Of a stretch of DNA of 64,000 bases, positions 1 through 64,000 are shown one piece after another. Positions within the stretch are counted from its first letter, which is position 1. The number at the start of each line of letters is the position of its first letter. The DNA lies in assembly GCA_947493945.1 (NCBI GenBank), contig CANLSR010000001.1, positions 434,001 to 498,000 on the forward strand. The letters run 5' to 3'. The position numbers and the translations under genes are program-made. The stretch is from an uncultured bacterium (lineage in GTDB: Bacteria; Bacteroidota; Rhodothermia; Rhodothermales; Rubricoccaceae). The notes beneath the pieces were generated by a model. The model ran no database searches and was not told where the DNA came from. It worked only from the letters and a program-made list of their open reading frames with translations.

Positions 1-612
1 GTCTACGCCTCTCTAGAGGAGGCCCAGGCGGCGGCCCTCGTCCCCGGCGACCGGACCGGCCGCGTGCTGGTGCTCGACGACCGCCAGCTGGCGGTCCGCG
101 CCGGCGACGGGGGCGGCACCGTCGCGTCGGTGCCCCGGGCGGCCGTGCTCAACGTCGACCCCGACGGCGACTACTGGCGGCCGGAGCGCGTGGCGGCCGG
201 CGGCGGCTACGTCGTCCGCCGGTCCGAGACCGGCGACGTCGAGCTGCTCCTGATCTTCCGGCGCGGCGCGTGGGACTTGCCCAAGGGCAAGCTGGACGAG
301 GGCGAGAGCGTCCGCGAGGCGGCCCACCGCGAGGTGTGCGAGGAGGTGGGCATCAAAAAGAAGAAGCTGACCGTCACGGCCGACCTGGGCGAGACGGTCC
401 ACGGCTACGTCTGGGCCAAGCGCGAGGTCTACGCCGTCAAGACGACGCGGTGGTACGCCATGACCACGACGGCGACGCGCTTCGAGCCCGAGACGCGCGA
501 GGGCATCGAGGCCGTCGCCTGGGTGCCGTGGGCGGAGGCGGGCGGGCGCCTGGGCTTCGAGACGCTCCGCGAGCACATCGCGGCCCTCGACCCGGAGGCG
601 CTGGGCGTGTAG
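1..612 (+). CDS. NUDIX hydrolase (5' end outside the window; ORF open to position 1)
   Basis: Frame is open from base 1; contains Nudix box GKLDEGESVREAAHREVCEEVGI (GX5EX7REUXEEXGU). Confidence 0.9.
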   Translation, partial: VYASLEEAQAAALVPGDRTGRVLVLDDRQLAVRAGDGGGTVASVPRAAVLNVDPDGDYWRPERVAAGGGYVVRRSETGDVELLLIFRRGAWDLPKGKLDEGESVREAAHREVCEEVGIKKKKLTVTADLGETVHGYVWAKREVYAVKTTRWYAMTTTATRFEPETREGIEAVAWVPWAEAGGRLGFETLREHIAALDPEALGV

Positions 613-663
613 GCCGAGGGGTCGCGCTCCCGGGACCTCCGCCCGCCCGCGGATGCGCCCGTG

Positions 664-686
664 CCGCTGGCGCTCGCCGCCAGCGG
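664..686. repeat. Intergenic inverted repeat CCGCTGGCG-N5-CGCCAGCGG
   Basis: Perfect 9-bp arms 664-672 / 678-686, 51 nt after the NUDIX stop. Confidence 0.7.
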
Positions 687-892
687 GACCGCCGCCCACG
701 CGTGGACGCACGTCGCGTGCGCCCACCGCCGTGCTGCGGGCCGCGCCATCGGCGCCGCCAGAGGGCCGGACACGTCCGTGGCGGCGACGGCGGCGGTCCG
801 GCACCAGGCCCGGCGGCTCGTCCTCTTTACAGCCCGGGTCCGCGGCCAAGGTCCGGCGCTATCGCTCGCGGCTGGCGCCCGGTGCCCGCGCC

Positions 893-1777
893 TCAGCCGT
901 CGGCGCCGAGCTCCTTGCGGCCCCAGGCGAGCAGTTCGCGGTGGTCGTCGTCGGGCTCGGGGAAGTCGTCGTGGAGGTCTCGGAGCGCGCCCAGGATCAC
1001 GGCGGCGGCGGCGGCGCGGCTGAACCACTTGCGGTCGGCCGGGAGCACGTGCCAGGGCGCGGCCTCGGTGGACGTCGCCTGGAACGCGCGCTCGTAGGCC
1101 TCCAGGAAGGCGTCCCAGTCGCGGCGCTTTTCGACGTCGGCGCGGCTAAAGTCCCACCGCTTCTCGGGGCGCTCGGTCCGCTCGATCAGGCGGCGGCGCT
1201 GCTCGCCGTTGGAGACGTGGAAAAACAGCTTGACCACGCGGACGCCGTTCTCGCCGAGGTACCGCTCCCAGTCGCGGATCTGGCGCAGGCGGTCGGCCCA
1301 TAGCGCGCCCGTCTCGGCGCCGGCCTCCACCTCGGCCGGCAGATGCTGCCGCTCCAGCCGCTCCGGCGAGACGCGGTCGCCGACGACCTGGTCGTAGTAC
1401 GAGCGGTTAAAGACCGCCAGCTCGCCGCGCGCTGGCAGCGCCCGGGACGCTCGCCACAGGAACGGGTGCCGCGCCTCGGCCTCCGACATGGACGAGAACG
1501 CCGTCGCCGAGCCGGAGCCGGGGTCGACGGCGGACATCACGTGGTGAATGGCCTCGTCCTTGCCGGCCGCGTCCATGCCCTCCATCACCACCAGCAGGCC
1601 GCGCGTGCCGTGCGCCTCCAGCATCAGCTGGCGCCGAGCCAGCTCACGGGCGCCCTGGGCCGTCGCCTCCTCGGCCGCGTCCTCATCGGCAAACGAGCCC
1701 GTGGCGGACGGGTCGACGTCGGCCAGCCGGTCGGCGGGGCCGAAGCGGAAGTCGTCGGGGTCGAGCGTGTCGGTCAT
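893..1777 (-). CDS. ppk2: Polyphosphate kinase 2 family protein (PPK2)
   Basis: Motifs VVMEGMDAAGKDEAIHHVMSAVDPG, NRSYYDQVVGDRV, KLFFHVSNGEQRRRLIER, HVLPADRKWFSRAA; start chosen at MTDTLDPDDF. Confidence 0.85.
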   Translation of the reverse strand: MTDTLDPDDFRFGPADRLADVDPSATGSFADEDAAEEATAQGARELARRQLMLEAHGTRGLLVVMEGMDAAGKDEAIHHVMSAVDPGSGSATAFSSMSEAEARHPFLWRASRALPARGELAVFNRSYYDQVVGDRVSPERLERQHLPAEVEAGAETGALWADRLRQIRDWERYLGENGVRVVKLFFHVSNGEQRRRLIERTERPEKRWDFSRADVEKRRDWDAFLEAYERAFQATSTEAAPWHVLPADRKWFSRAAAAAVILGALRDLHDDFPEPDDDHRELLAWGRKELGADG

Positions 1778-1835
1778 GGGCCCGAGATGCGCCGGGACGC
1801 CATCCGTTCCGCGCGCCCCCGGAGTCCGGCATCCC

Positions 1836-1870
1836 CCGGCCCCGCTGGCGGCCGTCGCCAGCGGGGCCGG
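1836..1870. repeat. Intergenic inverted repeat CCGGCCCCGCTGGCG-N5-CGCCAGCGGGGCCGG
   Basis: Perfect 15-bp arms, 5-nt loop, between ppk2 and tRNA-Ser. Confidence 0.8.
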
Positions 1871-1912
1871 ACGGACGACGCCGGCCCCGAGCGTGTCGGA
1901 GCCGGCGTCGGG

Positions 1913-2001
1913 CGGAGAGGGAGGGATTCGAACCCTCGGTACCCTGTTAAGAGTACACCGCTTTAGCAAAGCGGCGGTTTCAGCCACTCACCCACCTCTC
2001 C
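1913..2001 (-). tRNA. tRNA-Ser (GCU anticodon)
   Basis: Acceptor GGAGAGG/CCTCTCC, discriminator G, long variable arm, anticodon stem-loop CCGCTTTGCTAAAGCGG, T-arm GGTTCGAATCC. Confidence 0.93.
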
Positions 2002-2089
2002 TCGGTGGCGGCCGTGACCGGGCCGGGCGCCCAAGCTAGAGACGGGCGCCGGGCGCGGCAACCGGCGCGCGTGGAACGTCTCGTGAACC

Positions 2090-2128
2090 GCGCCAGCCGC
2101 TGGCGCCGCCGACGGCCGGCGGCTGGCG

Positions 2129-2129
<1 letters not shown>
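2090..2129. repeat. Inverted repeat GCGCCAGCCGC ... GCGGCTGGCGC
   Basis: 11-bp arms at 2090-2100 and 2119-2129, reaching the stop codon of the amidohydrolase gene. Confidence 0.65.
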
Positions 2130-5413
<3,284 letters not shown>

Positions 5414-5610
5414 GGCAGGTGGGGACTGGGAGGCCCCAATCTAGCCGAACCCCCCGGACGCCTCCGCCCGAAAAAAAGGGCGCCCACGCCGTGCCCCGCT
5501 GGGCCCGACATGCTGGCGCGGTCGGGACCGACGGACCCGCGGTCGCCTGCAGAGCGGACCGCGAGCGGGTCAGGAGCGGTGCCTGAGCCCGAGCCCGCCG
5601 GGCCGTCCGC

Positions 5611-6534
5611 TCAGCCCTGCGTCATGGCCTCGGCGCCGGACGAGATCTCGATGATCTCGGTCGTGATGGCCGCCTGGCGGGCGCGGTTGTAGGTCAGCTT
5701 GAGGTCCTTGAGGAGCTCGCCGGCGTTCGTGGTCGCCGCGTCCATCGCCACCATCCGGGCGCCTTGTTCCGACGCGTTCGACTCCAGGAGCGCGCGCCAC
5801 AGCTGGTACTGGAGGTACTCCGGGATCAGGCGGTCCAGGAGCGCCTGGGCCGAGGGCTCGAAGATGTACTCCACCTCGTCGGCTTGGTCGGTCGAGGTGT
5901 CCAGGCCCTCGGTCTCCTCCATCACCGGCGTAAAGAACGTCTCCGCTGGGACCGGCAAAAGTTGCTCGGCGACGCGGTTCTGGGTGATCGTGTTTTTGAA
6001 CTCGTTGTACACCACCTCCACCACGTCCCACTCGCCCGCCACGAACCCCTCGACGGCGAGGTCCACGATCTCGCCCGCCAGCGGGAAGCGGAGGTCGTTG
6101 AAGGCGCCCTGGTAGTCACCCACCAGGTCGAAGCCGCGCTTGCCGAAGTACTCGTGCGCCTTGCGGCCGACGGCCAGGATCCGGAGCGTGCCGGCGTCGC
6201 GCTGGGCCTGGAAGCGCTCGGCGATGGTGGCCTCGGCCACCTTGAGCAGGTTGGCGTTGAAGGCGCCCGCCAGCCCGCGGTCCGAGGTGACCACGATCAT
6301 GAGCGCGCCCTCGATCTCGTCGCGCGCCTCGAACAGCGGGTTCGAGGTCACGTCCAGCCGCTGGCGCAGGTGGCCGATCATCTCGCGGATCTTGAACGCG
6401 TAAGGCCGCGCGGCGAAGATGCGCTCCTGGGCCTTCCTGAGCTTGGCCGCCGCCACCATCTTCATGGCGCGCGTGATCTGCTGCGTGTTCTTGACCGAGC
6501 CGATCCGGCCGCGGATGTCTCTGAGAGATGCCAT
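5611..6534 (-). CDS. atpG: ATP synthase F1 subunit gamma
   Basis: MASLRDIRGRIGSVKNTQQITRAMKMVAAAKLRKAQ start; C-terminal NARQAAITTEIIEISSGAEAM-type end. Confidence 0.95.
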   Translation of the reverse strand: MASLRDIRGRIGSVKNTQQITRAMKMVAAAKLRKAQERIFAARPYAFKIREMIGHLRQRLDVTSNPLFEARDEIEGALMIVVTSDRGLAGAFNANLLKVAEATIAERFQAQRDAGTLRILAVGRKAHEYFGKRGFDLVGDYQGAFNDLRFPLAGEIVDLAVEGFVAGEWDVVEVVYNEFKNTITQNRVAEQLLPVPAETFFTPVMEETEGLDTSTDQADEVEYIFEPSAQALLDRLIPEYLQYQLWRALLESNASEQGARMVAMDAATTNAGELLKDLKLTYNRARQAAITTEIIEISSGAEAMTQG

Positions 6535-6619
6535 GAGGGATGGGGAATGCGGGATGCGGGAGGTGGGAAGCGCAGGCCCGGTAGACCCATGCCTTGTCCC
6601 CTATCCCTCACCCCTCTTT

Positions 6620-8212
<1,593 letters not shown>

Positions 8213-8299
8213 GGGGGAAGGGGGCAGTGGCCAGTGGCCAGTCGCAGAGGAAGCGGCGAACCGGAGGGCGCCCTCTGGCCCCCTCCCACTCGCCACTGG

Positions 8300-8851
8300 C
8301 TAGTTCAGTGAAACGGCGGCGCGCTCGGCGAGCTGGTCGCGCAGGGACTCGAGTTGGTGGCGGACCGAGCGGTCGTAGACCACGTCGCCCACGCGGACCA
8401 CCAGCCCGCCGACGAGGGCCGGGTCGATCTCGTAGCGCATCCGGACCGTCCGGCCGCCGCGCGCTTCCAAGGCGCCCTTGAGCCGGTCGATCTCGGCGTG
8501 GTCGAGAGGCTTGGCGCTGCGCACCAACGCCTCGACGGTGCCCGTCCGCTCGTCGCGGAGGAGCCGGTAGGCGTCCACGATCTCGGGGATCTGGCCGTCG
8601 CGCTCGTTCTGGACCAGCAGGTGGAGGAACCGGAGCGTCAGGTCCGAGACCTGGCCGCCGAACAGCCGCTCCAGCACCGCCGCCTTCTTGTCGTGGGAGA
8701 CGACGGGGCTCGTCAGGGCCAGCCGCAAGTCGCGCGAGCCGCCCAGCGTGTCCGCGACCAACGCCACGTCGGCGTCGACGGCGTCCAGCGAACCGGCGGA
8801 CTGGGCCTCCTCGGTCAGGGCCTGGGCGTAACGGCGGGCGACGGGCGACAT
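8300..8851 (-). CDS. atpH: ATP synthase F1 subunit delta
   Basis: MSPVARRYAQALTEEA; C-term IDPALVGGLVVRVGDVVYDRSVRHQLESLRDQL; operon position. Confidence 0.93.
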   Translation of the reverse strand: MSPVARRYAQALTEEAQSAGSLDAVDADVALVADTLGGSRDLRLALTSPVVSHDKKAAVLERLFGGQVSDLTLRFLHLLVQNERDGQIPEIVDAYRLLRDERTGTVEALVRSAKPLDHAEIDRLKGALEARGGRTVRMRYEIDPALVGGLVVRVGDVVYDRSVRHQLESLRDQLAERAAVSLN

Positions 8852-8946
8852 GGCGGGTGGGTCGGGGTTGGCTGCGCCTTCGCTGGCGCGGTTCGGGGCT
8901 CGCTCAGGGGCGGGTCCTCGCGGACCCCGCCCCGGAACCCAGGACC

Positions 8947-9462
8947 TCAGTTCTGGGGCAGGTCGGCGATAAACTGGTCGACCAGGCCGCGCTGGGCCTC
9001 GGCGTCGATCTCCTTGCGGAGGATCTTCTCGGCGGCGCCGACCGCCAGCGCGGCCACCTCGCTGCGGAGCTCGGTCAGCGCCTGCTGCTTCTGGTTCTCG
9101 ATGTCGGCCTGGGCCGACTCCTGCATCCGCACGATCTCGGCCTTGGTCTTGGCCACGTCGGCGTCGCGCTGGGCCGAGGCCTGCTCGCGGGCGTCGCGCA
9201 GGATGGCCTGCGCCTGGCCCTCGGCTTCACGCCGCGCGACCTCGTTGTCGGCCTGGAGCTGCTTGGCCTCGGCCAGGGCTCGCTCGGCGCGCGTCATCGA
9301 TTCCTCGATGGTGGTCTCGCGCTCCGCCAGTGCCGACGTGATCGGCCCCCAGGCAAACTTGCCCAGCAGCAGGAGCAGGAGCACAAACGCGATGCCGAGC
9401 CAGAAGGCCAGGCCCGCGTTGGTCGAGAGCAGCCCGCCGGCCGCGAGTACGAAGAGGGTCAT
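8947..9462 (-). CDS. atpF: ATP synthase F0 subunit b
   Basis: Single N-terminal TM helix then long charged coiled coil; operon position. Confidence 0.92.
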   Translation of the reverse strand: MTLFVLAAGGLLSTNAGLAFWLGIAFVLLLLLLGKFAWGPITSALAERETTIEESMTRAERALAEAKQLQADNEVARREAEGQAQAILRDAREQASAQRDADVAKTKAEIVRMQESAQADIENQKQQALTELRSEVAALAVGAAEKILRKEIDAEAQRGLVDQFIADLPQN

Positions 9463-9541
9463 CGGGGTGGGGGCTGTGGATGGGGCTGGCCCGCCTCGAC
9501 GTTTGCCGAAGCGGGCCGGGGTTCCCGGGGTGCCGGGACGC

Positions 9542-9784
9542 CTAGAGGCCCACCGGGTCCTTGATCGCCATCAGGATGCAGACGATGAGGCCGAAGAACG
9601 TGGCGCCCTCGATCAGGGCGGCCGCGATGATCATCGTGGTCCGGATGTCGCCGGCGGCTTCCGGCTGGCGGGCCGAGCCTTCGAGGGCGGCGGCGGCCAG
9701 GCGGCCGATGCCGAGGGCGGCGCCGATGATGGCGAGGCCGGCGCCGATGCCGGCGCCGATGTAACCGAGTCCGATGGGATCCAT
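9542..9784 (-). CDS. atpE: ATP synthase F0 subunit c
   Basis: GYIGAGIGAGLAIIGAALGIGRLAAAALEGSARQPEAAGDIRTTMIIAAALIEGATFFGLIVCIL. Confidence 0.96.
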   Translation of the reverse strand: MDPIGLGYIGAGIGAGLAIIGAALGIGRLAAAALEGSARQPEAAGDIRTTMIIAAALIEGATFFGLIVCILMAIKDPVGL

Positions 9785-9872
9785 GTCGAGTACGGGGTGA
9801 GGGTGTACAGGGTGGGCAGGGTGCCCGGGGATGCGGCGGAAGCCGCTGCGGCGAGTGCCGCGGGTGGGGGTC

Positions 9873-11165
9873 TTAGGCGAGCACGCCTTCGGTGCCGACG
9901 GTCCGCTCGTGCGCCTTGTGCGCCGAGTCGCGCCCGTTGGACTGGGCGACGGCGATGTCGTGGGCCGTGAACCCGTGGTCCTCGGCGTGGTCGTGGTCGT
10001 GCTCGTGCTCGGCCGTCGCCATCCCGATAAACAGGGCGGAGAGGATCGTGAACACGTAGGCCTGGATAAAGGAGACCAGGAGCTCGAGGGCGTAGACGAA
10101 CAGCGTCAGGCCCAGGGCCGGCACCGACGTGGCCCAGCCGGCCGTCTCGCTCATGCCGGCCACGATAAAGATGAGCCCGACCAGGTTGAGCAGGACCAGG
10201 TGCCCCGCCGTCATGTTGGCGAAGAGCCGGACCGCCAGCGCGAACGGCTTGGTAAACAGGCCCAGGATCTCGATCGGCACCAGGATCGGCTTGACGAACC
10301 ACGGGATGCCGGGGGGCCACAGGACGTGCATCCAGTAGTCCTTGGTGCCGGCGACCTGGGTGATGACGAACGTGAACACCGCCAGCACGGCCGTCGTGGT
10401 CAGGTTCGCCGTCGCCGTGGCGCCGAAGGGCAGGAGGCCCAGCAGGTTGCAGGTCAGGATAAAGAAGAAGACCGTCAGCAGGTACGGCAAGAACCGGTCG
10501 GTCTTGTCGCCCAGGTTGGGCCGCGCGATCTCGTCGCGGATGTAGATCACGATGGTCTCCACCGTGTTCTGGAGCAGCCCGCGCGGCGCCGACGTCCGCC
10601 CGACGCCCCGCTTGTACCTGGCGCCCATCGGGAGCAGCAGCAGCGCCAGCAGGCCGATGGCGACAAAGACGAACACCAGGTGCCGCGTCATCGACAAGTC
10701 GATCACCACGCTGGCGTCGCCCGTCGGCACCAGGACCGCGTCGTAGGCCGACTCGGGCTCGACCTGCTCGCCCAGGATCTCCTCCGCGTTGGCCTCGCCC
10801 AGCTCCTCGGCGGTCAGGTCCTCGCCGGCCTCGGCCCGCTCGGCGGCGACGCCGTCCTCGGCCTGGTCGTCGATGGCGTGGGCCGTCGGGCTGTGCGGCC
10901 CGTCGCCGTCGCCGTGCCCGCCGATGGCGTAGAGCCCCGACGCCACGGCCGCCGTGGACGACCGGAACGCCTCGAAGCCGATCGCCCCGTCGCGGCGGAC
11001 GACGAACAGCCGGGGCAGCTCGACCTTGCCGAACGGCGAGTAGTCGAGGTAGTAGCCGTCCGAGGTGTGGTGGACGGCGTCCAGCTCGCCCTCGTCGCCG
11101 GCGGCCTGGGCCGGCAGCGCCAGCGCGGCGAGCGTCAAGAGCAGGGCGTAGCGAAGCGTCCGCAT
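9873..11165 (-). CDS. atpB: ATP synthase F0 subunit a with long N-terminal extension and signal peptide
   Basis: LFANMTAGHLVLLNLVGLIFI, FSP-type helix 5 (LLVSFIQAYVFTILSALFIG); extension resembles other Bacteroidota-type AtpB. Confidence 0.93.
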   Translation of the reverse strand: MRTLRYALLLTLAALALPAQAAGDEGELDAVHHTSDGYYLDYSPFGKVELPRLFVVRRDGAIGFEAFRSSTAAVASGLYAIGGHGDGDGPHSPTAHAIDDQAEDGVAAERAEAGEDLTAEELGEANAEEILGEQVEPESAYDAVLVPTGDASVVIDLSMTRHLVFVFVAIGLLALLLLPMGARYKRGVGRTSAPRGLLQNTVETIVIYIRDEIARPNLGDKTDRFLPYLLTVFFFILTCNLLGLLPFGATATANLTTTAVLAVFTFVITQVAGTKDYWMHVLWPPGIPWFVKPILVPIEILGLFTKPFALAVRLFANMTAGHLVLLNLVGLIFIVAGMSETAGWATSVPALGLTLFVYALELLVSFIQAYVFTILSALFIGMATAEHEHDHDHAEDHGFTAHDIAVAQSNGRDSAHKAHERTVGTEGVLA

Positions 11166-11168
11166 GGG

Positions 11169-11459
11169 CTAGGCCGGGGTCTGGGAGCGGCGAAGGACGA
11201 GGAGGATCTCGGCGACGAGCCCGACGGCGAACAGCACGCCGAGCCCGGTCACGAACCCGCCGCGGTGGACCGGCAACGCCATGAGCACGGTCGCGAACAC
11301 CGCCAGCACGACGAGCATCCGGACCATCATGCCGCCGAGCACCAAGCTCAGCGCCTGGTTCGAGTCGAGTCCCGAGGCCCGGCTGGCGGTCCACACCGCC
11401 GCGAGCGCGTTGGCCGCGCCCACGAGGGCGCCCAAGAGCAGGCTGGCGGCGAAGGTCAC
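11169..11459 (-). CDS. Small membrane protein of the atp operon (AtpI-like position)
   Basis: Multi-TM 96-aa protein immediately upstream of atpB on the same strand. Confidence 0.6.
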   Translation of the reverse strand: MTFAASLLLGALVGAANALAAVWTASRASGLDSNQALSLVLGGMMVRMLVVLAVFATVLMALPVHRGGFVTGLGVLFAVGLVAEILLVLRRSQTPA

Positions 11460-11569
11460 AGGGGCCGGGGGAACGGGCGTCGGGTGCGGAAGGCCAGCAA
11501 GCTAGCCGGCCGCCTATCGAGGCTCCCCCAAAGCAGGGTGAAGACGGGGCAAAACGGGCGTCCAGTCGC

Positions 11570-11953
11570 CTACCGGTTCGGCCCGCTCGCCACCCGCAAC
11601 ACCAGCACCATGATCCCGACCATCCCGAGCGCGGCTCCTACGATCACGCCCCACGGCGACGTGTCCAGCCAGCGGTCCACCAGGACGCCGAGCCCCACGA
11701 AAAAGGCCATCGACACGCCGATCTGGAGCCCGAAGCCCAGGTGAGAGCCGGCGGCACGCATCCCGTCGCCGTAGGCGTCCGTCACCGACCCCGTCGTCGC
11801 CGGCTGTCCTTTGTAATTGGGCGAGGCGGCATCGTCCCAGTCGTCGCCCTCGTCCTCCTCGGGCGGGCGGTCGGCCCATCGGTCGTTCCAGTCCTTGTCG
11901 GCCCGGTCGAAGCGGTCCGGCTTGTCGGCCCAGGGGTCGTCTTTTCTTGCCAT
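11570..11953 (-). CDS. AtpZ/AtpI family protein
   Basis: MAFFVGLGVLVDRWLDTSPWGVIVGAALGMVGIMVLVLRV two-TM signature, first gene of the atp operon. Confidence 0.7.
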   Translation of the reverse strand: MARKDDPWADKPDRFDRADKDWNDRWADRPPEEDEGDDWDDAASPNYKGQPATTGSVTDAYGDGMRAAGSHLGFGLQIGVSMAFFVGLGVLVDRWLDTSPWGVIVGAALGMVGIMVLVLRVASGPNR

Positions 11954-12677
11954 CGCGGAGGGGCGCTCGCCGGCGGCCAGGGGGCGCCAGGGCGTTCGGT
12001 GTTTTAGGCCGCCAGGCGGTCACGGCTTCGGGACCCAATTGGCGACTGACGCGGGCGCCCGCCGCCGGCTGGCGGTCGCCGTCCGGGGCAGCGGCCTGCT
12101 GGCCGTCGGCCGCTGGGCCTGGGGGACGAAGGTAGCCGACTGATCGTCGGCCGGCAATCGCGGAGTCGCCGTCGTGCCCCCCGGCCGAGGCCACCCATCG
12201 GCTCAAGCCCGACGACCCTGAGTCACACCGCTGCGCTGGGACGAGTCGCCAGCGCGGCGGCCGGAGAGACGAGCTCGGCGCTGGCCGACCTTGGGTTGTA
12301 GGACCGCGCGTGGGTCCCGAGGCGACCGAGCACTGCGCGCTGGCCGGCGACCAAACGGGGGCGGCCGGCGCGTCGCGGTCGCGGTGCGGGCTCCCCAGAA
12401 CATGGGCAACGCTCAGCCAGACCCACTCGGGCTTACGCGCACGGAGTGCCCGCCGGACCGCCTCCAGCACGACTGACGGCCGTGGCGTAACCAAACCCGG
12501 ACAAGGGGGCGCAGGAAACTCGACGGCAGGCAGGCGGGCCGTGGGGGCCGTGAGGGGCGTTTTTGTTCGCTGCATCTGCATACCGGAACCGACGCGTGCG
12601 CCTAACTTGACCGGCTCTGAGAACCCCGAAGGCCGTTCTTGCGACGGCCGTCCTTGCCAGCCCCCTGGCCCCGCTCT

Positions 12678-12932
12678 ATGCCGCAGCACAAATCCGCCGC
12701 CAAGCGCGTCCGCCAGGACGCCAAGCGACGCCTCCGCAACCGCTACCAAAAGGTCCGTGTCCGCACGTTGATCAAAGACCTCGAAGCCGAGACCGACCAG
12801 GCGGCGGCCGAGGCCAAGCTCAACGAGGTCAAGGCCCAGCTCGACCGGCTGGCGGGCCGCCGCGTCCTCCACCCGAACCAGGCGGCGAACACCAAGAGCC
12901 GGCTCGACCGGTACGTTCGCTCGCTGGTTTGA
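12678..12932 (+). CDS. rpsT: 30S ribosomal protein S20
   Basis: MPQHKSAAKRVRQDAKRRLRNRYQKVRVRTLIK ... VLHPNQAANTKSRLDRYVRSL. Confidence 0.95.
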   Translation: MPQHKSAAKRVRQDAKRRLRNRYQKVRVRTLIKDLEAETDQAAAEAKLNEVKAQLDRLAGRRVLHPNQAANTKSRLDRYVRSLV

Positions 12933-13218
12933 CACGACACAGGGAGGAACACGCGAGAGCATGACCGGTACGCCCGGCTCACTCCCCCTGCTCCATCCCG
13001 CCCCCGCTCACGTCTACTCTACACGCCCCCGGCGTGGCGCCCAACGTCCCAGTAGAGTGCATCCGATCTCCCAAGAGAAGCGTCTTGCAACTCCTGGATT
13101 CGGTTCGGATACTTAGACAGACGGGTTCGAGCTCCCACAGTAAGGCCACGTGGCTTCGCTCCTCTCCCCCCTCCCCGGCCCCCCGCGCCGAGGATCTCTC
13201 ACCCACTCCCCCCTCTCC

Positions 13219-14808
13219 ATGACTCAGAACCGACCGGAGAAGACGATGACATCGCGTCTCTCGACTCTATTCCTGTGGTGCGCGGCACTACTCCTCGCCT
13301 CCGCGGCGCAGGCCCAGGTGGTCCGCCCCAGCAACTCGGCCTACATCCTCCTCCGTGGCGGCGCGACCGCGTACTACGGCGACCTCGACAACAACCCCGA
13401 CGGCGATCCCAACGAGACCTCGTGGAAGATCGGTGACGGGTTCGACGAGGTCGGCTTCGCCGTTGGCGGCGAGCTGGGTTACCTCTTCAGCGACAACCTG
13501 TCGCTCGGGCTGGCCTACATGTACCAGACCAACCCGAACCTGGAGCGGGACCTCCCGGAGGTCAACACTTACAACGAAGGCGAGCACGTCCAGCAAGGCC
13601 AGCTGCTCTTCCGGTACCTCCCGTTCGCGACCGCCCGCGTCTCGCCCTACGTCGAGCTCGGTGCGGCCATGGTCTTCGGCCAGGGCACGGAGAACGAGCG
13701 CGGCGAGGGCACGGGCATCGGCGACGACGTCTGGGGCTACGGTCCGGTCGTCGGTCTCGGCCTCGACGTTGCACTGACCCCGCGCCTGGGCCTGTTCCTC
13801 GGCGCCCAGTCGACGTTCGTCTTCCCGGACGTGGCGCTCGACGGCGCCGATCCGGGCGCGTTCGGTGTCACCGGCGACGACTCTGACTTCGACATCCTCG
13901 CCAACGTGGGCGGTGGTCTCAAGTTCGCGTTCCGCGCTCCGTTCACGGCCGTCGAGATCGAGGGCCTGGAGTGCCCGAGCGAGCTCAACGTCGGCCAGAC
14001 GGGCTCGTTCATGGTCATGACCAACGCCGACGCCGACATGCCCGTCTCGACGACGTGGCAGTGGGGCGACGGGTCGACGGGCTCGGGCATGAGCGCCTCG
14101 CACGCCTTTGGCGCCCCCGGCACCTACACGGTGACCGCGATGGCGACCAACCGGGGCGGCGACGACTCGGAGTCCTGCCTGGTCACGGTGACCGAGCGCC
14201 CGGTGATGCCGACCCTCGCGGGTTGCCGCGCCACGCCGAGCCGCGTCGACGTCGGTGAGCAGGTCACGATCAACGCGACCGCGACGGACGCCGAGACGGT
14301 CAGCATCGACTTTGGTGACGGCACCACGGCTTCGACGCTCCCGGCCCGCCACGCGTACAGCGACACGGGTAGCTACACCGTCACGATCACCGCGACGAAC
14401 CAGTACGGGACCGAGACCTGCACCATCCCGGTGACGGTCGGCGACACGTACTGCGACGACATCACGGAGCTCAACCCGGTGTTCTTCGGCTACGGAGCCT
14501 CGACGCTCACGGCCGACGCCATGAGCCGTCTGGACGAGAACATCGAGATCCTGCGCCGCTGCCCGGAGATCTGCGTCACGATCAACGGCTACAGCGACGG
14601 CTCGGAGCCGGGTGATGCCATGCGCATCTCGCAGCGCCGTGCCGACGCCGCGATGGAGTACTATGTGGCTCAGGGCATCGACGCCGACCGCCTCCGCGCC
14701 GTTGGCCGCGGTGTCGACCCCGACGCCAACTCGAAGGAGGATCCGGGCCCGGGCGACAGCCGCGCGCGTCGCGCCGACTCGATCCCGTCGTCCTGCGCCG
14801 GCTTCTAA
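13219..14808 (+). CDS. OmpA-family outer-membrane protein with beta-barrel N-terminus and two PKD-like domains
   Basis: Signal peptide, outer-membrane barrel-like N-term, PKD motifs (WGDGSTGSGMSASHAFGAPGTYTVTAMATN; DFGDGTTASTLPARHAYSDTGSYTVTITATN), OmpA C-terminal NGYSDG..RISQRRADAAMEYYVAQGID. Confidence 0.88.
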   Translation: MTQNRPEKTMTSRLSTLFLWCAALLLASAAQAQVVRPSNSAYILLRGGATAYYGDLDNNPDGDPNETSWKIGDGFDEVGFAVGGELGYLFSDNLSLGLAYMYQTNPNLERDLPEVNTYNEGEHVQQGQLLFRYLPFATARVSPYVELGAAMVFGQGTENERGEGTGIGDDVWGYGPVVGLGLDVALTPRLGLFLGAQSTFVFPDVALDGADPGAFGVTGDDSDFDILANVGGGLKFAFRAPFTAVEIEGLECPSELNVGQTGSFMVMTNADADMPVSTTWQWGDGSTGSGMSASHAFGAPGTYTVTAMATNRGGDDSESCLVTVTERPVMPTLAGCRATPSRVDVGEQVTINATATDAETVSIDFGDGTTASTLPARHAYSDTGSYTVTITATNQYGTETCTIPVTVGDTYCDDITELNPVFFGYGASTLTADAMSRLDENIEILRRCPEICVTINGYSDGSEPGDAMRISQRRADAAMEYYVAQGIDADRLRAVGRGVDPDANSKEDPGPGDSRARRADSIPSSCAGF

Positions 14809-14841
14809 GCTGACGTAAGTCAACGAGCCTCGCGCTCCCGG

Positions 14842-14875
14842 AAGGGGCGGCCTGCCACGCGGCAGGCCGCCCCTT
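14842..14875 (+). terminator. Terminator-like hairpin after the OmpA-family gene
   Basis: Perfect 15-bp stem AAGGGGCGGCCTGCC-acgc-GGCAGGCCGCCCCTT followed by T-rich TCATTTG. Confidence 0.85.
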
Positions 14876-14909
14876 TCATTTGTGGACAGCCTGCGCGACG
14901 TCCGCTAGC

Positions 14910-14950
14910 GGCGGCGCTCGCGTCCACAGTCTGCGCCCGCGAGCGCCGCC
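14910..14950. repeat. Inverted repeat GGCGGCGCTCGCG-N15-CGCGAGCGCCGCC
   Basis: Perfect 13-bp arms 14910-14922 / 14938-14950; interleaves with TGTGGAC/GTCCACA (14881-14887/14922-14928). Confidence 0.65.
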
Positions 14951-15240
14951 AGGCTGGCGGTCTGGTTCAGCAGCGCGGAGGCCGACGGCGACAACCGCAG
15001 CCTCCGACCTGGACACCAGACGACGCTGGGTGCGACGTGGCGCCTCTGCCCCGCGGTCGGCCGCTCGGAGACGGCCGAGTCCCCGGTCCAATCCGCCGGC
15101 CTCGTCTCTCCACCGGAGCCGTCGTCGACTGCGAGACCTGACCGCAGACGCCCGAGACGTGTTCGTGGCGATCGGGCTGTCTGTAGGCGGCCCGGTCTCT
15201 TGCGCGAGACGGAGCGCCCACGTCTTAGAGACCGCGCCCA

Positions 15241-15266
15241 CCGCTGGCGCCGTCCGCCGCCAGCGG
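15241..15266. repeat. Inverted repeat CCGCTGGCG-N8-CGCCAGCGG
   Basis: Perfect 9-bp arms directly upstream of the ArsR/Cys-peptide promoter. Confidence 0.7.
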
Positions 15267-15275
15267 AACGGGGGC

Positions 15276-15327
15276 TTGACAATTGGAGCCGATATGGTTA
15301 TCGTTCATCGGCGATCAACGATGAACG
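15276..15327 (+). promoter_or_regulatory. Putative promoter with overlapping ArsR-type operator
   Basis: TTGACA (15276-15281), 17-nt spacer, TATCGT (15299-15304); inverted repeat CGTTCATC-N10-GATGAACG at 15302-15327 overlapping the -10/start region. Confidence 0.6.
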
Positions 15328-15352
15328 TCCCATTCCACCAACCCACACCCCC

Positions 15353-15451
15353 ATGATTGACCGGCCCATTGCCAACTGTCCCACGTGCGGCTGCGACGGC
15401 GACTGTTGCGGAGACGACTGCTGCTGCTGCGCTGACGACTGCTGCTGCTAA
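15353..15451 (+). CDS. 32-aa cysteine-rich peptide (12 Cys): MIDRPIANCPTCGCDGDCCGDDCCCCADDCCC
   Basis: ATG-to-TAA ORF between promoter/operator and terminator-like hairpin upstream of arsR-family gene; Cys spacing with Asp/Gly only. Confidence 0.6.
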   Translation: MIDRPIANCPTCGCDGDCCGDDCCCCADDCCC

Positions 15452-15481
15452 CCCTCTCCACCGACGCCGGCCCCCTCTACC

Positions 15482-15523
15482 GACGCCGGCCCCGTACGCC
15501 TGGGCGCCGGCGTCCCCCTTTTT
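15482..15523 (+). terminator. Intrinsic terminator/attenuator-like hairpin between Cys-rich peptide and ArsR gene
   Basis: GACGCCGGC+CCC paired with GGG+(C bulge)+GCCGGCGTC, 8-nt loop, then CCCC TTTTT; ends 8 nt before the arsR-family ATG; second copy of the left arm at 15460-15474. Confidence 0.65.
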
Positions 15524-15531
15524 CGACCCCC

Positions 15532-15822
15532 ATGACTCCCGACCCCGTCCTCATTGCCAAGGCCCTCGCGTCGACCGCGCGGCTCGACATCCTGAGCGCC
15601 CTCAGCGAGCGGGGCACCTGCGTATGCGGCGAAGTGGTGGAGGTGGTGGGGCTGGCGCAGTCGACGGTGTCGCAGCACCTCAAAGTGCTGAAAGAGGCGG
15701 GGCTGGTGAGCGGCCAGGTCGAGGGCACGCGGACCTGCTACTGCGTCGACCGCGAGGGGATGGCGGCGGCGCACGACACGCTCGGCGGCTTGCTCAACGG
15801 CCTCGCGTGCCGTTGCTGCTAG
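15532..15822 (+). CDS. ArsR/SmtB-family metalloregulator
   Basis: Winged-helix STARLDILSALSERGTCVCGEVVEVVGLAQSTVSQHLKVLKEAGLV; CVC metal-box-like motif, additional CYC and C-terminal CRCC. Confidence 0.9.
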   Translation: MTPDPVLIAKALASTARLDILSALSERGTCVCGEVVEVVGLAQSTVSQHLKVLKEAGLVSGQVEGTRTCYCVDREGMAAAHDTLGGLLNGLACRCC

Positions 15823-15832
15823 GCCGGCTGGG

Positions 15833-17593
15833 CTAGGCGCTGACGCCCGCTCCGACGCGCGTCAGGTGCATCACGACGGGGAGGCGGCGGCCCACGCCGA
15901 ACGCCTTCTCGCTTACCCGGAGCCCTGGCGCGGCCTGGCGCCGCTTGTACTCCGAGCGGTCGACCATCTGGGCGACGCGCTCGACCAAGGCGAGGTCGGC
16001 GCCGGTCTGGCGGGCGATCTCGGCGATCGACTCGTGGTGCTCGACGTAACGAGTCAGGATGGCGTCGAGGACGTCGTAGGGCGGCAGCGAGTCCTGGTCG
16101 ACCTGGCCGGGGCGGAGCTCGGCGGAGGGCGGTTTGGTGATCGTGCGGCGCGGGACCAGGTCCCGCCCAGCGCGGGCGTTGACGTGTTCCGCCAGCCGGT
16201 AGACCTCGGTCTTGAACACGTCGGAGATCACCGCCAGCCCGCCGGCCATGTCGCCGTAGAGCGTCGAGTAACCGACGGCCACCTCGGACTTGTTGCCGGT
16301 CGTGAGCAGGAGGTACCCGAACTTGTTCGAGAGCGCCATCAGCGTCAGCCCCCGCGCGCGGGCCTGGACGTTCTCCTCCGTCACGTCCTCCTCGGTGCCG
16401 GCGAACAGCGGGGCCAGCATCTCGCCGAAGGCGTTCACGGCCGGGTGGATCGAGACGTTGTGGAACTCGATGCCGAGCGCGTCCGCCAGCTGGCGGGAGT
16501 CGTCGACGGAGCCGGCCGACGAGTACGCCGAGGGCATCGTGACGCCGACGACGCGTTCCGGCCCCAGCGCCTCGACGGCCAGCGCGCACGTCACCGCCGA
16601 GTCGATGCCCCCGCTCAGCCCGACCAGCCCCTTCTCGAACACGCCGTCGCCCGTCTTGGCCACGTAGTCGCGGATGCCGAGCACGAGCGCGTCGTGGACC
16701 TCGGCGGTCGCGTCCTCGGGCCCCACGACGGGGACCGGCCCGCCGGGCGCTTCGCTGTCCCACACGTAGAAGTCGTCCCGGAACGGCGCGGCGTGCCACA
16801 GCACCCGGCCGTCGGCCGACTGGACCTGGCTGTCGCCGTCGAAGATCAGCTCGGTGTTGGCGCCGACCTGGTTGACGTAGACGAACGGCACGCCGTGCTC
16901 GCGGCAGCTGTCGCCGATCAGCCGGCGCCGCTCATCCGGCTTGCCCACCGCGTAGGGGCTGGCGGAGAGGTTGACGAACAGGTCGACGCCCAGCGCCGCC
17001 AGCTCGTCGATGGGGTTGGCGGCGTAGAGGTAGTGGTTTGCTGTGCCGTCGGGGTGGCCGTCCCGTTCGTGCCCCGCCGGGCCGTCTCCTCCGTGACCGA
17101 CGTCGTCGTCGGCGCCGACGATCTCGTAGTTGTTCCACAGGTCCTCGCACACGTGGAGGCCCAGGCGCAGCCCGCCCCACTCGACCACGCGGCGCTCGGG
17201 ACACGGCTCGAAGTAGCGGGCCTCGTCGAACACGTCGTACGTGGGCAGCAGCGTCTTGGAAACGGCGTCTTGGACGCGCCCGCCAGCGATCAGCAGCGCC
17301 GAGTTGAACAGCCGCTTGCCCACCGGCGTGTCGTTGCGCACCGGCGCGCCGACGACCAGCGCCAGCCCGTCGGGCGCGCGCTCGGCGATCGACCGCACCG
17401 CGTCGTCCACGTCGTCCAAGAACGCCGGCCGGTCCAGCAGGTCCTGGGGCGGGTAGCCGGTGACGCACAGCTCGGGGAAGACCGCCAGCTCGGCGCCGGC
17501 CTCGGCCGCTCGGCGGGCGTCGCGCAGGACGAGCTCGGCGTTGCCGGCGAGGTCGCCGACGGTGGGGTTGATCTGGCAGAGGGCGATCCGCAT
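15833..17593 (-). CDS. nadE: Glutamine-dependent NAD+ synthetase (nitrilase plus synthetase domains)
   Basis: MRIALCQINPTVGDLAGNAE; CEDLWNNY; GLSGGIDSAVTCALAVEALG; TTGNKSEVAVGYSTLYGDMAGG. Confidence 0.95.
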   Translation of the reverse strand: MRIALCQINPTVGDLAGNAELVLRDARRAAEAGAELAVFPELCVTGYPPQDLLDRPAFLDDVDDAVRSIAERAPDGLALVVGAPVRNDTPVGKRLFNSALLIAGGRVQDAVSKTLLPTYDVFDEARYFEPCPERRVVEWGGLRLGLHVCEDLWNNYEIVGADDDVGHGGDGPAGHERDGHPDGTANHYLYAANPIDELAALGVDLFVNLSASPYAVGKPDERRRLIGDSCREHGVPFVYVNQVGANTELIFDGDSQVQSADGRVLWHAAPFRDDFYVWDSEAPGGPVPVVGPEDATAEVHDALVLGIRDYVAKTGDGVFEKGLVGLSGGIDSAVTCALAVEALGPERVVGVTMPSAYSSAGSVDDSRQLADALGIEFHNVSIHPAVNAFGEMLAPLFAGTEEDVTEENVQARARGLTLMALSNKFGYLLLTTGNKSEVAVGYSTLYGDMAGGLAVISDVFKTEVYRLAEHVNARAGRDLVPRRTITKPPSAELRPGQVDQDSLPPYDVLDAILTRYVEHHESIAEIARQTGADLALVERVAQMVDRSEYKRRQAAPGLRVSEKAFGVGRRLPVVMHLTRVGAGVSA

Positions 17594-17881
17594 GGGCTGA
17601 GGCGATCGGTGGGGGCGGGTTGGACGGCCGAGTGCAGCCGAGGTGCCGCGAGAGGCCGGGCTGCGGTCGGCGGTCGGGGGCACGCCGGCCTCTTCCGTGC
17701 CTCCGCCCATGCCGCCGACGCCTGGGGCCCGTTTCGTTCGCGGCGCCGCGGCCCACCGACCGCGGCGGGCGGGCGCGGCGCGCGCCATCGTCTGAGCCCC
17801 ACCGGCCGGGCGGAGAGTCCCTATTTTCCGGGCCGGCACCGACCGCCCGTCGGGCGCCGGCTCCCCCTCCTCCCCCGCCCC

Positions 17882-18565
17882 GTGCGCCTCGCCCTGTTCG
17901 CCTCCGGCGGCGGCTCCAACGTCGCCGCCATCCTCGACGCCATCGAGGCCGGGACGCTCCGCGCCGACCCGGTCCTGATCGTCACCGACCGGCCCGGCGC
18001 CGGCGTGCTGACGCGGCCCGAGACCCAGGGCATCCCCTCGGCCGTCGTCCCGCCCGGCCCGGACCCGGCGGCCTTTGCCCGGGCGCTGCTCGACGCGCTG
18101 GCGCGCCACGAGGCCGACGCCGTGGCGCTGGCGGGCTACCTCCGCAAGGTCCCCGCCCCGGTGGTTCGGGCCTACCGGCACCGGATCTTGAACGTCCACC
18201 CGTCGCTGCTGCCCGCCTTTGGCGGGCCGGGGTGGTACGGGCGCCGGGTCCACGCCGGCGTGCTCGACTACGGGTGCCGCGTGACCGGCGCGACGGTCCA
18301 CCTGGTCGACAGCGAGTACGACACCGGGCCGATCGTCCTGCAAGAGGCCGTCGACGTCGAGCCCGACGACACGCCCGAGACGCTGGCGGCGCGCGTGCTC
18401 GCCGTCGAGCACGGGCTCTACCCCCGCGCGCTGGCGCTCCTGGCCGACGGCCAGATCCGGGTCGACGGCCGCCGCGTGTCCTCGGACGGCCGAGCGCGAC
18501 CGCCAGCCCCTGGCGCGCCCGACGCGCCGCTCGCGCCTGCTCCTCCCTTTCCCTCCGACCCGTGA
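17882..18565 (+). CDS. purN: Phosphoribosylglycinamide formyltransferase (GTG start)
   Basis: VRLALFASGGGSNVAAILDAI ... ILNVHPSLLPAFGG ... GATVHLVDSEYDTGPIVLQ. Confidence 0.92.
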   Translation: MRLALFASGGGSNVAAILDAIEAGTLRADPVLIVTDRPGAGVLTRPETQGIPSAVVPPGPDPAAFARALLDALARHEADAVALAGYLRKVPAPVVRAYRHRILNVHPSLLPAFGGPGWYGRRVHAGVLDYGCRVTGATVHLVDSEYDTGPIVLQEAVDVEPDDTPETLAARVLAVEHGLYPRALALLADGQIRVDGRRVSSDGRARPPAPGAPDAPLAPAPPFPSDP

Positions 18566-20193
18566 TCGCCGCCAAAGACCTGCCCGCCCCCGACGACCGC
18601 TACCCCGTCCGCCGCGCCTTGCTGTCGGTGAGCGACAAGGCCGGCCTGGCCGAGTTTGGCCGCCGCCTGCACGCGCTGGGCGTCGAGATGCTCTCGACCG
18701 GAGGCACGGCCCGGGCCCTGCGCGACGCCGGCCTCCCCGTCACCGACGTGGCCGACGTGACCGGCTTCCCCGAGATCCTGGGCGGACGCGTCAAGAGCCT
18801 GCACCCGGCCGTCCACGGCGGCGTCCTGGCCCGCCGCACCGACCCGGAGGACCTAGCGGAGCTGGCCGAGCACGGCATCGGCGCCATCGACCTGGTGGCG
18901 GTCAACCTCTACCCGTTCCGCCAGGCGACCGCCGGCCCCGACGTGACCGACGCGGTCGCGGCCGAGAACGTCGACATCGGCGGGCCGGGGATGCTCCGGG
19001 CGGCGGCCAAGAACTTCGCCTTCGTGGCGGCGGTCGTGGACCCGGCCGACTACGCCGAGGTCGCGGACGAGCTAGAGGCCGAGGGCGGCACGCTCGGCCT
19101 GGCCACGCGCCGGCGGCTGGCGGGCGACGCCTTCGCCCACACCGCCGACTACGACCGAGCCATCGCGGCGTACTTCGCCGGCTCGCCCGGGCCCGCCGAC
19201 GCCGGCCGCCAGCCCGCCGACGCCGGCCGCCAGCCCGCCGCGGGACCGCTGCCGTCGTCGCTGACCATCGACCTGCCCAAAGTCGCGGACCTGCGCTACG
19301 GCGAGAACCCGGACCAGCGCGCGGCGCTCTACGGCGACCCGGCGTCGCGCTACCAATCGCTGCACGGCAAGGCGCTGTCGTTCAACAACTTGCTGGACCT
19401 GACGGCGGCCCTGAACCTGATGGCCGAGTTCGCCGGCGGCCCGCCGACGGCCGCCATCCTCAAGCACACCAACCCGTGCGGCGTCGGCCAGGCCGAGACG
19501 CTGGAGGCCGCCTACCACAAGGCGTTCGCGACCGACCGCCAGTCGCCGTTCGGCGGCATCGTGGTGGTCAACCGGCCGCTGGACCAGGCCACGGCCCAGG
19601 CCATCGACGGCGTCTTTACCGAGCTCATCATCGCGCCCGCCTTCGAGGACGGCGTGCTGGCGTTCCTGCAGCAAAAGCAGAACCGGCGCCTGATCCGCGC
19701 CCGGCTCGACTCGCCGGTGGCCAGCCTCGACGTCCGCAGCACGGCCGGCGGGCTCTTGGTCCAGGAGCAAGACGGCCCGCTGGCGGCGGACGTGCGCGAG
19801 GCGTGGACGGCGCCGACCGAGCGCCCGCCGAGCGAGCGCGAGTGGGCCGACCTGGACTTCGCGTGGCGGGTGTGCAAGCACGTCAAGTCCAACGCCATCG
19901 TCTACGCGCGCGACGGCGCGACCCTGGGGATCGGGGCGGGCCAGATGAGCCGGATCGACGCGAGCGAGGTGGCCGTGGCCAAGGGCGCCAAGTCCGGGCT
20001 CGACTTTGCCGGCTGCGTGGTCGCCTCCGACGCCTTCTTCCCCTTTGCCGACGGGCTCGTCGCCGCCGCCGAGGCCGGCGCGACGGCCGCCGTCCAGCCC
20101 GGCGGCTCGGTCCGCGACGACGAGGTGATCGCCGCCGCCGACGAGCGCGGGCTGGCGATGGTGTTCACGGGGCGCCGCCACTTCCGGCACTGA
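18562..20193 (+). CDS. purH: Bifunctional AICAR formyltransferase/IMP cyclohydrolase (GTG start overlapping purN stop)
   Basis: [34 protein letters not shown] ... [16 protein letters not shown] ... KHTNPCGVG. Confidence 0.95.
19192..19233. repeat. 21-bp tandem repeat inside purH (encodes PADAGRQ x2)
   Basis: cccgccgacgccggccgccag repeated twice exactly in tandem. Confidence 0.85.
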
Positions 20194-20223
20194 CGCCCCG
20201 ACCGGCGCCGCCAGCCGGGCCCG

Positions 20224-21810
20224 CTACTGTTTCGGCCGCAGCGTCACGATGGGGAGCAGGCACTCCTCCATCGTCACGCCGCCGTGCTGGAACGTGTCGC
20301 GGTACTGGTTCACGTAGCGGTTGTAGTTGGTCGGGTAGACGAAGTAGCCGTCGCCCTTGGCGAAGATGTAGTTCTCGTTGATGCCCATCCGCGGCAGGCC
20401 GTACGTCTCGGGCTCGCGGACGAAGATGGCGTCGTCGTGGTCCACCTTGAGGTTTCGGCCGTGCTTGTAGCGCAAGCTGGTGGAGGTTTCGCGGTCGCCG
20501 ATCACCTTGACGGGCGACAACGACCGGACGGCGCCGTGATCGGTGCTCACCACGACGGTGCAGTCGTGGCGGGCCAGCTCTTGGAAGGCCGCCAGCAGCC
20601 AGCTGTGCTCGAACCAGGCGTTGGTCAACGCTCGGTAGGCCGGCACGTCGGGCGCGATCTCCTTTAAGATCCGCGTGTCGGAGCGGCTGTGGGCCAGGAT
20701 GTCGACGAAGTTGACGACGACGGCCGACAGGTCGTGCTGGAGGTAGTCCGAGACCCGACCGGCAAACTGGACGCCGTCCGACTGGCTGGTCAGCTTGTCG
20801 TAGCGGACGCGGGCGTCGGCGCGGTGCTTGCGGCCCATGAGGTCGGCCAGGAACTCGGCCTCGTGGGCGTTGAGCGACTCCTCGTCCTGGCGCTCGTCGA
20901 CGGTGTAGCGCTGGGGGAAGCGCCGGGCGAGGTCGATGGGCAGCATCCCGCCGAAGATGGCGTTGCGGCTGTAGGGCGTGGCGGTCGGCAGCAGTCCAAA
21001 GTGCCAGTCGCGCTCGACGTCGTAGAGCCCGTGGAGCTGGCGCTCGAACAGCAGCCACTGGTCGTAGCGCAGGCAGTCGATGAGCAGGAACACGACGGGC
21101 CGCTCCGTGGACCCGCCCACGTCGCCCAGGTGCGGGAGCACGGCCGTCGGCAGGATCTCGTGGCTCATCAGCGGCCGCTCGCGGTCGGGGCGCTGGCCGT
21201 CCTTGACGCGCGCGATCCAGTCCGGGTAGCGGCCCTCGACCCAGCCGGCGAAGGCGCGGTTGGCCTCGCGGTACTGGTCGTCCAAGATCTGGCGGACCCC
21301 CTCGTCGGCGCCTTCCAACTCCAGGTCGTGGCGGACGAGCTGCTCGTAGACCTCGGTCCACTCCCCAAAGTCGAGGTCTCCGCCCAGCCGGGCCGCCAGC
21401 GCGCCGAAGCCTTGCAGGAAGTCCTGCTGCACGCGCGCGCCGCGGATGGCGCCGCCGTCCAGGATCTTCTTGACCGAGAGCAGGATCTGCTTGGGGTTGA
21501 CCGGCTTGATGAGGTAGTCGGCGATCTGGCGCCCGATGGCGTCCTCCATCAGGTGCTCCTCCTCGGACTTGGTGATCATCACGACCGGCGTCTCGGGGCG
21601 CGCGCCCTTGATCTGCTGGAGCGCGTCGAGCCCGTTCATGCCGGGCATCTGCTCGTCCAGGAACACGACGTCGAACCGGTCGGCCTCGGCGCGGTCGACG
21701 GCGTCGGCGCCGTTCGTGACCGTCTCGACGGAGTAGCCCTTGGCTTCGAGGAACAGGACGTGGGGTTTGAGCAGGTCGATCTCGTCGTCGGCCCAGAGGA
21801 TGCGCGGCAT
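20224..21810 (-). CDS. porX: Response regulator with C-terminal PglZ/alkaline-phosphatase-superfamily domain (PorX, type IX secretion regulator)
   Basis: N-term receiver [31 protein letters not shown]...[16 protein letters not shown]-term [36 protein letters not shown]; architecture of PorX. Confidence 0.9.
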
Positions 21811-21977
21811 GGCGGGGAGGCGGGAGGGGAGCCACGAACGGGCCGGGGCACGCCGTGGTGCCCTCCCGCGCAACTGCGCGCCTCCAGGCCCGTAGCGCCG
21901 CCAGCTGGCGCCCGCCGCCGCCCGGCCCCGCCAGCGGGGCGGGGCCCAGCCCCCACACGACCCGACCCCGCCCGACC

Positions 21978-24689
21978 ATGCGCACGCTCCCCCTCGTTCT
22001 CCTGCTGAGCCTGACCGTCGGCGCCGCCGCCCAAGCGCCGGTCCAGGCCACCGCCCCCGGCCTCCAGAACGCCGAGCTCCCGCCGCTCCTCGACCGCGAG
22101 GTCTTTTTCGGCAACCCCGAGATCGCCGGCGCCCAGCTCTCGCCCGACGGCCGCTACCTCACGTTCCTCAAGCCCTACGACGGCGTCCTCAACGTCTGGG
22201 TCAAGGGGATCGACGAGCCGTTCGAGGCGGCCCGCCCGCTGACGGCCGACGACCGGCCCGTCGGCGGGTACTTCTGGAGCCGCGACGGCCGGCACGTCCT
22301 CTACGTCCAGGACGCCGGCGGCGACGAGAACTTCCACGTCTGGGCCGTTGACCCGGCCCAAGCGACCGGCGACGGCGTGCCCGCCGCCCGCGACCTCACG
22401 CCGGCCGAGCGCGTCCGCGCGCTCATCCTCGACGTGCCCGAGAGCGACCCCGGCCACATCCTGGTCGGGCTCAACGACCGCGACCCGGCCTACCACGACG
22501 TGTACCGCGTGGCGCTGGCGAGCGGCGAGCGGACGCTCCTGATCGAGAACACGGAGCAGGTCGCCGGGTGGGTGACCGACCTCGACGGCGACGTGCGCCT
22601 GGCGCTCCGCACCGCCGCCGACGGCTCGACCGAGGTCCTGACCGTCGAAGACGGCGCGCTGGGCGAGGTGGTGTACGCGTGCTCGGTGGTCGAGACGTGC
22701 GGGCCGGTCCGGTTCCACCCCGACGGCCGGGTCTACATGCAGACGAACAAAGGCGACCGCGACTTGGTCGAGCTCGTCCTGTTCGACCCCGCGACGGGCG
22801 CCGAGACGCTCGTCGAGCGCGACCCCGAGGGCCGCGTCGACTTCGGCGGCGCCGTGTTCTCGGACGTGACCGACGAGCTCCTGGCGACCTACTACCAGGA
22901 CGAGAACCTCCGGATCTACCCCAAGGACGAGGCGTGGGCGGCCGACCTCGCCACCCTCGAAGCGGAGCTCCCCGACGGCGTCGTCCTCCCGGCCGGCTCG
23001 ACCGAGGACGAGCGGACGTGGCTCGTGTCGCTCCGGAGCGACGTCGACCCGGGCTCGACGTACCTCTTCGACCGCGACTCGCGCGACGTGGAGTTCCTCT
23101 ACCGCGGGCGGCCCGACGTGCCGGTCGAGGACATGGCCCCGATGCGGCCCGTGACCTACACCGCCCGCGACGGCCGCGAGGTCCCGGCCTACCTCACGCT
23201 CCCGCGCGGCGCCGAGGCCCAGGACCTGCCGGCCGTCCTGTTCGTCCACGGCGGCCCGTGGTCGCGCGACGTGTGGGGCTACGACAGCTACGCCCAGTTC
23301 TTGGCCAACCGCGGCTACGCCGTGCTCCAGCCCAACTTCCGCGGGTCGGCGGGCTACGGGAAGGACTTCCTCAATGCCGGCAACCGCCAGTGGGGCACCG
23401 GCGCGATGCAGCACGACCTGACCGACGGGGCCCAGTGGCTGGTCCGCGAGGGGATCGCCGACCCGGACCGCGTCGGGATCATGGGCGGGTCGTACGGCGG
23501 CTACGCCACGCTGGCGGGCCTCGCGTTCACGCCCGACGTCTACGCCGCCGGCGTCAGCATCGTCGGCCCGTCCAACCTGATCACGCTGCTCGAGTCGATC
23601 CCGCCGTACTGGGCGCCGGTCCGTAAGATGTTCCACGAGCGGATGGGCGACCCGACGACGCCCGAGGGCGAGGCCCAGCTGCGAGCGCAGAGCCCGCTCA
23701 ACAGCGCCGGCCGGATCACGGCCCCGCTCCTCATCATCCAGGGCGCCAACGACCCGCGCGTCAAGCAGGCCGAGAGCGACCAGATCGTGGTCGCCCTCCG
23801 CGACCGGGGCTACCCCGTGCGGTACCTCGTGGCCGAGGACGAGGGCCACGGGTTCCGCGGGGCCACGAACCAGCTCGCCCAGAACGCGGCGACCGAGGCG
23901 TTCCTGGCCGAGCACTTGGGCGGCCGGGCTCAAACGACGGCGTCCGACGACGTCGCCGAGCGGCTGGCCGCGCTCACCGTCGACCCCGCCACGGTCACGC
24001 TGGCTGCGGCGCCCACGGCGGCCGAGGCCGGTGCGTTCGACGCGTCGCTGCTGACGCCGATGACGCTGGCCTACGACGCCACGCTCGCCATTCAGGGCCG
24101 GGAGATCCCGATGACCGCCACGCGCGTGCTCTCCCAGCGCGGGGACACCTGGGTACTCGCTGAGTCGGTCCAGACGCCGATGGGCGCCGCCACCGATTCG
24201 ACCGTCTTGGCCCAGGCCGATCTCCGCCCGCTCTCGCGGCGCGTGTCCCAAGGCCCGGCCCAGATCGCGTTCGACTACGCCCCAGACCGCGTCTCGGGCC
24301 AAATCAATGCTCCCGGCCAGACGGTCCCCGTCGACGTGGCGCTGGAGGCTCCGCTCGCCGTCGAGGGCTCGTCGCTCTCGATTGGGCTGGGGACACTTCC
24401 GCTCGCCGACGGCTACCGCGCTCAGTTTGCCGGGTTCGACAGCCAGTCGCTCCAGCCGGTCACTTGCACCGTCGAGGTGACGGGCACGGAGACCGTCGAG
24501 GTCCCCGCCGGCACGTTCGAGACCTGGACGGTGGCGCTGACCCAGGGCGACGGCTCTGGCGGCGGCAACGGGACGCTCTGGGTCTCGCGCGAGCGGCCCG
24601 GCGTGGTGGTCAAGAGCGAGGTGGGGCTCGGCCCCCAGATGGGCGGCGGCACCGCCGTCTCCGTGCTGACCTCGGTGACGGCCGAATAG
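21978..24689 (+). CDS. Secreted S9 prolyl oligopeptidase family peptidase with extra C-terminal beta-rich domain
   Basis: [54 protein letters not shown]; about 230-aa extension after the catalytic domain. Confidence 0.9.
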
Positions 24690-24692
24690 CCG

Positions 24693-24729
24693 GCCGGCCG
24701 CTGGCGGCCCGCGACCACCAGCGGCCGGC
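24693..24729. repeat. Inverted repeat GCCGGCCGCTGG ... CCAGCGGCCGGC
   Basis: 12-bp arms 24693-24704 / 24718-24729, starting 4 nt after the S9 peptidase stop. Confidence 0.75.
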
Positions 24730-24906
24730 GGGGCCAGCGTAGAGACGAGGTTCAGCCTCGGCAGCGACTGGCGAACCGACCATTGGTAGCGCCCTGAGCG
24801 GAGGGCATGACACGGGGTGTATTCCTGCCAGCTCCTCGCTCCGCGACACCCGATGCGACCTTCGGGGTGACCGCACGACGGACATGCTCTCCCCGCCTCT
24901 TACACC

Positions 24907-25278
24907 ATGACGCCCTGCTCTCTAGCCCTGGCCGCGTGCCTCGGCCTCGTCCTGAGCTCCTGCGACTCGAACAGTGAGCACGAGATCGGCGGCACCTACT
25001 CGGGGGTTACCGAGCAACTCGGAGACAGAACGACCTTCCTCGCCCTGGTCATACCGGGCACGCAGGATGGCGAGACCTTCCGGTTTACCGGAACGGTCAC
25101 GGAGCAAGACTACGACGCGATCTCCAGGGAGTCGACCTCGGGATCGGGCACCTACGACCACCCGACCATCACGCTGGTGGTTCTGGGCGAGACCCTAGAA
25201 GGCACGGTGAGCGACGACGGCGACGACCTCCGTCTCGAAGTCGAGGACAACGCTTTTGCGACGCTCTCGCGCGACTAG
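24907..25278 (+). CDS. Hypothetical lipoprotein
   Basis: Signal peptide with lipobox LVLSSC; beta-rich 123-aa product. Confidence 0.65.
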   Translation: MTPCSLALAACLGLVLSSCDSNSEHEIGGTYSGVTEQLGDRTTFLALVIPGTQDGETFRFTGTVTEQDYDAISRESTSGSGTYDHPTITLVVLGETLEGTVSDDGDDLRLEVEDNAFATLSRD

Positions 25279-25285
25279 CTGGCCC

Positions 25286-25324
25286 GCTGGCGGCCCCGGC
25301 GGCTAGCCGAAGGCCGCCGCCAGC
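25286..25324. repeat. Inverted repeat GCTGGCGGC ... GCCGCCAGC
   Basis: 9-bp arms, starting 8 nt after the lipoprotein stop. Confidence 0.6.
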
Positions 25325-25388
25325 CCGGCCGCGACGTGGCGGCCGGGCGTCGGCTCCGCGAACGGGCGCCGGAAGCGTCGACCGCGGG

Positions 25389-26516
25389 TCACTCGCCGAG
25401 GGGCTCCAGGCGCCAGATCTGGCCGTCCTCCTGGTCGGTCAGGACGTAGACGAAGCCGTCCGGCCCGACCTCGACCTCGCGGATCCGCTCGCCCAAGGCG
25501 AGCACCTCCTCGTCCACCACCTCCCCGCCCTCGACGGCGACCCGGACGAGGCCCTGACGCGACAGGCTGCCGATCAAGAAGCTCCCCGTCCACTCCGGGA
25601 ACGCCGTCGCGTCGTAGTAGGCCATGCCCGAGGGCGAGATCACCGGCGTCCAGTGCGTCGCCGCGTCGGCGAACTCGGGGCGCGTCGGCGGGTCGGGGAT
25701 CCCGGTGCCGTCGTAGTTCATCCCCCAGCTCACGACCGGCCAGCCGTAGTTGGCGCCGCGCTCGATCCGGTTGAGCTCGTCGCCGCCCAGCGGTCCCATC
25801 TCGGCGATCCACAGTTCCCCGCTGCGTGGGTCGATCACGGCGCTCTCGACGTTCCGGTGGCCGTAGGACCAGACCTCGCCGCGGGCGCCGTCGCGGCCGA
25901 CGAACGGGTTGTCCTCCGGAACGGTGCCGTCGCGGTTGAGCCGGATCACCTTGCCCAAGTGGTTGCCCAGGTCCTGCGCCGGGTCGAACTGGAACCGCTC
26001 GCCCAGCGTGAGGAACAGGTGCCCGTCCGGCCCGAAGGCGATCCGGTTGCCGAAGTGGTTGGGGCCGGTGACGTAGGGCTCTTGCGTGAACAGCACCCGC
26101 CAGTCACGCAGGCTGTCGCCGTCGAGCACCGCCCGGCCCAGCGCCGTCGCGGCGCTCCCCTCCGGCCCGGGCCGGGCGAACGAGAGGTAGACGGTGCCGT
26201 TCGAGGCGAAGTCGGGGTCGAGCGCGACGTCGAGCAGGCCGCCTTGGCCCTGGGCGAAGACCGTCGGCGTGCCCGAGACCGTGGTCGGCGGCTGGCCGTC
26301 GTCGGTGACGATGAGCAACGTGCCGGGCTTGCTGGTGACCAGCATCCGCCCGTCGGGCAGGAACGTCATGGCCCAGGGCCGCTCGACGCGGTCGGCCACG
26401 CGGACGACGCTCACCGGGCCGGCGTCGGTCAGCACGGACTCGACCTGGCGGGGCGGGCCCTGGGCGGCGGCGGGCAACGCGCACGCGGCGGCGAGGAGGA
26501 GCAGGAGGCGGCGCAT
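25389..26516 (-). CDS. PQQ-dependent sugar dehydrogenase (glucose/sorbosone dehydrogenase family)
   Basis: RPWAMTFLPDGRMLVTSKPG, GNRIAFGPDGHLFLTLGERF, GHRNVESAVIDPRSGELWIAEMGPLGGDELNRIERGANYGWP. Confidence 0.9.
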   Translation of the reverse strand: MRRLLLLLAAACALPAAAQGPPRQVESVLTDAGPVSVVRVADRVERPWAMTFLPDGRMLVTSKPGTLLIVTDDGQPPTTVSGTPTVFAQGQGGLLDVALDPDFASNGTVYLSFARPGPEGSAATALGRAVLDGDSLRDWRVLFTQEPYVTGPNHFGNRIAFGPDGHLFLTLGERFQFDPAQDLGNHLGKVIRLNRDGTVPEDNPFVGRDGARGEVWSYGHRNVESAVIDPRSGELWIAEMGPLGGDELNRIERGANYGWPVVSWGMNYDGTGIPDPPTRPEFADAATHWTPVISPSGMAYYDATAFPEWTGSFLIGSLSRQGLVRVAVEGGEVVDEEVLALGERIREVEVGPDGFVYVLTDQEDGQIWRLEPLGE

Positions 26517-26610
26517 GGCGGGTGTGGCTGTGTGTCTGTGATGACGAAGACCAGCGAGCGCCGTTCCGGGCCCCGACCGCGCCAGGTGCCGCCCGAGCCG
26601 CTGGCGGTCG

Positions 26611-27543
26611 CTACGGGCGCGGCGTCTGGCGGATCAGGTCGAGGACGTGGCCCGCGATCTCGGCGCCGTGCTTGTCCTGGAGAAAGTGCCCGCCGCGGAC
26701 GAACGTCGGCGGGCCTGCCGTGGGGACGAGCCGCTCGAAAAAGCGCCACGCGCCGCCCAGGATCGGGTCCTGGGGAGACCAGACGAGCCGGCACGGCTTG
26801 TCCCACCGGCTCAGCGCGTCGCGCGTGCGGCCCATGGCCTCCGCGACCGGGCCGCCCGGCGAGGTCGGGACCATGACGGGCCACGCCGCGGCGCCGGCCT
26901 TGTAGCGGGCCGAGGGGAACGGGGCGACGTAGGCGGGGACCGACGCCGTCTGGCTGGCCGGCAGCGCCAGCCTCATCAGCGGGCCGATGGGCAAGCGCCG
27001 GCCCAGGACGCGCGCGCTCAGCTTCCACGCGCGGAAGGCCAGGTTCGCGCCGCCCTCGCCCGTCGGCAGGAACGTGTTCAGGACCACCAGCCGGGCGATC
27101 CGGTCCGGGACGTCGAGCGCGCCGACGCTCAGGCCCATCAGCCCGCCCCAGTCCTGGACCACCAGCGTCACGTCGCTCAGGTCCAGCGCCTCGACCACGC
27201 GGAGCAGCGCCGCCCGGTGGAGCGCGTAGCTGTAGGCGCCGACGGCCGTCGGCTTGTCGCTCCGCCCGAACCCGGGAAAGTCGAACGCGACGGCCCTGAC
27301 GCCGGCCTCCGCCAGCCGCGCGATGGCGTCGCGGTAGAGGTAGCTCCACGACGGCTCGCCGTGGAGCATCAGGACGGTCTCGGAGGCGTCGCGCGGCCCC
27401 TCGTCCACGACGTGGAGCCGCAGCGGCCCGCCGACGCCGGGCGCATCGTCCAGGGTGACGTAGTGGGGCGCGAACGGCCAGCCGGGGAGGCCGGCGAACC
27501 GGGCGTCGGGCGTGCGGACGACGCCGGGGGGAAGAGCAGCCAT
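26611..27543 (-). CDS. Alpha/beta hydrolase, haloalkane dehalogenase-like
   Basis: MLHGEPSWSYLYRDAIARLAEAGVRAVAFDFPGFGRSDKP; VVQDWGGLMGL. Confidence 0.8.
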   Translation of the reverse strand: MAALPPGVVRTPDARFAGLPGWPFAPHYVTLDDAPGVGGPLRLHVVDEGPRDASETVLMLHGEPSWSYLYRDAIARLAEAGVRAVAFDFPGFGRSDKPTAVGAYSYALHRAALLRVVEALDLSDVTLVVQDWGGLMGLSVGALDVPDRIARLVVLNTFLPTGEGGANLAFRAWKLSARVLGRRLPIGPLMRLALPASQTASVPAYVAPFPSARYKAGAAAWPVMVPTSPGGPVAEAMGRTRDALSRWDKPCRLVWSPQDPILGGAWRFFERLVPTAGPPTFVRGGHFLQDKHGAEIAGHVLDLIRQTPRP

Positions 27544-27642
27544 GCCGCTGAGACGGCCGCTTCAGCCCTGGGGTCCCCGGCCGCTGCCACGAGGATTCGG
27601 CGTGGGGAGACACAAACGCCGGGCGTGGCCCGTACTCCGCCC

Positions 27643-29526
27643 ATGCTCGCCAAGACGACCCTCCCGCCCGACCCGCCGGCGGTCGGCCCCGCCCCGCTGG
27701 CGGCCGCACCGGCCGAGGTCCCGGGCCCGGCCGACCCGCTCCGCCAGCCGGCCATCGAGGTCGCGCGGCCGGCGCGGCGTCGGTTCCGGCAGACGCGGGC
27801 CTACGCCGCGGCGCTGCGCGTGGCGCTGAGCTACTTGTGGTTCGACGTGGTCGCGCGCGTCCGTGGGCCGAAGTGGGCCGCCCAGCGGCGGCCGGCGCTC
27901 CACGCCCGCAACGGGCGCCGCGTGCGCGCGTCGGTCCTGCGCCTGCGGGGCCTGTTTATCAAAGCGGGCCAGCTGGCGAGCGTGCTCACCAACCTCTTGC
28001 CCGAGCCGTTTCGGATCGAGCTAGAGGGCCTGCAAGACCGCGTGCCGGCCAGCCCGCCCGCGTCCGTCCGGGCGCGCATCATCGCCGAGCTGGGCGCGCC
28101 GCCCGAGGCTCTGTTCGACCGCTTCTCGGAGCACCCGGTCGCGAGCGCGTCGCTGGCCCAGGTCCACCGCGCCCGGCTGACTGTCGCCGTCCCTAGCGGG
28201 GTGGCGGTGCCCGTCGACGAGGTACTGGCCGATACGCCGCCCATCGGAGGCGACGGGCTCGCCACCGGCGACCGCCAGTGGCGCGACGTGGCGGTCAAGG
28301 TGCAGCACGCCGACATCAACGCCATCGCGCGCATCGACCTGCGCGCCATCGAGACCATCCTGCGCGCCGTCGGCCGCTGGTTCGGGATTCGCGGGCTGCG
28401 GGACCAGTTCCGCGAGATCGAGGCCGTGATCCTGGAGGAGCTCGACTTTCGGAGCGAGGCCGCCTACGCGACCGAGATCGCCCAGAACCTGGGGCCGGGC
28501 GTGTCGGTCCCGGCCGTTGTCCCTGAGCGGTCGTCGGAGCGCGTCATGACGACGGCGTTCGTGAACGGGATCAAGGCCGGCGATCTGGCGGCCCTGGACG
28601 CGGCCGGCGTCGACCGGCTGGCGCTCGCCGAGCGCATCCTGGACGCCTACGGCGCCATGATCTTCCGCGACGGGCTCTACCACGCCGACCCGCACCCGGG
28701 CAACCTGCTGGTCCGGCCGGACGCCGAGATGCCGGGCGGCTTCGAGCTGATCTTCCTCGACTTCGGCGCCGTCGCGCGCCTGTCGCCGGCCTCGCAGACG
28801 GGGCTGGCCGAGATGATCGCCGGCGTGCTGGCGCGTGACCCGGCGCGCGTCACCGCCGCGCTGACCACGATGGGCTTCGTGGCGGACGCGGGCTCGCTGG
28901 AGGCCGACGCCGCCGTGGCGGCCCTGGTCGAGGGCGTCCACGAGCGCGTGCTGCGCGGCCTGGACCCGCGCGCGTTCCGCCTGGGCGACCTGACGCTGGA
29001 GTACGCGATGGAGACGCATGCCCAGACGTTCGAGGACATGGCCGACCTGGGCGTCTCCGTCACCGACCTCGCCTCGGCCTTCCGCGTGCCGCGCGACTGG
29101 ATCCTGCTGGAGCGGACGGCGCTGCTCCTGATCGGCCTGTGCGGCGCCCTCGCGCCCGACGTCAACCCACTGACGGCCATCGAGCCCTACATCCGGCCCC
29201 TCACGCGCGACGCAGCCGCCAGCACCGCGAGCGCCGTCTGGGACCGCGTCCGGGCTGAGGCTCGCCTCCTGGTCGGGCTCCCGGGCCGCCTGGACCGCGT
29301 GCTCGCCCAGGCCGAGGCGGGCGCGCTCACGGTCCGCCAGCCGGACGTGGCCGCGGCGACCGACCGGCTGGCGGGCGCCGTGCGCGGGCTGGCCTGGAGC
29401 GTTGGCGCGGTGGGATCGGGAGCCGTCGGGTACGCGGCGTGGGCCGGCGGCTCCGTCGCGCTGGCCGTCGGGCTGGCGGTGTTGGCCGGCGCGTGCGGGC
29501 TGGGCGCGCTGCGGTCGGGACGGTAG
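27643..29526 (+). CDS. ABC1/AarF (UbiB-like) atypical protein kinase
   Basis: LFIKAGQLASVLTNLLPEPFRIELEGLQDRVP, SASLAQVHRARL, VAVKVQH, GLYHADPHPGNLLV, FLDFGAVARL. Confidence 0.88.
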   Translation: MLAKTTLPPDPPAVGPAPLAAAPAEVPGPADPLRQPAIEVARPARRRFRQTRAYAAALRVALSYLWFDVVARVRGPKWAAQRRPALHARNGRRVRASVLRLRGLFIKAGQLASVLTNLLPEPFRIELEGLQDRVPASPPASVRARIIAELGAPPEALFDRFSEHPVASASLAQVHRARLTVAVPSGVAVPVDEVLADTPPIGGDGLATGDRQWRDVAVKVQHADINAIARIDLRAIETILRAVGRWFGIRGLRDQFREIEAVILEELDFRSEAAYATEIAQNLGPGVSVPAVVPERSSERVMTTAFVNGIKAGDLAALDAAGVDRLALAERILDAYGAMIFRDGLYHADPHPGNLLVRPDAEMPGGFELIFLDFGAVARLSPASQTGLAEMIAGVLARDPARVTAALTTMGFVADAGSLEADAAVAALVEGVHERVLRGLDPRAFRLGDLTLEYAMETHAQTFEDMADLGVSVTDLASAFRVPRDWILLERTALLLIGLCGALAPDVNPLTAIEPYIRPLTRDAAASTASAVWDRVRAEARLLVGLPGRLDRVLAQAEAGALTVRQPDVAAATDRLAGAVRGLAWSVGAVGSGAVGYAAWAGGSVALAVGLAVLAGACGLGALRSGR

Positions 29527-29639
29527 GTGCGCGGGGGTCTGCCGCTCGCCGAGCGCTAGCGCCAGCGGCCGGCGCGGTGGGCAAACTCTCGGCGCCGTCC
29601 CAATTCCCCAAGGGGCAGGCGTCGGGTGGCGCCGTCATT

Positions 29640-29661
29640 TCAACGGTTGTATAATCGTTGA
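29640..29661 (+). promoter_or_regulatory. Putative operator/-10 element TCAACG-GTTGTATAAT-CGTTGA
   Basis: 6-10-6 inverted repeat enclosing TATAAT (29650-29655), 20 nt before the ATG of the hydrolase-ArsR-SdpI operon. Confidence 0.4.
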
Positions 29662-29681
29662 CTCACCGCCTCCCTCCGCCG

Positions 29682-31091
29682 ATGCGTTTTGCTCTCCCCT
29701 CACTGCTCGTCTTGATGCTCGCCGCGTCCGCCAGCGCCCAGTCCCCTGTCGTCGGCGACTGGTCGGGTACTATCGAAGGTGCCGGCATCGTCACCGTGTT
29801 CCACATCACCGAGACCGACGGCACGCTGGCGGCCACGTTCGACGTGCCGGCCCAGGGCGCAAAGGACATCCCGGCAGGCACCACGGCGTTGGATGGGCAG
29901 ACGCTCACCGTGTCCATCCCCGCCGCGGGCATCGTGTACCGGGGCGTGCTCGACGGCGACGTCCTAACGGGCGAGTGGGAGCAAGCCGGCGGAGCGTACC
30001 CGCTCGTGCTGCGCCGGCTGGCGGAGGGCGAGGCCACCGAGGCCCCAGAGTCCGCCAGCGCGCCCGTCCGCGACGACGAGCCCCAGGGGCCGTTCCCCTA
30101 CCGCGAGGAAGAGATGTCGGTGGCCTCGGTCGAGGGCGTGATCCTCGCCGGCACGCTGACCGTGCCCGACGGCGACGGCCCGTTCCCGGCCGTGGTGCTG
30201 GTGTCGGGCTCCGGCCCGCAGAACCGAGACTCGGAGGTGTTCGGGCACCGCCTGTTCCGCGTGTTGTCCGACCACCTGGCGCGTCGCGGCATCGCCGTGC
30301 TGCGCTACGACGACCGCGGCACGGCGGAGTCGACGGGCGACTTCGGCTCGGCCACCACGGCCGACTTCGCGCTGGACGCCGAGGCCGCCGCACGAGCGCT
30401 GGCCCTCCGCCCCGAGACGGCCTCGGTCGGCCTGGTGGGCCACTCTGAGGGCGGCACCATCGGCCCGATGGTGGCCAACGCTGGCGTCCTCGACTACGTC
30501 GTGTCGCTGGCCGGGACCAGCATCCGGGGCAGCGACATCCTCGCGTACCAGTTGAGCCGCGGCGCCGACATGGTGAACGCCTCGCCCGAGAGCGTGACGG
30601 CGGCCCGCGCCGGCATCGCGGCTTTCCTCACCGAGGCCTCGACCGGCGACGACGCCACGGCCATCGCCCGCGCCACCGCCGCCCTGCAGCGCGAGACCGC
30701 CGACATCCCACCCGCCGACCGCGCGGCGCTAAACCTCGACGGGATGAACTCCGAAGGGTTGATCCAATACGCCTCGACGCCGTGGGAGCGGTTCTTCGTC
30801 GGCTACGACCCGTCCCCAGCCCTGGAGGCGCTCCAGATCCCAGTGCTCGCCGTGTTCGCCGCCCGCGACCAGCAGGTGCGCGCCAGCGACAACGTGCCGG
30901 CCGCCGTCGAGGCGCTGGCGGGTGCCGCCGACGGGTCGGCCGTCGTGGTGCTGCCCAACCTCAACCACCTGTTCCAGCCGACGGAGACCGGGTCGGTGGC
31001 GGAGTACGCCACCATCAACACGTCGTACGATCCGGGTGCGATGGACCTGGTGGCCGACTGGATCCTGCGCCAAGCTCCCCGAACCCCATGA
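29682..31091 (+). CDS. Secreted alpha/beta hydrolase with N-terminal beta domain
   Basis: Signal peptide; VVLVSGSGPQNRDSEVFGHRLFRVLSDHLARRGIAVLRYDDRGTAESTGDF; VGLVGHSEGGTIGP. Confidence 0.85.
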   Translation: MRFALPSLLVLMLAASASAQSPVVGDWSGTIEGAGIVTVFHITETDGTLAATFDVPAQGAKDIPAGTTALDGQTLTVSIPAAGIVYRGVLDGDVLTGEWEQAGGAYPLVLRRLAEGEATEAPESASAPVRDDEPQGPFPYREEEMSVASVEGVILAGTLTVPDGDGPFPAVVLVSGSGPQNRDSEVFGHRLFRVLSDHLARRGIAVLRYDDRGTAESTGDFGSATTADFALDAEAAARALALRPETASVGLVGHSEGGTIGPMVANAGVLDYVVSLAGTSIRGSDILAYQLSRGADMVNASPESVTAARAGIAAFLTEASTGDDATAIARATAALQRETADIPPADRAALNLDGMNSEGLIQYASTPWERFFVGYDPSPALEALQIPVLAVFAARDQQVRASDNVPAAVEALAGAADGSAVVVLPNLNHLFQPTETGSVAEYATINTSYDPGAMDLVADWILRQAPRTP

Positions 31092-31378
31092 TGTCCTTTA
31101 AAGCTCTGTCCGACCCCACGCGGCGCGCCATCCTGGACCTTCTGGCCGAGGGCACCCGCACCTCGACCGAGATCGCGGAGGCCCTGGACCTGCCGCCGCC
31201 GAACGCGTCCTACCACCTCGACCTGCTCCGCCAGTCGGGCCTGGTGACGGCCGAGAAGGACGGCCGGTTCGTGCGTTACACCCTGGCCACGACGGCGCTC
31301 GAAGAGGCGACGCAGTGGTTGCTGTCGCTGCTCCAGGCGCCGGACCCGGCGCGCCAGGTCAGCCCCGACTCGCTGTGA
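31088..31378 (+). CDS. ArsR-family winged-helix regulator (SdpR-like)
   Basis: MMSFKALSDPTRRAILDLLAEGTRTSTEIAEALDLPPPNASYHLDLLRQSGLVTAEKDGRFVRYTL; ATGA overlap with upstream gene. Confidence 0.85.
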   Translation: MMSFKALSDPTRRAILDLLAEGTRTSTEIAEALDLPPPNASYHLDLLRQSGLVTAEKDGRFVRYTLATTALEEATQWLLSLLQAPDPARQVSPDSL

Positions 31379-32010
31379 GCGGGGAAAGCCGACGCCGGCC
31401 GCTCGCGTGGCGCCTCCTCACGCGCGACGCGCCCGCGCTCCTGGCGCTGGCGGCTCCGTTTATCGCGGCGCAGAGACTGAACGGCGTTCCCGATCTCGCG
31501 TGGGCCGGCGTCGTGAGCTACCTCGTGTTGCTCATAGGCCCAGCCATCGACCCCTGGCGGCAGACGCGGTGGGACCAGAAGCCGCTGCCATCCGTCCGGC
31601 TGGGACTAGCGGTTGTGTTCGCCATCGGCGCGCTGTTCCAGACTCAGGCCCTGGCCGAGGGGCGCGGCGGCGACGCGGGCCAGGTCGAGGTGCTCGTCGC
31701 CGTGGTGCTGCTGGGCGTGCTCGGCAACGCCATGCCGGCGCTGCGGCCCAACTGGTTTTTCGGGATCCGCACGCCGTGGACGCTACGCGACGACCGCGTG
31801 TGGGACCGGACGCACCGCGTCGCCGGCCACGCGCTGGTCGGCGCGTCGGTGCTGCTCGCCGGGCTGTGGGCGGCCCTGGACGCCTCGGCGTTCGACGCCG
31901 CCTTTGCGACGGCGTCGGCCGGCCTGGTCGTGTTCGCGGTGGGCTACCCGTGGTGGCTGTCCCGGCGGCTCCGGTCCGCCGAAGGCCCCCCGCTGGGAGG
32001 CCCGGCCTGA
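31375..32010 (+). CDS. SdpI-family membrane protein (GTG start)
   Basis: Multi-TM; LLGVLGNAMPALRPNWFFGIRTPWTLRDDRVWDRTHRVAGHALVGASVLLA is SdpI-like; GTGA overlap with ArsR stop. Confidence 0.8.
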   Translation: MSGESRRRPLAWRLLTRDAPALLALAAPFIAAQRLNGVPDLAWAGVVSYLVLLIGPAIDPWRQTRWDQKPLPSVRLGLAVVFAIGALFQTQALAEGRGGDAGQVEVLVAVVLLGVLGNAMPALRPNWFFGIRTPWTLRDDRVWDRTHRVAGHALVGASVLLAGLWAALDASAFDAAFATASAGLVVFAVGYPWWLSRRLRSAEGPPLGGPA

Positions 32011-32019
32011 GCCGCGCCT

Positions 32020-32044
32020 CCCGCTGGCGGCACCCGCCAGCGGG
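32020..32044. repeat. Inverted repeat CCCGCTGGCGG-cac-CCGCCAGCGGG
   Basis: Perfect 11-bp arms with 3-nt loop, 9 nt after the SdpI-family stop. Confidence 0.8.
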
Positions 32045-32086
32045 GCGGAGGGTGGCCGGGGCCGTCTCTTGCTTCCTTGTCTGCCC

Positions 32087-32710
32087 TTAGGCCGGCCCCT
32101 CGAACTCGTCGGCGTAGTCGGCCTGGGAGGCTCGGACGACGGCCTCGGCGTGCTCGCGGCCGTAGGTCCGGGCGATCGACGCCTCCGACTCGCTCCCGGG
32201 GATGAGCTTGTAGGTCGAGAAGTAGTGCGTCAGGCGCTCGATCAGCCGGTCGGGCAGCTCGTCCAGGTCGGTCACCTTGCCCCAGAACAGGTCGCCCTGG
32301 AGCACCGCCACGATCTTGTCGTCCGCCTCGCCGTTGTCGATCATCTGCAGGCCGCCGACGACGCGGGCGGCGAGCGTGATGTCGCCGCGGTCGATCTGGC
32401 GCTCCGAGATCACGCACACGTCGAGCGGGTCGCCGTCGCCCTTCTCGGCCTCCGGCCCCGAGAGCGCCGCCACGCGCGTCGCGCAGTAGGTGCGCGGGAT
32501 GAAGCCGTAGATGGTCGGCGGGTGCGACGAGCTCCGCTGGGGCCGGTCGACGCGGGTGTAGCCCGTGACCTTGTCCAGCTCGTACTTGACCGGGTCCGAG
32601 GGCGTGATCTCGACGTAGGCCGTGACCACGCGTGGGGCGTCGGGGCCGGCGTCGAGGCCGTGCCAGGGGTGGGGGCGCCAGCGGTAGAACGGGGGGGGGA
32701 ACGCGCTCAT
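32087..32710 (-). CDS. ppa: Inorganic pyrophosphatase
   Basis: [40 protein letters not shown]. Confidence 0.88.
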
Positions 32711-32958
32711 CAGTCGGGTAGAGGGGGGCCGCAGACTATCGCCAGTCGCGCGCGGTTGCCTCGCCCGCCGACCGACTGGTGGCGCTCGGGCGCGCTGCCG
32801 CCGCGCCCGTCGGCGGGAGGCGGGGCGTCGGACAAACGCTGACAATCGGCCCAGGCGCGGCCCAAAGGGCAACTCCGGGAGCCGTCGCCGGTACGAACCC
32901 GTGCCTCCGGGCCCCCGTTTTCTCGCGGGCGGCCTCCCCCGCTTCCCCGCTTTTTCCC

Positions 32959-33798
32959 ATGCCGCACATCACCGCCTCTTCCTCGGCTCCGCAGGCCGAG
33001 CTGTTTTACCAAGACTGCAACCCCTCGGGCACGGCCGGGACGGTGGTCCTGATCCACGGCTGGCCGCTCAGTTGGCGGATGTGGGAGCCGCAGATCGGCC
33101 CGCTCACCGAGGCCGGCTACCGCGTGGTCGCCTACGACCGCCGCGGCTTCGGCTCGTCGGCGTTCCCGTGGGGCGGCTACGACTACGACACGCTGGCGGC
33201 CGACCTCAAGGACCTGCTCACCGAGGTCGACCTCCGGGACGTCACGCTCGTCGGCTTCTCGATGGGCGGCGGCGAGGTGGCCCGCTACTTCGGGCGCTAC
33301 GGCGCCGAGCGCGTCGGCAAGGCCGTGTTCGTCAGCTCGGTCGCCCCGTTCATGCTCAAGACCGACGACAACCCCGACGGCGTGTCGCAGAGCACGTTCG
33401 ACGAGATGAAGCGGGGCGTCGAGGGAGACCGCCCGCAGTTCCTGGACGGCTTTACCAAGCAGTTCCTCAACTGGGGCCTGGTGAGCCACCCGGTCAGCGA
33501 GGAGATGCGGCAGTACTCGCTCCGGGACGCCGAGCGGGCGCAGCCCAAGGCCACGCTCGACTGCATCGACGCCTTCGGCACCACCGACTTCCGGCCGGAC
33601 ATGCCCAAGATCACCGTGCCCACGATGTTCGTCCACGGCGACGCCGACCAGATCGTGCCGCTGGAGGTGTCGGCCGAGCGGGGCCACCAGATGGTGGGCG
33701 GCAGCCGCCTGGAGGTGATCGAGGGCGCGCCGCACGGGCTCAACCTGACGCACGCGGACCGCTTTAACGAGCTGCTCCTGGACTTCCTGTCGGCCTAG
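32959..33798 (+). CDS. Alpha/beta hydrolase (non-haem chloroperoxidase/esterase type)
   Basis: [67 protein letters not shown]. Confidence 0.88.
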
Positions 33799-33918
33799 TC
33801 GCTCCTGCGCCCCTCCCGCTCCACGCCGGGCCGGGCGCGCTCCGTTCCGGCTGGCGGCGCGTGTCGCCAGCGGCCGGCGGCCGCCCCCACGCCGGGCCGC
33901 TCGCCGGGGGCGGGCGTA

Positions 33919-33951
33919 TAAAAAACCGGCCCTGCTAGTGGCAGGGCCGGT
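33919..33951 (-). terminator. Intrinsic terminator for tRNA-Val
   Basis: On the minus strand ACCGGCCCTGC-cacta-GCAGGGCCGGT followed by T-run; stem 33925-33935/33941-33951. Confidence 0.9.
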
Positions 33952-33967
33952 CTCAGACGGCTCGGGG

Positions 33968-34041
33968 TGGGCTCTACTGGATTCGAACCAGTGACCTCGT
34001 CGATGTCAACGACGCGCTCTAACCAACTGAGCTAAGAGCCC
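33968..34041 (-). tRNA. tRNA-Val (GAC anticodon)
   Basis: GGGCTCTTAGCTCAGTTGGTTAGAGC, anticodon loop TTGACAT, GGTTCGAATCC, acceptor AGAGCCC. Confidence 0.95.
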
Positions 34042-34045
34042 TCTG

Positions 34046-34078
34046 CCGCTGGCGGTCTCGGACGAGGGGCGCCAGCGG
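34046..34078. repeat. Inverted repeat CCGCTGGCG-N15-CGCCAGCGG
   Basis: 9-bp arms 34046-34054 / 34070-34078 just 5' of tRNA-Val. Confidence 0.6.
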
Positions 34079-34390
34079 GCCGGAACATACCGCGCCGCGA
34101 GGAGCCCGGGCAAGGCGGCGCGGCGTGGAGCGTGTGAAGGCGGACGGAAGGTTGAGGCGGCGGGCCCTACGATTCCGGGGTCTTCGTGTGATCGCTGCCC
34201 CCCTCGACCGACGGACGGGCGCGCCGGCGCCGTCGTTTACCCGGCGGTCCGTGATCGCCGGCGTGCCCGTCCGCGCCTCAGAACGCGCGGACGGGTCGGT
34301 GTGGGAACGCGCGTGAGACACGGAGCGCGCGCGCTGCCCCAGTGGCACAGCGTTTGGAATGCGAGCGGTCCCCCCCAGACAGAACCTTTT

Positions 34391-34804
34391 ATGCTCGACC
34401 TGAGCGTCCAGACTCCGCCCGCCCCTCTGCCTGGTTCGCCCGACGTGGTCGAGCGGGCGATCGAGACGTCGGGCACGGCGTCGGGGGGCCACGCCGGTTC
34501 GGACTGTGCCTTCCACTCACTCGGCGAGGCCGCGTCGGCGCTGCTGAGCACGCTCCGCCCGGCCGGCGCGTCCGGCGGCGACTGGGTGCTGGTGACGGTG
34601 CGGGAGGCGGACGGGGTGGCGCATCAGGCCCACCTGCACGAGCGGTCGCGAACGGCCGCTCAGCGGTTCATGTTGGCCCTCGCGTGCGACGGCGTGGACA
34701 GCCGGTGGGTCGCGGAGGCTCCCGGCGCGGAGTCCCTCCGGGCCGTCGGCGTCGACCTGCCGGGGCGGAGCCCCGTCGGGCTCGTCTGGTACGCCGGCCT
34801 CTGA
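34391..34804 (+). CDS. Hypothetical protein (137 aa)
   Basis: ATG ORF with plausible codon bias; no recognised family. Confidence 0.5.
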   Translation: MLDLSVQTPPAPLPGSPDVVERAIETSGTASGGHAGSDCAFHSLGEAASALLSTLRPAGASGGDWVLVTVREADGVAHQAHLHERSRTAAQRFMLALACDGVDSRWVAEAPGAESLRAVGVDLPGRSPVGLVWYAGL

Positions 34805-34846
34805 GGGCGGCCGGGACCGGGGCCGCGGGCGGGGCGTTGGAGCGGC

Positions 34847-35521
34847 ATGACCCTCGAGCTCCACCACGCGCACCCCTGGGACGTCACGCCGACCGAGGCC
34901 ATCGCGATCCAGCGCGAGCTGGCGCCGCTCGTCGTGGAGGCGCCCGTCGACTGGGAGGCCGTCGGGACGGTGGCGGGTCTCGACGTGAGCGTGCGCGGGG
35001 ACCGCGTCCGGGCCGCCGTGGTGGTTTACGACGTCCGCCAGCGGGCCGTCGTGGACCAGGCGACCTGGGAGGGGCCGGTCGCGTTCCCCTACGTGCCGGG
35101 CCTGCTCAGCTTCCGCGAGGTGCCGGCGATCCTGCCCGCGCTGGAGCAGCTGGCGGTCCGGCCGGACGTCTACATGCTCGACGCCCAGGGCCGGGCGCAC
35201 CAGAGGCGCTTTGGGCTGGCGTGCCACCTGGGCGTGCTGCTGGACGCGCCCGCGCTGGGCGTCGCCAAGTCGATCCTGGTGGGCCGTGTCGAAGGCGAGC
35301 TCGCCCCGACCAAGGGCAGCGCGGCGCCGCTGGTCCACAAAGGCGAGACCGTCGCCGTGGCCCTGCGGACGCGTGAGAACGTCCACCCGGTCTACGTCTC
35401 GGTCGGCCACCGGATGACCCTGCCCGAGGCCGGGCGGCTGGCGCTCCGGCTGGCCGAGCGCTACAAGCTCCCCCAGCCGACGCACCTGGCCCACCGGCTG
35501 AGCTACCGCGGCGAGCTCTAG
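34847..35521 (+). CDS. nfi: Endonuclease V
   Basis: GLDVSVRGDRVRAAVVVYD, FPYVPGLLSFREVPAIL, DGQGRAHQRRFGLACHLGV-type motif (DAQGRAHQRRFGLACHLG), GVAKSILVG. Confidence 0.93.
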   Translation: MTLELHHAHPWDVTPTEAIAIQRELAPLVVEAPVDWEAVGTVAGLDVSVRGDRVRAAVVVYDVRQRAVVDQATWEGPVAFPYVPGLLSFREVPAILPALEQLAVRPDVYMLDAQGRAHQRRFGLACHLGVLLDAPALGVAKSILVGRVEGELAPTKGSAAPLVHKGETVAVALRTRENVHPVYVSVGHRMTLPEAGRLALRLAERYKLPQPTHLAHRLSYRGEL

Positions 35522-35715
35522 CGGGCGGCGGCGCCGCGCCCTGGAGGGCCGGCGGCGGCGCCTCGGCCCGCCGACGCGGCCGGCCCCGTCCGCGGGGCGA
35601 ACCGCCAGCGGGGCGCCGGCCCAGGCCGAGGGGCCGTCTCCTTCTCGATTTCCCGGTTTTCGGCCCGGGCGCGCCAGAGCTTGCCGCCTTGCTCCGTCCG
35701 CCCCGAACCGACCCC

Positions 35716-36690
35716 GTGCCGCTTCCCGCTCCGTTCGTCGAACGCCTCCAGCAGATCGTCCCCGAGGACCGCTACGACGCCGTGATTGCCACGTTTGAGG
35801 AGCCGCCCGCGACCGGCTTCCGCGTCAACACCATGCTCCGCGACGAGGCGGACACGCTCTCGGTGCTCCACGACGAGGGCGTCCCCGCCGAGCCCGTGCC
35901 GGGCGTCGAGGGCGCCTACTGGGTCCCGGCCGAGGGGCGGGCGGCGCTGCTGGCGTCGCGGCCCTACGCCGACGGGCACATCTACGTCCAGAACGTGTCG
36001 AGCCAGCTGGCCCCCATCGCGCTGGCGGCCCGGCCGGGCGAGCGCGTGCTGGACCTGTGCGCCGCGCCCGGCTCCAAGACCGGCCAGCTCTCGGCGATGG
36101 TGGGCCCGGAGGGCGAGGTGACGGCCGTCGAGAAGGCGCGGCCCCGGTTCTACAAGCTCAAGGCCAACGTCTACGCCCAGGGCGCGACCAACGTGCTGCC
36201 GTGGCTCGGCAACGGCGCCGTCTACTGGCGCCGCGAGCCGGAGTCGTTCGACCGCGTCCTGGTCGACGCGCCGTGCTCGACCGAGGGCCGCTTCCGCGCC
36301 CACGACCCCGAGACGACGGCCTACTGGAGCCCGCGCAAGATCAAGGAGATGCGCTCCAAGCAGACCAAGCTGCTCTGGGCCGGGGTCCAGGCCCTGAAGC
36401 CCGGCGGCACGCTGGTCTACTCGACGTGCACGTTCTCGCCGGAGGAGAACGAGGGCGTGATCGACAAGGCGCTCCGCACGTTTGGCGACGCCGTCGAGGT
36501 GGTCGACGCCGGCCTCCCCCGCTCCGGCCCCGCCGCCGAGCAGAGCGTGCCGGGCCTGACCTCGTGGCGAGGCAAGACCTACCCCGAGGCCCTCGCCCAG
36601 ACGCGCCGCGTGCTCCCGAGCGCCCTGCTGGAGGGCTTCTACATCGCCCGCCTGGCCAAGCGCGCCAGCACCGTCAACGTGCAGGAGTAG
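35716..36690 (+). CDS. RsmB/NOP-family RNA (cytosine-5) methyltransferase (GTG start likely)
   Basis: VLDLCAAPGSKTGQLSAMV, VLVDAPCSTEGRFR, GGTLVYSTCTFSPEENEGVID. Confidence 0.88.
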   Translation: MPLPAPFVERLQQIVPEDRYDAVIATFEEPPATGFRVNTMLRDEADTLSVLHDEGVPAEPVPGVEGAYWVPAEGRAALLASRPYADGHIYVQNVSSQLAPIALAARPGERVLDLCAAPGSKTGQLSAMVGPEGEVTAVEKARPRFYKLKANVYAQGATNVLPWLGNGAVYWRREPESFDRVLVDAPCSTEGRFRAHDPETTAYWSPRKIKEMRSKQTKLLWAGVQALKPGGTLVYSTCTFSPEENEGVIDKALRTFGDAVEVVDAGLPRSGPAAEQSVPGLTSWRGKTYPEALAQTRRVLPSALLEGFYIARLAKRASTVNVQE

Positions 36691-36754
36691 ACGGCGCGGG
36701 GCCGGCCCCGAGGCCGGCCCCGGGGCCGGCGGCTGGCGGCCCTGTAGCCGGCGC

Positions 36755-37669
36755 TCAGTCGACCTCGGCCCGGTAGCCCGGCCCGACGCAGACGCGGAGC
36801 GCCGAGGGCACGGCCTCGAACGTGACCGGCGCGTTCGTGCGGAGCTCGCCGTCGACGTTGAACCACATGCCGGGCGACGACCGGACGCGCAGCGAGGCGA
36901 CCCGGTTGAACACGATGTCGTCGTCGTCGAGGTAGTCGCCCACCATCACGAGGGCCGCCAGGCGCACCAGGTCGGCGTCGGCGCGCACCACCACCACGTC
37001 GAGCAGCCCGTCCTCTGGGTTGGCGCGCGGGGCGACGGGCTTGCCGCCCGCGGCCGTCCGGGCGTTGGCCACCACGACGTTGTAGGCCGCCACGCGCTCT
37101 TCGGGCCCGCCGTCCCACGACATCCGCGTGTCGTAGCTCTCGATCCGGGGCAGCGCCTTGGCCGCGCCGACGAGATACGCCAGCGGCCCCCACGTCGACT
37201 TGAGGTCGGGCGTCAGGACCTCGTCCACGGCGCCCGAGAAGCCGCCGGCGCATACGTTGATGGCGTAGTCCGTGGCCTCGACGTCGGCCTCGTGGGAGAC
37301 GCGGATCAGGTCGAGCGTCCGGACCTGGGACTGGCGGAGCGTGTCGATGGCCGCCACGGGCGGGAGCCCGAGGTCGAGCGCCAGCGTCCGCGCGAGGTCG
37401 TTGCCCGTCCCCAGCGGCAGGACGCCCAGGACCGGGCGCGTCGCGGCCGACTCTCCGGCGGCCATCAGGCCGTTGGCGACCAGGTGGACCGTGCCGTCGC
37501 CGCCGGCGGCCACCACGCGTTCGGCCCCGGCGCGCGCCGCGTCGGTGGCGGCCTGGACGGTGTCGCTGGGGTCCTCGCACACCACCAAGTCGACGCCGGG
37601 GATCGTGCGCAGCGCGTCGATGTCGGCGTCGGCCGCGCCGCCGGCGCTGCCGTTGAAGAGAACGTACAT
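36755..37669 (-). CDS. Diacylglycerol kinase/lipid kinase (YegS-like) family protein
   Basis: VVAAGGDGTVHLVANGLM, LGVLPLGTGNDLARTL, NPEDGLLDVVVVR. Confidence 0.9.
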   Translation of the reverse strand: MYVLFNGSAGGAADADIDALRTIPGVDLVVCEDPSDTVQAATDAARAGAERVVAAGGDGTVHLVANGLMAAGESAATRPVLGVLPLGTGNDLARTLALDLGLPPVAAIDTLRQSQVRTLDLIRVSHEADVEATDYAINVCAGGFSGAVDEVLTPDLKSTWGPLAYLVGAAKALPRIESYDTRMSWDGGPEERVAAYNVVVANARTAAGGKPVAPRANPEDGLLDVVVVRADADLVRLAALVMVGDYLDDDDIVFNRVASLRVRSSPGMWFNVDGELRTNAPVTFEAVPSALRVCVGPGYRAEVD

Positions 37670-37784
37670 GAGAGAGCGGAAGGGGACGCGTCTACGCGCG
37701 GGGCCCCGGTCGGTGCCGCGGCCGCTCAACCCTCCCGTCCCCGCCCGGTACGCCCGCCGGAGCCGGTCCCCGCGCAGGCGGGGG

Positions 37785-38525
37785 CTAGCTGGCGCGGCGC
37801 AGCGCCGGCCGGGCCGCCTCGACGCGGCGCAGCGGCTGGTCGGCGTAGGGCGCCCACACGGACTCGATGCGGCGGTCGAGGCGGCGGACCAGCACGTGGG
37901 GCGCCTGGCCGTTGGCGACGTGCCACAGGTGACGCTCGGCCGACGGGGCGTCTTCGAGCGAGCCGTCGCCGTCCAACGCGTAGGGCACGAGCACGCTGGG
38001 CTGCTCGGGCCGGACCGTCACCTGGCGCGCCTCGGGGCTGGCCAAGGTGGCCAGGTTGACCCGGCCGCGTGGGGAGAACGCGTCGCCGTCCCACTGGCTG
38101 GCGAGGTAGAGCACGTCGTCCATGTGGCCCATGAGGTCGCTGCCGCGCAGGCGGTAGACCGTGTCCACGGCGCCGTGCGCCAGCAGCGTCGCGTCGCGGC
38201 GGAGGTGGCGGTCGTGGTCGCGCAGCCCGCGCCCGTTGGCGGCCTCGAAGGCGATGCGCCGGACCTGGTCGCCGGCGGGCACCTCGACCACCAGGTCGAG
38301 CGTGAAGAAGGCCGGGCCGGTCCCGCTGCGCGGCCAGTCGGCCGAGGCGGGGATCTCGACCTCGACTTCGGAGCGCAGGCGGGCGTCCTCGCGCAGCACC
38401 TTGACCAGGTGCCACGCCAGCTCGTCTTGGACGGCGCCCGGGTAGGGCGGCTCGTAGTGGGGGCCGGCGAACAGGGACTCGGCGAGGCCGGCCGGGGTGA
38501 GGGGCGAAGTGGAGACGCGGGTCAT
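37785..38525 (-). CDS. Conserved hypothetical protein (about 246 aa)
   Basis: MTRVSTSPLTPAGLAESLFAGPHYEPPYPGAVQDELAW; no family recognised. Confidence 0.6.
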   Translation of the reverse strand: MTRVSTSPLTPAGLAESLFAGPHYEPPYPGAVQDELAWHLVKVLREDARLRSEVEVEIPASADWPRSGTGPAFFTLDLVVEVPAGDQVRRIAFEAANGRGLRDHDRHLRRDATLLAHGAVDTVYRLRGSDLMGHMDDVLYLASQWDGDAFSPRGRVNLATLASPEARQVTVRPEQPSVLVPYALDGDGSLEDAPSAERHLWHVANGQAPHVLVRRLDRRIESVWAPYADQPLRRVEAARPALRRAS

Positions 38526-38691
38526 GGCTCTGGGGGAAGGGGGTCGCGCGCACGCGCACGCGTAGTATATAGGGTGCCAGTGACGCCTGTTTGTCACAAC
38601 TGTCGCACCGCCTGTTCCCCCCCGGCTCGTTCCGCTGGCGGTCCCCGTCGGCGGGTCTATGCCGGCGCGGAAGGTCCGGGCTCCTCTCGGC

Positions 38692-39057
38692 TCAACCCAG
38701 ATCCTGCGCGTCCGTCGCCGCCCGGATCGCGTCCGCCAGCCGGGCGGCGTCGGCCTCGTCCTCGCAGCGCACGAGCCAGTCGTGAGCGCGGCGGCGACGC
38801 ACCCAGACCGCACGGCCCTCGTGGGCCACCGTGGCGATGGTGGCCAGCGAGGCGCGCCGCCGGTGGCAGTCGGTACCGAGGACCAGGTGCGTCTGGGTGA
38901 CCGAGACCGGGCCAGGTCCGTCCCAGGCGCTGCGCGCCTCCGCCAGCTGGCGGGTGGCCGCCTCGGTGCGGGACTCGAACCGGCCCCGGAGCCAGCCGCG
39001 CACCCGGTCGCCCACGCCTCGGCGCTGGACGGCCGCCTGCCCCTCCGCCGTCAACAC
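38692..39057 (-). CDS. Small protein with bacterial PH-like C-terminal domain
   Basis: SVTQTHLVLGTDCHRRRASLATIATVAHEGRAVWVRRRRAHDWLVRCEDEADAARLADAIRAAT resembles the C-terminus of the next gene. Confidence 0.5.
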   Translation of the reverse strand: MLTAEGQAAVQRRGVGDRVRGWLRGRFESRTEAATRQLAEARSAWDGPGPVSVTQTHLVLGTDCHRRRASLATIATVAHEGRAVWVRRRRAHDWLVRCEDEADAARLADAIRAATDAQDLG

Positions 39058-39090
39058 CTTGCGCCAGCGCGCGCCGGCCGCCGCGACCTT

Positions 39091-40137
39091 TCAGTCGGGC
39101 GACGCCGCGCGGCCGGCTTCGACGGCGCGGTAGAGGACGGCGTAGAACGCGTCGAGGTCGCGCCCCGGGTCGACGTAGATCCGGCGCCCGTTCCGCGTCC
39201 GCACCACGACGCCGTTGCGGAAACGCAGCGTCTGGACGACGCTGCCGAGCCGGTACTCGTCGGGCAGCCCGGAGTCTGGCTCTAGGATCAGGCGTTGCGA
39301 GGTCAGCGCCGCCGTTCCGGTGCGGGTACGTCCCGAGAGCACGTGTCCAGGCATCGCCAGGCCCGACGTGCGCCCGCTGTGGAGCACAGACGCGCCAAAA
39401 CGCGTCTCCAGCCTCGGCACGTCCACGAACGACCACTGCGCGGCGGTCTGGTAGCGCCCGATCTCCTTCCCATCCAGGCGGATGTCGACCTTGGCGGTCG
39501 GCATCGCGCCGCGGCGAGCCCGCCAGCGGCTCCGCGCCTGGGACAGCATCGCCTCCACGTCGGGCGGGAGCTCGACGCTCAGGGCGCTCTCGGCGAGGGC
39601 GATCTGGGCCTCCTCGTCGGGCCCCAGCTCGCCGTCGGATAGGGCTTGGGCGACGGTGCGGAGCAGGCGGTCGCGCGCGATCACGCCGTAGGCGCCGTCG
39701 GCCACGCGCGGGTCGAGCCCGAGCACGTGCTGGAGCTTGTAGATCAGGAGCCGCTCCGAGACCGACAGGTAGTCGTCGGCGACGGCCTCCGACACGGCGG
39801 CCCCGAACGCCCGCTCGTGGACGGCGCGGAGATCCACCGGCCGGAGCGCGAGCGTGGCGGCCAGGTGCTCCAGCACGCCGCGGTCGTCCGCGTCGAGGTC
39901 GCCGCCCGCGAGCCGGTCGTCCAGGATCGTCTGGTAGAGCGCTACGCGCTCGGCCAGGAACGCCCGCGCCAGGTCCACGCCGTGCTGGCGCGAGATCCGG
40001 ACGCGGTCGGACGGCCCGAACTCCCGGGCGCGTTCCGCCGCCGCGATCAGGTTGTGGAGCTCGACGTAGGCGTTCCGGTCGGGTGCCCCGCCAAAGCGGG
40101 GAGGCGGGTCGGGGCGGAGCAAGTCGAGGGGTCCCAT
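39091..40137 (-). CDS. Hypothetical protein: TerB-like helical domains plus C-terminal PH-like domain
   Basis: Helical N-terminal segments; LTSQRLILEPDSGLPDEYRLGSVVQTLRFRNGVVVRTRNGRRIYVDPGRDLDAFYAVLYRAV. Confidence 0.6.
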   Translation of the reverse strand: MGPLDLLRPDPPPRFGGAPDRNAYVELHNLIAAAERAREFGPSDRVRISRQHGVDLARAFLAERVALYQTILDDRLAGGDLDADDRGVLEHLAATLALRPVDLRAVHERAFGAAVSEAVADDYLSVSERLLIYKLQHVLGLDPRVADGAYGVIARDRLLRTVAQALSDGELGPDEEAQIALAESALSVELPPDVEAMLSQARSRWRARRGAMPTAKVDIRLDGKEIGRYQTAAQWSFVDVPRLETRFGASVLHSGRTSGLAMPGHVLSGRTRTGTAALTSQRLILEPDSGLPDEYRLGSVVQTLRFRNGVVVRTRNGRRIYVDPGRDLDAFYAVLYRAVEAGRAASPD

Positions 40138-40181
40138 GCGGAAAGCTAGCGCGGGCTGGGCCGGGCGGATAGCTTGGCCCC

Positions 40182-40676
40182 ATGCCCACGGTCACGCTCG
40201 ACACGCCGCTCGGCCCGCTCACGCTCGTCTCGGACGGGCAGGCGCTGACCGCCGCCACGTTCGCCAGCGCGGAGGCTGGCAGCCCAGGCGCCGGCAGCCC
40301 AGGCGCCGGAGGCCCAGGCGCCGACTCCGTCCTCGCCGACGCGCGCCGCCAGCTGGCGGCCTACTTCGCCGGCGAGCCGGTCGCGTTCTCGGTGCCCGTC
40401 CGCCCCGAAGGCACGCCGTTCCAGCGGCGCGTGTGGGCGGCGCTGGCCCAGATCCCCCACGGCGCGACGGTCGGCTACGGCGCGCTGGCGGCGCGCATCG
40501 GTGACCCTCGGGCAGCGCAGGCCGTCGGCGCGGCCAACGGCCGGAACCCGGTCGTGGTCGTGGTCCCGTGCCACCGCGTCGTCGGCGCGGACGGGGCGCT
40601 GGTGGGCTACGCCGGCGGGCTGGGCCGCAAGCGGGCGCTGCTGGACCTGGAGAGCCGTCAGCAGCAGTTGTTTTAG
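40182..40676 (+). CDS. ogt: Methylated-DNA-[protein]-cysteine S-methyltransferase
   Basis: TPFQRRVWAALAQIPHGATVGYGALAARIGDPRAAQAVGAANGRNPVVVVVPCHRVVGADGALVGYAGGLGRKRALLDLE. Confidence 0.95.
   Translation: MPTVTLDTPLGPLTLVSDGQALTAATFASAEAGSPGAGSPGAGGPGADSVLADARRQLAAYFAGEPVAFSVPVRPEGTPFQRRVWAALAQIPHGATVGYGALAARIGDPRAAQAVGAANGRNPVVVVVPCHRVVGADGALVGYAGGLGRKRALLDLESRQQQLF
40278..40322. repeat. 15-bp tandem repeat (3 copies) within ogt
   Basis: ggcagcccaggcgcc x2 + ggaggcccaggcgcc; encodes GSPGAGSPGAGGPGA. Confidence 0.85.
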
Positions 40677-40786
40677 AATCCGCGGGCCAGCGACACGGCG
40701 ACGCATTGTCCTAGACGGCCGCTCCACTGCCTCCCCCCAAAGCACACGGGCGCGCCCCGCTGGCGGTCGCCGTCGGCGGCGGGTTG

Positions 40787-42127
40787 ATGTCGAGGACGCC
40801 AGTTCACGGAACCAGCACCGGCGCGCCTGAACGGAGCCCGCCGCTGGGCGTTGGGCTCGCCCATGGAGACCCCCGACGAGTCCCGCCGCCCGTCGGCCCC
40901 TGGAGCGACTTCGCGCTGTTCCTCGCCGGCAGTCTGGTCTCGGGCGCCGGCAACCAGATGCGGACCGTCGCGGTCGGCTGGGAGGTATACCAGCGGACCC
41001 AGACGCCGCTCAGTCTGGGCCTGATCGGGCTGGTGCTGGCGGCGCCGGTGCTGCTGCTCGCGCTCCCGGCCGGCGCCGCCGCCGACCGCTACCCGCGCAA
41101 GGTGCTGATCCTGATCTCCCAGGTCGGCCTGGCGCTGTCGGGCCTGGGCCTGGCCTGGGTGTCCTGGACCGACGGCCCGATCGGGCTCACCTACGCGTTC
41201 CTGCTCGGGACCGGCATCGCGCGCGCCGTCGGCTGGCCGGCGTCCCAGGCGATCGTGACCGGCCTGGTGCCGGCGCCGCTGTTCGCCAACGCGGCGATGT
41301 GGCGGAGCGTCGCGTTCCAGCTCGCGGCCACGCTGGGCCCGCTGGCGGGCGGCGCGCTGCTGGCGATCCACGGGGCGTCGACGGTGTACCTGCTCGACGC
41401 GGCCTCCAGCCTGGTCCTGTTCGGGTGCCTGCTGTTCGTCCGCCCGGCGCCCCAGGCGCGGTCTACCGAGACGCGGTCGTGGGCGAGTCTGATCGAGGGC
41501 GCGCGCTACGTGCGCCGCCAGCCGGTGATCCTGTCCACGATCACCCTGGACATGGTGGCTGTGCTGTTCGGCGGCGCCGTGGCGCTCCTGCCCGTCTACG
41601 CCACCGACGTGCTGGGCGTCGGGGCGGTCGGGTTCGGGTGGATGCGGGCGATGCCGTCGCTGGGCGCCATCGTGATGGGGCTCGCGCTCGCGCTCGCGCC
41701 GCCGATGCGGCGGGCCGGGCGCGTGCTGCTCGTGACCGTCGCCGCGTTCGGCGTCGCGACCATCGTGTTCGGGGTGTCCACCAGCTACCCCCTGTCGTTG
41801 GTGGCGCTGTTCTGCCTGGGTGCGGCCGACAACGTGTCGGTGGTGATCCGCTCGACGGTGCTCCAGCTGCTCACGCCGGACGCCATGCGCGGGCGCGTGG
41901 CGGCCGTCAACGCGGTGTTTATCGGGACCAGCAACGAGATCGGCGAGCTAGAGTCGGGCCTGGTCGCGAGCGTCATCGGGTCGGTGGCCACCGTCGTCGT
42001 CGGCGGCGTGCTGACGCTGGCGACCGTCGGGGCCGCGGCGGCCATCTGGCCGGCGCTCCGGCGGCTGGGCAACCTGGAAGAGCTCGAGCCGCCCGACGAC
42101 GCCTCCGCCCGACCGGCCCCGGCGTGA
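40787..42127 (+). CDS. MFS transporter (EntS-like)
   Basis: FALFLAGSLVSGAGNQMRTVAVGWEVYQRT, AAADRYPRKVLILISQVG; about 12 TM. Confidence 0.85.
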   Translation: MSRTPVHGTSTGAPERSPPLGVGLAHGDPRRVPPPVGPWSDFALFLAGSLVSGAGNQMRTVAVGWEVYQRTQTPLSLGLIGLVLAAPVLLLALPAGAAADRYPRKVLILISQVGLALSGLGLAWVSWTDGPIGLTYAFLLGTGIARAVGWPASQAIVTGLVPAPLFANAAMWRSVAFQLAATLGPLAGGALLAIHGASTVYLLDAASSLVLFGCLLFVRPAPQARSTETRSWASLIEGARYVRRQPVILSTITLDMVAVLFGGAVALLPVYATDVLGVGAVGFGWMRAMPSLGAIVMGLALALAPPMRRAGRVLLVTVAAFGVATIVFGVSTSYPLSLVALFCLGAADNVSVVIRSTVLQLLTPDAMRGRVAAVNAVFIGTSNEIGELESGLVASVIGSVATVVVGGVLTLATVGAAAAIWPALRRLGNLEELEPPDDASARPAPA

Positions 42128-42175
42128 CCGGCTGGCGGCCAGCGCGGGGCGTTGCGGGGGCGGGAGGGCCGGCCG

Positions 42176-42370
42176 CTACATCACGGCCACGATCTTGCGG
42201 CGGATCTGGAGCCGGGGCTCCTCGGTCTTCTCGTGGATCAGGGTGACCATCTGGCGCAGGCTGCCGCGGGTCTTCTTCATGCGGCTGTCGTCGAACTCCT
42301 GGCGGGGCCACATCGCCTTGATGCGGTCTCGGACCTGGCGCCAGTCTTGGTTCATCTTGGGGGTTGCCAT
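42176..42370 (-). CDS. Small CsbD-like protein
   Basis: MNQDWRQVRDRIKAMWPRQEFDDSRMKKTRGSLRQMVTLIHEKTEEPRLQIRRKIVAVM, 64 aa. Confidence 0.5.
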   Translation of the reverse strand: MATPKMNQDWRQVRDRIKAMWPRQEFDDSRMKKTRGSLRQMVTLIHEKTEEPRLQIRRKIVAVM

Positions 42371-42436
42371 GTTGCGGTGCTCTTCAGCGGGGTCTTTTGG
42401 GGTCTTTTCTCGGGTCGCGTCACCGTGTATAACTAC

Positions 42437-43543
42437 CTATGGGCGCACAAGTTGCATCCCCGCCTCGTATTCCGTGCCGTCCGGCTGGCGGTCGTCGTCC
42501 GGGGAGCCGTCGCCGCCCGAGCCGTCGTCGCCCGAGTCGTCGCCCACCACGTCCGACCACGTCCAGCCCTCGGACTCGACGAGGCCCAGCATCAGGCACC
42601 TCCGCTCGTTGCACTCGTCCTCTTCCAGGGCGCGGGCGAACTCGGCGTCCGAGACCAGCTCGTAGCCGTCGCGGCGCAAGCTGGCCAGCGGCGGCGGCGG
42701 CGGCGGCTCGTCGGCCGACTCGACCGACTGGTCGTCCAGCCGGTCGAGGACGGCGGCGATGGCGGACCGGACGGGGCGGAGCGCGCCCGGCGACACGCAG
42801 TCGCCGTTGAATCCGTGCTCGATGATCGAGAGCGCCTCGTCCAGCGCCGCCAGCGACGGCGCCAGCGCCTCGCGCCGCTTGTCGCCGTGGAACTGGTGCA
42901 GCACCGGGTAGGCGATGTGCTGCTGGGCCAGCAACGTCAGCGACGGGGCGAGCGCGATCAGGTGCTGGTCCAGCGCCGAGCAGTCCCGGTCCGGGCTCCA
43001 CATCGTCCGGATCACGTCCTCGGTCGTCTCGCCCAGGCCCCACAGCCACGCCGCGGTCGCGCGCCGCTCGACGGCCGCCTGGAGCACCGGCAACACGTAC
43101 GAGATGGCCAGGCTGAGCACGAACAGGCCGCTCGTGGCCGCCCACGCCGTCGCCATCTGCCAGGCCGGGCCGGCCGGTTGGTAGTCGCCCAGGCCCAGCG
43201 TCACCAGGCAGTACCCGACAAAGTAGACGCGCGACCAGAAGCCCGCCGGCGCGCCCGTGGTCGCGCTCACCACGGCCCCGTCGGAGGCGAGGAAGACCAC
43301 CGTCCAGCCCGCCCACAGCAGCAGCGTCCACAGCGCGACCACCGTGAGCAGCACCAGCAGGCCGAGCTGGCTAAAGACGGCCCCCCCGACGCGCTTGCCG
43401 ATGCGCGTGTGCACGGCCCGGATGGTCACGCGGCTAACGGCCTGCGTCAGCGGCCCGCCGCCGCGGCCCATCGTGGTCTTGAGCGCGTCGTAGAAGCAGA
43501 CCGCCAGCAGGGCGATGCCGGGGATCAGGAGCAGGATCTGCAT
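42437..43543 (-). CDS. Two-TM potassium-channel-like (ion_trans_2) membrane protein
   Basis: Pore-like segment YFVGYCLVTLGLGDYQPAG between TM helices; long soluble C-terminus. Confidence 0.75.
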   Translation of the reverse strand: MQILLLIPGIALLAVCFYDALKTTMGRGGGPLTQAVSRVTIRAVHTRIGKRVGGAVFSQLGLLVLLTVVALWTLLLWAGWTVVFLASDGAVVSATTGAPAGFWSRVYFVGYCLVTLGLGDYQPAGPAWQMATAWAATSGLFVLSLAISYVLPVLQAAVERRATAAWLWGLGETTEDVIRTMWSPDRDCSALDQHLIALAPSLTLLAQQHIAYPVLHQFHGDKRREALAPSLAALDEALSIIEHGFNGDCVSPGALRPVRSAIAAVLDRLDDQSVESADEPPPPPPLASLRRDGYELVSDAEFARALEEDECNERRCLMLGLVESEGWTWSDVVGDDSGDDGSGGDGSPDDDRQPDGTEYEAGMQLVRP

Positions 43544-43762
43544 GCGGGCGAGGGCGGAGGGCGGGAGACCCGGTCGGCATGACGATACTCCTCTCGGGTG
43601 GAGGGGACCCTCGTGGAATGCCCCAAACTGAGGCCCTGCCGCCGCTGGCCCCGCGGTCGGGGGCGAGGTGGGACGCCCGGTTCTCGCCCTGTCTTCGTTG
43701 CCCGGTGGCGGCCACCTCCGCGGCCCGACGGTAGCTTTTGGGCCGCCCCACCCAGGTCCCCC

Positions 43763-45808
43763 ATGCAGATCACGCTCCCCGACGGCACCGCCCGCGAGCT
43801 CCCCGACGGCGCGACCGGCCGCGACCTCGCCGAGTCCATCTCGGCCGGCCTCGCGCGTGCCGCGCTGGCGGTCGAGGTGGCCGAGGCCGACGGCGCCCCC
43901 GAGGTCCGCGACCTCGACCGGCCCTTGCCCGACGGCGCGACGGTCTCGATCCTAACGTGGGACTCGCCGGGCGGCCAGTACGCCTTCTGGCACTCGTCGG
44001 CCCACCTGATGGCCGAGGCGCTGGAGGCGCTCTACCCCGGCGTCCAGCTGGGCATCGGGCCGGCCATCGACAACGGGTTCTACTACGACGTCGATCTCAG
44101 CCAGACCGATCACCCGGTCTTGTCGAGCGACGACTTCCCGGCCATCGAAAAGAAGATGGTGGAGCTGGCGCGTCAGGACAGCCGCTTCGAGCGGTCGGAG
44201 GTGTCCAAGGCCGACGCCCTCGCCCACTTCGAGGAGAAGGGCGACCCGTACAAGCTGGAGCTGATCCAAGACCTGCCCGACGGCGAGATCACGTTCTATC
44301 AGCAGGGCGAGTTCGTGGACCTGTGCCGAGGCCCGCACCTGCCGTCCACCAAGCCGATCAAGGCGGTCAAGGTGCTGAGCCTGGCCGGCGCCTACTGGCG
44401 CGGCGACGAGACCCGGCCCCAGCTGACACGGCTCTACGGCGTCAGCTTCCCCAAGGCGTCGATGCTGGCGGAGCACCTGGAGCGCCTGGAGCTCGCCCGC
44501 CAGCGGGACCACCGCAAGCTGGGGCGCGAGCTGGAGCTGTTCATGTTCTCCGACAAGGTCGGCCCGGGCCTGCCGATCTGGCTGCCCAAGGGCGCCCGCC
44601 TGCGCGAGACGCTGGTGGACTTCCTCAAGGAAGAGCAGGTCAAGCGCGGCTACGAGCCGGTCGTGACGCCCCACATCGGGCGCCTCGACCTGTTCCGCAC
44701 GTCCGGCCACTACCCGTACTACTCGGACAGCCAGTTCCCGCCGATGATCGAGGGCCAAAAAAGCCCGGCGATCCCCGACGGCGAGGACCCCGAGGCGCGG
44801 TCGCATACGCCCGGCACCGGCCCGACGGCGGCCGACGAGCAGGGCTACCTGCTCAAGCCGATGAACTGCCCGCATCACACCCAGATCTACGCCCACAAGC
44901 CGAGGTCCTACCGCGACCTGCCCGTCCGACTGGCGGAGTTCGGGACGGTCTACCGCTACGAGCAGTCGGGCGAGCTGGGCGGGCTGACGCGCGTGCGCGG
45001 CTTTACCCAGGACGACGCCCACGTCTTCTGTACGCCGGACCAGGTCAAGGACGAGTTCAAGGCGGCCATCGACCTGACGATGACCGTCCTGCGCGCGCTG
45101 GACTTCCAGGAGTTCACGGCCCAGGTCTCGCTCCGCGACCCGGCCGACACCACCAAGTACATCGGCGACGCGGCCCAGTGGGACGCCGCCGAGGACGCCA
45201 TCCGCCAGGCGGCGGCCGAGATGGGGCTCGACACGGTCGAGGTGGAGGGCGAGGCGGCCTTCTACGGCCCTAAGCTGGACTTTATGGTCAAGGACGCGCT
45301 CGGCCGCCAGTGGCAGCTGGGCACCGTCCAGTACGACAACAACCTGCCGGAGCGCTTCGACTTGACCTACGTCGACGAGAACGACGAGCGCCAGCGGCCG
45401 ATCATGATCCACCGCGCGCCGTTCGGCTCGCTGGAGCGGTTTATCGGCGTGATGCTGGAGCACACCGGCGGCAACCTGCCGCTGTGGCTGGCGCCGGTCC
45501 AGGTCCAGGTGCTCCCGATCACCGACAGCCAGAACGACTACGCCCAAGCCGCCGCCGAGACGCTCCGCCAGTCGGGGCTCAGGGTCGCCGTCGACACGCG
45601 CTCGGAGAAGGTCGGGCGCAAGATCCGCGACGCCGAGGTCGAGAAGGTGCCCGTGATGCTGATCGTGGGCCAGAAAGAAGCCGAGGCCGGCACCGTCTCG
45701 GTCCGCCGCCACGGCCTGGGCGACGACTCGGACCAGGGCACCCAGACCGTCGACGCGCTCGTCCAGTCACTGCTCTCCGAGGTCGCCGGGCAGCTGGGCC
45801 GCGCCTGA
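43763..45808 (+). CDS. thrS: Threonyl-tRNA synthetase
   Basis: TGS domain, HFEEKGDPYKLELI, GEFVDLCRGPHLPSTKPIKA, LLKPMNCPHHTQIY, RVRGFTQDDAHVFCT, IMIHRAPFGSLERFIGVMLEHTGG. Confidence 0.95.
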   Translation: MQITLPDGTARELPDGATGRDLAESISAGLARAALAVEVAEADGAPEVRDLDRPLPDGATVSILTWDSPGGQYAFWHSSAHLMAEALEALYPGVQLGIGPAIDNGFYYDVDLSQTDHPVLSSDDFPAIEKKMVELARQDSRFERSEVSKADALAHFEEKGDPYKLELIQDLPDGEITFYQQGEFVDLCRGPHLPSTKPIKAVKVLSLAGAYWRGDETRPQLTRLYGVSFPKASMLAEHLERLELARQRDHRKLGRELELFMFSDKVGPGLPIWLPKGARLRETLVDFLKEEQVKRGYEPVVTPHIGRLDLFRTSGHYPYYSDSQFPPMIEGQKSPAIPDGEDPEARSHTPGTGPTAADEQGYLLKPMNCPHHTQIYAHKPRSYRDLPVRLAEFGTVYRYEQSGELGGLTRVRGFTQDDAHVFCTPDQVKDEFKAAIDLTMTVLRALDFQEFTAQVSLRDPADTTKYIGDAAQWDAAEDAIRQAAAEMGLDTVEVEGEAAFYGPKLDFMVKDALGRQWQLGTVQYDNNLPERFDLTYVDENDERQRPIMIHRAPFGSLERFIGVMLEHTGGNLPLWLAPVQVQVLPITDSQNDYAQAAAETLRQSGLRVAVDTRSEKVGRKIRDAEVEKVPVMLIVGQKEAEAGTVSVRRHGLGDDSDQGTQTVDALVQSLLSEVAGQLGRA

Positions 45809-45809
45809 G

Positions 45810-45836
45810 CCGCTGGCGAGCGGCCTCCGCCAGCGG
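45810..45836. repeat. Inverted repeat CCGCTGGCG-N9-CGCCAGCGG
   Basis: 9-bp arms beginning 2 nt after the thrS stop codon. Confidence 0.75.
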
Positions 45837-45905
45837 GCCGCGGCGATCTCTGTGCAAAGTCGGCGCCGGCGGGCGCCGGGTAGGCCGGGCGCGCGTTGGG
45901 AGGGC

Positions 45906-46856
45906 ATGACTCGTCTCCCCCTCGTCCTCGCCATGCTCTCCACGCTCGCCGGTTGCGGGCTGGCCAAGTCAGCGGCCGTCGGCCTGGTCTACGACCGCGC
46001 GCCGCTGGCGGACTCGCTCGTTACGCGCGATGTCGCCTACTTGCCAGACGGCGAGCCCAAGCACCGCCTCAACCTGTTCCGCCCCGCGCCCGGCTCCGCC
46101 ACGCCCGGCGCCGTCGTGCCGACGGTGGTGTTCGTCCACGGCGGCGGCTGGGACAGCGGCGACCGCGACCTGGAGCAGGGCGCCGCCGACTTCTACAACA
46201 ACGTCGGCCGCTACCTCGCCGGGCACGGGATCGCGACGGCCGTGGTCAGCTACCGCCTGCTGCCCGACGTGCGCTGGCCGGCCCAGGTGGAGGACGTGGC
46301 CGCGGCGACGGCCTGGGTCCAGCGGCAGGCGACGGACTGGGGTGGCACCCCGGGCTGGGTGGTCCTGATGGGCCACTCGGCCGGTGCCCAACTGGCGGCC
46401 CGGGTGGCGCTCGACGCCGACGCCCGCCAGCGGGCCGGGGCGCGGCCGGTGTGCGGCGTGGTCTCGGTGAGCGGCGCCGCGCTGGACCTGGTCGACCCGG
46501 CGACGTGGGCCACGGGCACCGAGTTCGGCTACTACGCCCGGCGCTTCTCGCCCGAGCGCCGGTCCGTCGACGGGCCGCCGGCCCCGCCCGCCGACTGGCA
46601 GGTCGAGGCCTCGCCGGTGACCTACGCCACCCCGGACGCGCCCCCGTTCCTGATCGTCACCGCCAGCGGCGAGGCGGCGCTGTTCCAGGCCCAGGCCGCC
46701 GCGCTGGCGCGCGCGCTCGACGCGGTGGGCGTGGCCAATGAGACCGTCGTGATGCCGGCGCTGTCGCACGCGCTGGGCGTGCCCAACCTGAGCCGGGACG
46801 ACCGGGTGGTGGGGCCGGCGACGGTCCAGTTCGCGCGCGGCCGCGTCTGCGGCTAG
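45906..46856 (+). CDS. Alpha/beta hydrolase (carboxylesterase type), lipoprotein-like N-terminus
   Basis: VFVHGGGWDSGDRDLEQGAADFYNNVGRYLAGHGIATAVVSYRLLPDVRWPAQVED; GHSAGAQLA; N-term LSTLAGC. Confidence 0.87.
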   Translation: MTRLPLVLAMLSTLAGCGLAKSAAVGLVYDRAPLADSLVTRDVAYLPDGEPKHRLNLFRPAPGSATPGAVVPTVVFVHGGGWDSGDRDLEQGAADFYNNVGRYLAGHGIATAVVSYRLLPDVRWPAQVEDVAAATAWVQRQATDWGGTPGWVVLMGHSAGAQLAARVALDADARQRAGARPVCGVVSVSGAALDLVDPATWATGTEFGYYARRFSPERRSVDGPPAPPADWQVEASPVTYATPDAPPFLIVTASGEAALFQAQAAALARALDAVGVANETVVMPALSHALGVPNLSRDDRVVGPATVQFARGRVCG

Positions 46857-47091
46857 AGCGACGCGGGCCGCTGGCGGCCCCCGGCGGCGTGGCGGGGCGG
46901 GAGGTCCCCGTGTTGCGCCGTCCTCTCCGCGGCCCCAGGCCTACCGCCGCGCGACGGGCGCGCCCAGAGAGGCGCGCCCGAGTCTCAGTCCAGTTTTCGC
47001 CGGCCACGGTTGAACCCGAGGCCGTCCGTCGCGTATCCCCCTAGACCCCGCGCACTTCCGCGCACCTGTACCACCACCTGAGAGGTCCACC

Positions 47092-47649
47092 ATAGCCCGT
47101 CGTAGATCCCGCCGCCCCGAGCCCAAGCGCCGCGAGCCGGACGCCATCATCAACGAGAACATCCGCGCCTCCACGGTCCGAGTCGTCGTCGACGGCGAGG
47201 GCCAGAAGGGCGTCATGCCGATCGCCGAGGCGCTCGACCTAGCCCGCAGCATGGGCATGGACCTGGTCGAGATCTCCGGCTCCGCCGACCCGCCCGTGAC
47301 CAAGATCATGGACTACGGGAAGTTCCGGTACGAGCAGCAGAAGAAGGCCAAGGAGCAGCGCAAAAAGCAGGCGGGCCAGGGCGAGCTCAAGGAGGTCCGC
47401 TTCCGCCCCCGCACCGACGACCACGACTACGAGTTCAAGCTCAAGCACGCCCGCGAGTTCATCGAGAAGGGCAACAAGGTCAAGGCGTGGGTCCAGTTCC
47501 GAGGCCGCGACATCATCTACAAGGACCAGGGCCTGGACATGCTGGAGCGGTTCACCGAGGACCTGTCCGACATCGCCAAGGTGGACCAGGCGCCCATCAT
47601 GGAGGGCCGCCGCATGACCACCATGCTGACCCCGTCCAAGGCCAAGTAG
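47092..47649 (+). CDS. infC: Translation initiation factor IF-3 (predicted AUA start codon)
   Basis: ATA GCC CGT CGT AGA TCC...: (M)ARRRSRRPEPKRREPDAIINENIRASTVRVV...MPIAEALDLARSMGMDLVEIS...MDYGKFRYEQQKKAKEQ; no ATG/GTG/TTG in frame between upstream TGA (47011) and this codon; GAGAGG upstream. Confidence 0.88.
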   Translation: MARRRSRRPEPKRREPDAIINENIRASTVRVVVDGEGQKGVMPIAEALDLARSMGMDLVEISGSADPPVTKIMDYGKFRYEQQKKAKEQRKKQAGQGELKEVRFRPRTDDHDYEFKLKHAREFIEKGNKVKAWVQFRGRDIIYKDQGLDMLERFTEDLSDIAKVDQAPIMEGRRMTTMLTPSKAK

Positions 47650-47671
47650 CGTCTCCCGCGCCGCACGCCAC

Positions 47672-47717
47672 CGGCTGGCGGTCGGTCTCCGCACGGGCGG
47701 AGGCCGGCCGCCAGCCG
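47672..47717. repeat. Inverted repeat CGGCTGGCGG ... CCGCCAGCCG
   Basis: 10-bp arms 47672-47681 / 47708-47717, 22 nt after the infC stop, with an inner CTCCGC/GCGGAG stem. Confidence 0.7.
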
Positions 47718-47777
47718 CGCGTCAGGGGCGAGGCGCAACGGAGCCGCCCAGGACGTGCCGACGCCCCGCGCGCTGCC

Positions 47778-48089
47778 CTAGGCGACGGCGGCCGCCCACG
47801 ACGCGCAGTAGCCGGCCGGCGCCACCGGGCCGGCGAACAGCTGGCAGCCGCCGCACGCCGCCCCGGCAGGAGGCGCTTGGTAGAACCGGCAGTTCTGGCA
47901 CATCTGGGCCGGGTCCGGCGTCACGTCGACGTAGCCCAGCGCCTGGCGCTGCTTGAGCGCCGCGGGGTCGAGCGCCGCGTAGCCCTCGCACGAGGACGCG
48001 CGGACGGTCTTCTCGCCACACGCCGCCAGCGGGGCGAGGCCCAGGACGGCGCCGGCGGAGGCGAGGAAGCGGCGGCGGGAGACGGACAT
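47778..48089 (-). CDS. High-potential iron-sulfur protein (HiPIP) with Tat signal
   Basis: [17 protein letters not shown]; cysteine pattern [27 protein letters not shown]. Confidence 0.9.
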
Positions 48090-48258
48090 GGCAGGGAGTC
48101 GGGGGGCCGGAAACCTACGGCGGCCACGCCACCATTTCGCCGCCGGTCACAAACGCGCCGTCTACCAGCGGGGCCCCGGCGGACCTGGACTCGGTGAACG
48201 TGGAGTGAACCGACGCGTGCAGCGCGGGGTACGTGGCCTCCCGCCCCCACCGTGCCCG

Positions 48259-50238
48259 ATGCCCGACGCCCTCTACCCGCCTCCCGCCGATTTCGCCGCC
48301 CGCGCCGGCCTGTCCTCCCGGGACGCCTACGACGAGATGTACCGCCAGTCGGTCGAGGACCCCGAGGCGTTCTGGCAGCGCGAGGCGGGCCGCGTCGACT
48401 GGATGTCGCCGTTCGAGACGGTCAAGGACGTGAGCTTCGACCCGGCCGACGTCCACGTCCGGTGGTACGCCGGCGGCACGTTGAACGCGTGCCACAACGC
48501 GCTCGACCGCCACGTGGCGGCCGGCCGGGGCGACAAGACGGCGCTGATCGTGGAGCCGGACGAGCCGAAGGTCGGCGGTAGCCAACCGGACGCCGAGTCT
48601 CGCCACATCTCCTACGCCGACGCGCTGGCGGACGTCCAGGAGCTAGCGGTCGTGCTCCAGGACCTGGGCGTCCAGGCCGGCGACCGCGTGACGCTCTACC
48701 TCCCGATGATCCCCGAGGCCGTCTGGGCCATGCTGGCGTGCGCCCGGATCGGGGCCGTGTTCTCGGTCGTGTTCGCCGGCTTCAGCCCCGAGGCGCTCGC
48801 CGGCCGCATCGTCGACGCCGAGAGCGACGTCGTGATCACGGCCGACCAGGGCCGGCGTGGCGGCAAGCGGATCCCGCTCAAGGCCAACGTCGACCAGGCC
48901 GTCGGGCTGGCGCAAGCGCGCGGCCAGTCGGTGCGCCGGGTCCTGACGGTCCGCAACACCGGCGCGGACGTGGGCTGGGACCCCGCCCGCGACGTCTGGC
49001 TCCACGACGCCCGCCGGCCGGGCGCGACGTGCGCCTGCGCCGAGATGGACGCCGAGGCGCCGCTGTTCATCCTGTACACGTCGGGCTCGACGGGCACGCC
49101 CAAGGGCGTCGTCCACACGACGGGCGGCTACTGCGTCTGGACGTCGATCACGCACGAGTACGTGTTCGACCTCCGCCCGGACGATGTGTTCTGGTGCACC
49201 GCCGACGTGGGCTGGATCACCGGCCACAGCTACATCGCCTTCGGCCCGATGCTCAACGGCGCGACCCAGGTGTTTTTCGAGGGCGTCCCGACCTACTCCG
49301 ACGCCGGGCGCTTCTGGGACGTCGTCGACGAGCACGGCGTCACCCAGTTCTACACCGCGCCGACGGCCATCCGGGCGCTGATGGCCCAGGGCGACGAGTT
49401 CGTGACGCGGTCCAGCCGCCGGTCGCTGCGGCTCCTGGGCACCGTCGGCGAGCCGATCAACCCCGAGGCGTGGCGGTGGTACTTCGACGTCGTGGGCGGG
49501 GGCCGGTGCCCGGTCGTGGACACCTGGTGGCAGACCGAGACCGGCGGCGTCATGATGGTGGCGCTGCCCGGCGCCGTCGCCCAGAAGCCGGGCGCGGCCG
49601 GTCTCCCCTTTTTCGGCGTCGTGCCGCGCGTCGTGGACCAGGAGGGCCACACTCAGGAGGGCGAGGCCGAGGGCATCTTGCTCATCGACGACTCGTGGCC
49701 CGGCCAGGCGCGGACGGTCTACCACGACCACCCGCGGTTCGTGCGGACCTACTTTACGGCCTACCCCGGCGCCTACTTCACCGGCGACGGCGTCCGCCGC
49801 GACGCCGACGGCACCTACTGGATCACCGGCCGCGTGGACGACGTGATCAACGTCTCGGGGCACCGGATGGGCACGGCCGAGGTCGAGAGCGCGCTCGTGC
49901 TCCACGACGCCGTCGCCGAGGCCGCCGTCGTGGGCGTGCCGCACCCGATCAAGGGCCAGGGCATCTACGCCTACGTCACGCTGGTGGCCGGCCGCGACCC
50001 CAGCGACGCGCTCCGCACCGAGCTGGGCCAGCACGTCCGGTCGGTGATCGGGCCGGTGGCGGCGCTGGACTTTCTCCAGTTCGCCGGCGGCGGCCTGCCC
50101 AAGACGCGGAGCGGCAAGATCATGCGCCGCATCCTGCGCAAGATCGCCGCCAACGAGCACGACGCCCTGGGCGACACCTCGACGCTGGCCGACCCGGAGG
50201 TGGTGGAGACGCTCGTCGCCGACCGCCAGAACCGCTAG
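48259..50238 (+). CDS. acs: Acetyl-CoA synthetase
   Basis: [98 protein letters not shown]. Confidence 0.95.
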
Positions 50239-50335
50239 GTCTCGGGCTGGCGGACGGTCTCCGCCGGCCCGGTGCGGGCCACCGGCTGCCGGCGGCGGGG
50301 CGTATGGTACCTTCGCGTGTGCCCTCCTCGTTCCC

Positions 50336-50755
50336 ATGCGCCTTACCCTCCCACTGCTCTTAGCGATGGCTGCCGTCCCCGCGTGGGCGCAGTCGGCCCC
50401 CATCGACTCCTCGGACGTGGAGGTCGCTGCCCAGGCCTACGCGGCGACCTACCCGATGGGGAAGATGATCGAGGAGATGCGAGCGGCCTCGATTGCACAA
50501 GCGCCGCCAGCCCAGAAGGCGACGCTAGAGCGCGCGTTCGAGGCGATGGACGTCGACGCGCTGCAGCGCGAGATGACGGCGCTGATGGCCAAGCACTTCG
50601 ACGCCGGCGAGCTGTGGGCGCTGGCCGACTTTTACGGGTCCCCCGAGGGCAGATCCGTCCTGCGCAAGATGCCAGTTTACATGGCGGAGTTTCAGCCCTT
50701 TCTCCAGCAGCAGGTCATGCAGGCGCTGGGGGCGGTCCGCCCGCCCGAGGAGTAG
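50336..50755 (+). CDS. Secreted DUF2059-like protein
   Basis: Signal peptide; LWALADFYGSPEGRSVLRKMPVYMAEFQPFLQQQVMQAL. Confidence 0.7.
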   Translation: MRLTLPLLLAMAAVPAWAQSAPIDSSDVEVAAQAYAATYPMGKMIEEMRAASIAQAPPAQKATLERAFEAMDVDALQREMTALMAKHFDAGELWALADFYGSPEGRSVLRKMPVYMAEFQPFLQQQVMQALGAVRPPEE

Positions 50756-50797
50756 CGCGCCTTTTCGCTAGAGGCGGCCCGCCAGCGGGGCGCGGGC

Positions 50798-53227
50798 TCA
50801 GCGGCTGCCGACGGCTTCGGCCGGGCCGGCGTTCTTGACGTGGGCGTCGAGCCACTGGTCCTCCTCCCACAGCATGTGCAGCAGGGACTCGCGGGCGCGG
50901 TAGCCGTGGCTCTCGGCCGGCAGCAGCACCAGCCGGGCCGTGCCGCCCAGGCCCTTGATCGCGCCGTAGAGCCGCTCCGACTGGAGCGTGAACGTGCCCG
51001 GGTTGTTGTCGGCCTGGCCGTGGATCATCAGGATCGGCTCGTCGATCTTTTCGGCGTGCATGAACGGGCTCATGCCGACGTAGAGGTCGGGGTCGTCCCA
51101 GAACGTGCGCTCCTCGCGCTGGAACCCGAACGGCGTGAGCGTCCGGTTGTAGGCGCCGGAGCGGGCGATGCCAGCGCGGAACAGGTCGGAGTGGGCCAAG
51201 AGGTTGCCCACCATGAACGCGCCGTAGCTGTGGCCGCCGACGGCCACGCGGTCCGGGTCGGTCACGCCGCGCGCGGCGCCGGCGTCGATGGCCGCCTGGG
51301 CGTTCATCACGAGCTGCTGGCGGAACGTGTCGTTGGGCTCGGCCTCGCCCTCGCCGACGATGGGGAACGAGGCGTCGTCCAGGACGGCGTAGCCGCGCGT
51401 GACGAACGGGACGGCGCCCCAGTAGCTCACGTACGTGAACTGGTACGGGCTGTCGGAGCGCTGGCCGGCCGCGTCGGCGCTCTTGAACTCGGTCGGGTAG
51501 GCCCAGACCAACGTTGGGAGCGGCCCGTCGCGCTGGGCGTCGTAGCCGGGCGGGAGGTAGAGCGTGGCCGAGAGCGGGACGCCGTCGGCCCGAGTGTACT
51601 CGACGGTCTCCTTCTGGACGTCGGCGAGCTCGGGGTACGGGTGCGGGAACGCCGTCAGCGCCCTCGCCTCGCCCGTCGCCAGGTCGCGGGCGATGTAGTT
51701 GGGCGGCTCGGTGACGGTCTCGCGCTGGGTGAGCAGCACGCCCTCGTCCAGAAACGCGACGGGGCGCTCGTAGTACGGCGCCTGGGACCGGAACAGCTCG
51801 GTCGTGTCGCCGGTCGCGAGGTCCAGGCGACGGACGAACGGGCGGTTGCCCTGGGCCGAGGCGCCCTGGCCCGACAGGTAGACCGTGCCGTCGTCCAGCT
51901 GGAGCACCGGGTAGCCGGCCGCGTTGGGGACCGTCATCGGGGAGCCGGGGTTGGCGTAGCGGTCCTCGAACGAGTACGAGAGGACGGTCTCGGGAGCGGC
52001 GCCGGGCTGGTCCGGGCGCAGGCGGTAGGCGTTGACCTGGCGCGTCTGCCACTGGCTGTCGTAGGCCATCGCCGTCTCGCCGTCGCCCCACGTGATGCCG
52101 CCGAAGCGGAGCGGGAAGGCCGCCAGCTCGACGGGCGCGCCGCTGAACGGCGCCGCCAGCGCGTAGAGCCGGTCGCGGACGTCGGCTGGGGCGCCGGCGT
52201 CGCCGCCGTCCTGGGCCTCGGCCCACACGACCGTCGCCGGCGCGTCCGCCCGCCACTCAAACCCGCGCGGGCCGGTCGGGACGGACCCGAAGGCGATGGG
52301 CACGCGCTCGGCCAGCTCGGTATCGGCGACCGTGTGGACGGGCTGGCCCGTCCCCAGGTCCCACACCTGGGCGCGCGTGGGGAAGCGGTACCACGGGACG
52401 AGGTACGAGTACGGCCGGTGGAGCGCCTCGGTCAGGAGCAGCCGGCCGTCGGGCGACGGGGCGACCGACGTGTAGGCGGCCTCCGGGCCGAGCGGCTGCG
52501 TCGATCCGTCGAGGCCGGCGACGACCAGCTGGCTGGTCATGTAGTAATCAAAGAGAGCCTCGTCGAGCGGGCTCTCCAGCAGGTCCTGGTAGGTCCGCGC
52601 CGGGGCCGCCCGGCCGTCGCTCTGCTGGACGACCGGGCCGGTCGGGACGACGTCCTCGACCGGCGCGGCGCCCCGGCTGGCGGGGACCGTCCGCACGACG
52701 AGCGCGGCGCTCGACGGGAGCCAGGCGAACGCGGAGCCGGGCGCGGCGTCGTTCACGGCCGCCGCCAGCGCGCGGCGCGCGGCGCCCGTCGCCACGTCGG
52801 CCGTCCACAGCTCGATGCGGTCGAGGAAGTCCACCAGCATGGCGACGTGCTGGCCGTCGGGGCTCCACTCGACCCCGCGAACCCGGGCCCCGTCCGGCAG
52901 CCCGGTCAGCGGCCGCTCGGCGCCGCCGTCGACGGCCCGGAAGGCGACGCCGGTGAACCCGCTCGCCCGGCTGGGGCCGGTCGTGCGCGGGTTGATGCGA
53001 ACGCCCGCCAGGCCCAGCTCGGGCTCGGCCAGCTCGGTGATCGGCGGGGCGCCGGGGCGCGTCAGGAACGCCATCGTCGCCCGGTCCGGGCTCAGGCTGA
53101 CCGACGGCGTCCGCGGCGCGTCGACGAGGGCGGCCAACGCGGGCGCGGGCGTCTGGTAGGTGAGGTCCTCCTGGGCCTGGGCCGCGGCGGACAGGACGAG
53201 GAGGAGAGCGGCGGCACGGACGAGCAT
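50798..53227 (-). CDS. Secreted S9 family peptidase
   Basis: Signal peptide MLVRAAALLLVLSAAAQAQ; VAVGGHSYGAFMVGNLLAHSDLFRAGIARSGAYNRTLTPFGFQREERTFW; MIHGQADNNPGTF. Confidence 0.92.
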   Translation of the reverse strand: MLVRAAALLLVLSAAAQAQEDLTYQTPAPALAALVDAPRTPSVSLSPDRATMAFLTRPGAPPITELAEPELGLAGVRINPRTTGPSRASGFTGVAFRAVDGGAERPLTGLPDGARVRGVEWSPDGQHVAMLVDFLDRIELWTADVATGAARRALAAAVNDAAPGSAFAWLPSSAALVVRTVPASRGAAPVEDVVPTGPVVQQSDGRAAPARTYQDLLESPLDEALFDYYMTSQLVVAGLDGSTQPLGPEAAYTSVAPSPDGRLLLTEALHRPYSYLVPWYRFPTRAQVWDLGTGQPVHTVADTELAERVPIAFGSVPTGPRGFEWRADAPATVVWAEAQDGGDAGAPADVRDRLYALAAPFSGAPVELAAFPLRFGGITWGDGETAMAYDSQWQTRQVNAYRLRPDQPGAAPETVLSYSFEDRYANPGSPMTVPNAAGYPVLQLDDGTVYLSGQGASAQGNRPFVRRLDLATGDTTELFRSQAPYYERPVAFLDEGVLLTQRETVTEPPNYIARDLATGEARALTAFPHPYPELADVQKETVEYTRADGVPLSATLYLPPGYDAQRDGPLPTLVWAYPTEFKSADAAGQRSDSPYQFTYVSYWGAVPFVTRGYAVLDDASFPIVGEGEAEPNDTFRQQLVMNAQAAIDAGAARGVTDPDRVAVGGHSYGAFMVGNLLAHSDLFRAGIARSGAYNRTLTPFGFQREERTFWDDPDLYVGMSPFMHAEKIDEPILMIHGQADNNPGTFTLQSERLYGAIKGLGGTARLVLLPAESHGYRARESLLHMLWEEDQWLDAHVKNAGPAEAVGSR

Positions 53228-53397
53228 GGGCGTGGGGGTCGGTGACACAGTATAAAGCACCACGCGGCCTCCCCGACTTTCCGTGGTCGCCGTTCGCCCG
53301 GCCCGCCGGCGGCTGGCGGGTCGGCTCGGGCGCGGATGGGCGCGGGTGCAACAAACGGCGGGCCCGCACGAAACAGGGTCTCCTTCACCGAGCCGCC

Positions 53398-53931
53398 ATG
53401 TCTGCCCTCCTCCACACCGCCCTCGGCGTGGCCGCGCTCGGCCTCGGCCTCACGCTGGCCGCCCGCCGCAAGGGGACGGCCGTCCACAAGTGGCTGGGCC
53501 GCTCCTACGCCCTCGCCATGCTGGCGCTCTGCCTCTCCTCGTTCGCCATCCCGTCCGAGATCGGCCCGACGTGGGGGCGGTTCGGCGTGTTCCACGCCAT
53601 CGCCGTGATGGGCGTGGTCTACCTCGCCCTGGGCGTGGCGCCGGTGCTCTGGCGCGGCGACGTGCGCGAGTGGTACCAGAAGCACCTCTACTTTACGCTG
53701 TGGTCGTTCGTCGGCTTGCTCATGGCGACGCTCTCCCACGTCTACGAGCCGGTCGCGCTGGCGCTGATGGACCCCGTCGGGCTCTCGCAGCAGGCCGCCG
53801 TCTTGGCGACGGCCGTCCTGGTCTGGGGCGTGCCGGTCGTGCTCGGGACGGTCTTTATCGAGCGGCTCAAGGCGAAGTACCGGCGGAAGTACGGCGACGG
53901 GGCGTTCGGCGAGCCGCTAGCGACCGCGTGA
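53398..53931 (+). CDS. DUF2306-like membrane protein
   Basis: TAVHKWLGRSYALAMLALCLSSFAI; five or so TM helices. Confidence 0.7.
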   Translation: MSALLHTALGVAALGLGLTLAARRKGTAVHKWLGRSYALAMLALCLSSFAIPSEIGPTWGRFGVFHAIAVMGVVYLALGVAPVLWRGDVREWYQKHLYFTLWSFVGLLMATLSHVYEPVALALMDPVGLSQQAAVLATAVLVWGVPVVLGTVFIERLKAKYRRKYGDGAFGEPLATA

Positions 53932-53942
53932 CTCGGCGGCGC

Positions 53943-55514
53943 CTACGCGGCCTCCCCCGCCGCCAGCTGGCGGACCGCCTCGGCCTGCGCCTCCGCCCAC
54001 GCCGGGTCCCGGCCCGTCTCGCGGGCGACCAGGCCCGCGACCGTCGGGGCCGCCTCCGCCGACGCCTGGGCGTCCAGGAACAGGCCGCGCGTGCGACGGG
54101 CGAGCGCGTCGACGGCCGTCCGCGCCTGCTCCTCCCGGGCGGCCCAGACGATCTCGGCGCCCGTGACGGTGGGCAACCGCTCGTGCACCGGCGCCGCCAG
54201 CTCGGGCTCGGCCTCGGCCAGCTGGCGCACGCCGTCGGCGTCGGAGCCGTAGCCCGCGAACGGGGCGCCGTGGTCGATCAGCGCGTCGGGGAGCCACCCG
54301 TGCAGGCGGAGGTCGGCCGTGTCGGCGGGCCGGTCGTCCAGCCCGGCCGATTGGGCGGCGTGGTCGACGGCGTCCTCGGCCATGACGCGGTAGGTGGTCC
54401 ACTTGCCGCCCGTGACCGTCACCAGGCCGGACGCCGAGACCGTGACGACGTGCTCGCGCGACAGCGCCGCCGTGTCGTCGGCGTCGGGGTCCGAGATCAG
54501 CGGGCGCAGGCCGGCCCAGACGGCGCGGACGTCGGCACGGGTGGGCGCCGGCGTCAGGTAGCGGCCGGCGTGCTCCAGGATGTAGTCCACCTCGTCGTCC
54601 GACGGCTGGGGCTCGGCGGCCGGCCCGTCGACGGGCACGTCGGTGGTGCCCACGACGGTCTTGCCGAGCCACGGAATCGCGAACAGCACGCGGCCGTCGT
54701 CGGTCTTGGGCACCATCACGGCCGTCTCGCCAGGCAAGAACGATTGGTCGAGGACCACGTGGGCGCCGCGGCTGGGCTCCAGCATCGGCCGCGCGTCGGG
54801 CTTGTCCAGCCGGCGGACCTCGTCGGCCCAGACGCCGGTCGCGTTGATGACCACTTTGGCGCGGACCGAGCGCTCGTCGCCGTCCTCGCCGTCGCGCACC
54901 CGGAGCCCGTCGACGCGGCCGCCGGTGGCCTCGATGCCGACGCAGGCCGTGTGGTTCAAGACCACCGCGCCCAGGTCCGCCGCCGTCCGGGCCAGCGCGA
55001 GCGCCAGCCGGGCGTCGTCGAACTGGCCGTCGTAGTACAGCACGCCGCCGTCGAGCCCGTCGGGGCGGGCCGTCGGGACGCGCGCGACGTACTCGTCGCG
55101 CGAGAGCAGCTCGGTGTGGCCTAGCCCCAAGCTCATCGCCAGCCGGTCGTAGGCGAACAGGCCGGCGCCGTAGTACGGCTTTTCCCACCACGAGTAGGCC
55201 GGCACGGCAAAGGCGCGCGTGTGGGCGACGTGGGGCGCGTTGGCCAACAGCCGCCCGCGCTCGCGCAGCGCCTCGCGCACCAGCCGCACGTCGCCGCGCG
55301 CGAGGTAGCGCACGCCGCCGTGGACCAGCTTCGTCGACCGCGACGAGGTGCCGGCCCCGAAGTCGTCGCGCTCCACCAAGGCCACCGAGTAGCCACGCGC
55401 CGCCGCGTCGACGGCGCAGCCCAGCCCGGTCGCGCCGCCGCCGACGATGGCCACGTCGAAGGTCTCGGCGTCGGCCAGGGATTGGCGCATCGCGTCGCGC
55501 TGGAAGGGGATCAT
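53943..55514 (-). CDS. glpD: Aerobic glycerol-3-phosphate dehydrogenase
   Basis: FDVAIVGGGATGLGCAVDAAARGYSVALVERDDFGAGTSSRSTKLVHGGVRYL; VTVTGGKWTTYRVMAEDAVD. Confidence 0.95.
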   Translation of the reverse strand: MIPFQRDAMRQSLADAETFDVAIVGGGATGLGCAVDAAARGYSVALVERDDFGAGTSSRSTKLVHGGVRYLARGDVRLVREALRERGRLLANAPHVAHTRAFAVPAYSWWEKPYYGAGLFAYDRLAMSLGLGHTELLSRDEYVARVPTARPDGLDGGVLYYDGQFDDARLALALARTAADLGAVVLNHTACVGIEATGGRVDGLRVRDGEDGDERSVRAKVVINATGVWADEVRRLDKPDARPMLEPSRGAHVVLDQSFLPGETAVMVPKTDDGRVLFAIPWLGKTVVGTTDVPVDGPAAEPQPSDDEVDYILEHAGRYLTPAPTRADVRAVWAGLRPLISDPDADDTAALSREHVVTVSASGLVTVTGGKWTTYRVMAEDAVDHAAQSAGLDDRPADTADLRLHGWLPDALIDHGAPFAGYGSDADGVRQLAEAEPELAAPVHERLPTVTGAEIVWAAREEQARTAVDALARRTRGLFLDAQASAEAAPTVAGLVARETGRDPAWAEAQAEAVRQLAAGEAA

Positions 55515-55585
55515 CGGAGTGGCGGGGAGGGTTGGGGAGTGAAGCGCCCAGCCCCGCCTCCGGTTTCACGCGAGCGGATCTCGCG

Positions 55586-57094
55586 CTACGGCTCCTCCTG
55601 CCCCCAGTCGCGGGCGCGCGCGACGGCGCGCGCCCACTGCGCCCGCTGGCGGCGGACGTCGGCGCCCGAAGGCGTCCACCGCGCCGCCTCGGCCCACTGG
55701 CGGTCCAGGTCGGCGGAGGTCCACAGGCCCACGCCGAGTCCGGCGAGAAAGGCTGCGCCCAGGGCCGTCGTCTCGGGGATCGCGGGGCGGACGACCGGCA
55801 CGCCGATCTGGTCGGCCTGGGTCTGCATCAGCAGCCCGTTGGCCGTCATGCCGCCGTCGACGCGGAGCTCGGCCAATGGCGCGCCGCCGGGCCGGGCGTG
55901 CGCCACGTCGGCGGTCATGGCGTCGAGGAGGTCGGTCGCCTGGTGGGCGACGCCCTCCAGGGTGGCCCGGGCGATGTGGGCCGCGCTCGTCCCGCGCGTG
56001 ACGCCCAGCACGGCCCCCCGGGCGTACGGGTCCCAGTGGGGCGCGCCCAGGCCGGTAAAGGCCGGGACCACCACCACGCCGTCCGCGTCGGCGACGGACG
56101 CCGCCAGCGGCTCGACGGCGGCCGAGGCCCCGATGATGCCCAGCTCGTCGCGCAACCACTGGACGGCCGCGCCGGCCACGAAGACCGACCCCTCCAGCGC
56201 GTACTGCGCCGGCTGGTCGTCGATCTGCCACGCCAGCGTGGTGAGCAGGCCGTGCTCGCTGGCGACGGGCTCGGGCCCCGTTTGGTACAGCAAGAAGCAG
56301 CCCGTCCCGTACGTCGCCTTGGCCATGCCGGGCCGGGTGCAGCGCTGGCCGAACAAGGCCGCGTGCTGGTCGCCGGCGACGCCGGTGATGGGCACGGCCG
56401 CGCCCAGCACGTCGGGGTCGGTCTCGCCAAAGTTGCCCGACGACGGCCGGACCTCGGGCAAGACGGCGCGCGGCACGCGGAGCAACTCCAGCATCTCGTC
56501 GCTCCAGTCCAGCGCCGCGATGTCGAAGAGCATCGTCCGCCCCGCGTTGGTCACGTCGGTGGCGTGGACGCGGCCGCCGGTCAGGTTCCAGATCAGCCAG
56601 CTGTCGACCGTGCCGAAGGCCAGCTCCCCGGCCTCGGCCCGGTCTCGCGCGCCCGGCACGTGGTCCAGGACCCAGGCCAGCTTGGTGCCGGAAAAGTACG
56701 GGTCGAGCACCAGCCCGGTCCGCTGGCGGACCGCGTCGGCGTGGCCTTGATCGGCTAGGCGGGCGCAGACGTCGGCGGTGCGGCGGTCCTGCCAGACGAT
56801 GGCCCGGTGGACCGGCTCGCCGGTGGCGCGGTCCCAGACCACGGTCGTCTCGCGCTGGTTGGTGATGCCCAGCGCCGCCACGTCCGTCGCCTCGGCGCCG
56901 GCCTCCGCCAGCGCGGCGCGGGCGGTGGCGAGTTGCGTTTGCCAGATCTCGGCCGCGTCGTGCTCCACCCAGCCGGGGCGCGGAAAGTGCTGCTCAAACT
57001 CCCGCTGGGACTGAGCCACGACGGCGCCAGCTTGGTCGAAGAGGAGCGCGCGGGACGAGGTGGTGCCCTGGTCGAGGGCGAGGACGAACGGCAT
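55586..57094 (-). CDS. glpK: Glycerol kinase
   Basis: [90 protein letters not shown]. Confidence 0.96.
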
Positions 57095-57234
57095 GGCGGG
57101 GCGGGCGGCGGGGCCTCAGCATACCGCACGGCCCGGCCGTCGGCCTGGGCGGCCGGGAACCCCCGGTCCGCCCGGGACGCATTAAGACCCGCGCCGGACG
57201 GGCCGATACGCTCCGCCTCCCACCGCGTCGACCG

Positions 57235-58854
57235 ATGGCCCCGAAACCGCGCCCGCAACCGCTGCCGTTCACCTCGTTCGGCTGGTCGTTCGCGGGCGCG
57301 CTGCTGATCGCGTTCAGCCTGCCGCCCGTCGGCGCGTTCCCGCTGGCCTGGGTCGGGCTGGTGCCGCTGCTGGCGCGGTGGTCCGTCCGCCGGCCGTCGG
57401 TCGACTACGCTCGGGAGCTCTACGCGCTGCTCCTGACCACGAGCTGCTGCGTCGGCTTTTGGTTGCTGTTCAACCCCGATCCCGGCACGGCGGCGCTGGG
57501 CGGCCTGAGCCTGTTCCTCGTCCCCGTCCCCCTGACGCTGGCGTTCGTGGTGGCCGGGCTGGTGCGCGAGCGCGCCGGGCTCTACGCCGGCCTGCTGGCG
57601 CTGGCGCTCAACGTGCTCGCGGCCGAGTTCCTGACCCTGGCCGCCAACGTGTCCATGCCGTGGATGCTGCTGGGCCACACCCAGGTCGAGGCCGTCGACT
57701 TTATCCAGATGGCGGACCTGGGCGGCGTGCTCCTGCTGAGCCTGTGGGTGCTCCTCCTCAACACGACCGCGTTCCTGGCGCTGCCGCGGACGGGCCGCGT
57801 CGGCGAGCGGACGGGCCAGCGCGGCGCCACGATCGCGCTGTTCACCGCGCTGCTGGCGCTGCCCGTCGCCTACGGCAGCATCCGCACGGCCCAGGCGGAT
57901 GTGCCGGCCGGCTACACGCGCGTCGCCATCGTCCAGCCGGGCCTGGCGCCGAGCGAGTGGGACGACCACGAGCCCGCGGCCAAGGTGGACTACCTCGCCG
58001 GCCTCTCCGACGACCTTATCGACGCGTGGCGCCCGGCGGGGGCGGACTCGCTCGCGCCGCCCTCGCGCAGCCGGGCGCGCGGCGAGCTCGGGCTGGTGAT
58101 CTGGCCCCAGTCGTCGCTGCCGTACATGGGCACCGACCGCGGCGAGCGCCAGCTCTACGAGCGGCTGGAGCGGTGGTGCGCCCAGCGCGGCGTGGCGCTG
58201 CTGGCCGGGGCCACCACCGGCACCGCCGACGTCGACCGCCAGCAGGGCCGGCCGGACGCGTCGGACCTCGCCAACTCGGCCGTCCTGATCCGCCCCGACA
58301 AGCCGGTGCTCCGCTACGACCAGATGCGGCGCGTGCCGTTCGCCGACGTCCAGGCCGCGACGGGCTCCAGCCGCGTCTTGCTGAGCACGGGCTCGACGGA
58401 CATCGCGACGGCCGTCGGCTTCGAGTCCATGTACGGCGACCACGTGCGGCGCTTTACCCAACAGGGCGCCGGCCTGATCGTGGCCTTGTCCCGCAACGAC
58501 TTGTGGGGACGCTCGGCCGGCCTGTACCAGCACCTCCAGTTTACCCGGCTGCGCGCCATCGAGTCGCGCCGGGCCGTGGTGCTCTCGACCGTCAGCGGCG
58601 TCTCGGCCCTGATCCTGCCCGGCGGCGACGTCGAGGAGATCGCGGGCTGGATGGACCAGGACGTGGCCGGGGTCGACGTGCCCACGTTCCGCGGCGAGAC
58701 GTTCTACGTGCGCCACGGCGACTGGGTGGGCCAGTGGGCGTTGGCGCTGGCGCTGGCGTTCAACCTGGGCGTGATCGGGCTGAGCGTGGTCGCCCCGGAG
58801 GCGCTGCCGGACCGGTCGGCCTTTGGGCGCCGCGCGCTCGGCGTCCGGGCCTAG
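57235..58854 (+). CDS. lnt: Apolipoprotein N-acyltransferase
   Basis: Multi-TM N-term, nitrilase-like C-term (VIWPQSSLPYMG; FESMYGDHVRRFTQQGAGLIVALSRNDLWG). Confidence 0.88.
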   Translation: MAPKPRPQPLPFTSFGWSFAGALLIAFSLPPVGAFPLAWVGLVPLLARWSVRRPSVDYARELYALLLTTSCCVGFWLLFNPDPGTAALGGLSLFLVPVPLTLAFVVAGLVRERAGLYAGLLALALNVLAAEFLTLAANVSMPWMLLGHTQVEAVDFIQMADLGGVLLLSLWVLLLNTTAFLALPRTGRVGERTGQRGATIALFTALLALPVAYGSIRTAQADVPAGYTRVAIVQPGLAPSEWDDHEPAAKVDYLAGLSDDLIDAWRPAGADSLAPPSRSRARGELGLVIWPQSSLPYMGTDRGERQLYERLERWCAQRGVALLAGATTGTADVDRQQGRPDASDLANSAVLIRPDKPVLRYDQMRRVPFADVQAATGSSRVLLSTGSTDIATAVGFESMYGDHVRRFTQQGAGLIVALSRNDLWGRSAGLYQHLQFTRLRAIESRRAVVLSTVSGVSALILPGGDVEEIAGWMDQDVAGVDVPTFRGETFYVRHGDWVGQWALALALAFNLGVIGLSVVAPEALPDRSAFGRRALGVRA

Positions 58855-59015
58855 CCGCCACGGCGCGAACCGCCAGCGCGCCGGGGCCGAGGTGGAGGCC
58901 CCGAGGCGGACGGCGTGGCGGAGAGGGAACGGAGCGAAGAGGGAACGGAGAGTGCCGGCGCGCGGCGCCGAGACGCCCGCCAGGGCCTACCCTTCCAGGC
59001 TCCGGCCTCCCCCCC

Positions 59016-59603
59016 ATGCTCGTCCTCCGCGCCCCCCTGGTCCTGGCCTCGGCCTCGCCGCGCCGCCGCGACCTGCTCGCCCGCCTGGGCCTGGCGTTCA
59101 CCGTCTCCCCCAGCGACGCCGACGAGACGTGGCCGGCCGACCTCGCGACCGGCCCCGCCGCCCAAGCCGTCGCGCTCCGCAAGGCCCGCGCCGTGCCCGC
59201 GCCCGGCGCGCTGGTGCTGGCGGCCGACACCGTCGTGGTGCTGGACGGCCAGGTCCTGGGCAAGCCGGCCGACGCCGACCAGGCCGCCGCGACGCTGCGC
59301 CGGCTCAGCGGCCGGACGCACGAGGTGGTCACCGGGCTGGCGCTGGCGGCCGGCGGGCGCGAGACGACGGCGCACGAGACCACGCGCGTCACGTTTGCGG
59401 CGCTCACCGACGCCGAGATCGCCGCCTACGTCGCCACGGGATCACCGCTCGACAAGGCCGGGTCGTACGGCATCCAGGACGACCTGGGCGCGCTGCTCGT
59501 GGAGCGCATCGACGGCGACTACTTCAACGTGGTCGGCCTCCCGCTGCGCCGCCTCTACGACACGCTCCGCCGGTTCGTCCCCGACCTCGTCACCGTCGCC
59601 TGA
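59016..59603 (+). CDS. maf: Maf family nucleotide pyrophosphatase
   Basis: LVLASASPRRRDLLARLGL; KARAVPAPGALVLAADTVVVLDGQVLGKP; GSYGIQDDLGALLVERIDGDYFNVVGLPL. Confidence 0.94.
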   Translation: MLVLRAPLVLASASPRRRDLLARLGLAFTVSPSDADETWPADLATGPAAQAVALRKARAVPAPGALVLAADTVVVLDGQVLGKPADADQAAATLRRLSGRTHEVVTGLALAAGGRETTAHETTRVTFAALTDAEIAAYVATGSPLDKAGSYGIQDDLGALLVERIDGDYFNVVGLPLRRLYDTLRRFVPDLVTVA

Positions 59604-59605
59604 CC

Positions 59606-60142
59606 ATGCTCCGCCTCCTGACCGCCGCCCTCGCCTTCTCCGCGCTCGCCGCCTGCGGCGACGCCGAGTCGCCGGCCCCGGAGCCCGCCCCGCCCGTCCC
59701 CGACGCGCCCGCCGGCGACGCCGGCCGCCAGTCGGTGGCGGACGTCGTGGCGGCCAGCCCGCGCCTGCGCACGACGGCCCGCCTGCTCGCGGTCGCCGGC
59801 CTGGACGCCACGCTCCGCGACACGGCCCGCACCTGGACGCTGTTCGCCCCCTCGGACGACGCCTGGGCCGCGTTGGGCGACGACGCTGTGGCCGGGCTCG
59901 AAGCGGACCCCGCCGCTGCCCGGGCCACCTTGCTGTCGCATGTGCTGGGCACCCGGATGCTCTCGGCCGACGTCTTCCCCGACCTGGCGTTCGAGTCGGA
60001 GGGCGGCGCCGAGGTCTCGTTTCTAGAGACCGACGCCGGGCTGGCGGTGCGCGGCTTGGACGGGACGGGCCAGATTACCGACGCCGACCTGGACGCCGAC
60101 AACGGCGTGGTGCACATCGTCGACGCGGTGCTGGAGCGCTAG
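59606..60142 (+). CDS. Fasciclin-domain lipoprotein
   Basis: Lipobox SALAAC; TWTLFAPSDDAWAALG ... LLSHVLGTRMLSADV ... DADNGVVHIVDAVL. Confidence 0.88.
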   Translation: MLRLLTAALAFSALAACGDAESPAPEPAPPVPDAPAGDAGRQSVADVVAASPRLRTTARLLAVAGLDATLRDTARTWTLFAPSDDAWAALGDDAVAGLEADPAAARATLLSHVLGTRMLSADVFPDLAFESEGGAEVSFLETDAGLAVRGLDGTGQITDADLDADNGVVHIVDAVLER

Positions 60143-60351
60143 CGGCGCGTCAGAGGTGGTTGCGCCAGGATCGAGCCCAGGTGCAGGCCCTCGTGGTACA
60201 GGTTGAACCGGAGCGCGTCCTCGGCCGACGCCAACACCACGCCCGGAGTGGTCGTGTACTCGCGGAAGGGGCGGAGGGCGCCGGCGCGGAGGTCGGCCTC
60301 GGCCTGCTCGGGCAGCGACAAAAAGGCGTCGCAGATGCCCATGGCCAACAT
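60139..60351 (-). pseudogene. Truncated DinB-like fragment (C-terminal part only)
   Basis: ALRFNLYHEGLHLGSILAQ is a DinB-superfamily-like C-terminal motif; expected N-terminal bundle is absent and sequence composition changes immediately upstream. Confidence 0.5.
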
Positions 60352-60566
60352 GGCAGTCCCGCCTCAAACCTGCATGTGGCGTTGCGATCCCAGTAGGGTT
60401 TGCCTAGTAACTTCGGCAGTAGATCCGCAGGAGGTTCGGCCCCGATATGCTGTCGAACGGGATGTCTTGGCCGAACGCGGCATCTCTCTTTGGCTGTCGT
60501 CTGACCGTGTACTTTGGCCACCTAACGACTCAGCGTCGGCACTCCGTTACCTCCCTCATATTTGTC

Positions 60567-62057
60567 ATGCCGAGAGACCGCGACGACCAAGCCACTCAAG
60601 TCCGATCGGGACTGACCACGCGGGTTGACGACGCGTCGATACCTCTTGTAATTGATCTCGATGGGACGCTGCTCGCGTCGGACGTTCTCTGGGAGTCCGT
60701 CGTCGCCATGTTGAAGCAGCGTCCTCTCGGGGTGTGGCGTTTGCCCCTCTGGACACTTAAAGGGAAGGCCCAGTTCAAGAAGCTCCTGGCGACGTCGACT
60801 CAGCTCAACGTCGCCACGCTTCCCTACCACGACGAGATCGTCGCCTACGCGGAGCAGGCCCGCGAGCAAGGGCGCGAGGTCGTCCTGGCGACTGCTACCG
60901 ACATCACAGTCGCGAACGCCGTCGCGGCTCACCTGGGCGTGTTCTCACGCGTGCTAGCCAGCGATGGCGACACAAATCTGAGCGGAGCCGCCAAACTGGA
61001 AACCATCCGTGAGGCGCTCGGGACTGGTCAGCAGTTCGAGTACGTAGGGAATGCCATGGTGGATATGCCCATTTGGTCGGGGGCGGCTCGAGCCGTTGTC
61101 GTTGGAGGCTCACCCCTCCTCGAGCGCCGAATCCGCCGGACCTTCCCGACGATCCACAGCCTACCGATAGCTCGGGCACGACCGACGTTGCGCACTTATG
61201 CCAAGGCGATCCGGCTGCACCAATGGGTCAAGAACCTCCTCGTCTTTCTTCCTCTTCTGCTGGCCCACCGCCTGACCGACGGCAGCAGCGTCGTGGCCGC
61301 GAGCATCGGGTTTCTGGCGTTCTCGCTCACCGCATCTGCGATCTACATCCTCAACGACCTGCTGGATCTAGAAGACGACCGGGTGCACGCCAGCAAGCGA
61401 TTCCGCCCCTTCGCACGCGGTACCGTTCCTATTACGCATGGCATAGCGATCGCTTTCGTCTTTGCCACGACCGCAATGGCTATGGCTGCAGTAGCGTTGC
61501 CGACCTCGTTTGGGGTTCTGCTGGGCGTTTACGTGTTGCTTACGACGGCGTATTCGTTCTGGCTCAAGCAGGTCGCAATCGTGGACGTCATCATGCTGTC
61601 GAGCCTTTATACCCTCCGCATTTTCGCCGGAGGGGCTGCGGCCAGTGTGTACATCTCCGAGTGGCTCATTGGATTCTCGGTGTTCTTTTTCTTCAGCCTC
61701 GCGATGGCCAAGCGGCGCGCTGAACTGAGCCTTCTAAAACCGGACACTAGTGCCCGCGGCAGAGACTACTCCACCGCCGACGCCCCGGTGATCGAAAACC
61801 TCGGGGGGGCGTCAGGACTCGTTTCGGTGCTCGTGCTCGCACTTTACATCAACGGGGATGACGTCCAACTGCTCTATAGCCGACCGGCCGTGCTGTGGCC
61901 CATCGCGCTCCTGTTGCTGTACTGGATCACCCGCATCTGGCTTCTGGCAAGCCGTGGGGAGCTGCACGACGACCCCATTGTGTTCGCGATCCGCGACCGC
62001 ACCAGCTATGTGGTCGGGCTTTGCGCCGCGGCCCTCATTATCCTAGCGAGCTTGTAA
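60567..62057 (+). CDS. HAD-like phosphatase fused to UbiA-family prenyltransferase (DPPR synthase-like)
   Basis: VIDLDGTLLASDVLWESV HAD motif; KNLLVFLPLLLAHRL, YILNDLLDLEDDRVHASKRFRPFARG UbiA motif. Confidence 0.88.
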   Translation: MPRDRDDQATQVRSGLTTRVDDASIPLVIDLDGTLLASDVLWESVVAMLKQRPLGVWRLPLWTLKGKAQFKKLLATSTQLNVATLPYHDEIVAYAEQAREQGREVVLATATDITVANAVAAHLGVFSRVLASDGDTNLSGAAKLETIREALGTGQQFEYVGNAMVDMPIWSGAARAVVVGGSPLLERRIRRTFPTIHSLPIARARPTLRTYAKAIRLHQWVKNLLVFLPLLLAHRLTDGSSVVAASIGFLAFSLTASAIYILNDLLDLEDDRVHASKRFRPFARGTVPITHGIAIAFVFATTAMAMAAVALPTSFGVLLGVYVLLTTAYSFWLKQVAIVDVIMLSSLYTLRIFAGGAAASVYISEWLIGFSVFFFFSLAMAKRRAELSLLKPDTSARGRDYSTADAPVIENLGGASGLVSVLVLALYINGDDVQLLYSRPAVLWPIALLLLYWITRIWLLASRGELHDDPIVFAIRDRTSYVVGLCAAALIILASL

Positions 62058-62109
62058 CCTCATAGAATGGAGCGACACCCGCCCTTCTCCAGTCCCCCGC
62101 CCTCCACGC

Positions 62110-63591
62110 ATGGTTGACCAAGGACGACTCCCACCAGCATTCTGGATTCTGACGGCCCTTGCTCTTCTATTCGTCGTCGTCCGTGGCTATCTGAGTTTCC
62201 ATGAGGTGCCCATCCCTCTAGGCGACGCCGTCTGGTTCTATCCCATCGCGTACACGTTTGCCAACAAGGGGACGCTGGCACATCCGTTTCTCAACCCACT
62301 CGCTGATAGCGGGGGCGGGGCGCTTGTCTGGCATGGCTGGCTGTATCCCTACGTGATGGGTACGCTGGCCCGGTGGACCGGGGGCACGATGAGGGCGGTG
62401 TACCTGGGTGAAGTACTACTGATGGCGGTGGGCCTGATGGCCGCGCTACGCCTCGTCGCGCAGCGTCTGGACAGACACCGCCTGCTCGCCGGAGCCGTCG
62501 TAGTTGTCGCAGGTAGTGCCTTGTGGGCCAGCGCTGGTCGGCCGGAGTTGCTAGCCCTCGTACTGCTGATGTGGGGCGTCGTGTTTCTGCCCTACCTGCG
62601 CGGATGGACTCTACCCCTGGCGGGAGGCGTTCTACTAGGCTTGGTCGCCATCACTCAGCCGACAGTTGGCCTCCTGGCGGCTCTCGCACTCACGGTTGCT
62701 TTCGCTTACACCTACGCGTGGCGTATCTGCCTAGCCTACACAGCTGCAGCCGCCGCTGCGGCCTTGCTCACGACCGTCATCGCTACGTGGGCGCTGTATC
62801 CGTACGGGGTCGGAGTGTGGTTGGGTGGCCTCGCAGAGCACGCTGCACGAACAGCAAGCCGGCAGAATGACCGTTTAGGCTACTACTTCCTCTTCCTTCC
62901 CAATCAGCCCCTAGTAGGGCTGTGGTTCGTGCTTGGGGCCGGTGTCGGGGGGTGGCTTCTCGCATCTCGCCGCGCTCGGCCCGGTGCCCCCCTCGTGTTC
63001 GGCGGGACGCTGGTCCTCTTGGCGGCAGCAGCATGGTACTTGGGCGTGCGTGTCCCCCCGACCCACTACAACATCACGGTCTTCGTCCCACTGATCGCTT
63101 GGCTCGTCGCCATTGTATATGCCCGTATTCGGGATGGACGGATGCGGCGCCTGATTCAGGTGAGCGTTGTCGGGCTGGCGATCTCGATCGGGCTTGGGAC
63201 GGCGCGAGTGGCGCTCGTGGCCGTGTCGTCCTTGACCACCGGCGTGAGAGCCAACGCTGCCGAGGCGGGGGTTGAGACCTACCTCCGTGCGGGGCATCGC
63301 GTGACCGTGCCCGCGAGCCTTCTTGCAGCTATGCCTGCGCTGCATGGCCGCGACGGAGTCCAGCCGGCCAGTGACCGACACGACGCCGGCAACTTGTTAG
63401 TCGTTCAGCAAGCGGGGTCTGGCCAAGTGGCAGCCCCCACTGTTCCCGGCCACAAACTGCTGGAGGACCGGTTCCGGCCTCACCCGGTGACGCTGGGCGG
63501 AGTCCGCATCGCTAACACACCGCTGACGTACGAGTTGGCCGTGTACCGTCCAGAGGCATCCAAATCGGAAAACGACCTTGTCCGTGAGTGA
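62110..63591 (+). CDS. Polytopic membrane protein, glycosyltransferase-39/ArnT-like
   Basis: About 10 TM helices; N-term FHEVPIPLGDAVWFYPIAYTFANKGTLAHPFLNP resembles GT39-type proteins. Confidence 0.6.
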   Translation: MVDQGRLPPAFWILTALALLFVVVRGYLSFHEVPIPLGDAVWFYPIAYTFANKGTLAHPFLNPLADSGGGALVWHGWLYPYVMGTLARWTGGTMRAVYLGEVLLMAVGLMAALRLVAQRLDRHRLLAGAVVVVAGSALWASAGRPELLALVLLMWGVVFLPYLRGWTLPLAGGVLLGLVAITQPTVGLLAALALTVAFAYTYAWRICLAYTAAAAAAALLTTVIATWALYPYGVGVWLGGLAEHAARTASRQNDRLGYYFLFLPNQPLVGLWFVLGAGVGGWLLASRRARPGAPLVFGGTLVLLAAAAWYLGVRVPPTHYNITVFVPLIAWLVAIVYARIRDGRMRRLIQVSVVGLAISIGLGTARVALVAVSSLTTGVRANAAEAGVETYLRAGHRVTVPASLLAAMPALHGRDGVQPASDRHDAGNLLVVQQAGSGQVAAPTVPGHKLLEDRFRPHPVTLGGVRIANTPLTYELAVYRPEASKSENDLVRE

Positions 63592-64000
63592 GCCTGCCAT
63601 CTCCCCGGGGCCTGCCGAGACGCCCCCCGGCCCCAATGAACGCTTGCTCCGGTGGGAGCGCTCAATGTTGGTCGTCGTGGTTGCTGCCGTCGGCGTTTAC
63701 GCAGGTCTGGTCCTGTGGAGCGGATTAAAGACCAACCTCCTGTTTCTAAAAACCATCGAATGGGAAGCCATCGCCCTCGCCCTCTCGTTCATCGGGGGCG
63801 GATTCGTACTCCGATTTTTACGGTGGCACTGGTACCTTCGGACGGTTGGCGTATCCGTATCCGGAGCCGATAGCTTCTCCATCTTTATGTTGGGGTTCGC
63901 TATGACGGCGACGCCGGGCAAGGTGGGCGAAGCAATCAAAGCGGTCATGCTCAAACGCCGCTTTGGTGTGCCAATGGCCCGAAGCGGGGCAGTCGTGTTC
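63584..64000 (+). CDS. Lysylphosphatidylglycerol synthase TM-region (UPF0104-like) flippase-type protein, partial at 3' edge
   Basis: GTG start overlapping upstream stop; translated frame contains FIGGGFVLRFLRWHWYLRTVGV...FMLGFAMTATPGKVGEAIKAVMLKRRFGVPMARS. Confidence 0.75.
   Translation, partial: MSEPAISPGPAETPPGPNERLLRWERSMLVVVVAAVGVYAGLVLWSGLKTNLLFLKTIEWEAIALALSFIGGGFVLRFLRWHWYLRTVGVSVSGADSFSIFMLGFAMTATPGKVGEAIKAVMLKRRFGVPMARSGAVVF

Follow-up and report, generated by a model that had tools for sequence, protein, structure and literature searches.

The window, i.e., the whole stretch of 64,000 nucleotides analysed here from an uncultured member of the Rubricoccaceae, contains a compact unit in which a short cysteine-rich ORF lies between a promoter and a gene for an ArsR/SmtB-family repressor. 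Upstream, an OmpA-like gene ends; downstream, a NAD synthetase-like gene runs convergently (both by eye), and the unit thus consists of two genes. Its features, in window positions, are as follows.

15276-15304, plus strand: promoter TTGACA (15276-15281) N17 TATCGT (15299-15304), 10/12 matches
15300-15322, no strand: putative ArsR operator ATCGTTCATCGGCGATCAACGAT, consensus ATCGTW-N11-WACGAT, overlapping the -10; consensus conserved across relatives
15302-15327, no strand: 8-10-8 inverted repeat, CGTTCATC (15302-15309) and GATGAACG (15320-15327), from the sequence
15353-15451, plus strand: cysteine-rich peptide gene (ORF), 32 aa with 12 Cys, MIDRPIANCPTCGCDGDCCGDDCCCCADDCCC; positional homologues in L046, L047, L049 and L050
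15482-15523, plus strand: intercistronic stem-loop (15482-15514, by folding), then CCCC and T5 (15519-15523); terminator-like or processing/stabilising
15532-15822, plus strand: arsR, ArsR/SmtB-family repressor of 96 aa (profile search), ATG at 15532, stop at 15820-15822

An 83-aa frame starting from a TTG at 15200 and containing the peptide was rejected as a gene, since it spans the promoter and is conserved in its last part only.

Profile searches of the repressor gave 54.8 bits (8.4e-15; curated cut-off 22) against PF01022 and 73.7 bits (7.9e-21; curated cut-off 55) against NF033788. An earlier note on this DNA had described a 32-aa, 12-Cys ORF in front of an ArsR-type gene whose product carries a CVC box, a CYC and a C-terminal CRCC; the ORF was confirmed at 15353-15451, both profiles bear out the family assignment, and the cysteine motifs were found as TCVCGE, TCYC and CRCC. 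Across ten peptide-linked ArsRs, Cys 30, 32, 69 and 96 are invariant and Cys 93 and 95 nearly so, which gives cysteines for a candidate metal(loid) site. The C-terminal tails of the peptide-linked ArsRs are cysteine-rich (CRCC, CACGDDCSCC, CTCACCS; L045-L118; p = 2.9e-6) and resemble the peptides themselves; most ArsRs without a peptide end in a plain CC. AfArsR uses three closely spaced cysteines, and a 10-residue peptide modelled on it, with 3 Cys, binds As(III) (PMC11212059).

The promoter, present at 15276-15304 as the earlier note had given it, is the only sigma-70-like site within 15150-15900 (0.1 expected in shuffles), and the TTGACA-N17-TATCGT arrangement recurs in the relatives L049 and L050. 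The 8-10-8 repeat that had been noticed over the -10 is also there, but the conserved operator is a different palindrome, ATCGTW-N11-WACGAT, which partly overlaps the repeat and is better kept among relatives. This palindrome was found upstream of 40 of 167 arsR genes, with one copy in the remaining 1.19 Mb, and in peptide-first loci it precedes the peptide and not arsR (L045; near-matches by eye in the others). The conserved palindrome at the unit's own promoter is the putative operator, to which ArsR may bind. Given that the only exact consensus copy in the window's genome is the one at 15300-15322, the window's ArsR would, judged by consensus, control just the peptide and itself.

A stem-loop that did not figure in the earlier description separates the two genes. 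It folds with -29 kcal/mol (z -3.2) and coincides with terminator-like matches, and strong hairpins occur at the corresponding place in four relatives, the z values over the five loci ranging from -2.4 to -5.6. Since a clear U-run follows the hairpin in two of the five loci, termination is plausible but not general. A separate observation is that two tandem copies of ACCGACGCCGGCCCC, the 5′ arm of the hairpin, lie at 15459-15495 ahead of the 3′ arm; either could pair, which would give alternative hairpins.

The window peptide matched no Pfam or NCBIfam profile, including the prokaryotic SmtA-type metallothionein profile of Pfam, and ten other arsR-linked peptides matched no Pfam profile, with the proviso in both searches that filters may lose short Cys-rich queries. 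An Rfam scan of 14800-16000 gave sub-threshold matches only. In composition the peptide is metallothionein-like, being small and Cys-rich (12 Cys in 32 aa) with CC and CXC and few aromatics, and the arsR-adjacent peptides of the order as a whole have 25% Cys, almost no aromatics and almost no histidine.

The synteny check proposed in the earlier note, for Cys-rich ORFs upstream of arsR in relatives, came out in favour of conservation. In the Rubricoccaceae, a Cys-rich peptide of 21-32 aa lies between operator and arsR in all five loci with visible upstream sequence, the window included (the upstream part of a sixth, L048, is lost to a contig end). The four relatives encode MKTSCCGCCGTDLCTCGGDCC (L046), MTNTPHSACCDPGCCGGGRCGD (L047), MLPTTLSHCTCSDPDCDCGGGCC (L049) and MILYACCDCDCDDGACDCGCCCC (L050), and they differ in how many Cys codons they have and where these lie, L047 having 5 Cys. 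Among 79 arsR homologues from 114 genomes of the order, a Cys-rich sORF adjoins arsR in 11, five of them upstream and six downstream (in six further Rhodothermales genomes). This compares with 1.4 expected (p = 2.8e-7; one detector, both strands, all loci), and when an Asp/Glu/Gly-rich composition filter was added, 7 were observed against about 0.1 expected. The first detector was set at 5 Cys and 17%; L073 was found through a relaxed detector and reading of the flanks. Among 40 arsR loci from other parts of the class, none had a peptide, and tblastn of the L307 peptide against plasmids gave no match. Outside the class, all six of the closest Gemmatimonadota ArsRs are followed, about 54 nt behind arsR, by MT[NS]VCGCCC[DG]GGCC[GC]G[PA]CC. 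These genes have GGAGG(A/G) ahead of the ATG (GGAGGA, Shine-Dalgarno-like, in most) and a GC-rich, terminator-like hairpin behind, and their substitutions are too few for a selection test. Four Bacteroidota likewise have the peptide downstream of arsR, e.g., MKVQSIFQKDPSPCCGTGSDCCNITDWGCC. Overall, the peptides are 19-36 aa long, too short and too varied for alignment across clades, and lie downstream of arsR in 16 of 21 loci. In the ArsR tree, which is poorly resolved, the peptide-bearing genes fall in several clades, requiring at least 10 changes between having and lacking a peptide.

The genes around these units point to arsenic. An arsC-like reductase and ArsN2 lie behind the peptide-arsR pair in L046, L047, L049 and L050, arsC is linked to the peptide unit in L074 and L276, ArsN2, an aquaporin and arsC in L307, and ArsN1 and arsC in L308; the ArsN2 matches are above the NCBI cut-off, and those to arsC, aquaporin and ArsN1, though clear, fall short of it. 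In relatives of the window unit, arsR thus occurs together with arsenic detoxification genes, as in an ars operon, and these linked genes indicate an arsenic context rather than zinc. The window itself does not have this arrangement, its arsR being followed by the convergent NAD synthetase-like gene, and its genome (93.8% complete) gave no match to arsC (TIGR02691) or Acr3 (TIGR00832). The cassette therefore stands alone there and its arsenic role rests on the relatives, so that, of all the steps, the identity of the metal is the least sure for this genome. Other ars genes are absent nearby in 10 of 18 peptide loci. Three further observations concern the arrangement of ars genes in the sample. 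In L050, arsC and an ArsN2-like acetyltransferase share one frame from about +1 to +760 after arsR, a likely ArsC-ArsN2 fusion; in L116 (G025:C163), one frame of at least 216 aa, cut off where the contig stops, covers ArsR and the beginning of ArsM and may be an ArsR-ArsM fusion; and in L009, L011 and L012 a second ArsR beside an aquaporin (MIP)-like gene (by eye) may form a separate arsenite-channel unit.

Close ArsR relatives without a peptide often have arsM or acr3 next. The results showed that arsM adjoins arsR in none of 16 peptide loci versus 72 of 136 peptide-less loci (p = 1.8e-5). At the genome level, ArsM scored above cut-off in 1 of the 11 genomes with a peptide and in 38 of the 58 arsR-bearing genomes without one (p = 7e-4). 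Among a further 30 Bacteroidota arsR loci, the two with a peptide (both already counted) have no arsM behind, and nearly all others have it. Phylogenetically independent contrasts are few, with three well-supported pairs, so that fewer events took place than the p values suggest, and the associations with the ArsR tail and with arsM may both reflect few events. Given the arsenic gene neighbours and the peptide in the place of arsM, As(III) is better supported as the ligand than Cd, Cu or Zn.

The arsR-linked ArsM proteins of the Rhodothermales often carry a Cys-rich N-terminal leader of their own, e.g., MITTIEIEKEDVACCGDDCCSDT (L093), ...AACCGPDCCADD (L097) and MTIEILVDKCCG (L088), with motifs such as ACCGDDCCSD (L093) and CCGPDCCADD (L097) that are like those of the peptides. 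Unusual N-terminal ArsM extensions of this Cys-rich kind were seen in L093, L095, L097 and L075. The L110 peptide starts MTIDIIVDRT and the L088 ArsM starts MTIEILVDKCC. When 624 other gene starts were compared with L088, nearly all scored below the starts of the L110 (MTIDIIVDRTSACTCG...) and L073 (MTYEIVLTRPENNDGGCCGGDCCGD) peptides, 1 equalling the score for L110 and 2 that for L073. The window peptide showed no start similarity to the ArsM starts. Since the similarity is clear for L110 and L073 and not for the window peptide, an origin of the peptides from ArsM leaders is suggestive for one clade only. The wider reading, that the peptides are free-standing arsenite-capture leaders of ArsM, kept in several lineages in which the methyltransferase was lost or replaced so that methylation gave way to sequestration, is a tentative one that we think may well be wrong.

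A repressor-controlled thiol peptide is, from the sequence comparisons, the best reading of the cassette. Building on the conservation, the position, the shared operator, the hairpin, the arsenic neighbours of the relatives and the arsM exclusion, we propose that, probably though by no means certainly, the ORF is a genuine gene whose product is a metallothionein-like thiol peptide that binds arsenite, within a transcription unit autoregulated by ArsR. On this proposal, ArsR bound to the palindrome over the -10 would shut off both the peptide gene and arsR, and As(III) bound by ArsR cysteines, probably those of the Cys-rich C-terminal tail, would release it from the operator. With the peptide first in the transcript and the stem-loop after it, read-through would be limited or the upstream part stabilised, giving many peptides and few ArsR molecules; peptide output is thus probably in excess over ArsR. 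Once translated, the peptide would hold As(III) in thiolates, with three thiols to each As, until its level drops; As(III) would be both inducer and ligand, and the effect protective. The earlier note had likewise placed a thiol peptide under control of the regulator, and a conserved Cys-rich ORF by arsR, behind an arsR-type operator, agrees with this; its picture of a special minimal smtA/smtB does not hold, as the position varies and the neighbours are arsenic genes. The buffering of As, Cd, Cu and Zn suggested there narrows in the same way, with As(III) favoured and the other three less supported by the linked arsC, arsN2, arsN1 and aquaporin genes and the place of arsM.

The peptide could instead be an arsenic metallochaperone and not a sink, handing As(III) to an aquaporin, an efflux pump or the Cys tail of ArsR in the manner of ArsD. 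The similar Cys-rich tails of the peptide-linked ArsRs, the aquaporin linked in L307 and arsC in several loci would suit such a role, as would the comparable ArsM leaders, in that the motif may capture As(III) for a partner. No common partner is seen, however, given the 10 of 18 units without another ars gene nearby and the lack of arsC and Acr3 matches in the window's genome, and so short and variable a sequence leaves no room for a fixed docking surface, so that we regard this as unlikely. Slightly less likely still, the peptide might be a general metallothionein for copper, zinc or cadmium, with an ArsR responding to those metals. Cys-rich composition under ArsR/SmtB control does resemble SmtA/SmtB and BmtA/BxmR (PMC8790569), and the window's genome is without arsC and Acr3, but the neighbours in relatives are arsenic genes, the close peptide-less ArsRs are followed by arsM or acr3, and the peptides have almost no histidine.

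It is also improbable that the ORF is a functionless poly-Cys leader, in which ribosome stalling at Cys codons, with cysteine short or thiols arsenylated, alters the hairpin and so controls arsR, in the way of the mycobacterial attenuators that respond to cysteine. The window ORF does precede a terminator-like hairpin and arsR, as expected of a Cys-codon attenuator, the tandem copies of the 5′ arm could permit alternative pairing, and poly-Cys regulatory sORFs exist in mycobacteria according to Canestrari et al. 2020, as cited in PMC9094748. Yet 16 of 21 loci have the peptide behind arsR, the gene that follows in L073 and L118 is apparently on the opposite strand so that no gene is left to attenuate, the Cys codons vary in number and position (5 Cys in L047), and ArsR is not a cysteine-supply gene. 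A chance, untranslated TGC-rich ORF from a CTG-like repeat, to which the short length and the TGCTGC runs of the window copy might point, is very improbable in view of the excess beside arsR (11 against 1.4; 7 against about 0.1 with the composition filter), an Asp/Gly-rich composition unlike that of background matches, the position kept in three lineages (one of the copies, L276, lacking long TGC runs) and the GGAGGA before most Gemmatimonadota copies. By these comparisons the window ORF is not a chance ORF.

A 2025 paper reported that no intracellular sequestration gene was found in the ars operon (PMC12093948), and we found no earlier report of an ars-linked metallothionein in the open-access literature searched. 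If the arsenite-binding reading is true, a dedicated peptide of this kind would be present in ArsR-controlled units of at least three lineages (Rhodothermales, Gemmatimonadota and Bacteroidota) and would supply the function reported missing from ars operons (PMC12093948). If the ArsM-leader reading is also true, the peptides would be that missing sequestration gene, and the window, with repressor and peptide, its most reduced form. Genes for peptides of 19-36 residues would rank with the smallest of metallothionein-like type; they are likely overlooked by annotation and could be used as genetically encoded arsenic binders. The arsM exclusion suggests that arsenite is met either by sequestration or by methylation.

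SmtA, which binds zinc and cadmium, is longer than the present peptides. In each of the pairs smtA/smtB, bmtA/bxmR and nmtA/AzuR, a metallothionein is controlled by a repressor of the ArsR/SmtB family (PMC8790569). The unit shares with Synechococcus smtA/smtB a Cys-rich peptide, an adjacent ArsR/SmtB repressor and a palindrome at the promoter (here a putative operator with predicted binding), but smtA and smtB are divergent (PMC8790569), whereas the present genes are co-oriented, encode 19-36 aa without a Pfam metallothionein match and stand in an arsenic context. In Oscillatoria brevis, bmtA and bxmR likewise place a metallothionein and an ArsR/SmtB-family repressor in one operon, and in Anabaena the target of AzuR is a 12-2-12 imperfect repeat in front of nmtA (PMC8790569); both systems differ in being cyanobacterial, in their zinc/cadmium context and in their unrelated peptide sequences, and nmtA and azuR are not adjacent. 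With ars operons (arsR-arsM, arsR-arsC-arsN2, arsR-acr3) the units have the ArsR clade, the operator consensus and the neighbour genes of the relatives in common, but carry an extra peptide gene where arsM would be. The Cys leader of Rhodothermales ArsM has similar motifs, the present peptides being free-standing and without a methyltransferase domain. The mycobacterial polycysteine leader sORFs (Canestrari et al. 2020) are alike in being short Cys-rich ORFs before another gene; the present peptide differs in lying mostly downstream of arsR with arsenic and not cysteine genes as neighbours. By analogy, the cassette may work like smtA/smtB or bmtA/bxmR, yet outside the known metallothionein families.
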